Shown here piece by piece: positions 1 through 64,000 of a DNA stretch of 64,000 bases. Under the pieces are notes generated by a model that did no database searches, was not told the origin of the DNA, and saw only the letters and a program-made list of their open reading frames with translations. The DNA lies in assembly GCA_018268515.1 (NCBI GenBank), contig JAFDWK010000018.1:19746-83745 (forward strand), in the 5' to 3' direction. Position 1 is the first letter of the stretch; each line of letters opens with the position of its first letter. This DNA is from Actinomycetota bacterium. GTDB lineage: Bacteria; Actinomycetota; Actinomycetes; Actinomycetales; Microbacteriaceae. The translations under genes and the position numbers were made by a program.

Positions 1-1
1 G

Positions 2-1141
2 ATCGAGAACGCGCGGCTGTTCGCGGAGACCCGCCGGCGGGAGCGTCTCGGCGCGGCGCTGTCCGCGATCACGGCGACTCTGCTCTCCCCCGACGGCGGC
101 GACGCTCTCGGCATCGTCGCGGAGGGCGTCGCCTCGATCGTGCCCACCGACCTCGTCACGATCATCACACCCGACGAGGATGATCGGCTGCGCATCGATG
201 TGGCCCGCGGCGCCGGCGCGCACGGACTCGAGGGGTCGCACTATCCTGCGGCGGGCGCACTCGCCGCGCAGGCCATCGCGCACGGCGAGCCCGTGGTCGG
301 ACGGCTGCCGGAACCCGGCGACGTCGTGCTGCGTCCCTTCGGGTTCACGGTCGCCGTGCCGCTGCTCGCCGCCGGCGATGCGGTCGGTGCCCTCTGCGTC
401 TCCCGCAGCGCCGGCGCGTACTCACGCGCCGAACTGCAGACCATCTCCGAGTTCGCATCGCAGGCGGGGATCGCCATCTCCCTCGCCCGAGCCCGCGCGC
501 AGCGGCAGCGGCTGGAGATCGTGGAGGACCGGGGCCGCATCGCGCGGGATCTGCACGATCACGTCATCCAGCGGCTGTTCGCGACGACGCTCGGGCTGCA
601 GGGGCTCGCGGCGACCCACCCTCCGGTCGCGGGCGCGCTCGAGCGCCCCATCGAGGAGCTGGACGCCGCGATCGCCGACATCCGCACGGCGATCTTCGCT
701 CTGCGCAGCCACGCCGCCGACGGCGCGCTCCGCAGCCGACTGCTCGAACTCGTGTCCGACATGTCCCCGCGGCCCCGGATCACCTTCGCCGGACCCGTCG
801 ACCTCGCCGTCACCGGAGACCTCGCCGACGACCTCGTCGCGGTCGTGCGGGAGTCTCTCGCGAACGTCGCCCGGCATGCGCACGCATCGACGGCGCTCGT
901 GACGGTGAGCGTCTCCGAGGCCGAGGTGGTCGCCGTGGTCGAGGACGACGGCGTCGGGCTGCCGGAGCACCTGGACCGCAGCGGCACGGCGAACCTCGCC
1001 GCACGCGCCGCACAGCGCGCCGGCGCCTTCCTGCTCGAGAACCGGGCCGAGGGCGGTGTCCGCGTGCGGTGGAGTGCTCCACTGTCTCTGGATGCCTCCG
1101 ACCGCCGCGCCCCGGCGGACGTCCGCGACGCCCCCGCGTGA
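2..1141 (+). CDS. GAF-domain sensor histidine kinase, 3' part (DosS/DevS-like)
   Basis: The frame is open from base 2 and begins with a GAF-domain C-terminal signature (IENARLFAETRRRE), so the gene starts upstream of the window; 379 residues are visible. A second GAF domain follows (about residues 15-165), then a HisKA_3 dimerisation segment with RDLHDHVIQRLF (phospho-acceptor His near visible residue 185). A HATPase domain carries the N-box (RESLANVARHAH) and G-box (EDDGVGLP). This order is that of two-component oxygen/redox kinases of the DosS/DevS type, which phosphorylate a NarL-family response regulator; none is visible here. Whether the GAF domains bind haem cannot be told from this fragment. 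The next gene starts 45 bases downstream on the same strand. Confidence 0.88.
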   Translation: MENARLFAETRRRERLGAALSAITATLLSPDGGDALGIVAEGVASIVPTDLVTIITPDEDDRLRIDVARGAGAHGLEGSHYPAAGALAAQAIAHGEPVVGRLPEPGDVVLRPFGFTVAVPLLAAGDAVGALCVSRSAGAYSRAELQTISEFASQAGIAISLARARAQRQRLEIVEDRGRIARDLHDHVIQRLFATTLGLQGLAATHPPVAGALERPIEELDAAIADIRTAIFALRSHAADGALRSRLLELVSDMSPRPRITFAGPVDLAVTGDLADDLVAVVRESLANVARHAHASTALVTVSVSEAEVVAVVEDDGVGLPEHLDRSGTANLAARAAQRAGAFLLENRAEGGVRVRWSAPLSLDASDRRAPADVRDAPA

Positions 1142-1186
1142 CCAAGGTCCCGCCCGGGCCCGCCGACGCGGTGTGGGGTGGTGTCC

Positions 1187-3727
1187 ATGAGCGCAGCACT
1201 GACTTTCCTCGGGGCGACCGACACGGTCACCGGATCCCGCTACCTCCTCGACACCGGACGGAGCAGGGTCCTCGTCGACTGCGGACTCTTCCAGGGGTAC
1301 AAGACCCTGCGGGAGCGGAACTGGGCGCGCTTCCCCGTGGATCCATCGAGCATCGACGCCGTGGTGATCACCCACGCGCACCTGGATCACACGGGCTATC
1401 TGCCGGCGCTCGTGCGGGACGGCTTCCGCGGTGCGATCCACAGCACCGCCGGCACGGCCGAGCTCAGCGGGCTCGTGCTGCCGGACAGCGGCCGCCTGCA
1501 GGAGGAGCAGGCCGCCTACGCCGAGCGCCGGCACAGCTCCCGGCACGCGCGCCCGCGGCCGCTGTACACCGAACGCGACGCCTTGGCCGCGCTCGAGCAC
1601 TTCGAGCCGCACCCCTTCGACGCCGGCTTCGACGTCGGGGACGTCCGGGTCGGGTTCGTCCCCGCCGGGCACATCCTGGGCGCGGCGCAGGCCCGGCTGG
1701 AGGTGGACGGGTGCCGGGTGCACTTCACCGGAGACCTGGGTCGCGCCGACGACGCGCTGATGCGGCCGCCGCGGGCGCTCGAGGCGACGGACGTGCTGGT
1801 GTCGGAGTCGACCTACGGCGACAGAGCGCACCCCGATGTCGACCCGGAGGCGGCGCTCGCCGACATCATCACCCGGGTCTGCAGGCGCGGCGGCGTGGTG
1901 CTGCTGCCCGCCTTCGCGATCGGCCGGGCCGAGTCCCTGCTGCTGCACCTCAGCCGTCTGCGCGCCACCGGGCGGATCCCCGAGGTCCCCGTGTTCCTGA
2001 ACAGCCCCATGGCCGTGAGCGCTGCGGAGATCTACGCGCGCCACCCCGAGGAGCACCGGATCGCGGCCGACGAGTTCCACCGCATGTACGAGACGGCGAC
2101 ACTGGTGCGCAGCGTCGAGGAGTCGAAGGCGCTGAACACCCGCGGCGGCCCCGCGATCATCGTCTCCGCCAGCGGGATGCTCGAGGGCGGGCGGATCCTG
2201 CACCATCTCGCCTCCTACGGGCCCGACCCCCGCAACGCGATCGTGCTGACCGGCTTCCAGGCCGGAGGCACTCGCGGGGCCGCGCTGCAGCGCGGCGAAC
2301 GCACCCTGCGGATCTATGGTCAGGATGTGCCGATCCTCGCCGAGGTGCATTCGCTCGAGATGATGTCGGCGCACGCCGACGCCGGCCAGATCGTGGAGTG
2401 GATGCGCACGGCTCCGACGGCCCCGGGCCAGGTCTTCCTCACCCATGGCGAACCGGCGTCCGCCGATGCGCTGCGCCGGCGGATCCGGCACGAGCTGGGC
2501 TGGAACGTGCGGGTGCCGCGCCTGGACGAGGTCGTCACGCTGCGCGCGCACGGCGACGGACCCGCGTCCGCGGCGCCGTCCGGGGGCGGCGCAGAACCTG
2601 ACGCCGCGCCTTCGGCAGGCGACGTGGATCCGGCGTCTCCGACCGTCGAGGCCGCGCAGGCATCGCCCGGAACCGGCACCGGGCCCCGTCCCGCGACCAT
2701 GCGGGCCGCCGTCGTCTCGTCGTTCACCGCGCCGGTCACGGTGCAGGAGGTGCCCGTGCCCGTCCCCGGTCCGGGGCAGGTGCTCGTGCGCATCGAGATG
2801 AGCGGCCTGTGCCACACCGACATCCACGCCGCGCGCGGCGACTGGCCGGTGCAGCCGCCACTGCCCTTCATCCCCGGGCACGAGGGGATCGGCCGCGTCG
2901 ACGGGCTCGGCCCAGGCGTCGTCGCGCCCGCCATCGGCACGCGCGTCGCACTGGCCTGGCTCGGCTCCGCGTGCGGATCCTGCCGATACTGCGTCACCGG
3001 CCGCGAGAACCTCTGCCTCTCGCAGCGCAACACCGGTTATGCGGTGAACGGCGCGCACGCCGAGTATGCCGTCATCGACGCGCGATTCGCCGTGCCGGTG
3101 CCCGAGGCGGTGACCTCCCTCGACGCCGCCCCGCTCACCTGCGCCGGCGTGACGACCTATGCGGCCGTCAAGGCTGCACGGGTGACGCCCTCCGAGCGGG
3201 TGGCGGTCTTCGGGATCGGCGGGCTGGGACACCTTGCGGTGCAGTACGCACGCCTGGTCGGCGCGGAGGTGATCGCCGTGGACGTGAGCGATGAGAAGCT
3301 GAAGCTCGCGACGATGCTCGGCACCGATCATGTGGTGAACGCGGCCACGACGGATCCGGTCGAGGCGATCACGGCACTCGGCGGGGCCGACGTGTGCATC
3401 GTGCTGGCCGCCGCCTCCGCGGTGTTCGACCAGGCCTATCGCGCCCTCGCGCGAGGCGGACGGCTCGTGCTCGTCTCGCTGCCGAAGGACGGGACGCTGA
3501 CCTTCCCGGTCTTCGACACGGTGCTGGGGGGCATCGAGATCATCGGATCCATCGTCGGCACCAGAGAGGATCTGGCCGAGGTCTTCCGGCTGCATGCGCT
3601 GGGGCGCACGACCGTCGTCGCCCAGACGCGCGACCTGTCCACCGTGGCGGAGTCGATGCAGGAGGTGCTGGACGGCACGGTGCCCGCACGCCTGGTCTTC
3701 GACCTCGACCCGGAGACGGCCGACTGA
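1187..3727 (+). CDS. Fusion protein: beta-CASP MBL nuclease + zinc alcohol dehydrogenase (AdhP-like)
   Basis: One uninterrupted frame of 846 residues joins two enzymes. Residues 1 to about 450 are a metallo-beta-lactamase/beta-CASP RNase of the Ysh1/CPSF-73 type: HAHLDHTG zinc motif, PAGHILGAAQ, FTGDLGR, PAFAIGRAES, SASGMLEGGR and a C-terminal SAHAD motif. After a roughly 50-residue Ala/Pro/Gly linker, residues 505-846 are a medium-chain zinc alcohol dehydrogenase: GLCHTD and PGHE catalytic zinc ligands, four structural-zinc cysteines (CGSCRYC to LC) and the GIGGLGHLAVQYA Rossmann loop. The ATG at 1187 follows a GGGGTGG stretch and gives the usual MBL N-terminus; GTG 1178 is the alternative. 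An in-frame ATG at 2699 could start the dehydrogenase alone, but no Shine-Dalgarno sequence precedes it. The upstream DosS-like kinase suggests a hypoxia/redox stress role (inference). Confidence 0.85.
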   Translation: MSAALTFLGATDTVTGSRYLLDTGRSRVLVDCGLFQGYKTLRERNWARFPVDPSSIDAVVITHAHLDHTGYLPALVRDGFRGAIHSTAGTAELSGLVLPDSGRLQEEQAAYAERRHSSRHARPRPLYTERDALAALEHFEPHPFDAGFDVGDVRVGFVPAGHILGAAQARLEVDGCRVHFTGDLGRADDALMRPPRALEATDVLVSESTYGDRAHPDVDPEAALADIITRVCRRGGVVLLPAFAIGRAESLLLHLSRLRATGRIPEVPVFLNSPMAVSAAEIYARHPEEHRIAADEFHRMYETATLVRSVEESKALNTRGGPAIIVSASGMLEGGRILHHLASYGPDPRNAIVLTGFQAGGTRGAALQRGERTLRIYGQDVPILAEVHSLEMMSAHADAGQIVEWMRTAPTAPGQVFLTHGEPASADALRRRIRHELGWNVRVPRLDEVVTLRAHGDGPASAAPSGGGAEPDAAPSAGDVDPASPTVEAAQASPGTGTGPRPATMRAAVVSSFTAPVTVQEVPVPVPGPGQVLVRIEMSGLCHTDIHAARGDWPVQPPLPFIPGHEGIGRVDGLGPGVVAPAIGTRVALAWLGSACGSCRYCVTGRENLCLSQRNTGYAVNGAHAEYAVIDARFAVPVPEAVTSLDAAPLTCAGVTTYAAVKAARVTPSERVAVFGIGGLGHLAVQYARLVGAEVIAVDVSDEKLKLATMLGTDHVVNAATTDPVEAITALGGADVCIVLAAASAVFDQAYRALARGGRLVLVSLPKDGTLTFPVFDTVLGGIEIIGSIVGTREDLAEVFRLHALGRTTVVAQTRDLSTVAESMQEVLDGTVPARLVFDLDPETAD

Positions 3728-3765
3728 ACGTCCGGTGCCGTCGCGGATCCAGGGACGCGACGATG

Positions 3766-3787
3766 CGGAAGAACGCGGAGTCTTCCG
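3766..3787. terminator. Candidate bidirectional terminator hairpin
   Basis: Arms CGGAAGA and TCTTCCG pair perfectly around an 8-base loop, in the short gap between the convergent fusion gene and the F420-type oxidoreductase. There is no T-tract, so this is inferred from position. Confidence 0.4.
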
Positions 3788-3788
3788 G

Positions 3789-4499
3789 CTAGCGATCCGG
3801 ATCCGCCGCCCGCGCCCGCGCCCGCGCCCGCGCCACGACGATGCCGCGCTGCGAGGTCCAGAAGCGCGCGAGCATCGCCCCCAACGCGGCGGCGTCGACG
3901 TCGGCGCCGAACGCCTCGGCCCCCGGTTCCAGCATGATCCCGCTCGCGAGATCCCCGGCGATCACGGGGTCGAACCCCAGGTCGTCCACGAGGCGCGCGA
4001 CCCGCGCCAGGTCGTCGGGATCGTCGCCGGCGATCGCGATCGCCTTGCGGTCGGGCCCGCCCGCGGGACGGGTGTCGTCCTCGAGATCCTGATAGCCCAT
4101 GTGGTTGAAGGCCTTCACGACCCGGGATCCGGCCAGGAACCGCTGCACGGTCTCGCTGGTGGACGTGCGCGGATCGTCGAGGTCGCCGCCGAGCCCATCG
4201 CCCCACCAGTGGTTCATGGCGTCGATCACGAGCTTCCCCCGCAGCAGCCCGGCCGGCAGGGTCGTGTGGCGGCTGAGCGGCAGAGCGAGGAGCACGGCGT
4301 CGGCCTCGCGCGCGAGCTCGGCGACATCGAGCGCGGTCGCGCCGAGCGCCCGCGCCGCGCGCACGATGCGAGCCGGATCCGAGGATCCCGCGAGCAGCAC
4401 GCGATACCCGGCCGACACCGCGAGCCGTGCGAGCACGCTGCCGGCCCGGCCGGCACCGATGATACCGAGCGTCCCGATCCGGGGTGTCTCCTCCGCCAC
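3789..4499 (-). CDS. NADP oxidoreductase, coenzyme F420-dependent type (Rossmann protein)
   Basis: About 236 residues. The N-terminus carries a dinucleotide-binding [16 protein letters not shown] loop (about residues 10-25), followed by DAVLLALPL and the [10 protein letters not shown] and VVKAFNHMG segments typical of F420H2:NADP reductase-like (NADP_F420-type) oxidoreductases. These move hydride between NADP and F420 or reduce small substrates; the true cofactor partner cannot be read from sequence. GTG 4499 is preferred because the Rossmann fold then begins at once; a longer frame to 4601 would add an Arg-rich, non-homologous leader. The C-terminus is an Ala-Arg run from a short GC repeat. 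It is convergent with the fusion gene and monocistronic. Confidence 0.75.
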
Positions 4500-4588
4500 G
4501 CCGCCATCGTAGCCACGCGCCCGGGGCCGGGAGGTGGCCGCAGTCCGTCGCCGGGGAGCGATTCCTGGGGAGCAGCGGGCGCCATGCC

Positions 4589-4615
4589 GCCCCGCGGACA
4601 CGGTCCGTGCGGGGC
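4589..4615 (-). terminator. Candidate terminator after TetR gene
   Basis: GCCCCGC and GCGGGGC arms with an inner GGAC/GTCC stem form a hairpin two bases past the TetR stop codon. No T-tract. Confidence 0.45.
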
Positions 4616-4617
4616 CG

Positions 4618-5265
4618 TCAGCCCGGACCGGACAGTTCGAGCACGCGCAGGATCACGTCGGCGACCTGATCGATGAAGGCGTCCGCACCGAGGCGCTCCT
4701 GCGGCGGCGCCTGCACCCGCTGCACCAGCGCCTCGGTGATGCCGCCGACCAGGATCAGGGCGGTGAGCGGTGGCGGCTCCGTGCGGATGGTCCCCGCTCG
4801 GAGGAACGCCGCGAACACCGCGTCGATCGCACCGGCGAACTCGCGATACGCCTGCCGGCGCTCGCGCTCGAGCACGTCCGAGACGCCGACGGCCTCGACC
4901 TCGAGCACCCGCGCCTTGCGCTCGTCGTGGAGCATGGGCGCGAGAGCCGCAGAGACCAGATCCCGAACGCCGCGCGCGGCGGGCTGCGAGAGATCGACGC
5001 GCGCTTCGGCGAACCCGGCCAGCACCTCGTCGTTCAGCTCCCGGTAGAGCTCGAGCAGAAGCTCGGACTGCTCCGGGTACAGCTCGTAGAACGACCGGGT
5101 CGACACATGCGCGAGGCGGCAGACATCGCGCACGGCAGCTGAGGCATATCCGGTCGTGCCGTAGATCTCCAGCGCCGCCTCGCGCAGCCGCCGGCGACGC
5201 TCCTCGTCGCGCGCGCTGCGCGGGCTGCCGCGCCAGAGGCGGTCCTGCTCCTGTGCCACGGCCAT
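4618..5265 (-). CDS. TetR-family regulator, divergent from monooxygenase operon
   Basis: 215 residues. Residues about 20-65 form a TetR N-terminal helix-turn-helix ([19 protein letters not shown], then [18 protein letters not shown]). The remainder is the ligand-binding dimerisation domain. Family members are ligand-released repressors of adjacent genes. It is divergent from the flavin monooxygenase gene with only 50 bases between start codons, and that gap contains a symmetrical palindrome lying in the facing promoter. It probably represses the monooxygenase/SDR operon (inference); the inducer may be a ketone or other hydrophobic substrate of those enzymes. Confidence 0.85.
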
Positions 5266-5280
5266 GGAGTCATCCTGCCA

Positions 5281-5309
5281 TTGAAAATTCGGATTTTCAC
5301 TGTCATACT
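5281..5309 (+). promoter_or_regulatory. Promoter with embedded palindromic operator; predicts leaderless mRNA
   Basis: TTGAAA (5281-5286) and CATACT (5304-5309) are separated by 17 bases, a good sigma-70-type promoter. The expected start of transcription is the A of the ATG at 5316, so the transcript should be leaderless. A perfect inverted repeat, TGAAAAT / ATTTTCA with a 4-base centre (5282-5299), overlaps the -35 and spacer; it is the obvious site for the divergent TetR protein. Confidence 0.7.
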
Positions 5310-5315
5310 CACGGC

Positions 5316-6755
5316 ATGGCTTACTTCGTCAAGCCCGCGCACCGCAGCGCTGCGGTCACGGCACCCATCCCTCGCGACGAATCCCTCCCCCGCGTCTGCG
5401 TCATCGGCGCCGGATCCTCGGGCATCACCGCGGTCAAATCGCTCCACCTCGCCGGCATCCCGTTCGATTGCTTCGAGGCGGGCATCGCCATCGGCGGCAA
5501 CTGGGTCCTGGACAACCCCAACGGGCAGTCCGCCTGCTACGAGACGCTCGAGATCAACACCTCCTGCCCGCGGATGGCGTTCTCCGACTTCCCGATGCCG
5601 GCCGACTACCCGCCCTATGCCCGTCATGACCAGGTGCACGCCTACTTCGAGGCCTACGCCGCACACTTCGGGTTCCGCGAAGCGATCACCTTCGACACGA
5701 CCGTGACCGAGGTCACCCCCGCGGCCCGGGGCCGGTGGCGGGTGCGTACCCGGGGCCCGGCCGGAGAGCGGACGCAGGAGTACGACGCCGTGCTGGTGGC
5801 GAACGGCCATCACTGGGATCCGCGCTGGCCCGAGCCCTACCCCGGCACGTTCACCGGCGAGCAGATCCACGCGCACGACTACCGGTCGGGGGACCAGCTC
5901 GAGGGCCGCGATGTCGTGGTGGTCGGCGCCGGCAACTCGGCCATGGACATCGCCGTGGAGGGCGCCCGCCGGGCCCGCAGCGTGACGCTCTCGATCCGCC
6001 GCGGCCAGTGGGTGATGCGCAAGTTCCTCTTCGGCCGTGCCTCCGACCAGATCGCGCTGCCCGGCTGGATGCCGTGGTGGGTCACCCGGCTCCGGCTGAG
6101 GTTCGGGGCGGTCGCCTCGGGCGGGCTGCGCCGGTACGGCCTGCCCCGGCCGCCGCACGCCCCTGGCCAGTCGCATCCCGTGCAGTCCGAGCGGATCCGT
6201 GCGGTGATCGCCGCGGGCCGGGTGCAGGTGCGCCCGGGCATCGAGCGGTTCGACGGCGACCAGGTGCTGTTCACCGACGGATCCCGGGTGCGCGCCGACC
6301 TGGTCGTGTGGGCGACGGGCTACCGCGTCTCTTTTCCCTTCCTGGATCCAGCGCTGGTGAACCCGGCGGACAACGAGCTGCCGCTGTGGAAGCGCGTGGT
6401 GCACCCCGATCTGCCCGGGCTCTTCTTCATCGGGCTGCTGCAGCCGGTCGGCGCGGTGATGCCGCTCGCCGAGGCGCAGGCGGCCTGGGTGACCGAGATG
6501 CTCACGGGCAGGTATGCCGCGCCGGCGGATCCGGAGATCCGCACGCAGATGGTCCGCGACCACGAGCGCAACAAGCGTCGCTTCTACGCCTCACCACGGC
6601 ACACCATGGAGGTCGACTTCGACCATTACCTGTGGGATCTGTCGCTCGAGCGCCGCGCGGGACGAAAGCGCGCCGACGCAGCACGGGACGATCGGCGCGC
6701 ACCAGACTCCGCCGGGCTCGCGCTCGCCGACGAGCGCAGCGGGGCACGCGCATGA
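5316..6755 (+). CDS. Flavin-containing monooxygenase / Baeyer-Villiger-type FAD monooxygenase
   Basis: 479 residues. An N-terminal FAD loop (VIGAGSSGITAVKSL) is followed by the NADPH loop GAGNSAMDIAVEGAR and an FMO signature F-T-G-E-Q-I-H-A-H-D-Y that matches FxGxxxHxxxY/F. WATGYR is the distal FMO motif. Such enzymes insert one oxygen atom from O2 into ketones, sulfides or amines using NADPH. The ATG at 5316 places the FAD loop at the usual distance; longer upstream frames are not homologous. Its stop overlaps the SDR start (ATGA). The pair resembles the FMO-SDR arrangement of the mycobacterial mymA operon. The substrate is unknown. Confidence 0.88.
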   Translation: MAYFVKPAHRSAAVTAPIPRDESLPRVCVIGAGSSGITAVKSLHLAGIPFDCFEAGIAIGGNWVLDNPNGQSACYETLEINTSCPRMAFSDFPMPADYPPYARHDQVHAYFEAYAAHFGFREAITFDTTVTEVTPAARGRWRVRTRGPAGERTQEYDAVLVANGHHWDPRWPEPYPGTFTGEQIHAHDYRSGDQLEGRDVVVVGAGNSAMDIAVEGARRARSVTLSIRRGQWVMRKFLFGRASDQIALPGWMPWWVTRLRLRFGAVASGGLRRYGLPRPPHAPGQSHPVQSERIRAVIAAGRVQVRPGIERFDGDQVLFTDGSRVRADLVVWATGYRVSFPFLDPALVNPADNELPLWKRVVHPDLPGLFFIGLLQPVGAVMPLAEAQAAWVTEMLTGRYAAPADPEIRTQMVRDHERNKRRFYASPRHTMEVDFDHYLWDLSLERRAGRKRADAARDDRRAPDSAGLALADERSGARA

Positions 6756-7579
6756 ACGCGGCCTCCGCGGCGACGGACCGGGTCGTCGCGATCATCGGCG
6801 GCGCCAACGGCATCGGGCGCGCGACCGCGCAGTTGCTGGCCGAATCGGGCGCACGCATCGCGATCGGCGATCTCGATGCCGATGCCGCGCGGCGCACAGC
6901 GCAGGAGCGGGGCCGCGGCGCCCGCGGCTACGGCGTCGATGTCGGCGACCGGGCGTCGCTGAAGGCGTTCCTCGACGCGGTCGAGGCGGATCTCGGTCCG
7001 GTCGGCGTCCTCGTGAACAGCGCAGGCGTCATGTGGGTGGGACCGTTCGCCGAGGAGCCTGAGGAAGCCGCACGGCGCCAGATCGGCGTGAACCTGATCG
7101 GCGTGATCCACGCCGTCGCGCTCACCGCGCCGCGGATGCGGCAGCGCGGATCCGGGCATATCATCACGATCGCCTCCGCCGCCTCGATCCTGCCCACCCC
7201 GGGCGAAGCCACGTACGCCGCCACCAAGCACGGTGTGCTCGGCTACCTCAAGGCGGTGCGCGCCGAACTGCACGGCACGGGCGTGCGCCTCACGGTCATC
7301 ATGCCCACCGTGGTCGACACCGCACTCGCGGTCGGCACGAGCACGGGATCCGCCGCCCTGCTGCAGCCCGCCGACGTCGCCCGCGCCGTGGCCCGGGCGA
7401 TCACCCGACCGCGGTTCGAGGTGACCGTCCCCGGCTACGTCGGCGCGGTGAATCGGCTCGTCGGCGTGCTCCCCGAGCGGGCGCGCGACGCGATCCTGCG
7501 CCGTCTCGTTCCCGACCAGGTCGCATCCGTCGACCGTGCGGCGCGCTCGGGCTACGAGCGGCAGTTCACCGACGGCTGA
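6752..7579 (+). CDS. Short-chain dehydrogenase/reductase
   Basis: 275 residues of a classical SDR: GGANGIGRA cofactor loop, NSAG, the catalytic Ser in ASAAS, and YAATK with catalytic Tyr and Lys. It starts inside the monooxygenase stop codon, so the two are translationally coupled. SDRs of this type oxidise alcohols or reduce ketones with NAD(P). A sensible role is supplying the ketone for, or processing the product of, the monooxygenase (inference). The C-terminal 40 residues (LVGVLPERARDAILRRL) resemble the tail of acyl or fatty-alcohol dehydrogenases of actinobacteria. Confidence 0.88.
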   Translation: MNAASAATDRVVAIIGGANGIGRATAQLLAESGARIAIGDLDADAARRTAQERGRGARGYGVDVGDRASLKAFLDAVEADLGPVGVLVNSAGVMWVGPFAEEPEEAARRQIGVNLIGVIHAVALTAPRMRQRGSGHIITIASAASILPTPGEATYAATKHGVLGYLKAVRAELHGTGVRLTVIMPTVVDTALAVGTSTGSAALLQPADVARAVARAITRPRFEVTVPGYVGAVNRLVGVLPERARDAILRRLVPDQVASVDRAARSGYERQFTDG

Positions 7580-7652
7580 TCTCTGCAGTCCTGGCCATCG
7601 CCCGCCCCGGAAGAGAAAACGACGCCGTGATCGACGAGGCCGATGATGCGGA

Positions 7653-7686
7653 GCCGGGCCCCGGCACCGGGGAGACACGGCCCGGC
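7653..7686. terminator. Candidate bidirectional terminator hairpin
   Basis: GCCGGGCC and GGCCCGGC arms enclose a second perfect stem (CCCCGG-CA-CCGGGG). It lies between the convergent SDR and WYL-regulator genes. No T-tract. Confidence 0.45.
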
Positions 7687-7709
7687 CGGGGAGAAGACGC
7701 GCCGTCCGC

Positions 7710-8840
7710 TCACGAGCTCGGCCGACGCTCCGCGGCGGTACCGCCGGCCGGACGGTTCGCCTCGGTCGAGCCCGCCTCGGTCGAGCCCGCCTCGGTTGAG
7801 CCCGGTTCCGTCGAGCCCGGTTCCGTCGAGCCCGGTCCTGCGCCCGACGCCCCCGCGTCGTATGCCGCGCTCGTCGATCCGAAGCGTTCGGCGAGCACGG
7901 CGAACGCCTCGGCGAGCTCGGGGGGCTCGATGACCTCCAGCCCCGCTTCGAACCGGCCGAGCGAGGCCGCCAGCGCCCCCCACGACCAGGAACCCGCCTC
8001 GAGCATGCAGGAGTGCTCGTCGATCGCCGTGACCGTCGCATCGCCGGCGAAAGGCAGCACCTGTCGCGCGGGCAGATGAAGGACGACGGTTCCACGACAC
8101 GCCCAGGTGTTGACGTCGGATCCCTTGAAGCGGGCGGAGACGAACTCGCCGACATCGCCGCCGGGAACCGTGCGCGGGGTGAACCGGGGGCCGTTCGGCA
8201 CCCGAGGGCGGATCCGGTCGACGCGATGGAGCCGCCAGTCACAGCGATCGAGGTCCCAGCCGACGAGATACCAGCGCCCCTCGGACATGACGAGATGGTG
8301 CGGTTCGACACGTCGGGGCGGGTGCATCCCGTGCCCGGCGGCATCCGCCTCCCCGCGGGCTGGGTAGTCGAAGCGCAGCGTCTCCCGGTCGCGGATCGCG
8401 TTCGCGAGCGTGACGAGCACCTCGAGGGAGATGTCCACCGGTGCGGCATCACCGGGGCGACCGACCGCGGTGACCTCGAGCGCGTCGAGGCGATGCCGCA
8501 GCCGTGACGGCATCACCTGGCGCATGGTGCCGAGCGCGCGGATCGCGGCCTCCTCGATCCCCGCGCCGATGGCGGGGGCCGCCCGCAGAGCGATCGCCAC
8601 CGCCAGTGCCTGATCGTCGTCGAACAGCAAGGGCGGCAGCTCGCTGCCGGCGTCGAGGCGGTAGCCCCCATCCGGGCCCATGGTGGCCTGGATGCGGTAC
8701 CCCATCTCCCGCAGGCGGTCGACGTCGCGTCGCACCGTGCGGTCGCTGACCTCCAGACGGGCCGCCAGCAGCGACCCGGGCCAGTCGCGGCGGGTCTGCA
8801 GCAACGACAGCAGCCGGAGCAGTCGCGAAGTCGTCGTCAT
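7710..8840 (-). CDS. YafY/DeoR-like HTH-WYL transcriptional regulator with repeat tail
   Basis: 376 residues from ATG 8840, which has GGAG just upstream; GTG 8849 is an alternative. Residues 1-60 are a DeoR-type HTH (SRLLRLLSLLQTRRDWPG, then VSDRTVRRDVDRLREMGY). Residues about 135-320 are a WYL domain (RWYLVGWDLD, DWRLHRVDRI), a ligand-sensing module that often controls an adjacent small enzyme gene. The last 50 residues are an unusual Gly-Ser-Thr-Glu-Pro/Ala tail encoded by a 15-base tandem repeat and are not part of the family. It is divergent from the VOC protein gene, its likely target. Confidence 0.85.
   Translation of the reverse strand: MTTTSRLLRLLSLLQTRRDWPGSLLAARLEVSDRTVRRDVDRLREMGYRIQATMGPDGGYRLDAGSELPPLLFDDDQALAVAIALRAAPAIGAGIEEAAIRALGTMRQVMPSRLRHRLDALEVTAVGRPGDAAPVDISLEVLVTLANAIRDRETLRFDYPARGEADAAGHGMHPPRRVEPHHLVMSEGRWYLVGWDLDRCDWRLHRVDRIRPRVPNGPRFTPRTVPGGDVGEFVSARFKGSDVNTWACRGTVVLHLPARQVLPFAGDATVTAIDEHSCMLEAGSWSWGALAASLGRFEAGLEVIEPPELAEAFAVLAERFGSTSAAYDAGASGAGPGSTEPGSTEPGSTEAGSTEAGSTEANRPAGGTAAERRPSS
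7759..7833. repeat. Five 15-bp tandem repeats inside the WYL regulator C-terminus
   Basis: Five consecutive 15-base units (GCCTCGGTCGAGCCC and the variant GGTTCCGTCGAGCCC) encode GSTEP/GSTEA pentapeptides on the minus strand. The unit is a multiple of three, so copy changes keep the frame. Confidence 0.9.
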
Positions 8841-8858
8841 GTTCTCCACGGTAGATCC

Positions 8859-8879
8859 GGTCTAGGACAGAAGTCGACC
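8859..8879. promoter_or_regulatory. Candidate operator between WYL regulator and VOC gene
   Basis: An imperfect palindrome with outer half-sites GGTC-x-A and T-x-GACC lies mid-way between the divergent start codons. This is a plausible regulator site, judged on symmetry and position only. Confidence 0.35.
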
Positions 8880-8940
8880 TATACGGGTGTGAGAGTGGTC
8901 GCATCGAGCCACTCGGGCCGATTTCATCCAGGGAGCAGCG

Positions 8941-9396
8941 ATGACCATCCAGACCACCACCCACCTCAACTTCCGTGGCGACGCGCGAGCGGCACTCGAG
9001 TTCTACCAGTCCGTCTTCGGCGGCCACGCCGTCATCAACACCTACGCGGACTTCGGCATGCCGGCCGAGATCCCGGGATCGGACAAGGTCGTGTTCGGCC
9101 TCGTCGTCGCGGAGAACGGCTTCCGGGTGATGGGCTACGACATCCCCGGCCAGACCGAGGGCTCGCTCGCGGGCGGCGGCTCGACCCGCCGTGAGAACAA
9201 CACCACCCTCACCGATCAGGCGCTGTTCGTCTCGATCGGCTCGGACAGCCTGGACGAGCTGCAGGGCTACTGGGACGCGCTCGCGGTCGGCGCCACCGTC
9301 GTCGAGCCGCTGGCGGCGTCGGCGTTCAGCGCCGGCTTCGGCATGCTCACCGACCGTTTCGGCGTCACCTGGAGCGTCAGCGTCACCGCGTCCTGA
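8941..9396 (+). CDS. VOC-superfamily protein, PhnB/glyoxalase-like
   Basis: 151 residues with one PhnB-type VOC unit: THLNFRGDARAALEFYQSVFGG at the start and AGFGMLTDRFGVTWSVS at the end. The start ATG follows AGGGAG at good spacing. PhnB-like proteins form dimers with a metal- or ligand-binding cleft. Many have no known activity; others sequester drugs or isomerise small substrates. Pairing with a divergent WYL/YafY regulator is common in actinobacteria and suggests an inducible detoxification role (inference). Confidence 0.85.
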   Translation: MTIQTTTHLNFRGDARAALEFYQSVFGGHAVINTYADFGMPAEIPGSDKVVFGLVVAENGFRVMGYDIPGQTEGSLAGGGSTRRENNTTLTDQALFVSIGSDSLDELQGYWDALAVGATVVEPLAASAFSAGFGMLTDRFGVTWSVSVTAS

Positions 9397-9402
9397 ACGC
9401 CC

Positions 9403-9440
9403 GGCCGCGGCGCGGGGCGCCCGCGATCCGCGCCGCGGCC
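9403..9440 (+). terminator. Strong GC hairpin terminator after VOC gene
   Basis: Thirteen-base perfect arms (GGCCGCGGCGCGG with its complement) around a 12-base loop begin seven bases after the VOC stop codon and are followed by a pyrimidine-rich C/T tract. Confidence 0.65.
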
Positions 9441-9460
9441 ATCCCCCTCCCCTATCCTCT

Positions 9461-9481
9461 ATCCCCCATCCCCCATCCCCC
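9461..9481. repeat. Short ATCCCCC tandem repeat
   Basis: Three heptamer units in a C-rich stretch between the VOC terminator and the aldo/keto reductase remnant; probably replication slippage with no coding role. Confidence 0.6.
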
Positions 9482-9516
9482 GGCCGTGACCGGGAACCAC
9501 CGACAGGAGCATCACG

Positions 9517-9591
9517 ATGAGAATGCGCCCGCTGGGCCGGACCGGCCTGAGAGTCAGCGACTACCGCTTCGGCACGATCATATTCGGCCCC
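9517..9591 (+). pseudogene. Aldo/keto reductase, N-terminal remnant only
   Basis: The first 25 codons read MRMRPLGRTGLRVSDYRFG and continue TIIFG, the hallmark first strand of aldo/keto reductases (LGRTGLRVS), and a clear GACAGGAG Shine-Dalgarno site precedes the ATG. After about residue 25 the similarity stops and the frame runs into the convergent oxidoreductase. Normal family members are about 300-340 residues, so roughly 90% has been deleted. The surviving start signals suggest recent loss. Confidence 0.7.
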
Positions 9592-9689
9592 TCCGGCGCC
9601 CCGACCCGCAGGACTGTGCCCACCGGCCCCGGCCGGATCCGCTGCCTTTCCGGCGAGGTGCGCGGCGTGGGAGATCTCGAGCGGCCAGA

Positions 9690-10673
9690 TCATGGCAGCA
9701 CGACGACACCCTTGCCGCCGATGGCGCCCGCCTCCATGTCCTGATGCGCACGCACGATCTCGCTCATCGAGTACACCCGGCCCACCGGGATGCGCGCGCG
9801 ACCGTCGGCCACGGAGTCCAGGAACTCCTGCAACGTGGCCGCCGAGAGGTCGGCGGCCTCGCCGGAGTAGGCGGTCAGGCGCACCCCGTTGGGCAGCCAC
9901 TCCATCGGGTAGAACTCCGGGATGATCCACTCATCCGAGAGCATCCCGGTGAAGCACACGGTGCCCCCGGGCCGCACCGCACGAAGGGTGTCCTTCATCA
10001 CGTTGACGCCGACGAGCTCCACAGCGCCGTCCACTCCGTCCGGGACGATCTCCCGGATCTGTTCCGCGATCCGTCCGTCGTCGACGAGAGCGTGATCGAC
10101 CCCGACGGATTCGAGCAGCGGCAGCGCCGCCGCCCGCCGAGTGGTCGAGAACACGGTCAGGCCCTGCGACCTGCCGAGCACCGCCAGCGTCATCCCCACG
10201 GAGGAGGTCCCACCACGGATCAGCAGGCTCTGCCCGGATCGGGCTTCGAGGCCGACGCAGAGGGTCCCGTGCGCGGTCTGCAGCATCTCCGGGACGGCAC
10301 CGAGCTGCGCCCACGGCAGGTCACTGCGGAACGGGATCACCTGGCCGACCGGGGCGAGGACGTACTCGGCGTAGCCTCCGTCGAACTCCCGCCCCATCCC
10401 TCCCATCATCGTGACCACCTGCGTGCCGGTCGCGAACTCGCCACCCGGCGCGTCCGCGACCACTCCCGCCGCCTCGATCCCAGGAATGCGCGGAAAGCTG
10501 CCGCTGTAGGCGGCGCCCTGCCGGAAGTGCAGTTCCGACCGGTTCAGCCCGAACGCGCGCACCCGGATCAGCACGCTCCCCGGCCCGGGAACCGGGATCG
10601 GGACGTCACGCAGCCGCAGCACGTCAGGCCCGCCGGGCCGATCGATCACCACGGCCCGCATCATCCCGTTCAT
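9690..10673 (-). CDS. Quinone oxidoreductase-like zinc-free medium-chain dehydrogenase
   Basis: 327 residues of the NADPH:quinone reductase (QOR/crotonyl-CoA reductase) branch: PIPVPGPGSVLIRVRAFGLNRSE, PGIEAAGVV, GGYAEYV, then the NADPH loop RGGTSSVGMTLAVL and PGGTVCFTG. The cysteine cluster for structural zinc is absent, as expected for QOR. It reduces quinones or enones with NADPH. Its start overlaps the MarR stop by four bases (ATGA), so the two are co-expressed; a MarR-QOR pair is typical of electrophile or quinone stress response (inference). Confidence 0.85.
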   Translation of the reverse strand: MNGMMRAVVIDRPGGPDVLRLRDVPIPVPGPGSVLIRVRAFGLNRSELHFRQGAAYSGSFPRIPGIEAAGVVADAPGGEFATGTQVVTMMGGMGREFDGGYAEYVLAPVGQVIPFRSDLPWAQLGAVPEMLQTAHGTLCVGLEARSGQSLLIRGGTSSVGMTLAVLGRSQGLTVFSTTRRAAALPLLESVGVDHALVDDGRIAEQIREIVPDGVDGAVELVGVNVMKDTLRAVRPGGTVCFTGMLSDEWIIPEFYPMEWLPNGVRLTAYSGEAADLSAATLQEFLDSVADGRARIPVGRVYSMSEIVRAHQDMEAGAIGGKGVVVLP

Positions 10674-11101
10674 GCGCTCACCTCTTCGCCCAGCGCGCCC
10701 ACTCGCGCCACCAGCTGATCCAGCGCGGCGGAGAGGGATCCGATTCCCGCGCTGTCGCCGATGACGGCGTCCATGATCTTCCGCACGACCTCCTCACCCT
10801 CGCGGCAGGCCTCGCGGCCTGCCGCGGTGAGGGAGATCAGAGAGGAGCGGCGATCGTCCGGATGCGGACGCCGCGCCGCCAGGGCGTCCCTCTCGATCCG
10901 ATCCACGAGCTTGCTCGCCGCGCCGATCGTGATCGAGAGGTCGCGGCTGAGATCCTGCACGCGCCCACTCCCCTCCAGCCGATCGAGCACCCGCAACGCC
11001 GACAGCACGCCGAGTCCGACCTGTCCGGCCCGATGCAGCTCGCGCTCCGCCAGATTCCACAGATCGGTCTCGAGGCGGACGATGAGGTCGAAGAGATCCA
11101 T
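10670..11101 (-). CDS. MarR-family regulator
   Basis: 143 residues from ATG 11101. Central winged HTH: LGVLSALRVLDRLEGSG, LSRDLSITIGAASKLVDRIE, then the wing DALAARRPHPDDRRSSLISL with the MarR DxRxxxxxLT signature. ATG 11101 is preferred because a TAATGT -10 element lies at 11115-11120; starting at ATG 11131 would put the promoter inside the gene. Dimeric MarR repressors release DNA on binding phenolic or oxidising ligands. It heads the MarR-QOR operon and faces an MFS efflux gene across a perfect palindrome. Confidence 0.85.
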   Translation of the reverse strand: MDLFDLIVRLETDLWNLAERELHRAGQVGLGVLSALRVLDRLEGSGRVQDLSRDLSITIGAASKLVDRIERDALAARRPHPDDRRSSLISLTAAGREACREGEEVVRKIMDAVIGDSAGIGSLSAALDQLVARVGALGEEVSA

Positions 11102-11114
11102 GCTCACGACAACT

Positions 11115-11143
11115 ACATTACCGCGATCCATATTCCTAGGAAT
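11115..11143 (-). promoter_or_regulatory. MarR promoter with perfect 12-bp palindromic operator
   Basis: ATTCCTAGGAAT (11132-11143) is a perfect palindrome overlapping the -35 position of a TAATGT -10 element (11120-11115, minus strand, 16-17 base spacer). It sits between the divergent MarR-QOR operon and the MFS gene and could control both. Confidence 0.55.
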
Positions 11144-11174
11144 GTTTTATTCGCCCGCGCGGTTTCCGTTCGGC

Positions 11175-12416
11175 ATGACCTCCTCCTCCACGGTCGCACG
11201 ACCGACACGCGTCAGCACGGTCCTCATCGTGACGCTCGCGCTGCAATGCGCGGTTCCCCCCTTCGCCACCGACACCTACACGCCGGCATTCCCCCAGGTG
11301 ACGCACGACCTGCAGGCATCCGCCGGACTCGTCGGCCTGACCCTGACCCTGTTCTTCCTCGGCTTCGGCGCCGGGCAGCTCGTCGGAGGGCCCCTCTCCG
11401 ATCAGTACGGACGACGACGCCCGCTGCTCGTCGGCGCCGTGATCTGCGCGCTCGGCGCCATCGGCTGCGCGCTCGCCCCCTCGATCGGATTCCTCGTCGC
11501 CATGCGCTTCGTCCAGGGTCTCGGCGGCGGAATCGCCGCGACCATCGCGCGCGCCGTGGTGATCGACGTGGCACGCGGCGACCAGCTCGCCCGCGTGATG
11601 TCCATCATGATGGCGCTGGGCGGCCTCGCCCCCGCCATCGCCCCCGTCACCGGGGGGCTGGTGCTCACCTTCGGCGGCACCTGGCGGGTCATCTTCTGGA
11701 TCCTCAGCGGATTCGGCGCCGTCATGATCGTGACGGCGGCCCTGTTCGTTCCGGAGACCCTCCCCCGCGAGGACAGGCAGCGTGGCGGCCTGACCGCGGT
11801 CGTGCACGGGTTCCGGTCGGTGCTGTCGGCGCCCCGGTTCGTCGGCTTCATGCTCACCGCCGCGTTCTCCGCGTTCTCGATGCTCGCCTACATCGCGAAT
11901 GCCTCCTACGCACTGCAGGAGATCAACGGCATGCCGCCGCTGCCCTTCTCGCTCTTCTTCGCCTCGACAGCGCTCGCCCAGGTGGCCCTGTCGGTCGTGA
12001 ATGCGAAGCTGATCGGCCGGTTCCGGCCCGAACGCCTGATCGCGATCGGTCTCGGACTGGCCACGGCCGCCACCGCGCTCGTCGCGGCGAGCGTGCTGCT
12101 CTGGAACACCGCCCTCCTGCCGCTGAGCGCCGGGTTCCTCGTGCTGATGGCATCCCAGGCGTTCATCTTCGGCAACGCCGGCGCCCTCGCCGCCGCCGAG
12201 GTCACCGACCACGCCGGCTCCGCCTCCGGCGTCCAGGGCATCACCCAGTCCCTGGCCATGGCCGTCGCCGCGCCGCTCGCGAGCGCCGGCGGCGCCGCCA
12301 CCGCGGTTCCGATGGTCATCGTGATGGTCATCGGCGTCGTCGCCGCCCTGGCGGCGTTGGGGTACGCCCGCACCCGGCACCCGCGCATGCGCCCGACGCC
12401 GGCCCCAGGACGGTGA
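11175..12416 (+). CDS. MFS drug-resistance transporter, Bcr/CflA type
   Basis: 413 residues with about 12 hydrophobic segments. Motif A of the Bcr/CflA family is present (GPLSDQYGRRRPLLVGAV) after TDTYTPAFPQVTHDL, a characteristic first periplasmic loop; MRFVQGLGGGIAA is also typical. These are proton antiporters for bicyclomycin, chloramphenicol and similar compounds, and can export small metabolites. ATG 11175 is the conservative start; ATG 11142 would add 11 residues but lies inside the operator palindrome. It is divergent from the MarR gene. Confidence 0.82.
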   Translation: MTSSSTVARPTRVSTVLIVTLALQCAVPPFATDTYTPAFPQVTHDLQASAGLVGLTLTLFFLGFGAGQLVGGPLSDQYGRRRPLLVGAVICALGAIGCALAPSIGFLVAMRFVQGLGGGIAATIARAVVIDVARGDQLARVMSIMMALGGLAPAIAPVTGGLVLTFGGTWRVIFWILSGFGAVMIVTAALFVPETLPREDRQRGGLTAVVHGFRSVLSAPRFVGFMLTAAFSAFSMLAYIANASYALQEINGMPPLPFSLFFASTALAQVALSVVNAKLIGRFRPERLIAIGLGLATAATALVAASVLLWNTALLPLSAGFLVLMASQAFIFGNAGALAAAEVTDHAGSASGVQGITQSLAMAVAAPLASAGGAATAVPMVIVMVIGVVAALAALGYARTRHPRMRPTPAPGR

Positions 12417-12578
12417 GCGGTCCAGACTCGACGACCGCCGGCAGACCGGTCCCGCGGATCCGGGTTCGGCAGTCATGCGTCGCCCTGCGCGATCCTCCCG
12501 TCGCTGCGCGCAGGTGCCGGATCCGCCCTCGATCATTGCTACCGTCGAGGCATTGATGCACCGATGGAGGTCGCCGTC

Positions 12579-13973
12579 ATGTCACTGATCACCGCCTTGA
12601 TCGAGGCTCTGCCCGCCGGCACCGTCGTCACCGACCCGGATGCACTGGCGCCCTACCGGTGGGACAGGGCGAACGACCCCGATGCGGGTGTTCCTGCGGC
12701 AGTCGTCCGCGCGACCTCGACGGAAGATGTGCAGGCCGTCGTCCGGCTGGCGGCCTCGACCGGCACTCCGGTCATCCCCCGCGGCGCAGGGTCAGGGCTC
12801 TCCGGCGGGAGCACGGCCGTCGACGGCGCGATCGTGATCTCGATGGAGCGGATGCGGGAGATCCACGTGAACCCCGCCACCCGGATGGCGACCGTGCAGC
12901 CCGGGGCGTTCAACGCCGAGGTGAAGGCCGCTGCCGCGGCTCACGGGTTGTGGTACCCACCCGACCCGTCGTCGTTCGAGTTCTGCTCCATCGGCGGCAA
13001 CGTCGCGACGAACGCAGGCGGCCTGTGCTGCGTGAAGTACGGCGTGACGACGGACTACGTGCTCGGGATGACGGTCGTGCTCGCCGACGGACGGGCCGTG
13101 CGGCTGGGCGGGGAGCGCATCAAGGACGTCGCCGGCCTCTCCCTCACGAAGCTGTTCGTGGGCAGTGAGGGCGCCCTCGGGGTGATCACCGAGATCGTGC
13201 TTCGGCTGGTGCCCGCACAGAGGCCGCCCACCACACTCGTCGCCATCTTCCCGACACTGTCCGGCGCCACCGGCGCGGTGCAGGCGATCACCCGCGTGAC
13301 GCGCCCCTCGATGCTCGAGTTCATGGACCGCCCGACGATCGCCGCGGTCGAGGCCACCACCAGGATGGGTCTCGATGTCACCGCGGCGGCGATGCTCGTC
13401 ATCCAGTCGGACGAGCATGCCGATGCCGCGGCCGCGGAGATCTCCGCCATCGAGGCGATCTGCGCCGAGCACGGGGCGAGCGAGTGCTATGCGACGAACG
13501 ACCCGGATGAGGGGGAGGCGTTCGTGCACGCGCGGCGCATCGCGATCCCCGCGGTGGAGCGCACCGGCGCCCTGCTGCTGGAGGATGTGGGTGTGCCGAT
13601 CCCGCGCCTGGGCGATCTTGTGCTCGGGATCCACGCGATCTCGGCATCCCGCGACGTGCCGATCGCCGTCATCGCGCACGCGGGCGACGGGAACACGCAT
13701 CCGCTCATCGTGCACGACCCGGCGGACACCGCCCAGACCGCGCGGGCGCATCTCGCATACGGCGAGGTGATGGACCTCGCGATCTCCCTCGGCGGCACCA
13801 TCACCGGCGAGCACGGGGTCGGCCGGCTCAAGAGACCGTGGCTGGCCGACTACCTCGGACCGGACGTCCTCGAGCTCAACGAGCGGATCAAGCGGGCCCT
13901 CGACCCACAGGGCATCCTCAACCCCGGCGCCGTGTTCGCCCGCACGGACCAGGACCGCCCCCGCGAGGCGTGA
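12579..13973 (+). CDS. FAD-linked oxidase of the GlcD / D-2-hydroxy-acid dehydrogenase type
   Basis: 464 residues. N-terminal FAD-binding type 4 domain (PRGAGSGLSGGS; SIGGNVATNAGG) and C-terminal FAD-oxidase domain ending in GEHGVGRLKRPWL and LDPQGILNPG. ATG 12579 has GGAGG eight bases upstream; the in-frame ATG 12564 does not. The family oxidises glycolate, D-lactate or other D-2-hydroxy acids and passes electrons to quinone or other acceptors. No glcE/glcF partner or regulator is adjacent, so the substrate is open. It is convergent with the GH3 pair. Confidence 0.85.
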   Translation: MSLITALIEALPAGTVVTDPDALAPYRWDRANDPDAGVPAAVVRATSTEDVQAVVRLAASTGTPVIPRGAGSGLSGGSTAVDGAIVISMERMREIHVNPATRMATVQPGAFNAEVKAAAAAHGLWYPPDPSSFEFCSIGGNVATNAGGLCCVKYGVTTDYVLGMTVVLADGRAVRLGGERIKDVAGLSLTKLFVGSEGALGVITEIVLRLVPAQRPPTTLVAIFPTLSGATGAVQAITRVTRPSMLEFMDRPTIAAVEATTRMGLDVTAAAMLVIQSDEHADAAAAEISAIEAICAEHGASECYATNDPDEGEAFVHARRIAIPAVERTGALLLEDVGVPIPRLGDLVLGIHAISASRDVPIAVIAHAGDGNTHPLIVHDPADTAQTARAHLAYGEVMDLAISLGGTITGEHGVGRLKRPWLADYLGPDVLELNERIKRALDPQGILNPGAVFARTDQDRPREA

Positions 13974-14032
13974 TCATCCCCACGCGGCGGCGACGGTCCT
14001 GCGCTCCATGCGCCTCACCGGGAGCGGCGGGC

Positions 14033-15829
14033 CTACAGCGAGAGCCCGTGCCCGCAGCGCAGCAGCGGATCCTCGGTGTCGAACGGCACGTCCGCGCGGG
14101 ATGCCGCGACCGCCGCCATCGATCGCGGGATGTCGAAGGGCAGCCTCCCCCTGGCTTCGGCCGCCCCGCTCAGCACGTCGAGCACCGCTTCCGGGCTGGC
14201 ACCCCAGTTGCCGGTGACCGCGTGTGCGGCGTCGGTGATCGGGCCGAGGATCGCCGGACGGTCGAGGAACACGTCGACGACCGTGGGAACGGCGGCCGCG
14301 ACCTGCTGCACATGCGCGACGACGTCCGGCGCGAACTCGAGCGAACCCGCGTGGAAATAAGCCTCGAAGCCGTTGCTGCGCTCCTCGAACGGTGCCTTCA
14401 GGCGCAGCACTGCGATGTCGGCCTCTGCGGGCGAGGCCACGACCTCGCCGTACGCTGCCGCGACATCGGTGGGGATGCCCTCGACGTAGAGCCGCACGCC
14501 CTTCGCGAAGGGCAGCACGCCGTCACGGTGCGACAGGATCGCGATCGCGGCGCGCTGCGCGGCCGCGCCCGCCGCGCGGAACGGCTCGGAGCCGACGATG
14601 CGGTCGGCCGCCTCGGCGTCGACGTACGGGTCCTCGAACAGGCCGAGCAGGAACTTCTCGCGCAGCAGGCGCCGCGCCGACACGTCCACCCGCTCCTCGG
14701 TGATGCGCCCGGCCCGGACGAGCTCGACCAGCAGTTCGGGGCAGGCCTCGCCGCCGAACTGGTCGGCGCCCGCATCCAGGATCTTGATCATGCGCTCCTC
14801 ACGGGTGAGGTGCTCCACCCCCCATGCCCGCGCGGGGAAAGGCTGACCGGCGAAGTCGGCGTCGGTCACGAGGCCCCAGTCGGTGCAGACGATGCCGTCG
14901 AATCCGTAGCGCTCACGCAGCAGACCGGTCAGCACGGACTTGTTGAAGCCGAATCCGACCTCCTCGTACTCGGTGCCCACGGGCATGCCGTAGTACGGCA
15001 TCACCTGGCGCACGCCCGCGGCGAAGGCAGCTTCGAACGGCTTCAGGTGCAGCTCGAACGCCCCGCCGGGGTAGACCTGCTCCCGGCCGTACTCGAAGTG
15101 CGGGTCCTCGCCGTCCTTCTGCGGGCCGCCGCCGGGAAAGTGCTTGACCATCGTCGAGACGGCGCCCGGTCCGAAGGATGCGCCCTGAAACCCGCGGATG
15201 TAGGCGGCGGCGAGTTCGCTCGTGAGCTCCGGATCCTCCCCGAAGGTCTGCAGCTGCCGCGACCAGCGCGGCTCGGTGGCGAGGTCGACCTGCGGATGCA
15301 GGGCGACACGGATGCCGACTGCCGTGTACTCCTGGCGCGCGATGTCGGCGAAGCGCTCGACGAGCTCGGGGTCGCGGGTCGCGGCGAGCCCGAGCGTGTC
15401 CGGCCACTGTGAGAACGGGCCCGCGAGCATCGCGGCCCCGGGGTTGTCCGAGAACGAGTGACGCGGATCCGTCGAGATCGTCACGGGGATGCCGAGACGG
15501 GTGGATGCCGCGAGCTCCTGCACCGCGTTGTGCCACCGCGCCATCGCCCCGGGGGTGGGGGCGACACCGAGCAGGTTGAAGTGCGTCATGCGACGCTCGA
15601 GCACGAGGTCCCGGTTGGACGGCAGCCCGAACACGGTGTCGGTCTCGGCGAGGCCGCCGTCCTGCCCCATCGCGATCATGGTGTGGAAGAAGAGACCGGC
15701 CTTCTCTTCCAGTGTCATCTCTGCCAGCAGCAGTTCGACGCGCTCCTCGGCGGGCAGACTCGCGTCGAGCCAGGGGCGATCGACGCCCGCCGTGTCGTCG
15801 GCCGTCTCGGTTGGTGTGGTGTCGGTCAT
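14033..15829 (-). CDS. Glycoside hydrolase family 3 enzyme (second of tandem pair)
   Basis: 598 residues, start ATG 15829 with GGAGTG upstream. (beta/alpha)8 domain with GH3 signatures DPRHSFSDNP, MVKHFPGGG (Lys229-His230) and FDGIVCTDWG, whose Asp317 is the expected nucleophile. The smaller alpha/beta sandwich follows and ends RCGHGLSL; no fibronectin-III domain. No signal peptide, so it acts in the cytoplasm on imported oligosaccharides. Activity is probably exo-beta-glycosidase (glucosidase or xylosidase). It is paralogous over its whole length to the upstream gene, 37 bases away, so the pair arose by duplication and may differ in linkage or chain length. Confidence 0.86.
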   Translation of the reverse strand: MTDTTPTETADDTAGVDRPWLDASLPAEERVELLLAEMTLEEKAGLFFHTMIAMGQDGGLAETDTVFGLPSNRDLVLERRMTHFNLLGVAPTPGAMARWHNAVQELAASTRLGIPVTISTDPRHSFSDNPGAAMLAGPFSQWPDTLGLAATRDPELVERFADIARQEYTAVGIRVALHPQVDLATEPRWSRQLQTFGEDPELTSELAAAYIRGFQGASFGPGAVSTMVKHFPGGGPQKDGEDPHFEYGREQVYPGGAFELHLKPFEAAFAAGVRQVMPYYGMPVGTEYEEVGFGFNKSVLTGLLRERYGFDGIVCTDWGLVTDADFAGQPFPARAWGVEHLTREERMIKILDAGADQFGGEACPELLVELVRAGRITEERVDVSARRLLREKFLLGLFEDPYVDAEAADRIVGSEPFRAAGAAAQRAAIAILSHRDGVLPFAKGVRLYVEGIPTDVAAAYGEVVASPAEADIAVLRLKAPFEERSNGFEAYFHAGSLEFAPDVVAHVQQVAAAVPTVVDVFLDRPAILGPITDAAHAVTGNWGASPEAVLDVLSGAAEARGRLPFDIPRSMAAVAASRADVPFDTEDPLLRCGHGLSL

Positions 15830-15866
15830 GATTTCACTCCTTTGACGCAATGGACCAGGACAGCAT

Positions 15867-17627
15867 TCAGTAGCGCAGCCCGTGGCCGAATCGGAATGTC
15901 GGGTTCTCGGTGTCGAAGGCGACATCGGTACGGCTGGCGGCGACGGCCGCATCCGAGCGCGGCAGGTCGAAGGGCAGCGAGCCCTGCGGGCCCCGGTCGC
16001 CGAACAGCACCCGCAGCACCGCGTCGTCACAGGCGCCGAAGTCCGCCAGCACCGCCCGGGCCGACTCCTCGAGCCCGCCGAGCACGGCCGGACGGTCGAG
16101 GTAGATGTCGATGACCGTGGGCACGGTCTCCGCGATGGCGGTCAGCCGCGCATGTTCGTCGGCGGGGAACTCCAGCGAGCCGAAATGGAACATCGCGGCG
16201 ACGGTTCCGCGGTTCAGGTCCTCGTAGGGCGCCTTGATGCGCACGATGGCGACGTCGGCTTCCTCGGGCGTCGCCACGACTGTCGCGTACCCCTCGAGGG
16301 CGGAGGAGGCGACGCCCTCGGCGTAGACCTTGATCCCGCGGTGCAGCGGCAGGATCGCATCGGTGTTCGTCAGCAGCGTCAGCGCGTCGCTCTGTGCGTC
16401 GAGGCCCTCCTGCACGAAGTCGGCCCGTCCGACGACCGCGACCGCGTGCTCCTCGTCGACGTAGGGGTTGTCGAACAGGCCGAGGCGGAACTTCTCCCGC
16501 AGCAGGCGCCGCGCCGAGACGTCCAGCCGGTCCTCGGTCACCGCGCCCTGGCCGATGAGGTCCAGCAGCACGTCCGTGCACAGCTCGCCGCCGAACTGGT
16601 CGACGCCCGCGTCGAGAGCCTTCAGCATCCGCTCCGGGCGGCTGAGTCCCTCGATGCCCCAGGCCTTGCCGGGCATGAAGGAGCCCATGATCTCGACGTC
16701 GGTGAGCAGCCCCCAGTCGGTGCACACGATGCCGTCGAAGCCGAGGCGATCGCGCAGCAGGGTCGTCAGCACGTCCTTGTTGAAGCCGAAGCCGACCTCC
16801 TCCCAGTCGGTGCCGACCGGCATGCCGTAGTACGGCATCATCTGGGTCGCGCCGGCGCCGATCGCCGCGATGAACGGCTGCAGGTGGTATTCGCGCGCGC
16901 CACCCGGGTAGACCTGTTCCCGGCCCCATTCGAAGTGCGGGTCGTTCCCGTCCAGTTGCGGCCCGCCGCCCGGGAAGTGCTTCACCATCGTCGCGACGGA
17001 ATCGGTCCCGAGCTCGGGTCCCATGAACCCGCGGATGTAGCCGACCACGAGCGCGCTGGTGAGGTCGGCGCTCTCGCCGAACGTGCCGGCGATGCGCGGC
17101 CAGCGCGGCTCGGTGGCGAGGTCGATCTGCGGATGCAGGGCGACGCGCAGACCGACCGCGAGGTACTCCTGGCGGGCGATCTCGCCGAATCGCTCCAGCC
17201 GCTCCGGGGACGCGAGGGCGGCGAAGCCGAGGGTCTCCGGCCACTGCGAGAAGGGTCCGGCGAACAGCGAGGTGAGGGGGTTGTCGCTGAACGCGTGCCG
17301 CGGGTCCGTCGACAGGGTGATCGGGATGCCCAGACCCTGCCCCCGCGCGAATCGCTGCAGCGCGTTCGTCCACGCCGCGAACCCTCGCCCGTCCGGCGCG
17401 GATCCGAGGAGGTTGAAGTGGTTCATCCGCCGCTTTCGCACCATCGAGTGCAGCGACGGGATCCCGTACGTCGGGTTGGGCTCTGCCGGATCGTCGAGCG
17501 AGACCATCGTGTGGAACAGCAGGCCCGCCTTGTCGGCGGCATCCATCCGGCCCAGCAGATCTTCGACGCGCTGCTCGGTGTCGAGCGAGGCGTCCTGATA
17601 CGGGAAACGCACCTCGGTGTCGGTCAT
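15867..17627 (-). CDS. Glycoside hydrolase family 3 enzyme (first of tandem pair)
   Basis: 586 residues. Same architecture as its downstream paralogue: DPRHAFSDNP, MVKHFPGGG and FDGIVCTDWG with Asp304 as expected nucleophile, then a C-terminal sandwich domain ending RFGHGLRY. No signal peptide. It starts 34 bases after a degraded MFS transporter on the same strand, so the ancestral unit was transporter-GH3-GH3: import of a beta-glucoside followed by cytoplasmic cleavage. The TetR gene across the divergent gap, with a large palindrome between, is the probable regulator (inference). Confidence 0.87.
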   Translation of the reverse strand: MTDTEVRFPYQDASLDTEQRVEDLLGRMDAADKAGLLFHTMVSLDDPAEPNPTYGIPSLHSMVRKRRMNHFNLLGSAPDGRGFAAWTNALQRFARGQGLGIPITLSTDPRHAFSDNPLTSLFAGPFSQWPETLGFAALASPERLERFGEIARQEYLAVGLRVALHPQIDLATEPRWPRIAGTFGESADLTSALVVGYIRGFMGPELGTDSVATMVKHFPGGGPQLDGNDPHFEWGREQVYPGGAREYHLQPFIAAIGAGATQMMPYYGMPVGTDWEEVGFGFNKDVLTTLLRDRLGFDGIVCTDWGLLTDVEIMGSFMPGKAWGIEGLSRPERMLKALDAGVDQFGGELCTDVLLDLIGQGAVTEDRLDVSARRLLREKFRLGLFDNPYVDEEHAVAVVGRADFVQEGLDAQSDALTLLTNTDAILPLHRGIKVYAEGVASSALEGYATVVATPEEADVAIVRIKAPYEDLNRGTVAAMFHFGSLEFPADEHARLTAIAETVPTVIDIYLDRPAVLGGLEESARAVLADFGACDDAVLRVLFGDRGPQGSLPFDLPRSDAAVAASRTDVAFDTENPTFRFGHGLRY

Positions 17628-17661
17628 GGTTCGGGTACTCCTTCGTGGGATGGTGAGGGCG

Positions 17662-18070
17662 CTATCTCGCGGCCTTGATGAACCAGACGCAGACTGCGCC
17701 CAGGATGCTGAGGATGATGCCGACCGGGAAGAGGCCCGTGTAGCCGAAGGTCAGCACGATCGCGCCGCCGACGGCGGGGGCGAGGGTCTGCGGCAGCGTC
17801 GCCGCGATGTTCACGACGCCGAGGTCCTTGCCGAACGACTTCGCCGAAGGCAGGACCTGGCTCATCAGCGCGGTGTCGCAGCAGAAGGCCCGGGATGGCG
17901 CCCCAGACCGCGAAGAGGGCGAAGTTCGACGGGAGGATCCACCACAACAGCCGGCGCACGCCCTTGACCGGCGTGGGCGGATCGTCCACGCCGGAGGCGG
18001 TGGCGACGAAAGTGGTCTCGGTGATCGGGGGACGCACGCCTTCGTGCGTGTCAGAGGAAGTCGACGACAT
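17662..18070 (-). pseudogene. MFS sugar transporter gutted by a large internal deletion
   Basis: The frame from 18070 gives a normal MFS N-terminus up to the first membrane segment (LLWWILPSNFALFAVWGAIP), then becomes Arg-rich nonsense. The other frame, from about 17885 down to 17662, gives the last two MFS helices (MSQVLPSAKSFGKDLGVVN through TLAPAVGGAIV to WFIKAAR). That tail aligns in style with the end of the intact MFS at 26130-27407 (LPEPEHIAKDLALMN). About 300 residues are missing and the join is out of frame near 17885. As the head gene of the GH3 operon, its loss should remove the operon's own uptake route. Confidence 0.8.
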
Positions 18071-18167
18071 TGTCAGTCCTTGGTTCGGGTGGTGGTTTCG
18101 GGATCGGCCCGGCCTTCGCGAGGGGTGTCACCCGCCCTCCGCGTCCGGCTGATGGCACGCTAGCATG

Positions 18168-18191
18168 AAAACCGGCACAAGTGTAGGTTTT
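18168..18191. promoter_or_regulatory. 24-bp interrupted palindrome, probable TetR operator
   Basis: Half-sites AAAACC and GGTTTT flank an inner CAC / GTG pair, giving a 24-base symmetrical site that differs from perfect only in four 2-base spacers' positions. It lies in the A/T-rich centre of the 203-base gap between the MFS/GH3 operon and the divergent TetR gene. Confidence 0.6.
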
Positions 18192-18273
18192 TAATCCGGC
18201 GGACGATCTCCCGGCGCGTGCGACAGGGGGGCCTCTCCGCCGCCACGCCGACCAGGCCTACGATGGGACACCG

Positions 18274-18906
18274 ATGACGACCGAACGCGGATACACGACG
18301 GGCAGGGCCCGCCGGGAGCGGATCATCGCCGCGGCGACTGCCCTGTTCGGGCGCGTCGGCTTCAACAGCGCCACCATGCTCGAGATCGCGCAGGTGTGCG
18401 AGATCTCCCGCGCCGGCCTCGCACACCACTTCCCCACCAAGGAATCGCTCATGGAGGCGGTGCTCGAGACCAGGGACCGGGAGGACCGCGAGCGGTTCCG
18501 GCGCAACGGCTCGCAGGGCCAGGACGGGATCGGGATCCTCCGCGGCATGGTCGATCTGGCCCGGCACAACACGGAGGTCGGGGGCATCATCGCCCTGTAC
18601 GCGGTGCTCTCGGCCGAGGCCGCCGACCCCGCGCACCCGGCGCACGACTACTTCGTGCGCCGCTACGAGCGGATCCGGTCCGGCACCGCCAAGGCTCTGC
18701 GCGACGCCCGTGCGGCCGGGCACCTCGCTCCGCACGTCGACGAGGCGCGCGCCGCCGTGGAGCTCACCGCCCTGATGGACGGCCTCCAGCTGCAGTGGCT
18801 GCTCGATCCCGACTCCGTCGACATGGCCGACGCGGTGCGCCGACGCATCGAAGAACTGCTCGTCGCCCCTCTGGCCGCGCTCGTCGCCGCGAGCCCGGAG
18901 CGATAG
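18274..18906 (+). CDS. TetR-family regulator of the GH3 locus
   Basis: 210 residues. HTH at about residues 14-60 (RRERIIAAATALFGRVGFNS, then EIAQVCEISRAGLAHHFPTK), which is standard TetR_N. The C-terminal all-helical domain (ELTALMDGLQLQWLLDPD) is the TetR_C type seen in carbohydrate-locus repressors. It is divergent from the MFS/GH3 genes and followed after 111 bases by the GH1 gene, so it lies between two beta-glucoside units. It differs clearly from the paralogous TetR pair at 23-26 kb. Confidence 0.85.
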   Translation: MTTERGYTTGRARRERIIAAATALFGRVGFNSATMLEIAQVCEISRAGLAHHFPTKESLMEAVLETRDREDRERFRRNGSQGQDGIGILRGMVDLARHNTEVGGIIALYAVLSAEAADPAHPAHDYFVRRYERIRSGTAKALRDARAAGHLAPHVDEARAAVELTALMDGLQLQWLLDPDSVDMADAVRRRIEELLVAPLAALVAASPER

Positions 18907-18947
18907 CCCCCGGCCGATCCGCCGCAGACCCGCAACGCCCTGCACCC

Positions 18948-19002
18948 TTGCCCGCCGCCGTGATCGGTGCCTAGGATCGCAAGTGGGACATTCGACCCAC
19001 TT
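18948..19002 (+). promoter_or_regulatory. GH1 promoter with 22-bp operator over the transcription start
   Basis: TTGCCC (18948-18953) and TAGGAT (18972-18977) are 18 bases apart. Directly downstream, AAGTGGG and CCCACTT (18981-18987 and 18996-19002) form a palindrome with an 8-base centre covering the predicted +1. Its length and sequence resemble the CGATCG-core operators at 23.1 and 27.5 kb. Confidence 0.6.
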
Positions 19003-19017
19003 AGTTCAGGAGAGACG

Positions 19018-20439
19018 ATGACGCTCGACACCGCCACACCGGCCGCAGAGCCGCTCGCCGCCCGGATCCCCGCCGGCTTCGTGATCGGAGCGGCCACCGC
19101 GGCACCGCAGATCGAGGGTGCGGCCGTCGTCGGCCGCCGCACCCCCAGCATCTGGGACCGCTTCGCGGCCGAACCCGGCCGGATCCTGGACGGCAGCACA
19201 CCGGCCGTGACCGCGGATCATTTCCACCGCCGCCAGGAGGACGTCGCCCTGCTGCGCGGGCTGGGCGCGGACGCCTACCGTTTCTCGTTCTCCTGGACCC
19301 GCGTTCAGCCCGCCGGCCGCGGCGCCCTCGACCCCGAAGGCGCCGGTTTCTACGATCGGCTGCTCGACGAGCTGCTCGAGGTCGGCGTGCGTCCGTTCGC
19401 GACGATCTCGCACTGGGATCTCCCGGAGGGGTACGAGCGGGGCTGGCTGGACCGGGAGACCGCACTGCGCCTGGGCGAGCTGGCCGGGCTCCTCGGCGAG
19501 CGCTACGGCGACCGGGTCGATTCGTGGATCACCATCAACGAGCCGGCGACGGTGACCCTCAACGGATACGCCCTCGGCATCCACGCGCCCGGCGACAGCC
19601 TGCTGTTCGACGCCCTGCCGACCGTGCACCATCAGCTGCTCGGCCACGGCATGGCCGTGCAGGCGCTGCGCGCCGCCGGGGTGCAGGGCGCCATCGGGAT
19701 CACGAACACGCACAGCCCGGTGAGCCCGGCGAGCGACGCTCCCGAGGACCAGGCGATGGCCGCGCTGTTCGACCTCGTACACAACCGGGTGTACGCGGAT
19801 CCGGTGCTGCTCGGACATTATCCGGAGGTTCCCGGCTTCCTCGGCGACGCCCTCGCCGCCTTCGACGCCGTGCCCGCGGAGGATCTCGCGCAGATCCATC
19901 AGCCGCTGGATTTCTACGGTCTCAACTACTACATGCCCACCCTCATCGCCGCGGGGAGCGGATCCGGGGAGAGCCCGGACGGCGAGAGCGCGGCGATGAG
20001 CGCCCTGCCGTTCCGGCTACTCGACTTCGAGGGGGCTCCGAAGACAGGCTTCGGCTGGCCGATCGCACCCGACGGTTTCGGGCGCGCGCTCACCGAGATG
20101 CGCGATCGCTACGGCGACACCCTGCCGCCGGTGTTCATCACGGAGAACGGCGCGAGCTTCCCCGACACGATCGGCGACGACGGCCGGGTGCACGACGACG
20201 AACGCATCGCGTTCCTGCACGATCACCTGTCCGCCGCCCTGGCGGCGGTCGAGCCCGGAGGCGTGGCCGAGGGCATCGACCTGCGCGGGTTCTTCGTCTG
20301 GTCCCTCATCGACAACTGGGAGTGGGCGGCGGGTTTCACCCAGCGGTTCGGGCTGGTGCACGTCGACTTCGAGACGGGGCGGCGCACCCCGAAGGCCTCG
20401 TACGAGTGGTTGCGCGCCGTCCTCGCGGCGCGAGCCTGA
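19018..20439 (+). CDS. Glycoside hydrolase family 1 beta-glucosidase
   Basis: 473 residues, the usual GH1 length. The ATG follows AGGAGAG. Family landmarks: FVIGAATAAPQIEGA, acid/base Glu175 in ITINEPA, LDFYGLNYYMP, nucleophile Glu376 in FITENGASF, and the C-terminal WSLIDNWEWAAGF substrate-binding segment. No signal peptide, so it hydrolyses imported beta-glucosides (cellobiose-like or aryl glucosides) in the cytoplasm. It has its own promoter and operator and ends in a strong bidirectional terminator. Confidence 0.92.
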   Translation: MTLDTATPAAEPLAARIPAGFVIGAATAAPQIEGAAVVGRRTPSIWDRFAAEPGRILDGSTPAVTADHFHRRQEDVALLRGLGADAYRFSFSWTRVQPAGRGALDPEGAGFYDRLLDELLEVGVRPFATISHWDLPEGYERGWLDRETALRLGELAGLLGERYGDRVDSWITINEPATVTLNGYALGIHAPGDSLLFDALPTVHHQLLGHGMAVQALRAAGVQGAIGITNTHSPVSPASDAPEDQAMAALFDLVHNRVYADPVLLGHYPEVPGFLGDALAAFDAVPAEDLAQIHQPLDFYGLNYYMPTLIAAGSGSGESPDGESAAMSALPFRLLDFEGAPKTGFGWPIAPDGFGRALTEMRDRYGDTLPPVFITENGASFPDTIGDDGRVHDDERIAFLHDHLSAALAAVEPGGVAEGIDLRGFFVWSLIDNWEWAAGFTQRFGLVHVDFETGRRTPKASYEWLRAVLAARA

Positions 20440-20467
20440 GCGGTCTTTCGCGCATCACCGCGCAGAG

Positions 20468-20504
20468 AGAGGATCCCGACGCCGGCCCGGCGCCGGGATC
20501 CTCT
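20468..20504. terminator. Bidirectional terminator between GH1 and lactone oxidase genes
   Basis: Perfect 11-base arms (AGAGGATCCCG with its complement) with a further GCCGG/CCGGC stem inside; lies centrally between two convergent genes. Confidence 0.65.
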
Positions 20505-20509
20505 GCCTC

Positions 20510-21841
20510 TCAGGCTCCCAGCACGCGGCGCAGGTAGTCGTTCAGGAACACGCCCTGCGGATCCAGGTCCGCGCGCAGCGCCGTGAAGTCGGCGAACCGG
20601 GGATAGACCTCCTGCAGGTCGGCGGCCTGCCGCCCATGCATCTTGCCCCAGTGCGGACGGCCGCCCCGCGCCCGCATGATCGCCTCGACCGCACGGAAGT
20701 ACGGCTCCGGATCCTCTCCGATCACGCGGTGCACGGCGATGTATGCGGAACGCCGCCCGTGCGCCGTGGACATCCAGAGCTCGTCGGGCGCGACGAAGCG
20801 CACCTCGATCGGGAACGAGATCCGCCACCCCTCCCGATCGATCGCCGCGCGCACCTCGGCGAACGCATCGAGGAACTGCTCGGCCGGGATCGCGTACTCC
20901 ATCTCCCGGAATCGCACCGTGCGCCGCGTCGCGAACACGCTCGACGAGACGTCTGAGAACGACCGCGCTCCGCTCAGCCGCGCGGCGGCACGGTTCAGCA
21001 TCGGCACCCCCGCGGGAACGATCCGCCCGAACGCCGACGTCGCCCGGAACACGCCGTTGGCCATGAACGTCTCATCGAACCAGCGGCGCACCGGCGGGAT
21101 CGGCGCCCGCCCTGCTCCTGCCGTCATCCGGGTGTTGGTCTTGGTCAGTGCCAGGTCGGTGTGCGGGAACCAGTAGAACTCGAAGTGGTCCGCCGCGCGC
21201 ACGCGGTCATCCAGCGTCGCGAGCACCTCGCGCAGCGGTTCCGGCCGCTCCACGGCGTGCAGATCGAACGCGTCCACGCACTGCAGGGTGACTTCGACGA
21301 GGATCCCCAGCGCCCCCAGCCCCAGCGCGACCGCCGGCAGCAGTTCCGGGCGGTGCGCCGCATCGACCCGCAGCAGCTCGCCGGTGCCGGTGACCAGCAG
21401 CACACCGATGACCTGGGCGGCGATGCCCCGGAAGCGCGCGCCGGTGCCATGGGTGCCCGTGGAGATGGCACCGGCGATCGACTGCGCGTCGATGTCGCCG
21501 AGGTTCTCCATCGCGAGCGCGTGCGGCGCGAGCAGGGCGGGGATCGCGCTCAGCCGTGTTCCCGCTCGGAGGGTCGCGGTGCGCGCGGACCGGTCCACGT
21601 GCACGAGCCCGCTCAGCCCGTCCAGGGTCATCAGGATGTCGTCGGCCTGCGCGATCGCGGTGAAGCTGTGCCCGGCGCCGACCGGCTTGACCCGGCGGCC
21701 GGTCTCCGCCGCCGTCTGCACGATGTCGCACACTTCCATCGCGCTGGTGGGCGCGACGACAGCGGCCGGGTGCGCCTGCACCGTCCGCCCCCAGTTCTGC
21801 CACGTCGCGGTGGCGGCCGGTGCGGTCAGGGTCAGTGTCAC
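20510..21841 (-). CDS. D-arabinono-1,4-lactone oxidase-type FAD oxidoreductase
   Basis: 443 residues. N-terminal FAD-binding type 4 domain with VGAGHSFTAIA, whose His58 is the position of covalent FAD attachment in the VAO family, and GAISTGTHGTG. The C-terminal ALO domain carries the PHWGKMHGR motif and the end LDPQGVFLNDYLRRVLG. Enzymes of this family oxidise aldono-lactones or sugar alcohols (L-gulono-, D-arabinono-lactone, xylitol). The start overlaps the stop of the upstream PLP-enzyme gene by four bases, and the two form an operon under the palindrome at 23.15 kb. Confidence 0.85.
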   Translation of the reverse strand: MTLTLTAPAATATWQNWGRTVQAHPAAVVAPTSAMEVCDIVQTAAETGRRVKPVGAGHSFTAIAQADDILMTLDGLSGLVHVDRSARTATLRAGTRLSAIPALLAPHALAMENLGDIDAQSIAGAISTGTHGTGARFRGIAAQVIGVLLVTGTGELLRVDAAHRPELLPAVALGLGALGILVEVTLQCVDAFDLHAVERPEPLREVLATLDDRVRAADHFEFYWFPHTDLALTKTNTRMTAGAGRAPIPPVRRWFDETFMANGVFRATSAFGRIVPAGVPMLNRAAARLSGARSFSDVSSSVFATRRTVRFREMEYAIPAEQFLDAFAEVRAAIDREGWRISFPIEVRFVAPDELWMSTAHGRRSAYIAVHRVIGEDPEPYFRAVEAIMRARGGRPHWGKMHGRQAADLQEVYPRFADFTALRADLDPQGVFLNDYLRRVLGA

Positions 21842-23085
21842 AGGAAGGCCTTCCCCTCGCCGCGGTACGTGGGCAGACGGTCGGCGATGCGCCCGGCGTC
21901 GATCAGGGCGAACTCGTTCACGCGCTCACTGAGCTCGCCGGATTTGGCGTGCCGGAACCACACCCGGTCTCCGACCGCCAGCTGTCGCGCCGGTTCGCCG
22001 ATCAACGGGGTCTGCACCTCGCCGGCCATCTCCCGAGGCGTCATCCGGAGCCCCTCGGGGAACGCGATCCGCGGCAGCCGGTCCCTTCCGGGCGGGCCGG
22101 ACGCGACCCATCCGCCGCCCAGCACGGTCGCGCAGTCAGGACGGGGCTTGCGCACCACGCTCAGCGCGAAGCCGGCCACCGGGCGCTGGATGAACGCCTC
22201 GTACGCATCGAAGTAGTGCCCGGCGAACAGCCCGCTGCCCGCCGCGATCTCGGTCACGGAGGGATCCTCCGCCGTGCTCTGCACCGACCCGGTCCCGCCC
22301 CCGTTCACGAATTCGAGCGGCGCCACCTGCGCGACCGCGGCCACGGCACGGGAGCGCCGCTCGCGGATCTCCTCGCGCGAGTGCCGCTTGACCCAGGACA
22401 CCACGGCGTTCATCGCCCCGCGGCCGGGGACGCGATCCGCGACGCCGGCGATCTGGGCCTCGTACGCCATCAGCCCGACCAGGGTGAAACCCGGCCGGCG
22501 CTGCACGACCTCGGCGAGCGCACGCATCTGCTCCGGAGTGCGCAGCGGAGAGCGCAGCACCCCCAGCCGTCCGAGCGGCGGCGGTCCCTGCCAGGAGGCG
22601 TCCAGCTCGAGGCACACCCGGATCGGCGGACGCCCGGCCGGCGGCACGGCCGCGTCGATGAGGTCGAGCTGGTCGACGCTGTCGATCATGAGTGTCACGC
22701 GGGCCGCGGCGCGTTCGTCTGCGGCGAGGGCCCGGATCGCCGCGCGGTCCGCGGTCGGGTAGCCGACCACGATGTCCGTGCAGGCCGCGGAGAGCCAGAG
22801 CGCCTCCGGCAGGGTGAACGCCAGCAGGCCCGCATAGCCCGGCATCGCCAGCACCTGCTCCAGCATGCCGCGCACGCGCAGCGACTTCGTCGCCAGGCGG
22901 ATCGGCTTGCCGCAGGCCCGTCGCACGAGATCCGCGGCGTTGGCGCGCAGACCCGCCATGTCGAGCACCGCGAACGGCGGCTCCTCGCCCCGCGTCGCCG
23001 CGTTCCAGGATTCCCAGAGGGCGCCGCCGACGAACGGGCGGGCGACATGTCTCGTGCCGGGGCGGGCGGCCGCGGACGCGGCCAT
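21838..23085 (-). CDS. Fold-type III PLP enzyme, alanine racemase N-domain / D-threonine aldolase-like
   Basis: 415 residues from ATG 23085. The N-terminal TIM-barrel-like PLP domain has the Schiff-base Lys67 in RLATKSLRVRG. The C-terminal domain (VWFRHAKSGELSERVNEF) carries the metal-site style of D-threonine aldolase and D-serine dehydratase (DSD1-like). Such enzymes cleave or dehydrate D-3-hydroxy amino acids; members next to lactone oxidases are often annotated as amino acid deaminases. No Shine-Dalgarno sequence sits before the ATG; instead a tiny upstream ORF with a strong GGAGG ends exactly on it, suggesting coupled translation. The exact substrate is unknown. Confidence 0.75.
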   Translation of the reverse strand: MAASAAARPGTRHVARPFVGGALWESWNAATRGEEPPFAVLDMAGLRANAADLVRRACGKPIRLATKSLRVRGMLEQVLAMPGYAGLLAFTLPEALWLSAACTDIVVGYPTADRAAIRALAADERAAARVTLMIDSVDQLDLIDAAVPPAGRPPIRVCLELDASWQGPPPLGRLGVLRSPLRTPEQMRALAEVVQRRPGFTLVGLMAYEAQIAGVADRVPGRGAMNAVVSWVKRHSREEIRERRSRAVAAVAQVAPLEFVNGGGTGSVQSTAEDPSVTEIAAGSGLFAGHYFDAYEAFIQRPVAGFALSVVRKPRPDCATVLGGGWVASGPPGRDRLPRIAFPEGLRMTPREMAGEVQTPLIGEPARQLAVGDRVWFRHAKSGELSERVNEFALIDAGRIADRLPTYRGEGKAFL

Positions 23086-23120
23086 CACCGCGCCGTCCCG
23101 ACCGTGGTGTGATGGAGCAT
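23085..23120 (-). CDS. Candidate 11-codon leader ORF coupled to the PLP enzyme
   Basis: On the minus strand GGAGG (23130-23126) precedes ATG 23120 by five bases. The frame reads MLHHTTVGTAR and stops in TGA whose A is the A of the next gene's ATG (TGATG). The main gene has no ribosome site of its own and the GGAGG is out of frame with it. This looks like a leader cistron that delivers ribosomes to the enzyme start. Too short to test by homology. Confidence 0.45.
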   Translation of the reverse strand: MLHHTTVGTAR

Positions 23121-23144
23121 CATCGCCTCCTCGCGATCGCGCAA

Positions 23145-23203
23145 CAACTGGGACGATCGTCCCAGTTGGCCTATAGTGTAGGTCGACGCGCATACGAGAG
23201 CAA
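23145..23203. promoter_or_regulatory. Divergent promoters with a perfect 24-bp palindrome (TetR operator)
   Basis: A perfect palindrome spans 23145-23168: half-site CAACTGGGA on each side of a CGATCG core. On the minus strand TTGCTC (23203-23198) and TACACT (23180-23175), 17 bases apart, put the start of the PLP/oxidase operon at the palindrome edge. On the plus strand TATAGT (23172-23177) serves the TetR gene, with the palindrome over its -35 position. One repressor could shut both directions. Confidence 0.75.
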
Positions 23204-23232
23204 GCGCGAACCGTCGGCCTCACGGAGGAATC

Positions 23233-23967
23233 ATGGCCAGGACCCCAGTAGACGTCCGCCGCAAGGAGCTCGTCGCCGCCGCCCTGCGCGTGGTCGCCTC
23301 GCGCGGCCTGCATGAGGCGTCCACACGAGCGATCGTGGCCGAGGCGGGCATGGCCCTGGCCAGCTTCCATTACGCGTTCGAGTCACGCGATGCGCTGATC
23401 GACCGGCTCATCGCCGAGGTGCTGGCCGGCGAGGAGAAGGCCATCATCCCGGACCAGCTCGAGGGCAAGACGCTGACCGAACTGCTCACCGAGGGCCTGC
23501 AGGGATACGCACGGCACCTGCGCGCGGATCCCGCGCATGAGCAGGCGATGCTGGAGCTGACCCAGTACGCGCTGCGCACGCGACTGCCGCTCGCCCAGGA
23601 GCAGTACGCCGAGTACGCCCGGATCGCCCTGTCGTCGCTGACCCTGGCGGCCGAGCAGACCGGGGCGACCTGGACCGTCCCCCTCGACACGATCGCGCGC
23701 ATGCTCGTCGCCCTCACCGACGGGCTGACCCTGAACTGGCTGGTCACCCGCGACGATGCGGGCCTGGATGCCGCGGTCGTCGCCGCCGCACAGGCGATCG
23801 CGAGCCTGGCCCGCCCCTCTGCCGCGCAGGAGCTATCCGGTTCCGATTCCGGATCCGGTTCCGATTCCGGTTCCGGTTCCGATTCCGGTTCCGGATCCGA
23901 TTCCGGTTCCGGTTCCGATTCCGGTTCCGAGGCTGCCGCGCCGACGGACGAGCGGCATCGCGCATGA
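23233..23967 (+). CDS. TetR-family regulator with Gly-Ser-Asp repeat tail
   Basis: 244 residues; ATG follows GGAGG. HTH at residues about 8-52 (RRKELVAAALRVVASRGLHE, then STRAIVAEAGMALASFHYAF). It is a paralogue of the TetR at 25424-26095, which has STRSITAQAGAPLAILHYAF at the same place. Residues 200-235 are five copies of GSDSGS from an 18-base tandem repeat, foreign to the family and probably a disordered tail. It is divergent from the PLP/lactone-oxidase operon, overlaps the aldehyde dehydrogenase start by four bases, and so probably autoregulates and controls both flanks. Confidence 0.87.
   Translation: MARTPVDVRRKELVAAALRVVASRGLHEASTRAIVAEAGMALASFHYAFESRDALIDRLIAEVLAGEEKAIIPDQLEGKTLTELLTEGLQGYARHLRADPAHEQAMLELTQYALRTRLPLAQEQYAEYARIALSSLTLAAEQTGATWTVPLDTIARMLVALTDGLTLNWLVTRDDAGLDAAVVAAAQAIASLARPSAAQELSGSDSGSGSDSGSGSDSGSGSDSGSGSDSGSEAAAPTDERHRA
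23839..23928. repeat. Five 18-bp tandem repeats at the 3' end of the TetR gene
   Basis: Five units of the form GGTTCCGATTCCGGTTCC (with GGATCC substitutions) encode repeated GSDSGS. In frame, so copy number can vary without frameshift. Confidence 0.92.
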
Positions 23968-25376
23968 CCGTGGTGGCCGGATCCGGCACCGGCACGGCGC
24001 CGGACGCCCTGCGCGCCCGTTTCGACACGGGGGTGACCCGGTCCTACCGCTGGCGGCGCGCCCAGCTGCGGGGCCTGCGCCGGATGCTCAGGGAGCACCG
24101 CGACCAATGGCACGCGGCGCTGCGCACCGATCTCGGCAAGCACCCCGTGGAGAGCGACGTCGCCGAGATCGGCATCGTGCTGCGCGAGATCGACCACGCG
24201 CTGCGGCGGCTGCGGCGATGGATGCGCCCGCGCCGGGTCGGCGTTCCGCTCGTGCTCGCACCCGCCACGGCGCGGATCGTTCCGGAGCCGCTCGGCGTCG
24301 TGCTCGTGATCGGCCCGTGGAACTATCCGCTGCAGCTCGTGCTGAACCCGCTCGTGGGCGCGCTCGCGGCCGGCAACGCGGCGGTGCTCAAGCCCAGCGA
24401 ACTCGCCGGCGCCACCAGCGCGGCGCTCGCGGCGCTGCTGCCCCGCTACGTCGACCCGCGGGCCGTGCGGGTCGTCGAGGGCGGCGCGGAGGCCACGCAG
24501 CGGCTGCTGCACGAGCGGTTCGACCACGTGTTCTTCACCGGATCCGAGACCGTCGGCCGGATCATCGCCCAGGAGGCGGCCCGCACGCTGACACCCGTGA
24601 CGCTCGAGCTGGGCGGAAAGTCGCCGGTGTTCATCGACGACACCGTCGATCTCGCCGTCACCGCACGGCGGCTGATGTGGGGCAAGCTCCTGAACGCGGG
24701 GCAGACCTGCGTCGCGCCCGACTACGTGCTCGCGACACCGTCGACCGCCCAGGCCCTGATCCCGCACCTCGAGCGCGCCGTGCGCGAGATGTACGGCGAT
24801 GACCCCGCCCGCAGCCCGGACTACGGGCGGATCGTGACGCCGCGGCATGCCGAGCGCCTGGCCGAGCTGCTCGACGGGCACCGGCCGAGCTTCGGCGGCA
24901 CGGTGTCACCGGCCGATCGCTACGTCGCGCCGACCGTCGTCGACGCGGCAGAGCCGCACTCCCGGCTCATGCAGGAGGAGATCTTCGGCCCGATCCTGCC
25001 GATCGTGCATGTCGCCTCGGCGGGCGAGGCCCGCGCCTTCATCCGCGCCCGGCCGGCACCGCTCGCCGCCTACGTGTTCACGCGCCGCCGCGCGGTGCGG
25101 CGAGCGTTCCTGCGCGAGACGACCTCCGGTGCGCTGGGCTTCGGCGCGCCCGCCGCGCACCTCGGCGCCCCGGAGCTGCCGTTCGGCGGCGTGGGCGCGA
25201 GCGGGCACGGCCGCTACCACGGCAGGCACTCCTTCGACACGTTCAGCCACGCCAGGGCGGTGCTGCGCAAGCCCCTGCACCCGGACACGATGGCGCTCGC
25301 CTATCCGCCCTATCGCGGCTGGGCGAAGGCCCTGCTGGTGCGGGTGATGACCGGGATGGGGCGCAGCGCACCCTGA
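23964..25376 (+). CDS. Class 3-type aldehyde dehydrogenase (fatty/aromatic aldehyde)
   Basis: 470 residues. GPWNYPLQL (NAD-site signature of class 3 enzymes), GSETVG, ELGGKSP with catalytic base Glu215, and NAGQTCVAPDY with catalytic Cys249. The C-terminus PFGGVGASGHGRYHG through SFDTFSH is typical of ALDH3 and coniferyl or fatty aldehyde dehydrogenases. NAD(P)-dependent oxidation of an aldehyde to an acid. Its ATG overlaps the TetR stop (ATGA). With the facing PLP enzyme, it could remove the aldehyde released by retro-aldol cleavage of a hydroxy amino acid (inference). Confidence 0.87.
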   Translation: MTVVAGSGTGTAPDALRARFDTGVTRSYRWRRAQLRGLRRMLREHRDQWHAALRTDLGKHPVESDVAEIGIVLREIDHALRRLRRWMRPRRVGVPLVLAPATARIVPEPLGVVLVIGPWNYPLQLVLNPLVGALAAGNAAVLKPSELAGATSAALAALLPRYVDPRAVRVVEGGAEATQRLLHERFDHVFFTGSETVGRIIAQEAARTLTPVTLELGGKSPVFIDDTVDLAVTARRLMWGKLLNAGQTCVAPDYVLATPSTAQALIPHLERAVREMYGDDPARSPDYGRIVTPRHAERLAELLDGHRPSFGGTVSPADRYVAPTVVDAAEPHSRLMQEEIFGPILPIVHVASAGEARAFIRARPAPLAAYVFTRRRAVRRAFLRETTSGALGFGAPAAHLGAPELPFGGVGASGHGRYHGRHSFDTFSHARAVLRKPLHPDTMALAYPPYRGWAKALLVRVMTGMGRSAP

Positions 25377-25385
25377 GCGGTGCAC

Positions 25386-25406
25386 CGGCCCCTGCGACGC
25401 GGGCCG
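25386..25406. terminator. Candidate bidirectional terminator
   Basis: CGGCCC and GGGCCG arms with a 9-base loop lie between the convergent aldehyde dehydrogenase and TetR genes. Short stem and no T-tract. Confidence 0.4.
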
Positions 25407-25423
25407 CCCATCGGCGTCCGGGC

Positions 25424-26095
25424 TCACCCCCGGTGCGGTCCGATGGCGCCGTGCCCCGGCCCGCCGTCGGAGTCCCCACCCCGGTCGCTCGCGGTCGTCG
25501 CCGGCTCCGCGACGAGCCCGGCCAGGGCCTGCGCGGCAGCGGCGATGAGCTCGGCCAGCAGCTCCTCGTCCTGAGTGGCGAACCACGCGAGCACCAGGCC
25601 GTCGGTCTGCACCGTGCTGAACCGCGCGACCTGTGCGACCGGCACGCGCCACTCCCACCCGCCGTGGCGTGCGATGTTCTCCGCGATCTGCGCCATCGCC
25701 GCGTGGTAGCGCCGGTAGAGCTGCGGGGCGAGCTCGCGCAGACCCGGCTGACGCCCGGCGTGCAGCATCAGCTCGATCAGGCCGCGCTCGCGCCCCTCCT
25801 CGCGCCGCACGAGCCCCAGGTAGGCGTGGAGCACGCGCGCGATCACCTCGACCGGGGTGCCTTCCCCGGCCACGGCGGCGAGACCGGCTTCGAGCTCGAC
25901 CTCGACCTGAGCGAGCATCGTGGCCTCGAGCAGCGCCTCCAGGGATCCGAAGGCGTAGTGCAGGATCGCGAGCGGTGCGCCGGCCTGCGCGGTGATCGAA
26001 CGCGTGGACACCGCGGCGATCCCGCGCTCGGCGAGCACGGTGGCGGTGGCCTCGATCAGCTGCGCGCGGCGCTCATCGATGGAGACTCTCGGCAC
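25424..26095 (-). CDS. TetR-family regulator, paralogue of the 23.2-kb regulator
   Basis: 223 residues. HTH ERRAQLIEATATVLAERGIA then STRSITAQAGAPLAILHYAF. Shares its recognition-helix region style (AGA/M-P/A-LAxxHYAF) with the TetR at 23233-23967. It lies 34 bases downstream of the MFS gene on the same strand, so is co-transcribed with it from the promoter at 27.46 kb that contains a CGATCG-core operator. Autoregulation and control of the facing GH5 gene are likely (inference). Confidence 0.87.
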   Translation of the reverse strand: MPRVSIDERRAQLIEATATVLAERGIAAVSTRSITAQAGAPLAILHYAFGSLEALLEATMLAQVEVELEAGLAAVAGEGTPVEVIARVLHAYLGLVRREEGRERGLIELMLHAGRQPGLRELAPQLYRRYHAAMAQIAENIARHGGWEWRVPVAQVARFSTVQTDGLVLAWFATQDEELLAELIAAAAQALAGLVAEPATTASDRGGDSDGGPGHGAIGPHRG

Positions 26096-26129
26096 GCTGC
26101 CCTCCGGATGCGCTGCGGTGTGGACCTGT

Positions 26130-27407
26130 TCACCGTACGCCGCGCAGCCAGCGCAGCATCACGGCGCCGATGATCGAGAGCGCTCCCGCCACGAGGAACA
26201 TCATCGCGAAGCCGCCCGTCGCCAGCGCGAGCAGCGCGCAGATGATCGGGGCGAGCACCTGAGGATACGCCTGCGCGAGATTCATCAGCGCGAGGTCCTT
26301 GGCGATGTGCTCCGGCTCGGGCAGCACCTCGATGGCGAGGGCGAGGTCCACGCTCATGAAGGTGCCGTAGGCGGCACCGAGCAGCGCTGCGGAGACGAGC
26401 AGCACCGGCACCGAGGCCATCACGCCGATCAGCACCGCCGCGACCCCCTGCAACAGGGCCGCGGCCACGACGAACGGGATACGCCGTCCGAGACGGTCGG
26501 AGATCCGGCCCATCGCGATCGAGCCGATCACGCAGAACACCGTGTAGATGACCGTGGCGAGCAGCAGCGTGTCCGTGGCCTGCCCGCGGGCATCGCCCAC
26601 CCCGAGTCCGTAGATGATGAAGAACAGCAGCACGGAGGTGCCCATCGCGTTGCCGAGATTCACCAGCGCCCGGCTGGCGAAGACGAGAGCGAAGTTCGGA
26701 TGCCGACGGGGGCTCACCCAGAACTGCGCGAGTGCGCGCAGCCCACGGCGTCGCTCCCGCACCGCCACCGGTCCGACGGGATCCGGTATCAGGATCAGGA
26801 TCGGCAGCAGGATCAGCAGGATCAGCAGCGCCAGCACGGCGTAGTGGCCCCACACCGGCAGGGGCAGCGCGGCGACGGTGATGCCGCCGATCACGATCGC
26901 GGCGGCCTGGGTCGCACCGATGATCCCGGACGCCGCCCCCTGCTGCTCGGGCGGAAGCTGGTCCGCGACCGCGGTGACGAGGAAGATCGACACCCCGGCG
27001 GTCGTGAAGGCGCCCAGCAGCCCGAGGACGATGAACGGACCCGGATCCGCCTGGAACCCGGAGAGGAAGGTCCAGATCGCGGCGAAGACCGCGCCGCCGA
27101 TCGCCCAGGGCTTGCGCCTGCCCCAGCGCGAACGGGTGCGATCGGAGAGCGCGCCGACCAGAGGCCCTGCGGCGAGGCCGATCGTCCCGGTGATCATCGT
27201 GACGAGTCCGAAGCCGAGGATCCCATCCGTCCAGGCGCCGCCCCGCGAGGTCGTGTCCAGCTGCGTCGGCATCAGGAACTGGGTCGGGGTCAGCACGTAG
27301 ATCCACGTCACCAGCTGCGCGGCGCCGAACAGCGTGAACCAGCGCCAGCCGGCCCTGGGCCGGATGCCGGAGGAGGCCGGTGCGGACAGCTCGACGCGTT
27401 CGGCCAT
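26130..27407 (-). CDS. MFS transporter, glycoside/sugar type
   Basis: 425 residues, 12 predicted membrane segments; start ATG 27407 with AAGGAGA upstream. Cytoplasmic loop motif GALSDRTRSRWGRRKPW and the second-half copy GRISDRLGRRIPF are MFS motif A; the tail EVLPEPEHIAKDLALMNLAQ is shared with SLC45/GPH-like sugar MFS proteins and with the broken transporter at 17.7-18.1 kb. Divergent from the GH5 gene, it probably imports the glycoside that GH5 cleaves. Motif-A-bearing importers of this type use proton symport (family knowledge). Confidence 0.85.
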   Translation of the reverse strand: MAERVELSAPASSGIRPRAGWRWFTLFGAAQLVTWIYVLTPTQFLMPTQLDTTSRGGAWTDGILGFGLVTMITGTIGLAAGPLVGALSDRTRSRWGRRKPWAIGGAVFAAIWTFLSGFQADPGPFIVLGLLGAFTTAGVSIFLVTAVADQLPPEQQGAASGIIGATQAAAIVIGGITVAALPLPVWGHYAVLALLILLILLPILILIPDPVGPVAVRERRRGLRALAQFWVSPRRHPNFALVFASRALVNLGNAMGTSVLLFFIIYGLGVGDARGQATDTLLLATVIYTVFCVIGSIAMGRISDRLGRRIPFVVAAALLQGVAAVLIGVMASVPVLLVSAALLGAAYGTFMSVDLALAIEVLPEPEHIAKDLALMNLAQAYPQVLAPIICALLALATGGFAMMFLVAGALSIIGAVMLRWLRGVR

Positions 27408-27457
27408 CAGTGTTCTCCTTCGAACCCGGGCCGGGAGCATCCGCGGCCCGGACGCCG

Positions 27458-27486
27458 ACGCTATCTTAGTCGATCGACCAAGTCAA
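27458..27486 (-). promoter_or_regulatory. MFS-TetR promoter with CGATCG-core operator
   Basis: Minus strand TTGACT (27486-27481) and TAGCGT (27463-27458), 17-base spacer. The operator at 27465-27482 has half-sites CTTAGT and ACCAAG around CGATCG, one mismatch from symmetry, and fills the spacer. Confidence 0.7.
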
Positions 27487-27509
27487 CGATCCGGATCCTC
27501 CTCCGCGAC

Positions 27510-27538
27510 TTGACTTGGTCGATCGTCCCAGTCACTCT
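27510..27538 (+). promoter_or_regulatory. GH5 promoter with CGATCG-core operator
   Basis: TTGACT (27510-27515) and CACTCT (27533-27538), 17-base spacer. The operator at 27512-27533 has half-sites GACTTGGT and TCCCAGTC around CGATCG. Same geometry as the promoter on the other side of the gap. Confidence 0.65.
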
Positions 27539-27584
27539 GGTTATCACCCCGACACCGGGGCCGGGCGATGAGGACGGTCACGTG

Positions 27585-29021
27585 ATGCAGCAGCACCTGC
27601 GAATGCTCGGCGCCATGCTCCGGGCGGGCGCAGCCCACCTCACCGCGCTCGGGCCGACCGGAGCCCGGCTCGCACCGCCGGCCCGGCACATCCGCGATGC
27701 GACGGGACGCGCGCTCGTGCATCGCGGCATGAACACCGGCAACGACGCCAAGGGAGCGGCCGACGGAATGCCCGCCTACCCGCCGGCGCAGATCGCCCGC
27801 GAACGCACCCTGCTCGGCTCCAGCCTCGTGCGGCTGCTCGTGTTCTGGAAGCACCTGGAGCCGGAGCCCGGGCGCTATGACCGGGCCTACCTCGATCGCG
27901 TGGCCGCACTCGTCGACGCCTATGCCGTGCACGGCATCGGCGTGATCCTCGATCTGCATCAGGACCTCTGGGTCGACAACGGCCCGCCGGCCTGGGCGAT
28001 CCACACCGACGGGCTCGCCTCGGTCGTCCCGGACGCGTGGGAGCTGGGCTACCTCACCCCCGGGGTCAACCGCGCGTACGACCACTTCTGGCGCACGAAC
28101 GCGGAGCATCCCGAACTCATGTCGCACTACGAGCAGGCCGTCTCGGTGCTCGCCGAGCGGTTCCGCGACCATCCCGGCGTGTTCGGCTACGACCTGTTCA
28201 ACGAGCCGTGGCCGGGATCCCTCCCCGTGCACCGTTTCGAGCGGGACGTGCTGACCCCGTTCTATCAGCGGCTGATCGACCGGATCCGCCGGGAGGATCG
28301 GGATTCCTGGATCCTCGTGGAGCCTGCGGCGCTGGGCGCGAACTGGGGGCTGCCGACCCGGATCGGGCCCTTCCGCGACCCGCGGCCGGGCGAGCCCCGC
28401 ATCGTCTACGCGCCGCACTTCTACTCGCTGCCGCATGATCTGCGCCGGCACTACCGCGGACCCTGGAAGCGGGTGATCGACCTCTCGATCCGCCTGTGGG
28501 CGCGCACCGTCGTGCGCGACGCCGATCGGCTCGGGGCTCCGCTGCTGCTCGGCGAGTACGGGCTGTCGTTCGACGATCCCGGCGCCGGCGCGTTCGTCGC
28601 CCGGGTGCAGGCGACGCTCGACGATCTCGGCGCCGGATCCGTGTACTGGAACGCGACTCCGGCCGACTCCTGGAGCCCCTGGGCGCCCGATGGCGCACCC
28701 GGGCCGGGCCTGGACGCCCTCGCCCGGCCCTACGCCCGGGCGATCCCCGGCGTCCCGGTCGGGATGAGAGCGGAGCGCACCCGGCGTCTGTTCCGGCTGC
28801 AGTACGCCGCCGGGTCCGACCCGGCACCCGGCGCCTCGGCCGAGGAGACCGTGGAGCTCTGGCTGCCGCCGCGATGGTATCCGCACGGCGTCGACGTGGC
28901 CTGCTCCCCCGCGCCGGAGGGATGGCGCTGGCACTGGGACGCACCCACGGGCTCCCTGACGCTGCACGCACCGCCCGTCGTCGGCCCGCGGCTCATCCGG
29001 GTCATGCCTGTCCCGGCCTGA
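27585..29021 (+). CDS. Glycoside hydrolase family 5, endoglycoceramidase-like
   Basis: 478 residues from ATG 27585 (GTG 27582 also possible). TIM barrel with VILDLHQDLW (the EGCase-type strand-3 signature), acid/base Glu207 in GYDLFNEPWPG, PHFYSLPHD, and nucleophile Glu324 in LLGEYGLSF. A C-terminal beta-sandwich domain (about residues 385-478) follows, as in bacterial endoglycoceramidases, which release the glycan from glycosphingolipids. Unlike secreted EGCases, no convincing signal peptide is present, so it may act in the cytoplasm on an imported glycoside. The divergent MFS gene shares its operator type. Confidence 0.82.
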   Translation: MQQHLRMLGAMLRAGAAHLTALGPTGARLAPPARHIRDATGRALVHRGMNTGNDAKGAADGMPAYPPAQIARERTLLGSSLVRLLVFWKHLEPEPGRYDRAYLDRVAALVDAYAVHGIGVILDLHQDLWVDNGPPAWAIHTDGLASVVPDAWELGYLTPGVNRAYDHFWRTNAEHPELMSHYEQAVSVLAERFRDHPGVFGYDLFNEPWPGSLPVHRFERDVLTPFYQRLIDRIRREDRDSWILVEPAALGANWGLPTRIGPFRDPRPGEPRIVYAPHFYSLPHDLRRHYRGPWKRVIDLSIRLWARTVVRDADRLGAPLLLGEYGLSFDDPGAGAFVARVQATLDDLGAGSVYWNATPADSWSPWAPDGAPGPGLDALARPYARAIPGVPVGMRAERTRRLFRLQYAAGSDPAPGASAEETVELWLPPRWYPHGVDVACSPAPEGWRWHWDAPTGSLTLHAPPVVGPRLIRVMPVPA

Positions 29022-29056
29022 TGCGAAAGTCTCGCCGGGGGCTCGAATTTCGCATC
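29020..29056 (+). terminator. Candidate GH5 terminator
   Basis: GATGCGAAA, overlapping the stop codon, pairs perfectly with TTTCGCATC across a 19-base loop. A palindromic operator is an alternative reading. Confidence 0.45.
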
Positions 29057-29100
29057 GTCCCGATCTGTCATCTGGCAGCGGCCAGCTGACCCGGATGCCC

Positions 29101-29130
29101 GCCCCGCCGCGGATCGGCGCGGGGCGGGGC
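29101..29130 (-). terminator. Candidate terminator for the nagB operon
   Basis: GCCCCGCCGC pairs with GCGGGGCGGGGC allowing a two-base bulge, four bases past the oxidoreductase stop codon on the minus strand. Confidence 0.45.
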
Positions 29131-29134
29131 TCCG

Positions 29135-30250
29135 TCAGAGCGGGCGGACCGCGGCGCGCTCGGCGACCGAGCGGTAGGCGGCGTCGATGACGGCGAGGCC
29201 GGCGCGCGCCTCGGCGAGGCCGTAGTCGGGCGCGCGGCCGGCGAGCAGGCTGTCCACGACGTGCGCCAGCCAGGCGCGCAGCGGGGCGACCCCGCCTCCG
29301 CCGCCGACCGGGTGGGACCCTGCCCCGTCCGCACCGAAGCGGAGCACGGCGGGCTGGTCGTCGTCCGCGGTGGCGTGGCCGTGTGAGCCGAGCACCCGCA
29401 GCGAGCTGCTGGTCGGCCCGAAGCCCGGCGCGAACGGGATCCGGCCGACCGTCATGGTGGCGGTCACCCCGTTCGCCAGCCCGAGCGAGACGACCGCCGT
29501 GTCCTCGACCCCGTGCGCGGCGTGGCCGGCCGCGAACAGGGATCCCGACATGGCGTAGACGCTCTGCACCGGCAGGCCGGTGAGGTGCAGCACCGCGTCG
29601 GCGCAGTAGCCGAGGAAGTTCAGCATCTCGCCGCCGCCGCTGAGCGCCGGATCCACAACGAGCTCCGGCCGCTCCACCGACGTGGCGAAGAAGGCCCCGC
29701 TGGCGAGGAACTCGGCGTCGACGTGTCGGGGCAGACCCAGGTGGCCCGCGTCGATCCACGCCCGGGTGCGGCGCAGCGCCGGCGCATGCGTGCGGTTCAC
29801 CACCGAGACCGTGCCGGGCGTCTCGCGCTGCAGGGCGATGAGCGCGTCCAGGTCGCTCAGGCTCGTGGCGACGGGCTTGTCGACGAGCACGTGCACCCCC
29901 GCGGTCATCGCGGCGGCGGCGAGACGGGCGTGCCGGGTCGGCTCACTGCACACGATCGTGAGGTCGACGCGGGCCGGATCCCAGGCCTCGCCGATGTCGT
30001 CGAGCCACCGCGCCCCGGCCTCCGCCGCGGCCCGGCGTCCGTCCTCGCGCATCCACGCGGGCGCTCCGGCCTCCTCGGCGACGCCGACGATCTCGACCCG
30101 CTCGTCGCGACGGAGCTCGTCGAGGTACGAGCCCGCGTGGCGCACTCCGCTCGCGAACGCGACCCGCAGCCGTCGGTCCGTCTTCTCCGTGGTGACCACA
30201 CGCCCGCCCTTCGTCTCTTCGTGTCCGTTCCCGCTGTTCCCGGCGCTCAT
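29135..30250 (-). CDS. Gfo/Idh/MocA-family oxidoreductase (second of pair)
   Basis: 371 residues from ATG 30250, which overlaps the stop of the preceding Gfo/Idh gene. N-terminal Rossmann fold (VAFASGVRHAG in place of the usual GxGxxG), CSEPTRH, then VHVLVDKPVATS, the family's EKP-type motif. The C-terminal alpha/beta domain has GGGEMLNFLGYCADAVLHLTG in the position of the GGGxxxDxGxH signature, where the Asp and His are altered. Members are NAD(P)-dependent dehydrogenases of sugars or sugar acids. The atypical cofactor loop and signature make catalysis uncertain. Last gene of the nagB unit. Confidence 0.8.
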   Translation of the reverse strand: MSAGNSGNGHEETKGGRVVTTEKTDRRLRVAFASGVRHAGSYLDELRRDERVEIVGVAEEAGAPAWMREDGRRAAAEAGARWLDDIGEAWDPARVDLTIVCSEPTRHARLAAAAMTAGVHVLVDKPVATSLSDLDALIALQRETPGTVSVVNRTHAPALRRTRAWIDAGHLGLPRHVDAEFLASGAFFATSVERPELVVDPALSGGGEMLNFLGYCADAVLHLTGLPVQSVYAMSGSLFAAGHAAHGVEDTAVVSLGLANGVTATMTVGRIPFAPGFGPTSSSLRVLGSHGHATADDDQPAVLRFGADGAGSHPVGGGGGVAPLRAWLAHVVDSLLAGRAPDYGLAEARAGLAVIDAAYRSVAERAAVRPL

Positions 30251-31266
30251 CGCCGCGCTCCCTCGAACGGCGCGGTCGGCGCCGGGATCTGGACCGGACG
30301 GCCGCTGCGCAGCGACTGCTGCCCGGCGATGGCGGTCGCCAGCGCCGCCCGCGCCTGCCGGGTGGTCACGATCATGGGCTGCGCCCCCTGGGCCGCGCGG
30401 ACCCAGTGCTGCAGCTGGGTGAACAGCGCGTCGTCGAGCGATGACGGCGGCGCCGCGTGGCGGGGCGAGGCGAGGCCCGGCTCGGCGTCCGTGTCGTGCA
30501 GCAGCGTGCCCTCGGTGCCGGTCAGCAGCACCCGGCGCAGGAACCGCCCGGCCTGGGTCAGCGCGTAGCAGAGCTCGATCGTGGCGAGTGCGCCGTTCGC
30601 GAACCGCACGAGCAGATGGAAGCTGTCGGGCATCGTCATCTCCGCCGCGAAGGTGTGGAAGTCGCGGCCGAACACCTCGACGGGCTCGGATCCCATCAGC
30701 CAGACGGCGAGGTCGAGGGCGTGCGTGCCGTTGTGCACGGGGTGCCCGCCGGACTTGTCGATGTCGAGCTGCCAGCCGCGCCATCCCCCGGGCCAGACGT
30801 GACCGGTGTACCAGGTGATGTGCAGCAGCCGGGGGTCGCCGATGCCGCCCGCCGCGGCCTGGGCAGCCAGCTCGGAGACGGCGGGCTGGAAGCGCACGGT
30901 CTGACCCACCATGAGCGTGCGCCCGTTGCCCTCGGTGGCCGCGACCATCTCATCGAAGTCGGTGAGGGTGAGGGTGGCGGGCTTGTCCACGTGCACGTGC
31001 TTGCCCGCCCGGCCCGCGGCGATCGTCCACGGGGCGTGGTCGGGGGTGGCGTTGCACACGTCCACGCCGTCGACCGCCGGGTCAGCGACGACCGCGGCGA
31101 GGTCGGTGGTCGCGATCGCGCCGGGCACCAGGGCCGCGAGCGCGGCGGCGCGCTCGAGGCTCGAGCCCGCCACGTGGGTCACCCGCACGTCGGGGATGCG
31201 ACGCAGCGCCAGCAGGTGCTCGCGGGCGAACGCTCCGGTGCCGAGCACCGCGACGGAGAAGGTCAT
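30247..31266 (-). CDS. Gfo/Idh/MocA-family oxidoreductase (first of pair)
   Basis: 339 residues. Clear Rossmann loop VLGTGAFAREHLLAL, NATPDHAPWTIAA, HVHVDKPATLTLTDF (conserved Lys of the family), and SGGHPVHNGTHALDLAVWLMG, matching the GGGxxxDxGxHxxD substrate-site signature (here HNGTHALD). NAD(P)-dependent oxidation or epimerisation of a sugar is expected. Its start overlaps nagB by four bases. Oxidoreductases of this family in sialic acid loci can handle modified sialic acids such as anhydro or acetylated forms (NanOx/NanY-type), a plausible but untested role. Confidence 0.83.
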   Translation of the reverse strand: MTFSVAVLGTGAFAREHLLALRRIPDVRVTHVAGSSLERAAALAALVPGAIATTDLAAVVADPAVDGVDVCNATPDHAPWTIAAGRAGKHVHVDKPATLTLTDFDEMVAATEGNGRTLMVGQTVRFQPAVSELAAQAAAGGIGDPRLLHITWYTGHVWPGGWRGWQLDIDKSGGHPVHNGTHALDLAVWLMGSEPVEVFGRDFHTFAAEMTMPDSFHLLVRFANGALATIELCYALTQAGRFLRRVLLTGTEGTLLHDTDAEPGLASPRHAAPPSSLDDALFTQLQHWVRAAQGAQPMIVTTRQARAALATAIAGQQSLRSGRPVQIPAPTAPFEGARR

Positions 31267-32102
31267 CGCCGCGCCTCCTCACCGGAGCCGATCGCCGGCG
31301 CGGGATCCGCCGCGGCGGATCCGGTCTCCTCGGCGCGCCAGTCCTGCACGACGGCGAACGTGCCGAGCAGGGGCAGATCGAGCTCCCCCGCGGCCGGGCC
31401 GTCGAGATACACGCGCAGGCGCGGATGCCGCTGCAGCACGGAGGCCGGCAGCTGCGGGTCGATCGCCCCGGTCAGCGCGGCGCGGATCGCGGCGGCCTTG
31501 TCGGCGCCGGTGGCGACGAGCGCGACGGACCGCGCCCGCAGGATCGTGGCGAGGCCCTGGCTGACGGCGGTGGCCGGCACCTGGGCGGGGTCGTCGAAGA
31601 ACCGCGCGTTCGCGCTGCGGGTCGACGCGGTGAGCGCGACCGGTCGGGTCAGCGAGCGGAAGTCGCTGCCGGGCTCGTTGAAGCCGATGTGCCCGTTGCG
31701 GCCGATCCCGAGGATCTGCACGTCCACGCCCCCGGCCAGCAGGATGCTGCGCTCGTAGTCGGCGGCCGCGGCCACCGGATCGCCCGCCGCGCCGTCCGGC
31801 ACGTGCAGCCGGTCCGCGGGCACGCCGAGGGGCTCGGCGAAGACGCGTTCGAGCACGCTGCGGTAGCTCTCCGGGTGGCCCGCGGGAAGCCCGACGTACT
31901 CGTCCAGCGCGAACGCGCGCAGCCGGCCGGTGCGGAACGTGCCGCGCTCGCGCCGCCGGCGCAGGTGCTCGTACACCGGCTCCGGGGTCGATCCGGTGGC
32001 CACGCCCAGCACGGGTTCGGCCTGGTCGAGCAGCTCGGTCTCGATCAGCCGGGCGGCGAGCGCCCCCACCGCATCGCGGTCGGGCAGCACGTGGACGATC
32101 AT
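31263..32102 (-). CDS. nagB: Glucosamine-6-phosphate deaminase
   Basis: 279 residues, typical bacterial NagB length. LGVATGSTPEPVYEHL at the phosphate site, FALDEYVGLP with catalytic Asp67, and GIGRNGHIGFNEPG. It converts glucosamine-6-phosphate to fructose-6-phosphate plus ammonia, the last step of sialic acid and amino-sugar catabolism. The ATG at 32102 follows AAGGAGA. It lies downstream of the strong terminator behind the sialidase, so may be served by read-through or by a promoter not recognised here. NagA, which must act just before it, is not in the window. Confidence 0.93.
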   Translation of the reverse strand: MIVHVLPDRDAVGALAARLIETELLDQAEPVLGVATGSTPEPVYEHLRRRRERGTFRTGRLRAFALDEYVGLPAGHPESYRSVLERVFAEPLGVPADRLHVPDGAAGDPVAAAADYERSILLAGGVDVQILGIGRNGHIGFNEPGSDFRSLTRPVALTASTRSANARFFDDPAQVPATAVSQGLATILRARSVALVATGADKAAAIRAALTGAIDPQLPASVLQRHPRLRVYLDGPAAGELDLPLLGTFAVVQDWRAEETGSAAADPAPAIGSGEEARR

Positions 32103-32165
32103 CGTTCTCCTTCGTTCGTTCGGATCCGGTCCTGCGGGTGCGATCGGATCCGGTCCGGTGGGGGT

Positions 32166-32206
32166 GCGGGGTTCCGCGACGCCGGCGGGGCGTCGCGGAA
32201 CCCCGC
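32166..32206 (-). terminator. Very strong hairpin after the sialidase gene
   Basis: Perfect 18-base arms (beginning GCGGGGTTCCGCGACG) around a 5-base GGCGG loop, five bases past the sialidase stop codon. Longest perfect hairpin noticed in the window. No T-tract, as usual in high-GC actinobacteria. Confidence 0.75.
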
Positions 32207-32211
32207 GCGGG

Positions 32212-35166
32212 TCAGCTGTTCGGCTTCCAGGGACCGTTCTTGGGTCCCGGCGCCTGATTGCGCGTCCACCACTTGGCGGTGTAGCCCGCGCCGTCGTAGC
32301 GGACCACGTCGCCGGTGTCGAAGATGCGCGACGGCGTCCACACGGTGGCGCCCTCGGCGTCGGTGGCGTACTCCTGCCACGGACCGCGCACGTCGCCGGG
32401 GGTCTGTGCGCGGGTCCACCACGTGGCCACCCACTGGCGGCCGTCGAAGAGCACCCGGTCACCCGCGTGGTAGACCGTGCCGGCATCCCAGGCGTTCGGG
32501 ATGCGCAGGGCGACGGCCGGTCCGGATGCGGTCGCCGCGACGTCGCGCGAGCCGTTCTTCGCCGAGGCGGAGAGCGTGGGAGCGGCGACCGAGCCGGCCA
32601 CGATATCCGCGGCGGTCAGCACCACGGTCGTGGTCTGCGCCGTCGCCGAGGCGCCGACCGCGAGGGTGGCGTCGGTGAGGTCGCCGCCGGTCACGCCGTC
32701 GAGCCGCACGTTGCCGGTGTTCTGCAGCGTGGTGGTGAACACGACGGTGTCGCCGACGGTGGCGAAGCCGTCGCCGTTCACGTCGTTCCAGGTGCCGGAG
32801 ACCGTGCCGGTCAGGCGCGGATCACGGGCGAGCACGTCCACCTCGGGCGCGGCCACGGTGACCTCCGCCGCCGACTGGCCTGCCGCGGACAGCGTCCACC
32901 CGGTGCCGGCGTCGAAGAAGCCCCGATCCAGGTCGTCCTGGGTGACGGCGTGCCGCGGGGTCGCGCAGACGTAACCGCCCAGGCCGGTCAGGTTCTGGTA
33001 CCGGCAGTTGCCGGCTCCGGGCGGGGCGAACGGCGCGAACGCCCCTGAGGCCGGGGTGACCGTGGTCGTGATCGGGGTCTTGTTCTCGACCGAGAACGAG
33101 TACGGCACCTGCTCGCCGAGCGCGTACGGCTGCGCGGCCAGGTCGCGCCCGGCATCGGCGCGCGCCCCGGTGATCCCGGCGGCCAGCACGTGATCCTTGA
33201 GCGCCACGGCGGCACCGGTGCCCGCCACCACGACGCCGGAGCCCGGATCGGTCGGCGGTGCCACGGTGACGCTGTACTGCGGCGCGTACCAGCCGCGGTC
33301 GAGGTCGGCCTGGGTCACCGTGTGCCGCGGGGTGGTGCAGTTGTACGCGCCGAGCGCGGCGAGGTTCTGCCACCGGCACGCCGTCGGCAGGAATCCGCTG
33401 GTGAAGTCGGCGTCCTTCGGGGTGACCGTGGTGACGACGTTCGCGGTGCTGACGACGCGCACGGTGAAGGACAGCACGTCGCCGACCTGGTAGGGGCTGG
33501 TCGTGACATCGCGGGCCGGGCTGGTCAGCGACGCCGAGAGCGTCGCCCCGAGGTTCGCCGCCAGCGGCAGCCGGAGCGTCGCGGTGAACTGGCTCACCCG
33601 GCCGTCGGCGGCGGTGAACGCCGCCTGCACCCGCTGCGCGCCCTGGGCGGACGCCGGCGCGGTCACGCTCACGTTCACGGTGGTCGAGGCGCCGGGCGCG
33701 AGATCCGCGATCGGGGCGGACGTCACGGTCCAGCCGTCCGGGGCGAAGAACGTCACGTCGCCGGAGAGCGCCGTCTGCTCCTGGTTGGTCACCGTCACCG
33801 GCACCGTCGCGGCGACCCCGGGGGTGAGCTGCTGCTCCGGCACGGACAGCGGCGCGCACGCGTAGTTCAGCCATGCCTCGTCGAAGGTCGACAGCTGCAT
33901 GTTGCTCGTGTAGTCGCGCTCCCACAGCACCCCGAAGCGCCCGCCGTCGAGCGCGGTCGCGCTCGCGTAGGCGAAGGAGCCGCGATCGATCGTGCGCAGA
34001 CCCGGCCAGGTCTTGCCGTCATCGCAGGAGACGCGCGCCGCACCGTTCACCCGGCTGCCGTCCGCGCCGTTGTTCGAGTTGACGAACAGCAGCTTCTTGG
34101 CGTCGGCGCTGCCCTGCGCCGCGTCGGGGTGCATCGCGATGAGCGCGGCATTGTTGGTCGGATCCGGCAGCTGCAGGTCCTGCGACACCGGCCCGTAGGT
34201 CTCGCCGCCGTCGGTCGAGATCGCCACCTTGCGGTAGTGCCCGTTCGCGCTGTCGCGCGAGTTCAGCAGCACGCGCCCGTCGGAGAGCTCGACCGTCTTG
34301 TTCTCGTCCATGCTCGTGCCGACGTTCGCGCCCTTGTGCCAGGTCGCGCCGTGGTCGTCCGAGTAGACGGAGTAGGCCTGCGTGGTGGTGGACCCGTCGG
34401 CCTGCTTCACGACGCCCGCGTACTGCTGGATGAGCCGTCCGGCGTGCGCGCCGTAGCGCAGCTGGATGCCGTCTCCGGAGGTCGCGAACACGCCCTTGAC
34501 GTCGCCGGCGACCGGGACGTAAGTGCCGCCGGAGACGGATCCGTTCGCGGTCTTGGTGACGTTCGTGATGAGCCGCGGCGTGCTCCAGGTCACGCCCTGG
34601 TCATCGGAGGAGATGACCGCCGAGCTGATCACCTGACGGTCGGCGTCGTCGTTTCCCCAGGCGCTGCCGCCGAAGCCCTGGTCCTTCGAATACACGAAGA
34701 AGGCGAAGAGGCGGCCGGTCTCGTGATCGAGCACGTAGCTGGGATCCGAGTATCCGTATCGAGGCCCCGTGGCGTCGCCGGGGTGCCCGGCGGCGATGAT
34801 CTGCAGCGGGCCCCAGGTGGCGCCGTTGTCGGTGGAGCGTCGCTGGATGATCGAGTTGGGGTTCGGCGAGTCGGCGGAGCTGCCGGGGCGGGCGTCCCAG
34901 GCCGCGACGACCACGCCGCCACCGAGGTGGGAGATCGTGGGGATCCGGTAGAAGTAGTTCGCCGCGGTGCGGTCTGCGGCGAGGTTCTGGGCGCCGTACG
35001 AGCCCGGCTGCGCGGCCGGATCGTCGAGGTAGCCGGGCGTTGCGGCCGCCGCCGGGAGGGCGGTGCCGACGGTGAGGGCGAGGACGAGCGCGGGGATCGT
35101 CGCGCGGGCCGCGGTGCGGCGGATGCGCGAGGCTCCTCGGCGCTGAGGAGTGTGACGGGAGATCAT
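32212..35166 (-). CDS. nanH: Secreted multimodular sialidase (GH33) with chitin-type CBMs
   Basis: 984 residues. Signal peptide at 1-42 (RR-rich start, ALVLALTVGTALPAAAA). Six-bladed propeller about 60-435 with YRIP at 73-76 (Arg triad), AWDARPGSSADSPN and Asp-boxes at 111-118, 187-194, 269-276, 317-324 and 380-387. A NEW3-like beta domain follows (about 440-535), then two related modules with a CRxQNLxxLGxYxC core (597-610 and 721-734), a repeat-type beta domain (about 785-890), and two CBM5/12-like modules ending WWTRAQTPGDVRGPW and KWWTRNQAPGPKNGPW. It releases terminal sialic acid from glycans outside the cell. Ribosome site AAGGT; no gene gap signals before it, so it ends the nan operon. 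Confidence 0.92.
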   Translation of the reverse strand: MISRHTPQRRGASRIRRTAARATIPALVLALTVGTALPAAAATPGYLDDPAAQPGSYGAQNLAADRTAANYFYRIPTISHLGGGVVVAAWDARPGSSADSPNPNSIIQRRSTDNGATWGPLQIIAAGHPGDATGPRYGYSDPSYVLDHETGRLFAFFVYSKDQGFGGSAWGNDDADRQVISSAVISSDDQGVTWSTPRLITNVTKTANGSVSGGTYVPVAGDVKGVFATSGDGIQLRYGAHAGRLIQQYAGVVKQADGSTTTQAYSVYSDDHGATWHKGANVGTSMDENKTVELSDGRVLLNSRDSANGHYRKVAISTDGGETYGPVSQDLQLPDPTNNAALIAMHPDAAQGSADAKKLLFVNSNNGADGSRVNGAARVSCDDGKTWPGLRTIDRGSFAYASATALDGGRFGVLWERDYTSNMQLSTFDEAWLNYACAPLSVPEQQLTPGVAATVPVTVTNQEQTALSGDVTFFAPDGWTVTSAPIADLAPGASTTVNVSVTAPASAQGAQRVQAAFTAADGRVSQFTATLRLPLAANLGATLSASLTSPARDVTTSPYQVGDVLSFTVRVVSTANVVTTVTPKDADFTSGFLPTACRWQNLAALGAYNCTTPRHTVTQADLDRGWYAPQYSVTVAPPTDPGSGVVVAGTGAAVALKDHVLAAGITGARADAGRDLAAQPYALGEQVPYSFSVENKTPITTTVTPASGAFAPFAPPGAGNCRYQNLTGLGGYVCATPRHAVTQDDLDRGFFDAGTGWTLSAAGQSAAEVTVAAPEVDVLARDPRLTGTVSGTWNDVNGDGFATVGDTVVFTTTLQNTGNVRLDGVTGGDLTDATLAVGASATAQTTTVVLTAADIVAGSVAAPTLSASAKNGSRDVAATASGPAVALRIPNAWDAGTVYHAGDRVLFDGRQWVATWWTRAQTPGDVRGPWQEYATDAEGATVWTPSRIFDTGDVVRYDGAGYTAKWWTRNQAPGPKNGPWKPNS

Positions 35167-35237
35167 CCGGGACCTTTCGTGTGGTGCAGGAGGGCGTTCG
35201 GGGCGGGGGCGACGTCCGGCGGCGCGCGCGATCGGGC

Positions 35238-36185
35238 TCAGTGGTCTCCTCTCTGCAGGAGTTCCGCGGCACGGCGGACCACGTCGAGGTTGCGGCCCAC
35301 GGTGGCGGCGACCTCGGCCGCGGTGCGGTCGGACGGCAGCCGGCTCACCTTGACCCCGAGCCAGGGCACGCCGGGAGCGGCCTCGAGCGCGGCGGCCACG
35401 TGCTCGTCGTCCAGCAGCGAGTGCGAGGACGGGTCGGTCGAGCGGATCGGGGGGTGCGCGTCGACCCAGGCGCCGCCGTACGGGCCGTCTGCGGTGGCAG
35501 CGCCGGAGAAGGTCAGCCCGTCGAGCAGCCCCGACTGCGCGGCCTCGCGGATCTGCGCGGTCACGGCATCGGCGTCGCGCAGCTCGATCGCGGAGCGCCC
35601 CCAGTTCATCCAGATCCCGGCCGGCGCGGCGGCGGCCCCGATCGCGGCGATCTCGTCGGCGAGTGCGAGGAAGCCCTTCTCCGGGGTCTGCCCCGGGCGC
35701 AGGGCGTCGCAGTGCTCGATCACGAGCCGCGCCCCGCACCAGTCCCACCCGCCGAGCTCGTCGAGCGAGCGCGTCAGCGCGGCGGCGTCGCCGCCCCCGC
35801 GCGGCGCCGTGTGCAGGGCGATCACGGCGACCTCCGCCGGGCTCTCGTCCCGGATCCGCCGGGCATCGGCGGCGACCCGGGCCAGGTCGGCGAGGGCGGC
35901 CGCGCGGCCGTCGGGGTCCGGCGAGGCGATGCCGTAACGCGGATCCGCGGCGACGCGGCCCATGATGAACGGCAGCGGAGTGAGCGCGAGGCGGATCCCG
36001 GCGGGCACGTGCGCGAGGAACCAGTCCGCATCGTGCGGGTGCAGGCCGTCGATCCACGGCACCTCGAGGCCCGCGACGTCCGGCAGCGCGCAGAGCGCCG
36101 GCAGCAGCTGCCCCTCGAGCGCCGGGTCCCAGGTGCGGTGCGCGGGCGAGGCGGCGTAGGCGCTCACCAGCACCGGGGTGCTCAT
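35238..36185 (-). CDS. DUF4862 family protein in the nan operon
   Basis: 315 residues from ATG 36185, overlapping the nanE stop by four bases. I recognise it as DUF4862-like. It has a TIM-barrel-like flow of strands: VLVSAYAASP, ALTPLPFIMGRV, AVIALHTAPRGGG, LVIEHCDAL, GIWMNWGRSAIE, GLTFSGAA and LGVKVSRLP. Conserved-looking acidic and His residues on these strands suggest an active site like that of xylose isomerase or AP-endonuclease-2-type barrels. Position within the operon implies a step in sialic acid processing, for example on a modified form; no activity can be assigned. Confidence 0.65.
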   Translation of the reverse strand: MSTPVLVSAYAASPAHRTWDPALEGQLLPALCALPDVAGLEVPWIDGLHPHDADWFLAHVPAGIRLALTPLPFIMGRVAADPRYGIASPDPDGRAAALADLARVAADARRIRDESPAEVAVIALHTAPRGGGDAAALTRSLDELGGWDWCGARLVIEHCDALRPGQTPEKGFLALADEIAAIGAAAAPAGIWMNWGRSAIELRDADAVTAQIREAAQSGLLDGLTFSGAATADGPYGGAWVDAHPPIRSTDPSSHSLLDDEHVAAALEAAPGVPWLGVKVSRLPSDRTAAEVAATVGRNLDVVRRAAELLQRGDH

Positions 36186-36877
36186 GCGCCCTCCCCGGCG
36201 GCGATCGCGGCGACGAACCACGAGGTGATGCTCGACGGATGCGTGATCGCGGTGCCGACGCACACGGCCGCGGCGCCGGCGGCGTGGGCTGCGGCGGCGT
36301 GCGCGGGGGTGTGGATGCGCCCCTCGGCGATGATCGGCAGCGTGCAGCGGGCGGCGATCTCCGCGATCAGTTCGAGATCGGGGCCGGTGCTCTTGGGCCG
36401 CTCCCCCGAATAGCCGGAGAGCGTGGTGCCGAGGAAGTCCACGCCGGCCCGCTCCGCGGCGATCGCGTCGTCGAGCGATCCGCAGTCGGCCATGATGAGC
36501 GCGGTGCTCGCCGCGCGCAGGCCGGCGACGGTCTCGGCGAGTGTGCGTCCGTCGGGACGGGCGCGCCGGGTGCCGTCGATCGCGACGATGTCGGCGCCCG
36601 CCTCGGCCACCGCGATCGCGTGCTCGAGGGTCGGGGTGATGAAGACGTCCGCGTCGCCGTCCTTCCACAGGCCCACGATCGGCACGTCCAGCGTCTCGGA
36701 TCCGAGCCGGATGTCGGCGATCCCCTGCAGCCGGATCCCGGCGGCGCCGCCGATCACCGCCGCCTGCGCGATCTGCACCATGGTGCGCGGGTCGCGCATC
36801 GGCTCGCCGGGGTAGGCCTGACACGAGACGATGAGCCCGCCGTCCAGGCGTGTGAGCATCTCCTGCGCTGCGGTCAT
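36182..36877 (-). CDS. nanE: N-acetylmannosamine-6-phosphate 2-epimerase
   Basis: 231 residues. NanE landmarks: GGLIVSCQAYPGEP, GGAAGIRLQG, VPIVGLWKDGD, ITPTLEHA, VAIDGTRRARPDG, IMADCGS, GTTLSGYSG and IIAEGRIHTP. It converts ManNAc-6-phosphate to GlcNAc-6-phosphate. ATG 36877 has GGAGA upstream and overlaps the end of the kinase gene. Substrate comes from NanA and NanK encoded just upstream. Confidence 0.93.
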   Translation of the reverse strand: MTAAQEMLTRLDGGLIVSCQAYPGEPMRDPRTMVQIAQAAVIGGAAGIRLQGIADIRLGSETLDVPIVGLWKDGDADVFITPTLEHAIAVAEAGADIVAIDGTRRARPDGRTLAETVAGLRAASTALIMADCGSLDDAIAAERAGVDFLGTTLSGYSGERPKSTGPDLELIAEIAARCTLPIIAEGRIHTPAHAAAAHAAGAAAVCVGTAITHPSSITSWFVAAIAAGEGA

Positions 36878-37926
36878 CGTGCGTCTCCTTCGGTGTCGGG
36901 GGTGCGTGGTGCGGGAACGCGGTCGTCCGCGTCGCGCGCGTTGTCCGTGCCGTCCGCGCCGCGCGCGCTGTCCGTGCCGGAGTCGGGCCCGGATCGGACC
37001 AGGTCCCAGGCCGATGCGGCGGAGCCGAGGAGCGCCGCGTCGCCGCCGAGCTCGCCGGCGACGAGGGGGACGGACTGCAGCACGTCGATCGCCTCCGCGG
37101 CGAAGGTCTCCCGCAGTGCGGTCCACCACAGCGGCCCCGCCGCGGCGACGCTTCCGGTCACGACGACCACGGCCGGATCCAGCACGGTCACCGCGGCGAC
37201 GATGCCGCGGGCGATCGCCGCGGCGGAGTCGTGCACCGCGCGGGCGGCGAGCTGATCGCCGGCCTGGGCGAGGGCGGCGACGCCGCGCCCGTCCGTCGCG
37301 GCCGTGCCGCCGAGCCACGCGTAGTGGCGGTACAGGCCCACGCCGGAGCCGATGGCCTCGAGATGGCCGGGGCGCCCGCAGGGGCAGCGCAGGTGCTCCG
37401 CGCCCGGGGTCGGCACGTGCGCGATCTCCCCGGCGACGTGATGCGCACCGCGGCGCACGGCGCCGTCGATCACGACGCCGCCGCCGATGCCGGTGCCGAC
37501 CGCGATGACCAGGGCGCTGTCCGCGCCGCGGGCCGCGCCGTAGCGCAGCTCGCCGTTCGCGTGGGCGTCGACGTCGTTCTGCACGTGCACCGGCAGGCGC
37601 ACGCCGAGACGCGCGGCGAGTCCGTCCGCGACCAGCTCGCGCACGGGCGTGCCCGCCCAGCGCGCGAGCGAGTCGGTCGAGGAGATGATGCGGCCGCGGA
37701 CCACGTCCACGACGCCGGCGGTGCCGATGCCGGCCGCCGACGGCATCGGCCCGTGCGCCGCGACCCGGGCGGCGAGATCCAGCACGCCGTCGACGATCGC
37801 CTCCGGCCCGGCCTGTGCCGGGGTCGGGGCGCTCGCGGACGCGAGGATCTCGCCGGTGCGGCCGATGAGGGCCGCGGCGGTCTTGGTGCCGCCGATGTCG
37901 ACGGCGAGGACCGCCGCGTCGCTCAC
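36874..37926 (-). CDS. nanK: ROK-family kinase, probable N-acetylmannosamine kinase
   Basis: 350 residues from GTG 37926, which overlaps nanA (GTGA). ATP loop VDIGGTKTAAA, GIGTAGVVD, catalytic ND pair in VQNDVDAHANGE, GTGIGGGVV, and a ROK zinc segment CPCGRPGHLEA in which the third family Cys is His. It phosphorylates ManNAc between NanA and NanE; no HTH domain, so it is a kinase and not a repressor. The last 40 residues are a low-complexity Asp/Ala/Arg tail. Specificity is inferred from operon position. Confidence 0.87.
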   Translation of the reverse strand: MSDAAVLAVDIGGTKTAAALIGRTGEILASASAPTPAQAGPEAIVDGVLDLAARVAAHGPMPSAAGIGTAGVVDVVRGRIISSTDSLARWAGTPVRELVADGLAARLGVRLPVHVQNDVDAHANGELRYGAARGADSALVIAVGTGIGGGVVIDGAVRRGAHHVAGEIAHVPTPGAEHLRCPCGRPGHLEAIGSGVGLYRHYAWLGGTAATDGRGVAALAQAGDQLAARAVHDSAAAIARGIVAAVTVLDPAVVVVTGSVAAAGPLWWTALRETFAAEAIDVLQSVPLVAGELGGDAALLGSAASAWDLVRSGPDSGTDSARGADGTDNARDADDRVPAPRTPDTEGDAR

Positions 37927-38870
37927 GCCGCGGTCTCCGCCTGCAGGCCGAGGGCGGCGAGGATCCGGCCGATCGCCGCGCGGGCGTCGGCGCCGATCGG
38001 CTCGACCGTCTGCGCCATCGTGGCGTGGTCGATGATCCCGCGCTGGGCCATGGCCTCCTTGAACGCGCCGACGCCGGTGGCGTCGCCGGACAGCCCGCTC
38101 ACCTGGAACACGATCTCGAACAGGCGGTTGATGCGCTCCTGCTCGGCCCGGGCCGTGGCGAAGTCGCCGGCCTCGACGGCCGCCCAGAGCCGCGCGTACC
38201 CCTCGATCTCGACGTTGCCGAGCCCGGGCACGACGCCGTCGGCGCCGGCGAGGCCCATCGCGTCGACGACCACCTCGTGGCCGGTGAGCAGCTGCAGCGG
38301 GTGGCCGGCGGCCTCGTTCGCGGCGACCAGGCGGCGGAAGCCCACGTCGTCGCCGGAGGAGTCCTTGACGCCCGCGATCGTGCCGTCGGAGGCCAGATCC
38401 ATCAGGGTCTCCAGCGCGATCTTCTTGTGCACGCGCACGGGCACGTCGTAGGCCCACAGCGGCACGTCGATCGCGGCGGCGATGCGACGGAAGTGCGCGG
38501 CGATCTCGACCTGCGAGTTGATGGTGTACAGCGGCGCGGTGGTCACGATGGCCTGCACGCCGGCGGCGATGAGCCGGCGGCTGGTCTCGATCACGCGGTC
38601 GGCGGTGAGCTCGATGGCGCCCGCGATGACCGGCACCCGGCCGGCCGCGGCGTCCACGATGGTCTCCGCGATCCGCACGCGCACCTCGTCGGTGAAGTAG
38701 GCCGTCTCGCCCGTGGAACCGAGCGCGAACAGGCCGTCGACGCCGCCGTCGATGAGGTAGTCGACGAGGCGGCGCAGGCTCGCCAGGTCCACGTCCCCGG
38801 AGGGCAGGAGCGGGGTCGCCACAGGCGGGACGACGCCGCGGAACACGGGGGCAGAGGTGTCAGCAGACAT
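37923..38870 (-). CDS. nanA: N-acetylneuraminate lyase / DHDPS-family aldolase
   Basis: 315 residues. (beta/alpha)8 aldolase with GSTGE (51-55), Tyr141 in YDVPVR, and Schiff-base Lys169 in GVKDSSGDD. It splits N-acetylneuraminate into ManNAc and pyruvate. The position between the transporter genes and nanK/nanE supports NanA over dihydrodipicolinate synthase. The start is 26 bases after the ATPase stop, so it is co-transcribed with the transporter. Confidence 0.85.
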   Translation of the reverse strand: MSADTSAPVFRGVVPPVATPLLPSGDVDLASLRRLVDYLIDGGVDGLFALGSTGETAYFTDEVRVRIAETIVDAAAGRVPVIAGAIELTADRVIETSRRLIAAGVQAIVTTAPLYTINSQVEIAAHFRRIAAAIDVPLWAYDVPVRVHKKIALETLMDLASDGTIAGVKDSSGDDVGFRRLVAANEAAGHPLQLLTGHEVVVDAMGLAGADGVVPGLGNVEIEGYARLWAAVEAGDFATARAEQERINRLFEIVFQVSGLSGDATGVGAFKEAMAQRGIIDHATMAQTVEPIGADARAAIGRILAALGLQAETAA

Positions 38871-38896
38871 GAGTGGTGTTTCTTCCGGTCGGGGGT

Positions 38897-39688
38897 TCAG
38901 GCGAGGAGTGAGGGGGCGGCGCCCAGCAGGGAGCGCGTGTACGGATCGGTGGGGTCGTCGAACACCTGGGCCGCGTCGCCGAGTTCGACGATGCGCCCCT
39001 TGTTCATGACCGCGATCTCGTCGGAGAGGTAGCGCACGGTCTGGATGTCGTGCGAGATGAACACCATCCCGAGCCCCAGCTCCGTCTTCAGGTCGGTGAG
39101 CAGGTTCAGGATCTGCGCCCGCACCGAGACGTCCAGCGCGCTGGTCGGCTCGTCGGCGATGATCACCTGCGGATCCAGGGCGAGCGCCCGGGCGATGGCG
39201 ACGCGCTGGCGCTGGCCGCCGGAGAGCTGCCCGGGCAGGGCCCCCAGCACCGACTTCGGCAGGCCCACGAGCCCGACGAGTTCGGTGATGCGGCGCTCCC
39301 GGCTGCGCGGGTCGCCGATCCGGTGCACCTGCATCGGATCCAGCAGCGTGTCGTGCACGGTCATCCGCGCGTTCAGCGCGGTGGCCGGGTCCTGGAACAC
39401 GACGGACAGGATCCGTCCCAGCCGGCGGCGCACCGAGGTGCTGAACGAGCGCACCGGCTCGCCGGCGAACTCGACCGTGCCGCTGGTGGGCTTCTCCAGG
39501 CCCACCAGCACCTTCGCGGTGGTCGACTTGCCGGATCCGGATTCGCCGACGATGCCGAGCGTGCGGCCGCGGGCGACCGAGATCGAGACGCCGTCGAGCG
39601 CGTCGAAGTACTGCGGGCGGAACAGCGTGGAGGTGCGCGCCTTGTAGCGCACGTGCACGTCCTTGAGCTGGATGACGGGCTCGCTCAT
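38897..39688 (-). CDS. ABC transporter ATPase, DppF/OppF type (sialic acid importer)
   Basis: 263 residues. Walker A GESGSGKST, Q-loop VFQDPATALN, signature LSGGQRQRVAIARAL, Walker B VIIADEPTSALD and switch His in FISHD, all intact. Second ATPase of a peptide-family importer. It overlaps the fused permease-ATPase gene by four bases and directly precedes nanA, which assigns the system to sialic acid import rather than peptides (inference). Organisation resembles the SatABCD/SiaEFGI importers of Haemophilus ducreyi and Corynebacterium. Confidence 0.9.
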   Translation of the reverse strand: MSEPVIQLKDVHVRYKARTSTLFRPQYFDALDGVSISVARGRTLGIVGESGSGKSTTAKVLVGLEKPTSGTVEFAGEPVRSFSTSVRRRLGRILSVVFQDPATALNARMTVHDTLLDPMQVHRIGDPRSRERRITELVGLVGLPKSVLGALPGQLSGGQRQRVAIARALALDPQVIIADEPTSALDVSVRAQILNLLTDLKTELGLGMVFISHDIQTVRYLSDEIAVMNKGRIVELGDAAQVFDDPTDPYTRSLLGAAPSLLA

Positions 39689-41751
39689 CGCTGGCCTCCC
39701 AGGGGCTGGACCGGGGCGTCGTCGGGATGCCCGGCGTAGTAGTGGTCGGTGCCGGCGACGCGCCGGCGCACCGGCGTCACGCCCGCGTAGCGCGCGGGAT
39801 CCGAGGAGCGCGGCGCGAACCGGTCCCCGGCCGGGAAGTCGGCCGGAGAGGGCACGACGCCCGGCACCTGGTGCAGTCGGGTGGATCCCGACTCGATCGA
39901 GAGCACCGCGCCGAGCAGGCCGCGGGTGTACTCGTGCACGGGCTGGGTGAGCAGCTCCCGGGTGGGGGCCTGCTCCACGACCTGGCCGGCGTACATCACC
40001 GTGATGCTGTGCGCGAGCTCTGCGACGAGCGCGAGGTCGTGCGAGATGAACAGCATCGCGAAGCCGAGCTCCTCGCGCAGGCGGTTGAGCAGCTCGATCA
40101 CCTGCTTCTGCACGGTGACGTCGAGCGCCGTCGTCGGCTCGTCCGCGATCACCAGCCGCGGGTTGCGGGTGAGCGCCATCGCGATCAGAACGCGCTGACG
40201 CTGGCCGCCGCTGAGCTCGTGCGGGTAGGACGCCAGCGTGCGCTCGGGGTCCAGCCCCACCAGTTCCAGCAGCTCCTCGGCCGTGCGGGTGCCGCCGCGG
40301 GAGGTGAGCTGCTTCATCTGGGAGCGGATGAGCATGGCCGGGTTCAGCGAGCTCAGCGCGTCCTGGTAGATCATCGCGATGTCGTTGCCGCGCAGCGCGT
40401 TGCGCTCCGCGGACGTCATCGTGAGCAGATCCTGGCCGTCGAACAGGATCCGTCCGCGGATGTCCGCCTTCGGGTCCAGCAGCCCCATGACCGCGAGCGA
40501 GGTGATCGACTTGCCGCAGCCGGACTCGCCGACCAGGGCCATGGTCTCGCCCGGGCGCACGGAGAAGCTGACGTGGTCGACCACGTCGACGTCGCCGTGC
40601 CGCGGGAACGAGATGCACAGGTCCTCGACCTGCAGCAGCGGCGCGGCGTCGTCCGTGTAGACCAGGCGGTCGGTGCGGGCGAGCTCGTGCTCGCGCAGCT
40701 GCGCGAGCCGGTCGGCCAGGGGGATGGTCTCGGCGGCGACGGCGACAGTGGCGGTGACGTCGGCCACCCCTTCGATCTCCGCGGCGTCGGCCTCACCGGT
40801 GGCGATCGCGACGGTGGACACCCCGACGGGCAGCCGCGCCTCCGACTCCTCCAGCTCGTGGGTGGACTCCTCGGTGCTGCTCGCGTCGTGCGTGAGCTTG
40901 CGCGCCCGCGGCGTGATCATCGCGTCGGTCATGCCCTCGGCGAAGATGTTCAGGCAGAGCACGGTGATCATGATCAGCAGACCGGGGAAGAAGGTCGCCC
41001 ACCAGGCGCCCGCCATCACCAGCAGGCGGCCGTCGGCGATCACGTTGCCCCAGGAGGGGTTCGGCGCGGGGACGCCGGCCTGCAGGAACGACAGCGAGGC
41101 CTCGAACACGATCGCGTCGGCGACGAGGATCGTCGCGAACACGAGCACGGGCGCCACGCAGTTGCGCACCACGTGCTTGGCGATGATCCGCCAGGTCGAC
41201 GCGCCCATGACCCGCACGGCCGCGACGTAGTCCTCGCCGTACTGGTCCAGGATGTTCGCCCGCACCACGCGCGTCAGCTGCGGGGTGTAGAGGAAGGCGA
41301 TCGTGAGCACGAGCACGGGCAGGGACTGCCCGAACACGGCGACGAACACGGCCGCGAGCGCGATCCCGGGGAACGACATGATGATGTCGAGGATCCGCAT
41401 GATCGTCTCGGAGACCCAGTTCTTGGCGGTCGCGGCGATGGCGCCGAGCACCGCGGCCGCCAGCAGCGCGATGACCGTGGCGCCGATGCCGATGACCAGC
41501 GAGTACCGGGCGCCCCACATCAGCCGGGACAGGATGTCGCGTCCCTGCCGGTCCGTGCCGAAGAGGTTGTCCAGGCTCGGCGGCTGGATGGGCTTGCCGG
41601 AGGCCAGCGGGTCGTGCGGGGCGATGAGCGGCGCGAGGATCGCGATGAGCGCCACGAGCACGATGAAGCCGAGCGGGATGAGCGTGCGCAGCGGCAGGGC
41701 GCCCAGGCGCAGGCCCGGCGTGGAGAGTCGTTCTGTCAGTTTGCGTCGCAT
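39685..41751 (-). CDS. Fused ABC permease (DppC) and ATPase (DppD)
   Basis: 688 residues in one chain. Residues about 20-285 are a DppC-type permease with FGTDRQGRDILSRLMWG and the EAA loop around VRVMGASTWRIIAKHV. An acidic linker follows (about 290-370). Residues about 380-640 are an ATPase with GESGCGKSI, YQDALSSLNP, LSGGQRQRVLIAMAL, VIADEPTTALD and FISHD. Fused permease-ATPase subunits of this family are known in actinobacteria, including sialic acid importers, so this is not a frameshift artefact. Starts one base after the DppB permease stop. Confidence 0.92.
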   Translation of the reverse strand: MRRKLTERLSTPGLRLGALPLRTLIPLGFIVLVALIAILAPLIAPHDPLASGKPIQPPSLDNLFGTDRQGRDILSRLMWGARYSLVIGIGATVIALLAAAVLGAIAATAKNWVSETIMRILDIIMSFPGIALAAVFVAVFGQSLPVLVLTIAFLYTPQLTRVVRANILDQYGEDYVAAVRVMGASTWRIIAKHVVRNCVAPVLVFATILVADAIVFEASLSFLQAGVPAPNPSWGNVIADGRLLVMAGAWWATFFPGLLIMITVLCLNIFAEGMTDAMITPRARKLTHDASSTEESTHELEESEARLPVGVSTVAIATGEADAAEIEGVADVTATVAVAAETIPLADRLAQLREHELARTDRLVYTDDAAPLLQVEDLCISFPRHGDVDVVDHVSFSVRPGETMALVGESGCGKSITSLAVMGLLDPKADIRGRILFDGQDLLTMTSAERNALRGNDIAMIYQDALSSLNPAMLIRSQMKQLTSRGGTRTAEELLELVGLDPERTLASYPHELSGGQRQRVLIAMALTRNPRLVIADEPTTALDVTVQKQVIELLNRLREELGFAMLFISHDLALVAELAHSITVMYAGQVVEQAPTRELLTQPVHEYTRGLLGAVLSIESGSTRLHQVPGVVPSPADFPAGDRFAPRSSDPARYAGVTPVRRRVAGTDHYYAGHPDDAPVQPLGGQR

Positions 41752-41752
41752 G

Positions 41753-42709
41753 TCACACCGACCGGATCCGAGGGTTGAGGAGCACGTAGAGGAGGTCGAC
41801 CACGATGTTGATCACCACGAAGGCGAGGGCGACGACGAGCGTGACTCCCTGGACGAGATTGGGTTCGTTGTTGGTGATGCCGTTGAGGATCAGGGTTCCC
41901 ATGCCGGGCAGGGCGAAGATGACCTCGATCACGACCGCGCCGCCGATCAGGTAGCCGACGCGCAGGCCGAGCACGGTGATGGGGGTGATCAGTGCGTTGC
42001 GCAGCACGTTGCGCGCGACGACCACGCCGCGCGGCACGCCGCCGCCGATCGCGGTGCGCACGTAGTCGCGATCGAGCTCCTCGACCATGGCCGTGCGCAC
42101 GACGCGGGAGAGCTGGCCGATCACGGGCACGGCGAGGGCGATCGCCGGGAGGATCATGCGGGAGAACCAGCCGGCCGGATCCTCGAAGATGCCGGGGAGG
42201 TCGCCCGAGGCGGGCACGAGGTGCAGCTGCAGGGTGAACACCTGGATGAGCAGGATCGCGAGCCAGAAGGACGGCATCGACAGGGACGCCATCGACAGGA
42301 TGCGGATGACCTGGTCGGGCCAGCCGTCCCGGTACAGGGCGGCGACCACGCCGAGCAGTGCGGCGAAGATGACGGCGATGATGAGGCCGAGGAAGGTCAG
42401 CTGCATCGTGATCGGGAACGCGGTGGCGACCGCGTCGCCCACGGGGAGCTGCCGGGCCGAGTAGGTGCCCATGTTGCCGTGCAGCAGGTCGCCGAGATAG
42501 CGCAGGTACTGCGTCCACAGGGGCTGATCGAGCCCGTGCGCCGCGCGATAGGCCGCACGCTCGGCGGGCGAGGCGCCCTCGCCGAGGGCGATCATCGCGG
42601 GATCGATTTTCGAGAAGGACATCACGAAGAAGACGAGGAATGTGATGCCCAGGATCATCACCGGCAGCTGCAGCAGGCGGCGGCCGATGAGGCGGAGCAC
42701 GTTGGACAT
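41753..42709 (-). CDS. ABC permease, DppB type (sialic acid importer)
   Basis: 318 residues from ATG 42709 with GGAGGA upstream. Six membrane segments; N-terminal TM followed by a large periplasmic loop (GLDQPLWTQYLRYLGDLLHGNMG) and the EAA segment DYVRTAIGGGVPRGVVVARNV, both typical of DppB. Forms the channel with the fused DppC half. Second gene of the operon, 78 bases after the binding protein. Confidence 0.9.
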   Translation of the reverse strand: MSNVLRLIGRRLLQLPVMILGITFLVFFVMSFSKIDPAMIALGEGASPAERAAYRAAHGLDQPLWTQYLRYLGDLLHGNMGTYSARQLPVGDAVATAFPITMQLTFLGLIIAVIFAALLGVVAALYRDGWPDQVIRILSMASLSMPSFWLAILLIQVFTLQLHLVPASGDLPGIFEDPAGWFSRMILPAIALAVPVIGQLSRVVRTAMVEELDRDYVRTAIGGGVPRGVVVARNVLRNALITPITVLGLRVGYLIGGAVVIEVIFALPGMGTLILNGITNNEPNLVQGVTLVVALAFVVINIVVDLLYVLLNPRIRSV

Positions 42710-42787
42710 GGGCTCCTCCTTCCGGGGTGTTCGCGAGGGGGTGGACATGCGCCGGGGCGGGCTGCGGCCCGCCCCGGCGTGGTCCTG

Positions 42788-44386
42788 CTACTTCTTCGCG
42801 AGTCCGACGTCCAGGAAGGACAGACCCGTCGTGGGAACCGGCTCGAAGCCGACGAGCTTGCTGCTGTTCCAGGCGGTGGGCAGCTTGCGGTGGAACAGCG
42901 GGTACAGCGCGGCCTGCTCGCTGAGGAGGTCGAACGCCTTGTTCCACGTCTTCTGCTGTGCGTCGCCGCTCTCCTGCTGCGCCTGGGCGAGCAGGTCGGT
43001 GAGCTGCTTGTACTCGGGCTTGTCGGAGAAGTGCATGCGGGTCGACGGCCACACGTTGTCGCCGTACCACCAGTTCATCAGCAGGTCCGCGTCGTTGCCG
43101 AAGACCGACGGGTCACCGGGGGCGAGCATCACCTGGTAGTTGCCCGCGTCGACCTTCTGGTACTGCGCACCGGACTGGCCGATGTCGAGCGTGGTGGCGA
43201 TGCCGGCCTTGTCCAGCGACTCCTTGACGAGCGGCGCGACGTCCTTGACCCAGCCGGTGTCGGTGGTCAGCAGCGTGATCTTCAGGTCGCTGACGCCGGC
43301 CTCCTTGAGGAGCTCCTTGGTCTTCTCCGGCTTGTACGTGTAGACCGTGGACGCCTTGTGGTACGCGGGGTTGGTCTCGGGCAGGAACGAGGTCGCTGCG
43401 GTGGCGTTGCCGAGCATGCCGGTCTCGATGATCTTGTTCATGTCGAGGGCGTAGAAGAACGCCTGGCGCACGCGCACGTCATCGAACGGCTTGACGTTCT
43501 GGTTGAACATCATGAAGAGCAGACCGAACGACTGCACGGTCTTGACGTCGACGCCACTGTTCTTCAGCGTGTCCACGTCGGCGTAGGGCACGTCCTCCAT
43601 GGCCTGGATGGTGCCGGACTGCATCGCGGTGACCCGGGCGGCGGGGTCGGAGAGCAGATCCCACTTCAGCTCGGCGGCCTTCGCCGGGCGGGGGCCGTTG
43701 TAGTCGGCCGAGCGCTTGAAGATCACGGCCTCGTTCGGCACCGCGGACTCGAGCTTGTACGGGCCGGATCCGATCGGGTGCGCGCCGAAGTCGGCGGCGT
43801 TCGCCTCGACGAGCTTCTTCGGGACGATCTTCACGACGCCCAGGCGCTGGTCGAACAGCGAGTAGGGGTACTTCGTCTTGATCTGCACGGTGCTGTCATC
43901 GACCTTGGTGACCGAGGCGATGAAGCTGACGAAGCTGGCGAAGAACGTGGACTGCTTCGCGTCCATGGTGCGCTCGAAGCTGAACACGACATCGTCGGCC
44001 GTGACCGGGTCGCCGTTCTGGAACTTCGCGCCCTTGCGGATCGAGACCTCGTAGGTGGTGTCGTCGACCTTCTTCGGCATCGCGGCGGCGAGGCCGAGCA
44101 CCGGCTTCTTCGTGACCGGGTCGAGATCGACCAGGCCCTCGAAGATGTGCCAGTTCGCGGCGACCGTGACCGCGCCCGAGGCGAGGATCGGATCGAAGCT
44201 GCCGCTCAGCGAGTACGAGATGCCCGCTTCGATCGTGGCGTTGGGATCGGTGGCCTTGCTTGCCGCGCTGGACGAGGGGGCAGTGGCCGAGCCGCTGCAG
44301 CCGGCGAACGCCATCGCTGCGACGACAAGACCCGCCGCGAGGGCGGCGAGCCGACCTGCTCGACGGCGAGAGGTGTTGTGGATCAT
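42788..44386 (-). CDS. Substrate-binding lipoprotein, SBP family 5 (sialic acid importer)
   Basis: 532 residues from ATG 44386 (GGAG upstream). Lipobox AFAGC with Cys30, Ser/Ala-rich spacer, then an SBP_bac_5 domain (IFEGLVDLDPVTKKPVLGLA; KGAKFQNGDPVTADDVVFSFER; GSGPYKLE; DVRVRQAFFYALDMNKI). Such proteins bind peptides or, in nan operons, sialic acid. First gene of the operon and divergent from the GntR regulator; its A/T-rich promoter lies between. Confidence 0.9.
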   Translation of the reverse strand: MIHNTSRRRAGRLAALAAGLVVAAMAFAGCSGSATAPSSSAASKATDPNATIEAGISYSLSGSFDPILASGAVTVAANWHIFEGLVDLDPVTKKPVLGLAAAMPKKVDDTTYEVSIRKGAKFQNGDPVTADDVVFSFERTMDAKQSTFFASFVSFIASVTKVDDSTVQIKTKYPYSLFDQRLGVVKIVPKKLVEANAADFGAHPIGSGPYKLESAVPNEAVIFKRSADYNGPRPAKAAELKWDLLSDPAARVTAMQSGTIQAMEDVPYADVDTLKNSGVDVKTVQSFGLLFMMFNQNVKPFDDVRVRQAFFYALDMNKIIETGMLGNATAATSFLPETNPAYHKASTVYTYKPEKTKELLKEAGVSDLKITLLTTDTGWVKDVAPLVKESLDKAGIATTLDIGQSGAQYQKVDAGNYQVMLAPGDPSVFGNDADLLMNWWYGDNVWPSTRMHFSDKPEYKQLTDLLAQAQQESGDAQQKTWNKAFDLLSEQAALYPLFHRKLPTAWNSSKLVGFEPVPTTGLSFLDVGLAKK

Positions 44387-44423
44387 CGGTGCTCCAGGTG
44401 TGAAGGATGACGCCTTCGGGACA

Positions 44424-44468
44424 TCTGACGTCTGACGTAATATAAACACAGACGCTCGCCATGCACAA
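44424..44468 (-). promoter_or_regulatory. nan operon promoter and candidate GntR operator
   Basis: Minus strand TTGTGC (44468-44463) and TATATT (44444-44439), 18 bases apart. Symmetrical CGTCTG (44429-44434) and CAGACG (44449-44454) bracket the -10, and a direct repeat TCTGACG occurs twice in tandem (44424-44437). These are the natural candidates for binding of the divergent FCD regulator. Confidence 0.6.
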
Positions 44469-44505
44469 TGAGACGTGTCGAAGTCGTTATGTGAAAGGGC
44501 CCTGA

Positions 44506-45210
44506 ATGAACGACGGGTACGTATCCCGGATGCGCCGCTCGACCACCGCGGATCAGATCAAGCAGCTGATCCTCGCGCGCGGCCTGCACCCCGGTGATCT
44601 GCTGCCCACAGAGGCGGAGCTGTGCGAGAGCCTCGGCGTCTCACGCTCCTCGGTGCGGGAGGCGATCCGCTCCCTCGCGACGCTCGACATCGTCAACGTG
44701 CGTCACGGGCACGGCACCTACGTGGGCGAGATGTCCCTGGATCCGATGGTGGAGACGCTGGTCTTCCGCGGCGTGCTGTCTCCGGACAGCTCGCTGCAGG
44801 CGCTCCGGGAGGTCGTCGAGGTGCGTCTCGCGCTGGATCTGGCGATGGCGCCGCAGGTCGTCGAGGCCGCGCAGCGCATCGACCACGCCGAACTGTCGGG
44901 TCTCGTCGACCAGATGGTGGAGAACGCGCGCATGGGCAGGTCTTTCCTCGAGGAGGACCGCGCCTTCCACACGAAGCTCTTCGAGGCGACCAGCAATCAT
45001 CTCTTCGCGCAGCTCGTCGGTGCTTTCTGGGATGTGCATACGGCCGTACTGCCACAGCTCGACATCGCGACTCCCGCCGACATCCAGCTCACCGCGAAGG
45101 CGCACGGCGACATGCTCGACGCGGCGCGCCGCGGCGATGTCGAGGCATACCGCCGGGCGGTCGTCGAGCACTACCTGCCGCTGCAGCGGGTCCTCGCCGG
45201 GCAGCACTGA
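44506..45210 (+). CDS. GntR-family FCD regulator, probable NanR-type repressor
   Basis: 234 residues; AAAGGG precedes the ATG. N-terminal GntR winged HTH (ADQIKQLILARGLHPGDLLP; LGVSRSSVREAIRSLATLDI; RHGHGTYVG) and a C-terminal FCD helical domain with metal-site His and Asp residues (EEDRAFHTKLFEAT; AHGDMLDAARRGD). FCD regulators sense small acids and sugars; in nan loci they respond to sialic acid or ManNAc-6-P. Divergent from the whole nan operon, which it presumably represses. Confidence 0.87.
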   Translation: MNDGYVSRMRRSTTADQIKQLILARGLHPGDLLPTEAELCESLGVSRSSVREAIRSLATLDIVNVRHGHGTYVGEMSLDPMVETLVFRGVLSPDSSLQALREVVEVRLALDLAMAPQVVEAAQRIDHAELSGLVDQMVENARMGRSFLEEDRAFHTKLFEATSNHLFAQLVGAFWDVHTAVLPQLDIATPADIQLTAKAHGDMLDAARRGDVEAYRRAVVEHYLPLQRVLAGQH

Positions 45211-45435
45211 GGCCCGCTGCCTGCGGTCCCCCTGCGGCCCTCCTGAACGATCCCGCAGGTTCAGCGGCACCGGCGCGCACGTCACGTCGGCCGGCGCGAC
45301 ACGCGGGACGGGGCCCTTCTCGGGACTGGCATGTTCTCGGCGCCGCCCGGCGAAGAAGCCCCCGGATCCTCGTCGGTCAGAAGTGGCTTCGCGCCCGGCC
45401 CCAGCGCACGCGGGACCGGGCACGAAGCGTGCGGA
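45211..45435. other. Convergent intergenic gap, 225 bp
   Basis: Separates the convergent GntR gene and sugar-binding protein gene. No credible gene. A short hairpin GCACG-AAG-CGTGC (45420-45432) lies next to the binding-protein stop and CTGAAC/GTTCAG is near the GntR side; both are weak terminator candidates. Confidence 0.5.
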
Positions 45436-46752
45436 TCACTTCGAGACGGTCAAGCCCTTCGACTTGAGCGCATCGATGGTCGTCGACTGCACGGTGTCGA
45501 ACACGTCGTTGACGGTCTTCGACGAGGTCACCGCGCCCATCCCGTCAGCGATCGCGCCGTTGGTGGTGGTCATCGTCGGCCCCCAGACCCAGCCGTTCGA
45601 GTCGTACGACTTGGCGATGTCGACGAAGGGCTGGTAGATCTTCTCGTCTCCGAAGAATGCCACGGGCTGGGAGATCAGGGGGTTCGCCAGACCCGTGGTG
45701 CTCGCGGGCCACAGACCGCCGACCTTGATGAGCTGCGACCAGGAGTCCTTGGACGTGCTCATCCAGGTGGCGAAGTCGATTGCGGTGCCCTTGTTGTCGC
45801 AGCCCTTCAGGACGGCCGTCGACGATCCGCCCATATCCGCCGAGGCCTTCGGATTGCCCGCCCACGTCGGGCCGGGAGCCACGGCCCACTTGCCGGCTTG
45901 GTCGGCCGGGAGGCTTGACTGCAGGACGGCAGTGTCCCAGATGCCGAATGTCTCGGAGAGGATCTTGCCCTCACCCATCTCCTTGTACAGCGCGGGCGTG
46001 TAGCTCTTCTGGACCGGAATCAGCTGTTCGTCCACCATCGACTGCCAGAAGCCGCCCAGCTTCCTGGTCGCCGCGTCGTTGACGGAAACGGTCCAGGACG
46101 CGTTGTTGAGCGTGAACCATCGCGCTCCGGCCTGCTGCGCCAGCCCGCCCCAGAACGTCGGGTCGTCGCTCAGATATCCCAGGGATACGGTCGGATCCTG
46201 GTCATGGATCTTCTTCGCGTCATCCTTATACTCCTCCCACGTTGCGGGCGGGGTTGTGATGCCATACTTCGCGAGCTGCTCTTTGTTGTAGATCATCGCG
46301 AACGGGGCCGCGTCGACGGGCACGCCGTACACGCCCGTTCCGATCGCGACGGAGGACCATCCGGCCCCGGTGAACTCGGATTTCTTCGATGCCATCTGGC
46401 TCGAGATGTCCTCGACTGCTTTCTGCACCACGAAGTCCGGCAGCGCCTGATAGCCGATCTGCGCGAGACACGGCGCGTTCCCGGCCTTCACTGCGGTGAG
46501 CATCTTGGTGTAGTCGGAGTGCTGGATCGGCTGGTACGTGACCTTCTCATCCGGATGCTCCTTGTTCCAGATCGCGACGGCCTCCTTATAGCCGGGGGCC
46601 CATCCCCAGAACGTCACGGGCCCCTTCGCGCCCGCGGCAGCGGGGGTGCTGCCGCCGGCTGTCGTCGGCGACGAGCATGCGGCAAGTCCTGATGCCAGCA
46701 CGACGGCGACACCGGCGGCGGCCGCATAGCGGGTGATGCGAGTACGGTTCAT
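45436..46752 (-). CDS. Sugar ABC substrate-binding lipoprotein (SBP family 1)
   Basis: 438 residues from ATG 46752 (AGGTG upstream). Lipobox LAAC with Cys26. SBP_bac_1 features: VTFWGWAPGYKEAVAIWNKEHP, GVPVDAAPFAMIYNKEQLAKYGI, PPATWEEYKDDAKKI and a GSSTAVLKGC segment. It captures an oligosaccharide outside the membrane for the two CUT1-type permeases just upstream. It is the last gene of the operon. Confidence 0.9.
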   Translation of the reverse strand: MNRTRITRYAAAAGVAVVLASGLAACSSPTTAGGSTPAAAGAKGPVTFWGWAPGYKEAVAIWNKEHPDEKVTYQPIQHSDYTKMLTAVKAGNAPCLAQIGYQALPDFVVQKAVEDISSQMASKKSEFTGAGWSSVAIGTGVYGVPVDAAPFAMIYNKEQLAKYGITTPPATWEEYKDDAKKIHDQDPTVSLGYLSDDPTFWGGLAQQAGARWFTLNNASWTVSVNDAATRKLGGFWQSMVDEQLIPVQKSYTPALYKEMGEGKILSETFGIWDTAVLQSSLPADQAGKWAVAPGPTWAGNPKASADMGGSSTAVLKGCDNKGTAIDFATWMSTSKDSWSQLIKVGGLWPASTTGLANPLISQPVAFFGDEKIYQPFVDIAKSYDSNGWVWGPTMTTTNGAIADGMGAVTSSKTVNDVFDTVQSTTIDALKSKGLTVSK

Positions 46753-46783
46753 GGAATCACCTTTGATTTCTGCCCGAGCTGGG

Positions 46784-47629
46784 CTATTTGATGGACCCTG
46801 CGGCCAGTCCGGCGCGTAGGAACCTCTGCATCGCCAGGAACAGGGCGACAAGAGGAAGCACGGAGACAAGAGCGGCGCAGATGACGATGTTGCTGGGGAT
46901 CTGCGCGCCCGAGATCAGCTGCGACTGCCACTCGACGATGCCGAGGGCAAGTGGCTGCAGCTGCGGGTCGATGAGCATCATCTGCGGGAGGAAGAAGTTG
47001 GACCATACCCCGACGAAGAGGATCAGGAAGATCGTGGCGAGTGCCGGGGCCATGATGCGCGCCGCCAGGGTGAAGAAGATCCGGAACTCGCCGGCACCGT
47101 CGATCCGCGCGGCCTCGATGACCTCATCCGGCACCGACACCGCATAGATCCGCGCGAGGTAGATGCCGAATGGATTGATGATGATCGGAAGCAGCACCGC
47201 GAAGACGGTGTTGATCAGACCGATCGCGGAGAACACCAGATACAGCGGGATCGTCAGCAGCAGCGTCGGGATCAGCACGCTACCCAGGACGACGTTGAAG
47301 ACGGCCTCCCTGCCACGGAACCTGTACTGGGCGAGGGCGTATCCGGCCATCGCCGAAACGAGGGTGCCGGCGCCCGCGCCGACGATCCCGTAGAACAGGC
47401 TGTTGCGCATCCACACCAGGAAGATGCCGTCTGACTCGGAGAACACCCGCGCCAGATTCGGGCCGAGGTTCATCACGGCGAACCACAGGCCGTTCGTACT
47501 GAAAAGGTCTCCTGACGACTTGGTGGAAGCGACGACGAACCACCAGATCGGGATGATGAAGTAGAGACTCGCCAGACCTGTGATGAGGAGGATGCCCGCA
47601 CGCGACAGGGCGAATCGCGAAGGAGTCAT
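46784..47629 (-). CDS. Sugar ABC permease, CUT1 MalG type
   Basis: 281 residues; start overlaps the preceding permease stop (ATGA). Six membrane segments and the MalG-type EAA loop VPDEVIEAARIDGAGEFRIFF. N-terminus with YFIIPIWWFVVASTKSSGDLF is typical. Pairs with the MalF-type permease. No ATPase gene is present nearby, so the complex must borrow a shared MsiK-type ATPase encoded elsewhere (family knowledge). Confidence 0.9.
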   Translation of the reverse strand: MTPSRFALSRAGILLITGLASLYFIIPIWWFVVASTKSSGDLFSTNGLWFAVMNLGPNLARVFSESDGIFLVWMRNSLFYGIVGAGAGTLVSAMAGYALAQYRFRGREAVFNVVLGSVLIPTLLLTIPLYLVFSAIGLINTVFAVLLPIIINPFGIYLARIYAVSVPDEVIEAARIDGAGEFRIFFTLAARIMAPALATIFLILFVGVWSNFFLPQMMLIDPQLQPLALGIVEWQSQLISGAQIPSNIVICAALVSVLPLVALFLAMQRFLRAGLAAGSIK

Positions 47630-48516
47630 ACGTCGGCCGCTCCCTTTCTGCGCTGCAGCGCGAGGAATCCGAACGAGAGCACCAGCGCGATGATCGCGAT
47701 GATGATCGAGCGGGCCGCGGCCTGGAAATAGTCGCCGGCCTGCACCGCGGCATAGATGGACATCAGTGGGGAGAACTGCGGGTCGACATTCGGCGAACTG
47801 TTCTTCAGTACCGTGGGCTCGGTGTAGAGCTGGATCGTGCCGATGATGGCGAAGACGGTGGTCATGACGAGCGATGCCCGAATCATCGGCACCTTGATCG
47901 TCCAGGCGATCCGCCACGAGCTTGCCCCATCGATGCGCGCTGCCTCATAGATCTCGGTCGGGATCGCCTTCAGCGCGGCGGAGAAGATCACCATGTTGTA
48001 ACCGGTGAAGCCCCAGATGAGCATGTTCCCGATCGTGAACGGGATGATCCATCCGGCTGTGAGATCGATGTGCAGGCCGAGTTGCTCGCCGATCTGAGTG
48101 AACGGTGAGAGTTCGGGCTGCACCAGAAAGGCCCACATGATGGCGCCCACTGCACCCGGAATCGCGTACGGCAGAAAATACAACAGGCTGAAGCCGCGCT
48201 TGCCGAGCGTTCGCCGGGCATCGAGCACGAGCGCGAGCACCAGCGCGAAGATCAGCATGATCGGCACCTGAATGAGGCCCAGCACTGCGACGCGCACGAT
48301 GGACTGGAGGAATCCGGCATCCCCGAACGCACTGAGGTAGTTGGCGAGGCCGGCGAACGAGACGATGTTCTCACCATCCCCGAAACCCGTCCCGCCGCTT
48401 GCCGTCACCGTGAGGAAGGACTGGATGAGGGTGTAGGCCACGGGGATGACGAACACGAGGGCGAACAGAGCGATCGCCGGTGCAAGGAACAGCCATGGTG
48501 CTCTGGTCCTGTTCAT
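47626..48516 (-). CDS. Sugar ABC permease, CUT1 MalF type
   Basis: 296 residues. Six membrane segments starting WLFLAPAIALFALVFVIPVAYT, and EAA loop IPTEIYEAARIDGASSWRIAW. ATG 48516 overlaps the stop of the DUF4091 gene. The operon order on the minus strand is DUF4091, MalF-like, MalG-like, binding protein, all tightly coupled. Confidence 0.9.
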   Translation of the reverse strand: MNRTRAPWLFLAPAIALFALVFVIPVAYTLIQSFLTVTASGGTGFGDGENIVSFAGLANYLSAFGDAGFLQSIVRVAVLGLIQVPIMLIFALVLALVLDARRTLGKRGFSLLYFLPYAIPGAVGAIMWAFLVQPELSPFTQIGEQLGLHIDLTAGWIIPFTIGNMLIWGFTGYNMVIFSAALKAIPTEIYEAARIDGASSWRIAWTIKVPMIRASLVMTTVFAIIGTIQLYTEPTVLKNSSPNVDPQFSPLMSIYAAVQAGDYFQAAARSIIIAIIALVLSFGFLALQRRKGAADV

Positions 48517-50174
48517 ACGATCACCCGCTGGGCCGCCTGGGCTGCGATGGACCGCAACCGCTCGAAGAACGCGGGGTCCTCGGGATAGTCGGTCCAGCCC
48601 AAGGATCCCCCGGCCGCCGCCACGAGCAGCGCGTCGACGTGTTCGAACGAGCTGGCTTCGGCCGCAGCCGTGAGCAGCCGGTAGTCGTCGCCCGCCTGGC
48701 GGAGATAGTGCAGGCGGATGCTCGGAATCGGCGTGCCGTCTGCCCCGGGGTAGACGAGGAACGGGTCGCCCGCGGGGAAGGCCCGGTCTGCGTCTGTGAC
48801 GAGGAACGGGTCGATCATCCGCCGCGAGAACTGCGACTTCCAGAAGTTGTATCCCCAGTGCAAGAGCCCCGTAACGCGGGCGTGGAAGAGCAGGGCGCCG
48901 AGCATGCGCGTGCGCATACCGGTCATGGCGAGAAACACGTTGGGCACGTCCCGACCGTGGGCGCAGCTGATGTACGCCCACTCGGCGGCGACCTCGTCGA
49001 TCGCCTCGAGCCCGACGATCGGACGCGCGACGATGCCATCCCTGATCAGTGCGGCGCTGCCTGTCGCCTCCCGGATCGGCAGCGCCCCGCCCGTGGCCGC
49101 TTCGACGATGGACACCGCGCTGCGGTAAGCGTCGGCATGCTGCTCGTCCGGCTCGTCCGCGACATGCAGGAACGCGCTTCGCTCCCACCCCGTCGCTCGC
49201 AGCACGTCCATCAGCGCAGGAAGCATCTGACGCAGGAACTCGTCGTACTCCTCGAGCTCGCCCGGCCGAGAGACGCCGCCTCCGAAGATCACGCGATCTC
49301 CCGCCATCACGAGGGAGGGGGCGTCGACCGACCACTGTCGGAACAGGGGCGTGAACTCGACGGTCTCGATTCCGCTCCTTCGCGCGATATCCAACCAGCG
49401 CATCAGCCGTGCGAAGTCGAACCGGTACCCGCCTACGCGCTGCTCGACCTCGAACAACTGGCAGGCCGAGCGGTTGCGTCCGGGATCGACATCGAGGGAA
49501 GGCGTGAGCAGGGGTGTCAGCAGCGTGTTGACACCCCAGCCCTTCAGCGGCGCGACGTAGTTCTCGATGAGGCGCCAGTGCTGCTCCGACCACATCACGA
49601 CTCCGTAGTACTCGGCCAGCACGTCGGTGTGCACCCACTCACTGTGCGCCAATGCGCGACCGCTGCCCGGGAACGAATCCTCGACGAGGAACGAGCGCTG
49701 CGCGGCGGCGTGGACACTGCCATCCGGTTCGAGGAACTCGATCGCGAGCGCAAGCTCTCCCGCCGGCGCATCCGCAGGAATCGTGGCCTCGACCCAGACC
49801 GTCTGCCAGTAGTGGGGCAGGAACCGCACCCTCCCTCGCCCGGGTTCGATCCGCTCGAGCCTGTCCGGGATCATGCCCGCGGAGTGCAGCAGATAGCGGT
49901 CGTCCGCGTCGGGATATGCGGGCATCTCGCACGGCACGAGGTGCACGTCATAGATGCGGACGTCCCGGAGGTCGGTGCGCACGCGCACATCGCATTCCAT
50001 CCGGTTGAACGGCTGAGCGGATGTCGCGCGATACGCGAACTGTGCCGCCACCCGCTCACCGGCGAAGCTCGGAGTGATCGAGTCGTCATCGACCCCGACG
50101 GAAAGCATGTCGGAGGGCAGAATCTTGCGCAACTCCGACACCGCGCAAGCTTCACCGCTGAACGACTTCGACAT
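48513..50174 (-). CDS. DUF4091 protein, GH123-like glycosidase candidate
   Basis: 553 residues; GAGGG precedes ATG. An N-terminal beta-sandwich (about 20-170) is followed by a TIM-barrel region beginning WVHTDVLAEYYG and LKGWGVNTLLTPLL. FLHVADEPDE (Asp340-Glu341) matches the adjacent Asp-Glu pair used by GH123 N-acetylgalactosaminidases in substrate-assisted catalysis. C-terminal GLLHWGYNFWKS and YPGADGTPIPSIRLHYLRQAGDDYRLL are DUF4091 hallmarks. No signal peptide, so it acts on material brought in by the ABC system. An N-acetyl-hexosaminide substrate is likely but unproven. First gene of its operon. Confidence 0.8.
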   Translation of the reverse strand: MSKSFSGEACAVSELRKILPSDMLSVGVDDDSITPSFAGERVAAQFAYRATSAQPFNRMECDVRVRTDLRDVRIYDVHLVPCEMPAYPDADDRYLLHSAGMIPDRLERIEPGRGRVRFLPHYWQTVWVEATIPADAPAGELALAIEFLEPDGSVHAAAQRSFLVEDSFPGSGRALAHSEWVHTDVLAEYYGVVMWSEQHWRLIENYVAPLKGWGVNTLLTPLLTPSLDVDPGRNRSACQLFEVEQRVGGYRFDFARLMRWLDIARRSGIETVEFTPLFRQWSVDAPSLVMAGDRVIFGGGVSRPGELEEYDEFLRQMLPALMDVLRATGWERSAFLHVADEPDEQHADAYRSAVSIVEAATGGALPIREATGSAALIRDGIVARPIVGLEAIDEVAAEWAYISCAHGRDVPNVFLAMTGMRTRMLGALLFHARVTGLLHWGYNFWKSQFSRRMIDPFLVTDADRAFPAGDPFLVYPGADGTPIPSIRLHYLRQAGDDYRLLTAAAEASSFEHVDALLVAAAGGSLGWTDYPEDPAFFERLRSIAAQAAQRVIV

Positions 50175-50229
50175 GGACCCTCATCTTTGCTGGCTGCGAA
50201 GTGGCCGGACTGCCACAAGGTCGATGCTC

Positions 50230-50258
50230 ATGATGCAAGACAAGCGCGGAATAGTCAA
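50230..50258 (-). promoter_or_regulatory. Promoter of the DUF4091-ABC operon
   Basis: Minus strand TTGACT (50258-50253) and CATCAT (50235-50230) with a 17-base spacer, in an A/T-rich 150-base gap facing the ROK regulator. The flanking TAGTAGTGAAGGAG-like sequence upstream may hold the operator; no clear palindrome was found. Confidence 0.55.
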
Positions 50259-50324
50259 ATACTCCTTCACTACTACTTGGTTAATGGCGGTCGCCGCAGC
50301 CTTCAGGCGCGCTAGGGTGCAGAC

Positions 50325-51488
50325 ATGATCGCTGCACATCCCGAGCCGCCAATCCCACAGCAGGGCGTGGGCGGCGACCTCCAGGAGCTCCGCGGAGGAA
50401 ACCGCGTCGCGGTACTGCGCACGCTGCGCCGCAAGCCCGTCGGGCTGAGCATCCGCAGCATCAGTGATGCCGTCGGACTGTCCCGCCCCACGGTCAAGCT
50501 GGTCCTCGGCGAGCTGAGCGATCGGGGGCTGGTCGTCGACAGCATCCCGCAGGATCCTTCAACGCGCGGCGGAAGGCCCAGCCGACGTTTCGCATTGGCT
50601 GACACCGCCGGCCTGGTCGTCGCCGCCGCCATCGGCATCGAGGCGACCGACATCGCCATCGCCACCATTCACGGCGAGATCGTCAGCAGAGCACAGCTGC
50701 CACCGCAGGCCGACGTGCTTCGGCGCGCGCAGATCACCAGCGCCGTCCGGTCACTGCTCGCCCTCGCCGGAAAAGACGCGGACGCTGTGGTGGGAGCCAC
50801 CATCGGCGTCATCGGATCGGTCACCCCGGAGCAGCGCGTGCTGCCCAATCCGACGATCCTCGAGCTGTCTGCCGCTGGCTACTTCCCTGCGTTGGCGGAG
50901 GATCTCGGGTGCGAAGTGCGAGTGTGCAACGACGCCGACCTGGCCGCCCTCGGCGAGTTCGGCCAGCTTGCCGGCACGGGCGTCCTCGACATGATCGGGC
51001 TGCACGCGAACGTCGCCATGGGGGCGGGGTTGATCATCGGCGGGCGCCTGCATGCCGGACATTCCGGCATGGCCGCGGAACTCGGCGTCATCGACTTGTT
51101 CGGCTGGCACACCTCGCATCTGCCTCTGCTCGCGGCTGCCAGAGATCGCGACATCCCGGTCTCGGACGTGTTTCGCGGCGCGAGTGCGGGAGCCCCCTGG
51201 GCTGTTGCCCTGGTCGAGCGCTTCATACAGGATTCGGCACCCGGCATTCTCGCGATGATCCTCACGGTGAATCCCGAATGCGTCGTGCTCGGCGGCGACA
51301 TCTGCCGCGCGGACTCCGTCGCACGCAACGCCCTGGAACGCGCCCTGTCCCCGCTCGGGGACAGGGCGCCGCAGGTGCTCCTGTCATCTCTCGGGAGCGA
51401 CTGCATCGTGTTCGGCGCGGTCGGCCTGGCAACCGAGTCTCGCTGGGCGCAGATCGAAGCCGAACTGCTCGAAGAGCGAACCAGGTAA
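50325..51488 (+). CDS. ROK-family transcriptional regulator
   Basis: 387 residues. N-terminal winged HTH (GGNRVAVLRTLRRKPVG; RSISDAVGLSRPTVKLVLGEL) joined to a ROK sugar-kinase-like domain (GATIGVIGSVTPE; VCNDADLAALGEF; GAGLIIGGRLHAGHSGMAAELG). The DNA-binding domain marks it as a NagC/XylR-type regulator. The usual Cys-rich zinc segment is absent: IDLFGWHTSH stands where CxCGxxGC is expected. A TAGGGT element ending six bases before the ATG suggests a leaderless mRNA. Divergent from, and probably controlling, the DUF4091-ABC operon. Confidence 0.87.
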   Translation: MIAAHPEPPIPQQGVGGDLQELRGGNRVAVLRTLRRKPVGLSIRSISDAVGLSRPTVKLVLGELSDRGLVVDSIPQDPSTRGGRPSRRFALADTAGLVVAAAIGIEATDIAIATIHGEIVSRAQLPPQADVLRRAQITSAVRSLLALAGKDADAVVGATIGVIGSVTPEQRVLPNPTILELSAAGYFPALAEDLGCEVRVCNDADLAALGEFGQLAGTGVLDMIGLHANVAMGAGLIIGGRLHAGHSGMAAELGVIDLFGWHTSHLPLLAAARDRDIPVSDVFRGASAGAPWAVALVERFIQDSAPGILAMILTVNPECVVLGGDICRADSVARNALERALSPLGDRAPQVLLSSLGSDCIVFGAVGLATESRWAQIEAELLEERTR

Positions 51489-51499
51489 GAGAACACTTC

Positions 51500-51529
51500 T
51501 TGCCTACTAGGCACAAGCGCACGTACTCT
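51500..51529 (+). promoter_or_regulatory. Promoter and palindrome before the beta-helix pseudogene
   Basis: TTGCCT (51500-51505) and TACTCT (51524-51529), 18-base spacer. A perfect 11-base palindrome GCCTACTAGGC (51502-51512) overlaps the -35. Possibly a ROK or other regulator site. Confidence 0.5.
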
Positions 51530-51572
51530 ACATTCGACGCTCGCACCGTGGCGAGCATGAAGGGGTACGACG

Positions 51573-53035
51573 ATGAACCTGAAACCTCGCTTGCTCACCA
51601 TCGTTGGCACCGATCGTGATCGACCACTACGGCGGAGGCAACTGGCCCACCGTTCAGGCACCGGGCACCGAGGCGGCAGGGCCCGCTCTCCAGCTCACCG
51701 ACCAGAGCTACGTCACCGTGTAGAACCTCCAGTTCACCGGCGGCTACTTCCAGAACATCTTCGTCTCCGCGACCGTGCCGAACTCCACCTCCCAAGGCAT
51801 CGTCCTGCAGCACCTGGGGGTCAACGACAACGCGTTCCACCCTTCATTCAATCAGTGGGTCACCGGATCGGGCGGCATCGCCGTCACCCCGTGCACTGAA
51901 ACGAGCCACCCTCGACAACATCACCATCGACGACGTCTACGCCTTCAACAACCACGAAGCCGGCATCCAGATCGGGTACTACTTCATGGCGGCATGGGAT
52001 CCCTCCAGCAACGGGTATGACGGCCAGAACGCGCCCAACTGCCACATGAACATCCCCGGCGGTACCGGCACGAACAGCGTCTGGGCGCCCATCGACGGCG
52101 TCACGAACGTGAAGGTCACCAACTCGCACCTGTACGACAATGACGCGTGCGGACTTCAGGTGTTCGGCGCCTCGAACGTCCTCATTGACGGCAACGCGCT
52201 GTACAGCAACGGCTCGGGCAACGGTTCGAACCCCACGAACCCCACGGGCATGAATGGCGAGGGTGCGTGGTGGGCCGACACCGACGGGGTGACGGCATCG
52301 CACAACAACGCCTACGGCAACCGCGTCGGCTACTCGGGCAATGACGGATCCGGTCTCGACGCCGACACGCGTACCAGCAACAACCTCATCGAGTACAACT
52401 ACCTGCACGACAACGCGAACTACGGCTTCTCGCTCATCGACGGTTACGGCGTGAGCGAGACCACGGTCGTGCGTTACAACGTCTTCGCGAACAACGGTGC
52501 GCAGTACAGTACGGCACCCGACATCATGGTCAGTCGACCATATCCCACCGGCTCGGTCGACGGCCTGCAGATCTACAACAACACGCTCTACAACACGCAC
52601 GGCAGCCTCGGGATCAGATTGCAATCGCCGTTCTCCGGAACCCGACCGAACGAGATCCGGAATAACCTGATCTTCCGCAGGGCGGGCGGCACCCCCGTCT
52701 CCACCACCACCGCGGACGCGACCAGCGACAACAACCTTTTCTACGCCTCGAGCGGATCGCTCGGGTATGTCTACAACGGAACCAGCTACTCCACGCTGAA
52801 TGCATATCGGTGCGCCACCGGGCAGGATCAGCACAGCCTGACCAGCAATCCGAGCCTGAGCATCCCCAGCCCCCTCCCCGGGGCCTCGATGCCCACCTCC
52901 CCGAGCTTCTCGGTCGGGACATCATCGCCGGCAATCGGAGCGGGCACGATACTCGCCAACAACGGCGGAATCGACTTCTACGGCGCCGCACTCCCGACGG
53001 GAACACCAACCATCGGAGCAGTCCTCCGACATTAG
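51573..53035 (+). pseudogene. Right-handed beta-helix (pectate-lyase-fold) protein, disrupted
   Basis: Three lesions break one ancestral gene. The start (AAGGGG site, MNLKPRLLTIVG) shifts frame near 51610 into a beta-helix sequence (IVIDHYGGGNWPTVQAPG). That frame has a TAG at 51721-51723 and a second shift near 51900. The last frame runs intact to 53035 (NITIDDVYAFNNHEAGIQIG; DACGLQVFGASNVLIDGNAL; NNLIEYNYLHDNANYGFSLI). The Asn-rich, repeated strand-turn pattern is that of parallel beta-helix polysaccharide lyases or hydrolases. Much of the N-terminal domain is also missing. A/T content appears higher than in neighbours. A protein starting at ATG 51986 could still be made but would lack its first coils. 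Confidence 0.8.
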
Positions 53036-53862
53036 AAGACGAGAGTCGCGTCCTCACGTCCGGCATGCTCCGTGCGTGAGGACGCGCGCAGTTCTCGTCG
53101 GTCACGAGCTCCCGACCCCAAGCGATCCGCCTGCGGCGAGTACACCAGCCCCTGCTCGAAGCCGGCGGTGTAGTCCGACAGCAGCCCCCGCAGCCCCTGC
53201 GGCGGGTTGAAGACCAGGCCGACGGCGAGGGCGATCATCGCGACGCCCGTGGTGATCCGCAGCCCGCGCTCCCGGGACCGGAAGGCCCGGATCCGCTGGA
53301 ACACCCCGCGGCCGGCAAGGGCGAACACCAGCATTGGCACGGCCACCCCCAACGGCGAACGAGAGCGTCAGCAGCACCGTTCCAGCCCGATCCGCCCGGT
53401 CGCGCCCGCCACGATGATCGCCGCCAGGACCGGTCCCGCATAGGGCACGAACACCGCACTCAGGGCCAGGCCGACGCCGAAACCGCTGCCGCGGTTCTCG
53501 ACCTGCTTGCGCGGGAACCACTGGAACGGCTTCTCGAGCAGCTGTTCCAGCCGCGGCACGATAAGGCCAGCGCGCAGCAGGACCAGCACGACGATCCCGG
53601 CCCAGCGGATCACCTCCTGCGGCAGATGCCGCAGCCCCAGCAGCAGCGACCCGAGGAGCGTCACGATCGAGAAGCTCAGCACGAGGCCGGCGAGCACGAG
53701 GCAGGGGCGGCAGCGCCGCGCGGGGATGGGATCGCCGTCCCCGCCCGCGGACCCTGCGCTCGGGGCACCGGCGGTGAGGAAGATGACCGGGAGCACCGGC
53801 AGGATGCACGGAGAGATCCCGGTGATGAGTCCTCCGAGAACGCCGATGATGACCAGATCCAT
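53032..53862 (-). pseudogene. CcdA/DipZ-like membrane protein with two compensating frameshifts
   Basis: From ATG 53862 the frame gives a CcdA-type start ([20 protein letters not shown], with the functional Cys) and several membrane segments, then hits a stop at 53368-53370 just after GRIGLE. A different frame carries the next stretch ([11 protein letters not shown]), and the original frame resumes with VAVPMLVFALAGRG to 53032. One missing base near GGAACGG and one extra base in a run of five Gs explain it, within about 40 bases. CcdA/DsbD-type proteins move electrons across the membrane for thiol redox. Either a genuine pseudogene or two sequencing errors. It is divergent from the fasciclin lipoprotein gene. 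Confidence 0.75.
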
Positions 53863-54014
53863 GGTGCCGCCTTCCGTCGCGAATGGTTCGGATGAGACGC
53901 CGGAACGGATTGCTCTCCGGGCCGTCGGATCCGGTTCCGATCCGAACGGCGCACGACTCCGAAGAACCGTCGACGCCGCGGGAAGGCCGCGACGCGAATC
54001 AGCGGAGGTAGAAG

Positions 54015-54674
54015 ATGTTCAGCACCAAGAAGAAGGTCGCGGCGGCCGTCTCCCTCGGCTTCGCGGGGTTGCTCGTCCTGTCGGGCTGCTCGATGGGATC
54101 CGGCTCCACGTCGCCGTCGTCCTCGTCCGCTCCGTCCTCCGGCGCGTCCAGCACTGCGCCGGCCACCATGGATCCGTCCGCCGATCTGATCGGCCCGGGA
54201 TGCGCGGCCTACGCGAAGGCCGTCCCCGACGGCGCCGGTTCGATCCAGGGCATGTCGCAGGACCCGCTCGCGGTCGCGGCCTCCAACGACCCCATGATCA
54301 AGACCCTCATGGCAGCCGTGAGCGGCAAGCTCAGCCCCGACGTCAACCTGGTCAACACGCTCGACGGCAGCGAGTTCACCGTGTTCGCCACCGTCGACGA
54401 CGCGTTCGCGAAGATCCCCGCCTCGACCATCGACGGGCTGAAGACCGACTCCAAGACGCTCACCTCGATCCTGACCTACCACGTCGTCGCGGGCCAGACC
54501 GATCCGTCCAAGATCGCCGGCACGCACAAGACCGTGGAAGGCGCCGACCTCACCGTGACCGGCAGCGGCGACAACCTGATGGTCGGTGACGCGAAGGTGA
54601 TCTGCGGCGGCGTGCACACGGCCAACGCCACGGTCTACCTCATCGACGCGGTGCTGATGCCGCCGGCGCAGTAA
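54015..54674 (+). CDS. Fasciclin-domain lipoprotein (MPT83/MPT70-like)
   Basis: 219 residues; GGAGGT precedes the ATG. Lipobox VLSGC with Cys25, Ser/Thr-rich spacer to about 50, then one fasciclin/FAS1 domain ([55 protein letters not shown]). Surface-anchored adhesin-like protein. In Mycobacterium tuberculosis, mpt83 and mpt70 flank dipZ; the CcdA-like gene next door repeats that association, suggesting a thiol-redox or surface-assembly link (inference). A strong hairpin follows the stop. Confidence 0.9.
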
Positions 54675-54694
54675 TCGATCGGAGCACGTCCGCC

Positions 54695-54736
54695 CGACAG
54701 GGGCGGGGCGGATCAGACCGCCGGCCGCCCCTGTCG
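54695..54736 (+). terminator. Nested hairpin terminator after fasciclin gene
   Basis: Outer 12-base perfect arms (CGACAGGGGCGG with complement) and inner GGCGG/CCGCC stem with a 6-base loop, beginning 20 bases past the stop codon. Confidence 0.7.
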
Positions 54737-54754
54737 TGCGTTGCGTCCGCGCCG

Positions 54755-54786
54755 GGGTGCTCGGGTGCTCGGGTGCTCGGGTGCTC
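54755..54786. repeat. Four 8-bp tandem repeats (GGGTGCTC)
   Basis: Four exact contiguous GGGTGCTC units in the gap between fasciclin and carbonic anhydrase genes. Not a multiple of three and outside genes; a likely slippage tract. Confidence 0.92.
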
Positions 54787-54906
54787 GGACCGTGCCGCTC
54801 ACGTCGGCCCGCCCGACACACGGACGGAGCCCCGGCTCGGCAGGAGTACCGTCGTTCCCGGGGCCGCTTCGGCGGCCACGGTTCAAGAACTCGAGAAGAG
54901 GGACAT

Positions 54907-55563
54907 ATGTCGGCAGATCGGCTGAGCGCGCAGGGCGCCTGGGACGCACTCGTACAGGGAAACCAGCGATTCCTCACCGGCCGGCTGCAGCATCCCCGAC
55001 AGTCGCCGGATCGGCGCAGCGAGATCGAGACCCGCCAGACGCCCACGGCCGCCGTGCTGGGCTGCTCCGACTCGCGGGTTCCGGCCGAGGTGGTCTTCGA
55101 CTGCGGTCTCGGCGACCTCTTCGTGGCGCGCAACATCGGGCAGATCGTCGACGACACGGTCATCGCGACCATGGAGTTCGCCGTCGTCGAGCTGCAGGTG
55201 CCGCTGATCGTGGTGAAGGCGCACACCTCGTGCGGCGCGGTCGCGGCGACCATCGCGCACAGCGCCGACCCCGAACTTCCCACCACGCCGTCCATCGCGA
55301 ATGCGCTCACCCGCATCGAGCCCGCGGTCGAGCAGGAGTGGTACGGATCCTCCCGCGATGAGGCCCGGATCGATCCCGCCCTCATCGACGCGGACGCTGC
55401 CGGACGCCGTCACGTCCAGGCGATGATCGGCGAACTCGCACGCCGGTCGGAGGCGATCGCCGCTGCCGTGGCCGATGGCTCCGTGAGCCTCGTCGGCTGC
55501 CAGTACCGCCTGGACACCGGACGGGTGGTGCCGGTCAGCGCGCTCGGGCTCGTCCGGATCTGA
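54907..55563 (+). CDS. Beta-class carbonic anhydrase
   Basis: 218 residues from ATG 54907. Zinc site intact: LGCSDSRVPAE (Cys, Asp, Arg) and KAHTSCGAV (His and Cys). GDLFVARNIGQIVDD and ELARRSEAIAAAV are also family features. It interconverts CO2 and bicarbonate in the cytoplasm. AGAGGGA precedes the start. The last codons and stop lie in a 20-base tandem duplication (55549-55587) whose second copy is just outside the gene. Monocistronic by spacing. Confidence 0.92.
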   Translation: MSADRLSAQGAWDALVQGNQRFLTGRLQHPRQSPDRRSEIETRQTPTAAVLGCSDSRVPAEVVFDCGLGDLFVARNIGQIVDDTVIATMEFAVVELQVPLIVVKAHTSCGAVAATIAHSADPELPTTPSIANALTRIEPAVEQEWYGSSRDEARIDPALIDADAAGRRHVQAMIGELARRSEAIAAAVADGSVSLVGCQYRLDTGRVVPVSALGLVRI

Positions 55564-55587
55564 TCCGACTCGTCCGGATCTGATCCG
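55549..55587. repeat. 20-bp tandem duplication spanning the carbonic anhydrase stop
   Basis: CTCGTCCGGATCTGATCCG occurs at 55549-55567 and again at 55569-55587. The first copy contains the gene's final codons and stop; the second is a non-coding echo. Confidence 0.9.
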
Positions 55588-55719
55588 CTGCGCCCTCGAC
55601 GCGAGCACCGCGGCCGCCCCGCCGGCGGCGATCCCGACGGCCATGTCATCCTTTCGGTGGAGCCGAAGCTCAACCTTGTTCACGATGTCGCGGACGCCGC
55701 CGCCCGGTGGACTGGAGGC

Positions 55720-57834
55720 ATGGCAGATTCCGTCGCGCGCTCGCGCTTGTCCGATGCCCTGACCTCGCGCCGCGGTGCGTGGGTCTCGCTCGGACTCGTC
55801 CTCATCCTCATGACCCTCCTGTTCGGGGCCTTCGGCTCGGCCAAGGCGCCGGGCGGCAATGCCCAGGCCCCGGCCGCCTCCGAGTCGACGCAGGTCGGCG
55901 AGATCCTGAAATCCTTCCCGAACGCGGATCGGCAATCGGTGCTCGTCGTCGCCTCGCGTGCGGACGGCGCGGCGCTGTCCGATGCCGATGTGACTCGCCT
56001 GAAGGATCTCGTCCCCGTGCTCGGCGACCGCGCGGCAGCGGATCCGTCCGGGCCGATGCTGAGCGATGACAAGAAGGCCGCGGTGATCGTCACTCCGATC
56101 ATCGCGTCGGACGCGAACGCCGAGAATGCGAAGACCATCGCCGCGTTGCGCGCGGACGTCGCCGCGCACACGCCGACCGGCCTGACCCTGCAGGTCACCG
56201 GCGGGCCCGCGTTCGGCGCCGACGTCGCCTCCTCGTTCGAGGGTGCCGACTTCACCCTGCTGATCGTCACGATCCTCATCGTCGCGGTCCTGCTGATCGC
56301 GACCTACCGCTCGCCGATCCTGTGGCTGATCCCGCTCGTCGTGGTCGCACTCGCCGACGGTCTGGCCGGACGGATGACCGCCGCCGCCGGAGCCGCGTGG
56401 GGGCTGCAGTTCGACTCCGGCATCATCAGCGTGCTCGTGTTCGGTGCGGGCACGAACTATGCGCTGCTGCTCATCTCCCGCTACCGCGAGGAGCTGCAGA
56501 CCACAGACGACCACCGGCGGGCCCTCAGCACCGCGTGGCGCAAGACGGCGCCCGCGATCATCGCGTCCAACGTGACCGTCGTGCTGGCGCTGCTGACGCT
56601 CGTGCTCGCGGTCATCCCCGGCACGCACGGGCTCGGCGTCTCGAGCGCGATCGGGCTGCTGATCGCCCTGGCCTCGGTGCTGTTCCTGCTGCCCCCGCTG
56701 CTCGCGGTGTGCGGCCGCAGGGTGTTCTGGCCGTTCGTGCCGCGTCCCGGCGACGTGCGCCGGCAGGGCCGAGCCTGGCGTGCGATCGCGTCGCGGGTGG
56801 TGCGGCGTCCGGTCGTGAGCCTGCTCGCAGGCCTGGCGCTGCTCGCGGTGATGGCGGCCGGTCTCTTCGGCACCTCGGTCGGGCTCGACCAGCTCGAGAA
56901 GTTCCGGGTGCAGTCCGAGTCCGCGGCCGGGCTCGAGGTGCTCTCCGCGCACTTCCCGCCCGGGGAGGCGCAGCCGATCCTCATCGTCACCGACAGCGCG
57001 CAGGCCGACCGGGTCGTCACCGCGGCGAAGGACGTGGAGGGCGTCGTGCGGGTGCAGCCGGTCGGCACCACCGCCGACGGCGACCTCACCAAGATCATGG
57101 TGACCAGCGACTACGCCCCCAGCTCCGAGAAGAGCCTGAACCAGATCACCGCGCTGCGCGACGCGGTGCACGCCGTGCCCGACGCGCACGCCCTGGTGGG
57201 CGGCGCCGTCGCGACCGATCTCGACGCCCGTGACGGCAATCAGCGGGATCTGCTGCTCATCGCGCCGCTGGTGCTGCTGGTCAGCTTCATCGTGCTGCTG
57301 ATCCTGCTGCGCTCGATCGTCGCGCCCGTGCTGCTGCTCCTGGTGAACCTCGCCAGCGCGGTCGCCGCGATCGGCGCCGGCGCGTGGCTCAGCCGGGTGC
57401 TGTTCGGGCAGCACGCCCTCGACCTGCAGGTGCCGCTGCTGGCGTTCCTCTTCCTCGTGGCCCTCGGCATCGACTACACGATCTTCCTGGTGCACCGCGC
57501 CCGCGCCGAGGCCGCTGAACGCGGCACCAGGGCCGGCATGGTCGAGGCGATCGCCCACACGGGCGGTGTGATCACGAGCGCCGGCATCGTGCTGGCGGCG
57601 GTGTTCGCCGCGCTCGGCGTGCTGCCCCTGGTCACCCTCGGCCAGCTCGGGCTCATCGTCGGGGTCGGCGTGATCGTGGACACCCTCGTGGTGCGCACGG
57701 TCATCGTGCCCGCGATCTTCGCCCTCGCCGGCGACCGGATCTGGTGGCCGGGACGACCGCACCGGGCCCCGCAGCCGGCGGCGCGGGAGGACGCGCGCAC
57801 GGAGATGTCGGTCCTAGGCTCATCGCAGCAGTGA
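55720..57834 (+). CDS. MMPL/RND-superfamily membrane transporter
   Basis: 704 residues from ATG 55720, in two similar halves each with a large extracytoplasmic loop and about six membrane helices. Landmarks: LVFGAGTNYALLLISRYREEL (first half) and LFLVALGIDYTIFLVHRARAEA (second half), the MMPL GxxxDYxxFL-like signature, and the LxVGVGVIVDTLVVRT ending. Proton-driven export of lipids, drugs or other hydrophobic compounds. GGAGG lies only one base before ATG 55720, so the start is uncertain; GTG 55657 would add 21 residues. It heads the MMPL-UbiB-MFS series but a strong hairpin follows it. Confidence 0.88.
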   Translation: MADSVARSRLSDALTSRRGAWVSLGLVLILMTLLFGAFGSAKAPGGNAQAPAASESTQVGEILKSFPNADRQSVLVVASRADGAALSDADVTRLKDLVPVLGDRAAADPSGPMLSDDKKAAVIVTPIIASDANAENAKTIAALRADVAAHTPTGLTLQVTGGPAFGADVASSFEGADFTLLIVTILIVAVLLIATYRSPILWLIPLVVVALADGLAGRMTAAAGAAWGLQFDSGIISVLVFGAGTNYALLLISRYREELQTTDDHRRALSTAWRKTAPAIIASNVTVVLALLTLVLAVIPGTHGLGVSSAIGLLIALASVLFLLPPLLAVCGRRVFWPFVPRPGDVRRQGRAWRAIASRVVRRPVVSLLAGLALLAVMAAGLFGTSVGLDQLEKFRVQSESAAGLEVLSAHFPPGEAQPILIVTDSAQADRVVTAAKDVEGVVRVQPVGTTADGDLTKIMVTSDYAPSSEKSLNQITALRDAVHAVPDAHALVGGAVATDLDARDGNQRDLLLIAPLVLLVSFIVLLILLRSIVAPVLLLLVNLASAVAAIGAGAWLSRVLFGQHALDLQVPLLAFLFLVALGIDYTIFLVHRARAEAAERGTRAGMVEAIAHTGGVITSAGIVLAAVFAALGVLPLVTLGQLGLIVGVGVIVDTLVVRTVIVPAIFALAGDRIWWPGRPHRAPQPAAREDARTEMSVLGSSQQ

Positions 57835-57844
57835 TCGTCACCGG

Positions 57845-57891
57845 TCCCGTGCGGTGCGGTGCCGGTGCCCTGCGCGCCGCACCGCACGGGA
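57845..57891 (+). terminator. Strong hairpin after MMPL gene
   Basis: Perfect 15-base arms (TCCCGTGCGGTGCGG with complement) around a 17-base loop, 11 bases past the MMPL stop. Confidence 0.7.
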
Positions 57892-57893
57892 TC

Positions 57894-57923
57894 GGATCCG
57901 GATCCGGATCCGGATCCGGATCC
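57894..57923. repeat. Five tandem GGATCC hexamers
   Basis: Five contiguous copies of GGATCC directly behind the terminator and 37 bases before the UbiB start. GGATCC is also unusually common throughout the window. Confidence 0.95.
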
Positions 57924-57960
57924 GGAGAAGCCTGAAGCACCCACCCCTCAGGAGGTCATC

Positions 57961-59952
57961 GTGAATCTCGCAGCCATCGTGCTCGACGTGCTGCTCATGT
58001 CCGGCGGCACCGTGCTGCTGATGCTCCTGCTGGGTGCGCTGTCGCGCCGGCTCCTCGGTGTCCGCATCAGCGCCGGCCGGGTCATCCTGGCCGGCGCCGT
58101 CGGGCTGGGCGCCGGGGTCGGGTTCGAGTCCCAGTTCGTCTGGCGCGCGGCCGACTACACCCCCGCGATGATCCCGGTGCTGTTCGGCATCATCATCCTG
58201 GTCGCGATCGCCGTGCTGGTGGTCGCCGAGCTCGTCGTCCCCCAGGGCACGCTGCCGCGGCCGGATCAGTGGGGTCCGCTCCTGCGGCAGTCCTTCGACC
58301 GCAACCGGCGCTATCTGCAGCTGCTGCGCATCATCGCGCGGCACCGGCTGTTCGCGCTGAAGCTGGGCGACGCCCAGAACGATCAGCGCCGGGCTGAGCG
58401 CCGGCAACAGGCCGCCGCCCTGAAATCCGCGCTGGAGGAAGCCGGCGGCGCGTTCGTGAAGATGGGCCAGCTGCTGTCCACGCGTCCCGATGTGCTGGCG
58501 CCGGAGTTCATCGACGCGCTCGGCGCGCTGCAGCAGCAGGTGCCGCCCGTGCCGTGGCCGGAGATCGAGCCCGCGCTGACCCGAGCGCTGGGGAGGCCGC
58601 ATGCGGAGGTCTTCGCCTCCTTCGCGGAGGAGCCGTTCGCGGCGGCGTCGATCGGTCAGGTCCACGCGGCGTCGCTGCCGACCGGCGAGCAGGTCGCGGT
58701 GAAGGTGCGCCGGCCCGGGATCGTGCCGATGGTCGAGCGCGACATCGACATCGCCGAGCGTCTGGCCCGCCGCCTCGCCCGCTCGAGCGAAGAGGCCGCG
58801 CGCTTCGGCGTCGAACAGCTCGTCGCCAGTCTCACGGAGAGCCTGCGGGATGAGCTCGACTACGGGCTCGAGGCGGCGAACATCGTCGCCCTCGCCGAAG
58901 TCCAGCAGCAGCTGCCGGAACAGGCGCGGGTGCGCATTCCCCGTCACCACCCCGAGCTCAGCACCGAAGCCCTGCTCGTCATGGAACGGATCAGCGGCTC
59001 CACCCTGAGCGACCGGGGCGCGCTGGTCTCGATCGATCCCGAGAACCGTCGGGCGCTCGCCCGCCGGCTGCTCGCGGCGATCCTCGCGCAGATCATGGAC
59101 GCCGGAGTGTTCCACTCCGACCTGCATCCCGGGAACATCATCATCGACGACCGGGGCGCGCTCGTGCTTCTGGACTTCGGATCCATCGGGCGCATCGACT
59201 CCGATACCCGCGCCCGCCTCGGGGAGGTCCTTCTCGCCTTCGCCCGCCGAGACGCAGGCGCGTTCACCGCCGCGCTGTTCGCGTTCGTCGACCTCGCCGA
59301 CGTCGCGGACGAGAACGGCCTGCGGCGTGCCGTCGCCGCCTTCATGGCCCGGCGGCTCGGGCCGGGCGCCCGGCTCGATGCCTCCATGTTCGCAGATGTC
59401 GTCGCGATCCTGGCCGACCACGGCCTCACAGTGCCGGCCGAGCTCACCGTCCCGTTCCGCGCCATCGCGACCGTCGAGGGATCCCTGATGATCCTCGACC
59501 CCGGCTTCGACTTCGTCGGCGAGGCCGGGCAGTATGCGCAGGCCCGCATCACGGAGGCGACGAGACCCACCTCGATCGCGACGGCGGTGAGCGGCGAGCT
59601 GCTCTCCGCCCTGCCGATCCTCAAGCGCCTTCCGCAGCGGGTGGACCGGATCACGGGCACCCTGGCCGACGGCCGGTTCGGGATGAACATGCGCGTGTTC
59701 GCCGACCCTCGCGACCGGGATTTCCTGCGCGAGCTCCTCAGCCTGGCCGTGGTCACGTTCCTCGCCGGCATCTTCGGGATCATGGCGGCGATGCTGCTCA
59801 CCAGCGCCGCCGGGCCGCAGCTGACGACGACCCTCACCCTGTTCCAGGTGTTCGGATACCTCTTCCTGGTTGCCGCCGGCATCCTCACCCTTCGGGCGCT
59901 GTTCGACATCCTGCGCCATCCCACCCGACAGCGAGACAGGAGCAGGACATGA
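57961..59952 (+). CDS. ABC1/UbiB-family atypical kinase with N- and C-terminal membrane helices
   Basis: 663 residues from GTG 57961, which has AGGAGG at good spacing; earlier in-frame starts would translate the GGATCC repeats. Three membrane segments at the N-terminus (to about 100), then the UbiB fold: KxGQ motif FVKMGQLLSTRPD, AAASIGQVHAA (Ala-rich nucleotide loop), ERDIDIAE, ELDYGLEAAN, HSDLHPGN (catalytic loop) and LLDFGSIG (DFG). Two more helices at the C-terminus. UbiB-type proteins are ATPases supporting quinone or lipid metabolism. Stop overlaps the MFS start. Confidence 0.9.
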   Translation: MNLAAIVLDVLLMSGGTVLLMLLLGALSRRLLGVRISAGRVILAGAVGLGAGVGFESQFVWRAADYTPAMIPVLFGIIILVAIAVLVVAELVVPQGTLPRPDQWGPLLRQSFDRNRRYLQLLRIIARHRLFALKLGDAQNDQRRAERRQQAAALKSALEEAGGAFVKMGQLLSTRPDVLAPEFIDALGALQQQVPPVPWPEIEPALTRALGRPHAEVFASFAEEPFAAASIGQVHAASLPTGEQVAVKVRRPGIVPMVERDIDIAERLARRLARSSEEAARFGVEQLVASLTESLRDELDYGLEAANIVALAEVQQQLPEQARVRIPRHHPELSTEALLVMERISGSTLSDRGALVSIDPENRRALARRLLAAILAQIMDAGVFHSDLHPGNIIIDDRGALVLLDFGSIGRIDSDTRARLGEVLLAFARRDAGAFTAALFAFVDLADVADENGLRRAVAAFMARRLGPGARLDASMFADVVAILADHGLTVPAELTVPFRAIATVEGSLMILDPGFDFVGEAGQYAQARITEATRPTSIATAVSGELLSALPILKRLPQRVDRITGTLADGRFGMNMRVFADPRDRDFLRELLSLAVVTFLAGIFGIMAAMLLTSAAGPQLTTTLTLFQVFGYLFLVAAGILTLRALFDILRHPTRQRDRSRT

Positions 59953-61631
59953 GCGAGAACCCGCGTGCGGTCGCCGCCCCCGGGCGGCGGGAGTGGTGGA
60001 GCCTGGGGGTGCTGTCGGTCGGCCTCGGGCTGATCGTCCTGGACGGCACGATCGTCGGCGTCGCCCTCCCCGCGATCGTCGGCGACCTGCACCTGAACCT
60101 CACGGATGCGCAGTGGGTCAACAGCCTGTACGCGGTGGTGCTCGCCGCGCTCCTGCTGTCGACCGGGAGCCTCGCCGACCGCTGGGGTCGCAAGCGCCTG
60201 TTCCTCGCGGGGCTCGTGGTCTTCATGGGCGGCAGCCTGCTCGCGGCCGTGTCCACGGCGGCCGGGCCGCTGATCGCCGCCCGCGCTGTCCAGGCGGTCG
60301 GGGCCGCGCTGATCATGCCGTCCACGCTCTCCACCGTGAACGCGATGTTCCGCGGCCGGTACCGGGCCGCGGCGTTCGGCGTCTGGGGCGCGGTCATCTC
60401 CGGGGCCGCCGCCGTCGGGCCCCTGGCCGGGGGCGCGCTCACGCAGTGGGCGAGCTGGCACTGGATCTTCCTCGTGAATCTGCCGATCGGCGTGATCCTG
60501 TTCGCCGCCGCGCTGTTCATCGTCCCCGAGACGCGCGGGGTGAAGACGCGCCCCGGTGTCGATGTGGACGGCGCCCTGCTCAGCGCCATCGGTTTCGGCG
60601 CCCTGGTCTTCGCGGTCATCGAAGGCCCGGATCTGGGCTGGTGGACGCCGAAGGGAAAGCTGACCGTGTTCGGCTGGGTCTGGCCCGCGGATGCACCGGT
60701 CTCGGCCGTGCCGATCGCCCTGGCGGTCGCCGTCGTCGCGCTGGTGCTGTTCGTGATCTGGGAGCGGCACCGGGAGAAGGTGCAGCGGGAGGCGCTGCTC
60801 GACCTCGGCCTGTTCTCGTTCTCGACGTTCTCCTGGGGCAACCTCACCGCGGCGATGGTCGCCATCGGAGAGTTCGCCATCATCTTCGTACTGCCGCTGT
60901 TCCTCATCAACGCGCTCGGCCTCGACGTCATGGGCGCGGGGCTCGTGCTGGCCGCGATGGCCGTCGGCGCGTTCCTGTCCGGAGCCTCGGCCCGGCACCT
61001 GGCCGCCCGGTTCGGCTCCCCGGGCACGGTGCTCATCGGCCTCGGCCTGGAGGTCGCGGGCACCCTCGCCCTCGCCCTCCTGCTCCGCCCCGACAGCCCG
61101 GGCTGGCTGCTCGCGATCCCGCTCGTGGTCTACGGACTCGGGCTCGGCCTCGCCTCGGCGCAGCTGACGGGCACCGTTCTGCGCGACGTCCCCGTCGGCA
61201 TCTCCGGCCAGGGATCCGCCACGCAGAGCACCGTCCGCCAGGTCGGATCCGCCCTTGGCACCGCGTTCGCCGGAGCCGCGCTGTCGGTCTCCCTCGCGCT
61301 CACTCTGCCCGCAGCCCTCGACGCCGCCGGCGTCACCGGCGCTCAGGCCGACCGTCTCGCCGACTCGACCCGCGAGTCCGCGGGCACCATGATCACCCAG
61401 CTGCGCGCTCAGGGCTCCGCGAGTCCGTTCGGCGACCACACCACCACGGTCGTCCAGGCCCTCTCCAGCGGCTTCGCGGATGCGACGCGCTGGGCGCTCG
61501 TCATCGCCGCGGTGTTCCTCCTGTGCGGCTTCATCGGCGCCGCCCGGCTGCGCAGGGTCGCTGGGCGCTCCGACCCGGCAGCCGACCCGCACGATGAGCC
61601 GGACGAGACGAGGCCGGTGCGGAACCGCTGA
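59949..61631 (+). CDS. MFS drug transporter, DHA2 (14-helix) type
   Basis: 560 residues with about 14 membrane segments. LGLIVLDGTIVGVALPAI is the DHA2 motif C-like start; GSLADRWGRKRLFLAGL is motif A; WHWIFLVNLPIGV is the EmrB/QacA signature. Proton antiport of drugs or metabolites. Translationally coupled to the UbiB-like gene (ATGA). No regulator is adjacent, which is unusual for a drug pump and fits a housekeeping membrane role with UbiB (inference). Confidence 0.9.
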   Translation: MSENPRAVAAPGRREWWSLGVLSVGLGLIVLDGTIVGVALPAIVGDLHLNLTDAQWVNSLYAVVLAALLLSTGSLADRWGRKRLFLAGLVVFMGGSLLAAVSTAAGPLIAARAVQAVGAALIMPSTLSTVNAMFRGRYRAAAFGVWGAVISGAAAVGPLAGGALTQWASWHWIFLVNLPIGVILFAAALFIVPETRGVKTRPGVDVDGALLSAIGFGALVFAVIEGPDLGWWTPKGKLTVFGWVWPADAPVSAVPIALAVAVVALVLFVIWERHREKVQREALLDLGLFSFSTFSWGNLTAAMVAIGEFAIIFVLPLFLINALGLDVMGAGLVLAAMAVGAFLSGASARHLAARFGSPGTVLIGLGLEVAGTLALALLLRPDSPGWLLAIPLVVYGLGLGLASAQLTGTVLRDVPVGISGQGSATQSTVRQVGSALGTAFAGAALSVSLALTLPAALDAAGVTGAQADRLADSTRESAGTMITQLRAQGSASPFGDHTTTVVQALSSGFADATRWALVIAAVFLLCGFIGAARLRRVAGRSDPAADPHDEPDETRPVRNR

Positions 61632-61840
61632 CGTCGAGGGCCGGCGTCCGTGTCCCGGCCAGTGCGTTCCCGGCCAGCGCGTTCCCGCACGGACGGCGTT
61701 CCCGTCGGCGGTCGACTGTCGCCCGATCGCGGGCTTCCTGTCCGCTCATGTCGTGAGGATACCGAGGTGCGTTGCGGGTGACGCGCCTCGCGATCTGCCC
61801 GGGGTGTCTGAGCCGAGACGTCTCCAGCAATTCGCCCTGC
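61632..61840. other. Intergenic gap with no recognised gene
   Basis: Contains two near-identical copies of a TCCCGGCCAGTGCGT-like segment and the arms CGTCCGTG/CACGGACG (weak terminator). Base composition drops in G+C from about here onward. Confidence 0.4.
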
Positions 61841-61879
61841 GTTGCCCTCGCGGCAACTAGCGCGCGCGAGCTGTAGGCT
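61841..61879 (+). promoter_or_regulatory. LacI-gene promoter with candidate autoregulatory operator
   Basis: GTTGCC and GGCAAC (61841-61846, 61852-61857) form an inverted repeat with a 5-base centre. TAGGCT (61874-61879) ends six bases before the ATG, predicting a leaderless mRNA. No convincing -35. Confidence 0.5.
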
Positions 61880-61885
61880 TGCCGC

Positions 61886-62878
61886 ATGCCTCGTGTCACT
61901 TCTACTGCGGTCCGCCGAGTCACCAGCAGCGACGTGGCGCGCGAGGCGGGGGTATCGCGCGCCACTGTTGGATTCGTCCTCAACCGCACTCCGGGTCAGA
62001 CGATATCCGCCGAGACCCAGCAGCGCGTTGTTGCCGCCGCTGAGCGCCTCGGCTACCGCCCCAACGAGGCGGCGCGCCATCTCGCGCGCGGTAGGACGAT
62101 GATCGTGCTGATGGTGCTGCCGGACTGGCCGATGGAGCACAACATGCAGCGCAATATCGAGACCGCCGCCATGCTGCTGGATCAGGCCGGTTACACCCTG
62201 GTCACGCACACCCCGACGAACTCCACTCGCCGCCCGCTGTGGGAGGCGCTGAATCCGGATGTCGTCGTGGGTATGGCACCGTTCTCCGAGGCGATGATGA
62301 CATCGATGCGGGCCAGCGGTGTGCGCCACATCGTGGGGAGCTCGAGTATCGGCGACGCCGTCAGCGAGCATCAGCCGCACAGTCGCGGGCCCGCATTGCA
62401 GGTTCAGCACCTGGTGAGCCTCGGGCACCGACGCCTGGGATATGCGACGACTCCCGACCCCCGCCTCCAGGACCTCCAGAAGGAGCGCCTTGCCGAGGCG
62501 CACGAAACAGCGATTTCTCTCGGCGTCGAACTGAAGGTCATCGCGGGCGATCCCGCCGAAGCGCTGCGCGAATGGCGGAAGGCGGGGTGCACCGGGATCG
62601 TCGCTTTCAATGACGAGGTCGCGGCCCGCGTACTGCGTGCGGCGCTCGTGGCGGGGATCGACGTACCGAAGGATCTGTCCATCATCGGTCATGACGACGC
62701 ACCGATTGCGGAGATGCTCCTGCCGTCGTTGAGTTCCATCCGGCAGGATCACGAGGCGCTCGGCGTCCTGTTGGTGCAGACGGTCCTGGCCGCCGTCGAA
62801 GGTGACGATTCGATCTCTGAGCCCGACGACATCGTCTCGCTGGTCCAACGCGAATCGACGGCCCCGCCGCGCGCATGA
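61886..62878 (+). CDS. LacI-family transcriptional regulator
   Basis: 330 residues. N-terminal LacI HTH and hinge (TSSDVAREAGVSRATVGFVLN; RVVAAAERLGYRPNEAARHLA) followed by a periplasmic-binding-protein-like sensor (LVSLGHRRLGYATTPDP; GIVAFNDEVAARVLRAAL; PKDLSIIGHDDAPIAEMLLP; SIRQDHEALG). Family members bind sugars. No catabolic gene is adjacent downstream, so its target lies outside the window or is only itself. Uses more A/T-ending codons than genes to the left. Confidence 0.9.
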   Translation: MPRVTSTAVRRVTSSDVAREAGVSRATVGFVLNRTPGQTISAETQQRVVAAAERLGYRPNEAARHLARGRTMIVLMVLPDWPMEHNMQRNIETAAMLLDQAGYTLVTHTPTNSTRRPLWEALNPDVVVGMAPFSEAMMTSMRASGVRHIVGSSSIGDAVSEHQPHSRGPALQVQHLVSLGHRRLGYATTPDPRLQDLQKERLAEAHETAISLGVELKVIAGDPAEALREWRKAGCTGIVAFNDEVAARVLRAALVAGIDVPKDLSIIGHDDAPIAEMLLPSLSSIRQDHEALGVLLVQTVLAAVEGDDSISEPDDIVSLVQRESTAPPRA

Positions 62879-63014
62879 TGCCGAATCGAATCCGCGTGGA
62901 CATCGATCATCTCGGAGCATCGGACGTGATGCTGCCGAGGGACGATCGGCATCTGCACGCCCCAGCCTTCTCCTGAGCTCAGGATTCATCACTGCAGGGA
63001 CTCGAGGAACGATC

Positions 63015-63746
63015 ATGCTGTCACGCACACCCCGCACGAAGCGCCATCTCTTCGCACGCACGCTGAGTCTGCTCGGCACGCTCATCGGCCTATGCACCAT
63101 CAGCGGTTTCGCGCTGCTCTGGCGCATCGGACGTGACGCGCCGAAGCAGTACGAGGCCCAGGTGAAGGCGATCGAAAAGCGTTTCGTCGACGGGTACCCA
63201 CAAGGCGGCACCCTCCTCAGCGGCAGCTCATTCTTCGAGTACTGGACCACGTCCGACGAAGACCTTGCTCCACTGGCGACGACGAACATCGGGATCGGCG
63301 GCACAAAGGTCGGCGATCACCTCGCGCACTTCGAACGCATGATCATGCCTTTCTGCCCGCGCGTTCTCGTCTTGTACATCGGTTCGAACGACATCAGCGG
63401 GCTCCCGCTGTACACCAAGACCGCGCGACAGACCGTAGCGCTGATCGATGAATACATCACCATGGCGCGCGCGAAGCTTCCCGACGTCAGGATCTACTAC
63501 GTCGCCATCACCGAAACACCGTCTCGAGCGGGCGTCCGACCGGAGATTCAAGCCGCCAATCGAATGCTGGCTGCTCACGCAGAGCGCACGGGAGATTTCG
63601 TCTTCATCGATACCGCACCGGCGCTGCTCATGCCCGACGGGACCATCGATGAGAGGCTCTTCGGGGACGACCGGCTGCATTTGAACAAGAGCGGCTACGA
63701 CGCGTTCTCCGCCGCTGTCCGAGCGGGGCTCCAGACCGAGTACTGA
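63015..63746 (+). CDS. Membrane-anchored SGNH/GDSL hydrolase
   Basis: 243 residues from ATG 63015 (GAGGA upstream). One N-terminal membrane helix (about 12-35; LFARTLSLLGTLIGLCTISG), then an SGNH domain: block I GSSFFEYW (nucleophile Ser), block II Gly in NIGIGG, block III YIGSNDISG (Asn), and block V DDRLHLNKSGY (Asp and His). All four catalytic positions are filled. It should face outward and deacylate a lipid, glycan or cell-wall ester. Follows the LacI gene by 136 bases; no other context. Confidence 0.85.
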   Translation: MLSRTPRTKRHLFARTLSLLGTLIGLCTISGFALLWRIGRDAPKQYEAQVKAIEKRFVDGYPQGGTLLSGSSFFEYWTTSDEDLAPLATTNIGIGGTKVGDHLAHFERMIMPFCPRVLVLYIGSNDISGLPLYTKTARQTVALIDEYITMARAKLPDVRIYYVAITETPSRAGVRPEIQAANRMLAAHAERTGDFVFIDTAPALLMPDGTIDERLFGDDRLHLNKSGYDAFSAAVRAGLQTEY

Positions 63747-64000
63747 ACGGAATCCCGCCAGTCCGAAGTGCGAGGACCGCGACGGCCCCATCCAGCAGAC
63801 TGCCACGCTCCTTCTTCGACGGCTTTGCACATACGCCGGCGCACCTCACCGCGATCGCCGCCCTCACGACCGCATCGACGACATGCGCCCCCCTACCACG
63901 ACGTTCGTCTCGCGGCCGACCTCGATGGAAGCATCGGAGGCGTTTCACGACATCTTCCGCGAGTTTTCGTCGATGACCGTGGTGCCTCATGTCAATATGC
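63747..64000. other. Right-end region with no confident gene
   Basis: A frame from ATG 63883 stays open to the window end (MRPPTTTFVSRPTSMEASEA and on), but it lacks a ribosome-binding site and a recognisable domain. It may be the start of a gene or chance coding. Composition is lower in G+C than most of the window. Confidence 0.3.

Follow-up and report, generated by a model that had tools for sequence, protein, structure and literature searches.

A predicted TetR regulon with a likely sphingolipid-type substrate in a member of the Microbacteriaceae

Four similar operators lie within 8.6 kb of the window, the 64,000-nucleotide stretch of a Microbacteriaceae contig that was analyzed, and precede four units encoding enzymes or a transporter: a GH1 gene; the divergent PLP enzyme-oxidase and TetR1-aldehyde dehydrogenase operons; an MFS-TetR2 operon; and a GH5 gene (Table 1). 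That these units form a local TetR regulon is, as a prediction from the DNA, near certain, and a sphingolipid-type substrate is likely. The reading that we favor, at a probability of roughly 0.55, is that the regulon serves the breakdown of glycosylated sphingolipids, and probably detoxification as well.

Table 1. Operators and genes of the predicted regulon (operator scores are from the weight matrix, PWM)
Feature	Position	Strand	Sequence or domain	Score	Remarks
Operator 1	18981-19002		AAGTGGGACATTCGACCCACTT	32.4	Best in window; between TAGGAT (18972-18977) and GH1 start
GH1 β-glucosidase	19018..20439	+	PF00232	406.8 bits	
FAD oxidase, aldonolactone/alditol oxidase family (ALO)	20510..21841	-	PF04030	255 bits	
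PLP fold-type III enzyme, D-threonine-aldolase-like	21838..23085	-	PF01168		
Operator 2	23146-23167		AACTGGGACGATCGTCCCAGTT	32.2	Perfect; 24 bp including flanks, 23145-23168; separates PLP-ALO from TetR1-ALDH
TetR1	23233..23967	+	PF00440		Orthologue of cluster-heading TetR in relatives
Aldehyde dehydrogenase (ALDH), class 3 type	23964..25376	+			4-bp overlap with TetR1
TetR2	25424..26095	-			Paralogue of TetR1
MFS transporter	26130..27407	-	PF07690	108.7 bits	Start perhaps further upstream
Operator 3	27463-27484		ATCTTAGTCGATCGACCAAGTC	18.5	Two mismatches, weakest; MFS-TetR2 side
Operator 4	27512-27533		GACTTGGTCGATCGTCCCAGTC	27.3	GH5 side
GH5 endoglycoceramidase-like glycosidase	27585..29021	+	PF18564 C-terminal domain		

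The initial annotation had reported operators 2, 3 and 4, all of which are real, but had missed operator 1 and the GH1 gene behind it. With the sites of relatives included, the motif became ACTKGGWC-N4-GWCCMAST. At up to three mismatches the pattern of the three reported sites matched three places in the window, compared with a mean of 0.03 in shuffled sequences, and the genome scan that had been proposed, run on the 3.71-Mb draft genome (96% complete), returned only the same three places, the reversed-pattern control giving none. Operator 1 came out of a weight matrix built from 34 sites of relatives and was an exact match in a whole-genome search. By the same matrix, the best position in the window after the four operators reached only 4.2, and no further good site was found in the draft genome. 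The CGATCG core once thought to be shared did not hold up, its middle four bases varying among relatives. Mirrored TTGACT promoters had also been described in the 27.5-kb gap; both hexamers are there (27510-27515 on the plus strand and 27486-27481 on the minus strand). On the MFS side TAGCGT stands at a spacing of 17 bp, whereas the GH5 side has only CACTCT. A strict sigma-70 scan of 18850-27700 found no promoter, and a palindrome scan of one fixed region was uninformative.

Profile searches bore out the earlier gene identities, i.e., the PLP enzyme, a lactone-oxidase-type flavoprotein, TetR, ALDH, a second TetR, MFS and GH5, and the TetR proteins, which had been called paralogues, are 36% identical over 222 alignment columns. 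The tail of TetR1 has repeated Ser, Gly and Asp. The GH1 open reading frame is listed from 18967, and its start was taken as the ATG at 19018 because this lies downstream of operator 1 and an AGGAG. The oxidase, whose gene overlaps that of the PLP enzyme by 4 bp, carries PF04030, FAD_binding_4 and TIGR01679 (436 bits; cut-off 292), which places it among the alditol/aldonolactone oxidases, and the closest folds to its model are those of galactonolactone dehydrogenase and of alditol oxidases. It shares fold and family with the alditol oxidase AldO (2vfr) and the galactonolactone dehydrogenases, but at about 25% identity, and differs from them in its partnership with the PLP gene. By sequence, the nearest solved relatives of the ALDH are ALDH3 enzymes, i.e., class-3 ALDH (1ad3, 429 bits by phmmer) and fatty aldehyde dehydrogenase (4qgk, 423 bits); its top NCBIfam match, benzaldehyde dehydrogenase MdlD, scored 360 bits, below the cut-off of 550. 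The transporter also matches the sugar-transport family MFS_2 (36.7 bits; cut-off 27).

The GH5 protein gave 322 bits by phmmer against endoglycoceramidase II (2osw), a Rhodococcus enzyme, a match that is near full-length (residues 16-475 of 478) and in which the NEP and GEYG motifs, presumably containing the catalytic glutamates, both align. Against the NCBIfam model for endoglycoceramidase I it scored 136.8 bits, below the cut-off of 700. It differs from endoglycoceramidase II in lying inside a TetR regulon and in having no obvious signal peptide when the sequence was judged by eye.

The case for a regulon, as had originally been suggested, is strengthened by 80 loci from relatives, all chosen as carriers of the PLP gene. 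Operators scoring at least 18 were present in 47 of them, one per locus, and these were exactly the loci with a TetR1 orthologue (match of at least 90 bits), while none of the other 33 had one; in all 47 the operator lay 10-105 bp upstream of the projected TetR1 start, the layout of an autoregulated TetR. The oxidase gene accompanied the PLP gene in 79 loci, a related MFS gene (about 40%) was present at 100 bits or more in 62, and TetR1 and MFS headed a cluster with the PLP enzyme and oxidase in 46, across many genera, which argues that these units are linked. GH1 (at least 100 bits) followed the oxidase in 32 loci, at -54 to +156 bp from the BLAST end of the oxidase. Among family genomes, the operator pattern occurred in 44 of 299, the reversed pattern in 5. 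AraC-type regulators lie near the PLP-ALO pair in Burkholderia (L154), Tsukamurella (L152) and Mycolicibacterium (L077).

ALDH and GH5 genes were found near the cluster in none of the 80 loci, so that operators alone tie them to the rest. Operator matches also occur at TetR genes adjoining other genes (L098 and L099). Both observations would suit a chance adjacency of two TetR units without any relation, their operators alike through regulator ancestry and with no meaning for a pathway. We regard this as very improbable, given the clustering of MFS, PLP enzyme, oxidase and often GH1 in relatives, and four sites so close together with no other good one found in the genome. The proposal that the operators join these enzymes gained further from a second genus, in which an endoglycoceramidase-type gene (genome G194) has an operator, TTGTGGGTCGATCGTCCCAGTT (score 25.9), about 90 bp upstream. 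Operators were present at two of the eight endoglycoceramidase-type loci examined, and absent at L139, L140, L192, L268/L272, L267/L279 and L269.

Several other candidates for membership were set aside. LemA and HtpX, the other frequent neighbors in gene-neighbor clustering and named by eye, look like flanking core genes rather than parts of a pathway. Contig C96 carries another PLP-ALO pair (L191), which has neither an operator nor a TetR1 match. Glycine-cleavage genes near PLP-ALO (annotated in L152; by eye in L004, L005 and L157) are probably inherited neighborhoods, and a GH67-like protein of G142, whose gene has an operator, fell below the Pfam cut-off and had no PDB match.

The profile matches of the PLP enzyme were 6qkb, 4v15 and 7dib, and the ten best PDB matches to its model were all D-threonine or β-hydroxyaspartate aldolase chains, at 19-24% identity. 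It resembles these aldolases (4v15, 6qkb) in fold, with the PLP lysine region aligned, but differs in giving no C-terminal (DSD/DTA) Pfam match, the profile alignment spanning the N-terminal part only. Its start is uncertain, homology beginning near residue 22. Hydroxyaspartate and D-serine dehydratases, which likewise have the fold-type III barrel and catalytic lysine found here, matched the model almost as well (TM 0.65-0.69), and deamination is therefore to be considered beside aldol cleavage.

In the pathway that we propose, TetR1, and probably TetR2 also, would repress the units and be released by binding of a sphingoid base or a related lipid. The GH5 and GH1 enzymes would remove the sugar, a further enzyme, an N-deacylase, would free the sphingoid base, and transport of the lipid, or of the base, across the membrane would fall to the MFS protein. 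The flavo-oxidase would then oxidize the alcohol at C1 to the acid. This step exchanges the CIP priorities, so that (2S)-sphingosine would yield a (2R), i.e., D-, β-hydroxy-α-amino acid, the type of substrate used by D-threonine aldolase, and the PLP enzyme would cleave it by a retro-aldol reaction to glycine and an aldehyde, which the class-3 ALDH would oxidize to the fatty acid. Such a route would be independent of phosphorylation, making the sphingosine kinase and S1P lyase steps unnecessary. That it is a complete sphingoid-base pathway, under TetR control in many Microbacteriaceae and under other regulators elsewhere, we put forward tentatively, at a little below even odds.

The nearest known system is that of P. 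aeruginosa, where sphBCD is induced with SphR and sphingosine. For its flavin oxidoreductase and its PLP enzyme, which is threonine-aldolase-like, the discoverers predicted cleavage to glycine and a long-chain aldehyde (PMC3900636). By description, the SphR regulon (sphA, sphBCD and cerN) resembles the one proposed here in being small and combining a predicted flavin oxidoreductase, a PLP threonine-aldolase-like enzyme and a sphingolipid hydrolase. However, its regulator is of the AraC type rather than TetR, its hydrolase is a ceramidase rather than an endoglycoceramidase-like GH5, the regulon table examined shows no ALDH (PMC3900636), and SphC is a periplasmic protein believed to partner cytochrome c (PMC11893366). 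In P. aeruginosa, sphBC are required for loss of sphingosine, SphD is dispensable for growth with it, and the product of the metabolism was not identified (PMC11893366). The titles and beginnings of abstracts listed in the literature searches, with few subscription papers among them, yielded no TetR-controlled or actinobacterial version.

Of 299 family genomes, 153 carry the PLP gene and 3 an endoglycoceramidase, so that the substrate of the core pair may be broader. The regulon might be real but directed at an amino sugar alcohol or related polar amino-polyol glycoside released by GH5 and GH1, the oxidase making an aldonic acid, e.g., a 2-amino-2-deoxyaldonate, and the PLP enzyme either cleaving this to glycine and a short sugar aldehyde or deaminating it. 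The kinship of the oxidase with lactone and alditol oxidases, the near-equal fit of dehydratases to the PLP model, the MFS_2 match, the GH1 gene after the oxidase in relatives, the abundance of the PLP gene and the glycan-degradation look of the wider window (judged by eye) would all suit such a substrate. We nevertheless consider it unlikely, since the endoglycoceramidase-type GH5 has operators in two genera, a class-3 ALDH lies within the regulon, a related TetR overlaps a ceramidase gene in G646, and nearly all genomes with strong ceramidase matches carry the PLP gene.

The ceramidase domain PF04734 was not found in the organism's own genome; it gave no match in well-known control genomes but did so in 24 of 326 genomes. 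Eleven actinobacterial genomes had matches better than 1e-20, a cut-off picked after inspection of the list, and 10 of these 11 carried the PLP gene, compared with 35 of 326 overall (Fisher 6e-10, unstratified). With all 24 matches taken, 10 had the PLP gene (p = 4e-5), and the association weakened on stratification (p = 0.084 within the class) and with laxer cut-offs (p = 0.13 for all 16 matches outside it). In G646, a TetR of the TetR1 type lies ahead of PLP-ALO, and a neutral ceramidase gene is overlapped by that of another TetR, 39% identical to the first; no operator shared by the two loci was found. The PLP and ceramidase genes of G472 are 14 kb apart, with intervening genes that suggest no operon. 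An M28 peptidase (L155) and an amidase (L077) adjoin PLP-ALO elsewhere and are no more than leads as candidate ceramide deacylases; the amidase shares 37% identity with another that lies near the G636 ceramidase.

A role mainly in detoxification and efflux has also to be weighed. Sphingoid bases with antimicrobial action, or other amphiphiles, would then be sensed by TetR and exported by MFS, and the enzymes would clear the remainder, growth on the products being secondary. The TetR1-MFS head of the cluster and its spread over many genera are consistent with this, as is the detoxifying action of sphBC in P. aeruginosa (PMC11893366). Glycosidases and a class-3 ALDH under similar operators suggest catabolism instead, and we judge detoxification as the main role to be improbable.

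If the proposed sphingoid-base pathway is correct, a common pair of enzymes with uninformative names, annotated as "amino acid deaminase/aldolase" or "alanine racemase" and "D-arabinono-1,4-lactone oxidase", gains a candidate function. Skin and plant roots contain sphingoid bases as antimicrobial lipids. The conserved operator offers a handle for finding more genes of the pathway. The regulon would be a self-contained, testable form, in environmental bacteria, of the proposed sphingosine route, and would suggest what sphingosine becomes in Pseudomonas.

The initial annotation had described three palindromic operators, and a sequence check of the window found all three where it had placed them. 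Their pattern matched three places in the window, against a mean of 0.03 in shuffled sequences. When the draft genome (3.71 Mb in 115 contigs, 96% complete) was scanned with this consensus, allowing up to three mismatches, only these three window places were found, and the reversed pattern, used as a control with the same tolerance, gave no match. A weight matrix was built from relatives' sites lying upstream of TetR1 orthologues (34 distinct ones), chosen as matches to that consensus with up to five mismatches, window sites being excluded. The three sites scored 32.2, 27.3 and 18.5 with this matrix, and the top position in the window (32.4) was a fourth predicted operator, immediately ahead of GH1, and the position ranked fifth scored only 4.2. 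A looser pattern (up to two mismatches) occurred at 10 places in the whole genome (7 when reversed), i.e., the four window operators and six others, each with two mismatches and a matrix score of 2.1 or less. We regard it as almost certain that the four predicted operators define one TetR regulon.

Coordinates of predicted operators and associated features (L, extracted locus; G, genome; ALO, FAD oxidase gene)
Feature	Location	Remark
Operator	window 18981-19002	GH1
Operator	window 23146-23167	PLP-ALO / TetR1-ALDH
Operator	window 27463-27484	MFS-TetR2
Operator	window 27512-27533	GH5
TetR1	window 23233-23967	
TetR1 C-terminal tail	window 23840-23930	Ser/Gly/Asp repeats
TetR3	window 18274-18906	
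Cluster surroundings	window 14033-36057	
Second PLP-ALO pair	C96:7117-9661 (L191)	own genome
Endoglycoceramidase-type gene	L193:1668-3086	G194
Site of that gene	L193:1556-1577	score 25.9
ACTTGGAC-type operator	L135:8536	G180
ACTTGGAC-type operator	L136:8251	G228
PLP-ALO with an M28 peptidase gene in between	L155:7920-11681	Mycobacterium riyadhense plasmid
Amidase gene directly after PLP-ALO	L077:4981-6402	Mycolicibacterium
Operator	L137:8803-8824	G142; score 26.7; ATG at 8848

In relatives there is a single cluster, TetR-MFS-PLP-ALO(-GH1), often upstream of genes named by eye as LemA/HtpX. Among the best 80 of 147 loci from a genome-collection search with the PLP protein, 47 had a TetR1 match of at least 90 bits and exactly these 47 a site with a score of 18 or more, with neither found in the remaining 33; the sites ended 10-105 bp upstream of the projected TetR start. 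This one-to-one match is partly by construction, because, by a comparison of lists, the training set already contained 45 of these sites, either themselves or as identical copies. Independent support comes from the two sites outside that set (L034, 28.8; L067, 26.9), from those of the window and of G194, a genome of another genus, and from the finding of no other site scoring at least 18 in a matrix scan of 1.67 Mb. In addition, L016, L049 and L068 each contain one position scoring 8-18, which in L016 is a second one. TetR1, MFS, PLP and oxidase occurred together in 46 of the 80 loci, the 47th TetR1 locus (L073) having no oxidase match on its short contig. At 100 bits or more, 79 of the 80 loci matched the oxidase, 62 MFS, 32 GH1, and none the window-type ALDH or GH5.

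The exact operator pattern was present in 44 of 299 family genomes, and its reverse in 5 (counted by eye). TetR1 adjoins the site in 24 of the 30 pattern loci listed, the others being L087, L090, L091, L092, L108 and L109. MFS and GH1 lie near the pattern in L109/L134 and ALDH in L108/L136, and in two of the 24 (L098 and L099) TetR by eye adjoins an aminotransferase-like gene. Because the pattern also lies near other genes (in L098, L099 and the loci without TetR1), this operator class is not exclusive to the proposed pathway. By eye, the ACTTGGAC-type operators of L135 and L136 have an ALDH gene on one side and a divergent transporter gene on the other; the 18-kb stretches of these two loci held no TetR1-like match.

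In the window, the genes of the relatives' cluster are rearranged as units around shared predicted operators and have been joined by a class-3 ALDH, GH5 and another TetR. The second PLP-ALO pair of this genome, with 56% and 61% identity to the one in the window, has neither a TetR1 match nor an operator; it comes after a PF00282 decarboxylase gene. The nearest PLP relatives among the best 80 of 147, from Arthrobacter echini (75%), likewise lie in loci with no TetR1 and no operator, so the window copy may have been acquired. The alignment of TetR3 with TetR1 spans only 25 residues. The tail of TetR1 is encoded by repeated tccggttccgattccgg-like units, and its DNA is open in a second frame too (PVPIPDPVPIPVP). 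Judged by eye from the ORF list, the flanks apparently encode two GH3-type proteins, Gfo/Idh-type oxidoreductases, a NagB-type deaminase and a sialidase-type protein, and look like a glycan-degradation neighbourhood.

The best relative of GH5, a regulon member by its operator, cleaves glycosphingolipids. GH5 matched endoglycoceramidase II with 322 bits and both Glu motifs aligned, and falls far under the NCBIfam endoglycoceramidase I cut-off. The best named PDB matches of the ALDH were class-3 ALDH (1ad3, 429 bits), dimeric NADP-preferring ALDH (427) and fatty aldehyde dehydrogenase (4qgk, 423); its best NCBIfam match, benzaldehyde dehydrogenase MdlD, was under cut-off. The ten best PDB matches of the AlphaFold model of the PLP enzyme (pLDDT 88.9) were D-threonine or beta-hydroxyaspartate aldolase chains (TM 0.66-0.72), followed by hydroxyaspartate and D-serine dehydratases (0.65-0.69), with alanine racemases at 0.47-0.58; the modelled fold thus sets the enzyme apart from alanine racemases but scarcely discriminates between aldolases and dehydratases. 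D-threonine aldolases have metal ligands; in a 37-row alignment of the PLP enzyme, His379 and Lys381, close to the C-terminus, are invariant and might stand in for these. The oxidase model (pLDDT 86.9) was closest to galactonolactone dehydrogenase, then to alditol oxidases.

By CIP rules and our own reasoning, oxidation of the C1 alcohol of (2S,3R)-sphingosine would give a (2R,3R) beta-hydroxy-alpha-amino acid of the D-series. D-threonine aldolases act on D-beta-hydroxy-alpha-amino acids, and the aldehyde from a PLP step would suit a class-3 ALDH. Threonine aldolases are described as having no more than moderate specificity for the beta carbon (PMC4761611). We judge it slightly better than even (roughly 0.55) that the compound on which the regulon acts is a sphingoid base or a glycoside of one; arguments for this are the GH5 likeness, the stereochemistry, the fit of the ALDH, the G194 site, the ceramidase co-occurrence, the TetR pair of G646 and the AraC-type neighbours of PLP-ALO. 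The likeness of the PLP enzyme to dehydratases and three further endoglycoceramidase loci without operators add doubt and leave this figure unchanged; the main doubts include the missing deacylase and breadth, the PLP gene being in 153 of 299 family genomes versus endoglycoceramidase in 3.

G194 carries TetR-MFS-PLP-ALO behind an operator of its own (L085, L145), and, by eye, the beginning of a divergent membrane-protein ORF overlaps the site of its endoglycoceramidase-type gene. In a matrix scan, six other endoglycoceramidase-type loci (L139, L140 and L192 in the family; L268/L272, L267/L279 and L269 outside) had no site above 4.7, so the link to the operator holds for two of the eight loci examined, window included.

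A ceramidase match better than 1e-20 was present in 11 of 326 actinobacterial genomes, and the PLP gene in 10 of these and in 35 overall (Fisher 6e-10 for all 326, unstratified and inflated by relatedness, as are all such unstratified figures). Within the class, the counts were 8/8 against PLP in 23/30 (0.084); in one family chosen afterwards, 5/6 versus 0/4 (0.024); outside the class, 2/3 (0.004, or 0.13 if all 16 matches count). The cut-off was set with the list already in view, the next genome (9e-20) having no PLP gene; 10 of all 24 ceramidase matches had it (p = 4e-5). One genome (G646) has one TetR ahead of PLP-ALO and another that overlaps a neutral ceramidase gene; the two are 39% identical over 207 columns and match TetR1 with 95 and 102 bits, and no shared operator was found between these loci. 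The M28 peptidase of the M. riyadhense plasmid and the Mycolicibacterium amidase are candidate N-deacylases. The strong operator of L137 lies about 20 bp upstream of the ATG for a protein of about 1000 residues, secreted by eye and with a weak GH67 C-terminal match alone, which may be a new hydrolase belonging to this regulon.

In Pseudomonas aeruginosa, SphR, a regulator of the AraC type, responds to sphingosine by switching on sphA, sphBCD and cerN; by prediction, sphC encodes a flavin oxidoreductase and sphD a PLP enzyme resembling threonine aldolases, possible counterparts, by these descriptions, of our oxidase and PLP enzyme, and the authors suggested glycine and a long-chain aldehyde as products (PMC3900636). 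The chemistry of the proposed route is therefore a published prediction, not a new one. Sphingomyelin also induces genes of the SphR regulon (PMC5150637), and sphingosine loss requires sphBC, with sphD dispensable for growth and the product not identified there (PMC11893366); the covered parts of a 2026 Cupriavidus/sphingosine paper do not name such genes (PMC13293705). In a Burkholderia locus (L154), an AraC-type regulator and a porin, the gene types that sphR and sphA of P. aeruginosa are described to be, lie near PLP-ALO; in Tsukamurella (L152) and Mycolicibacterium (L077), this position is held by an AraC-type regulator with identical Pfam domain composition. As far as our searches of this partly covered literature show, what is new is TetR control, the operator and the actinobacterial gene set, with endoglycoceramidase, beta-glucosidase and class-3 ALDH as further components.
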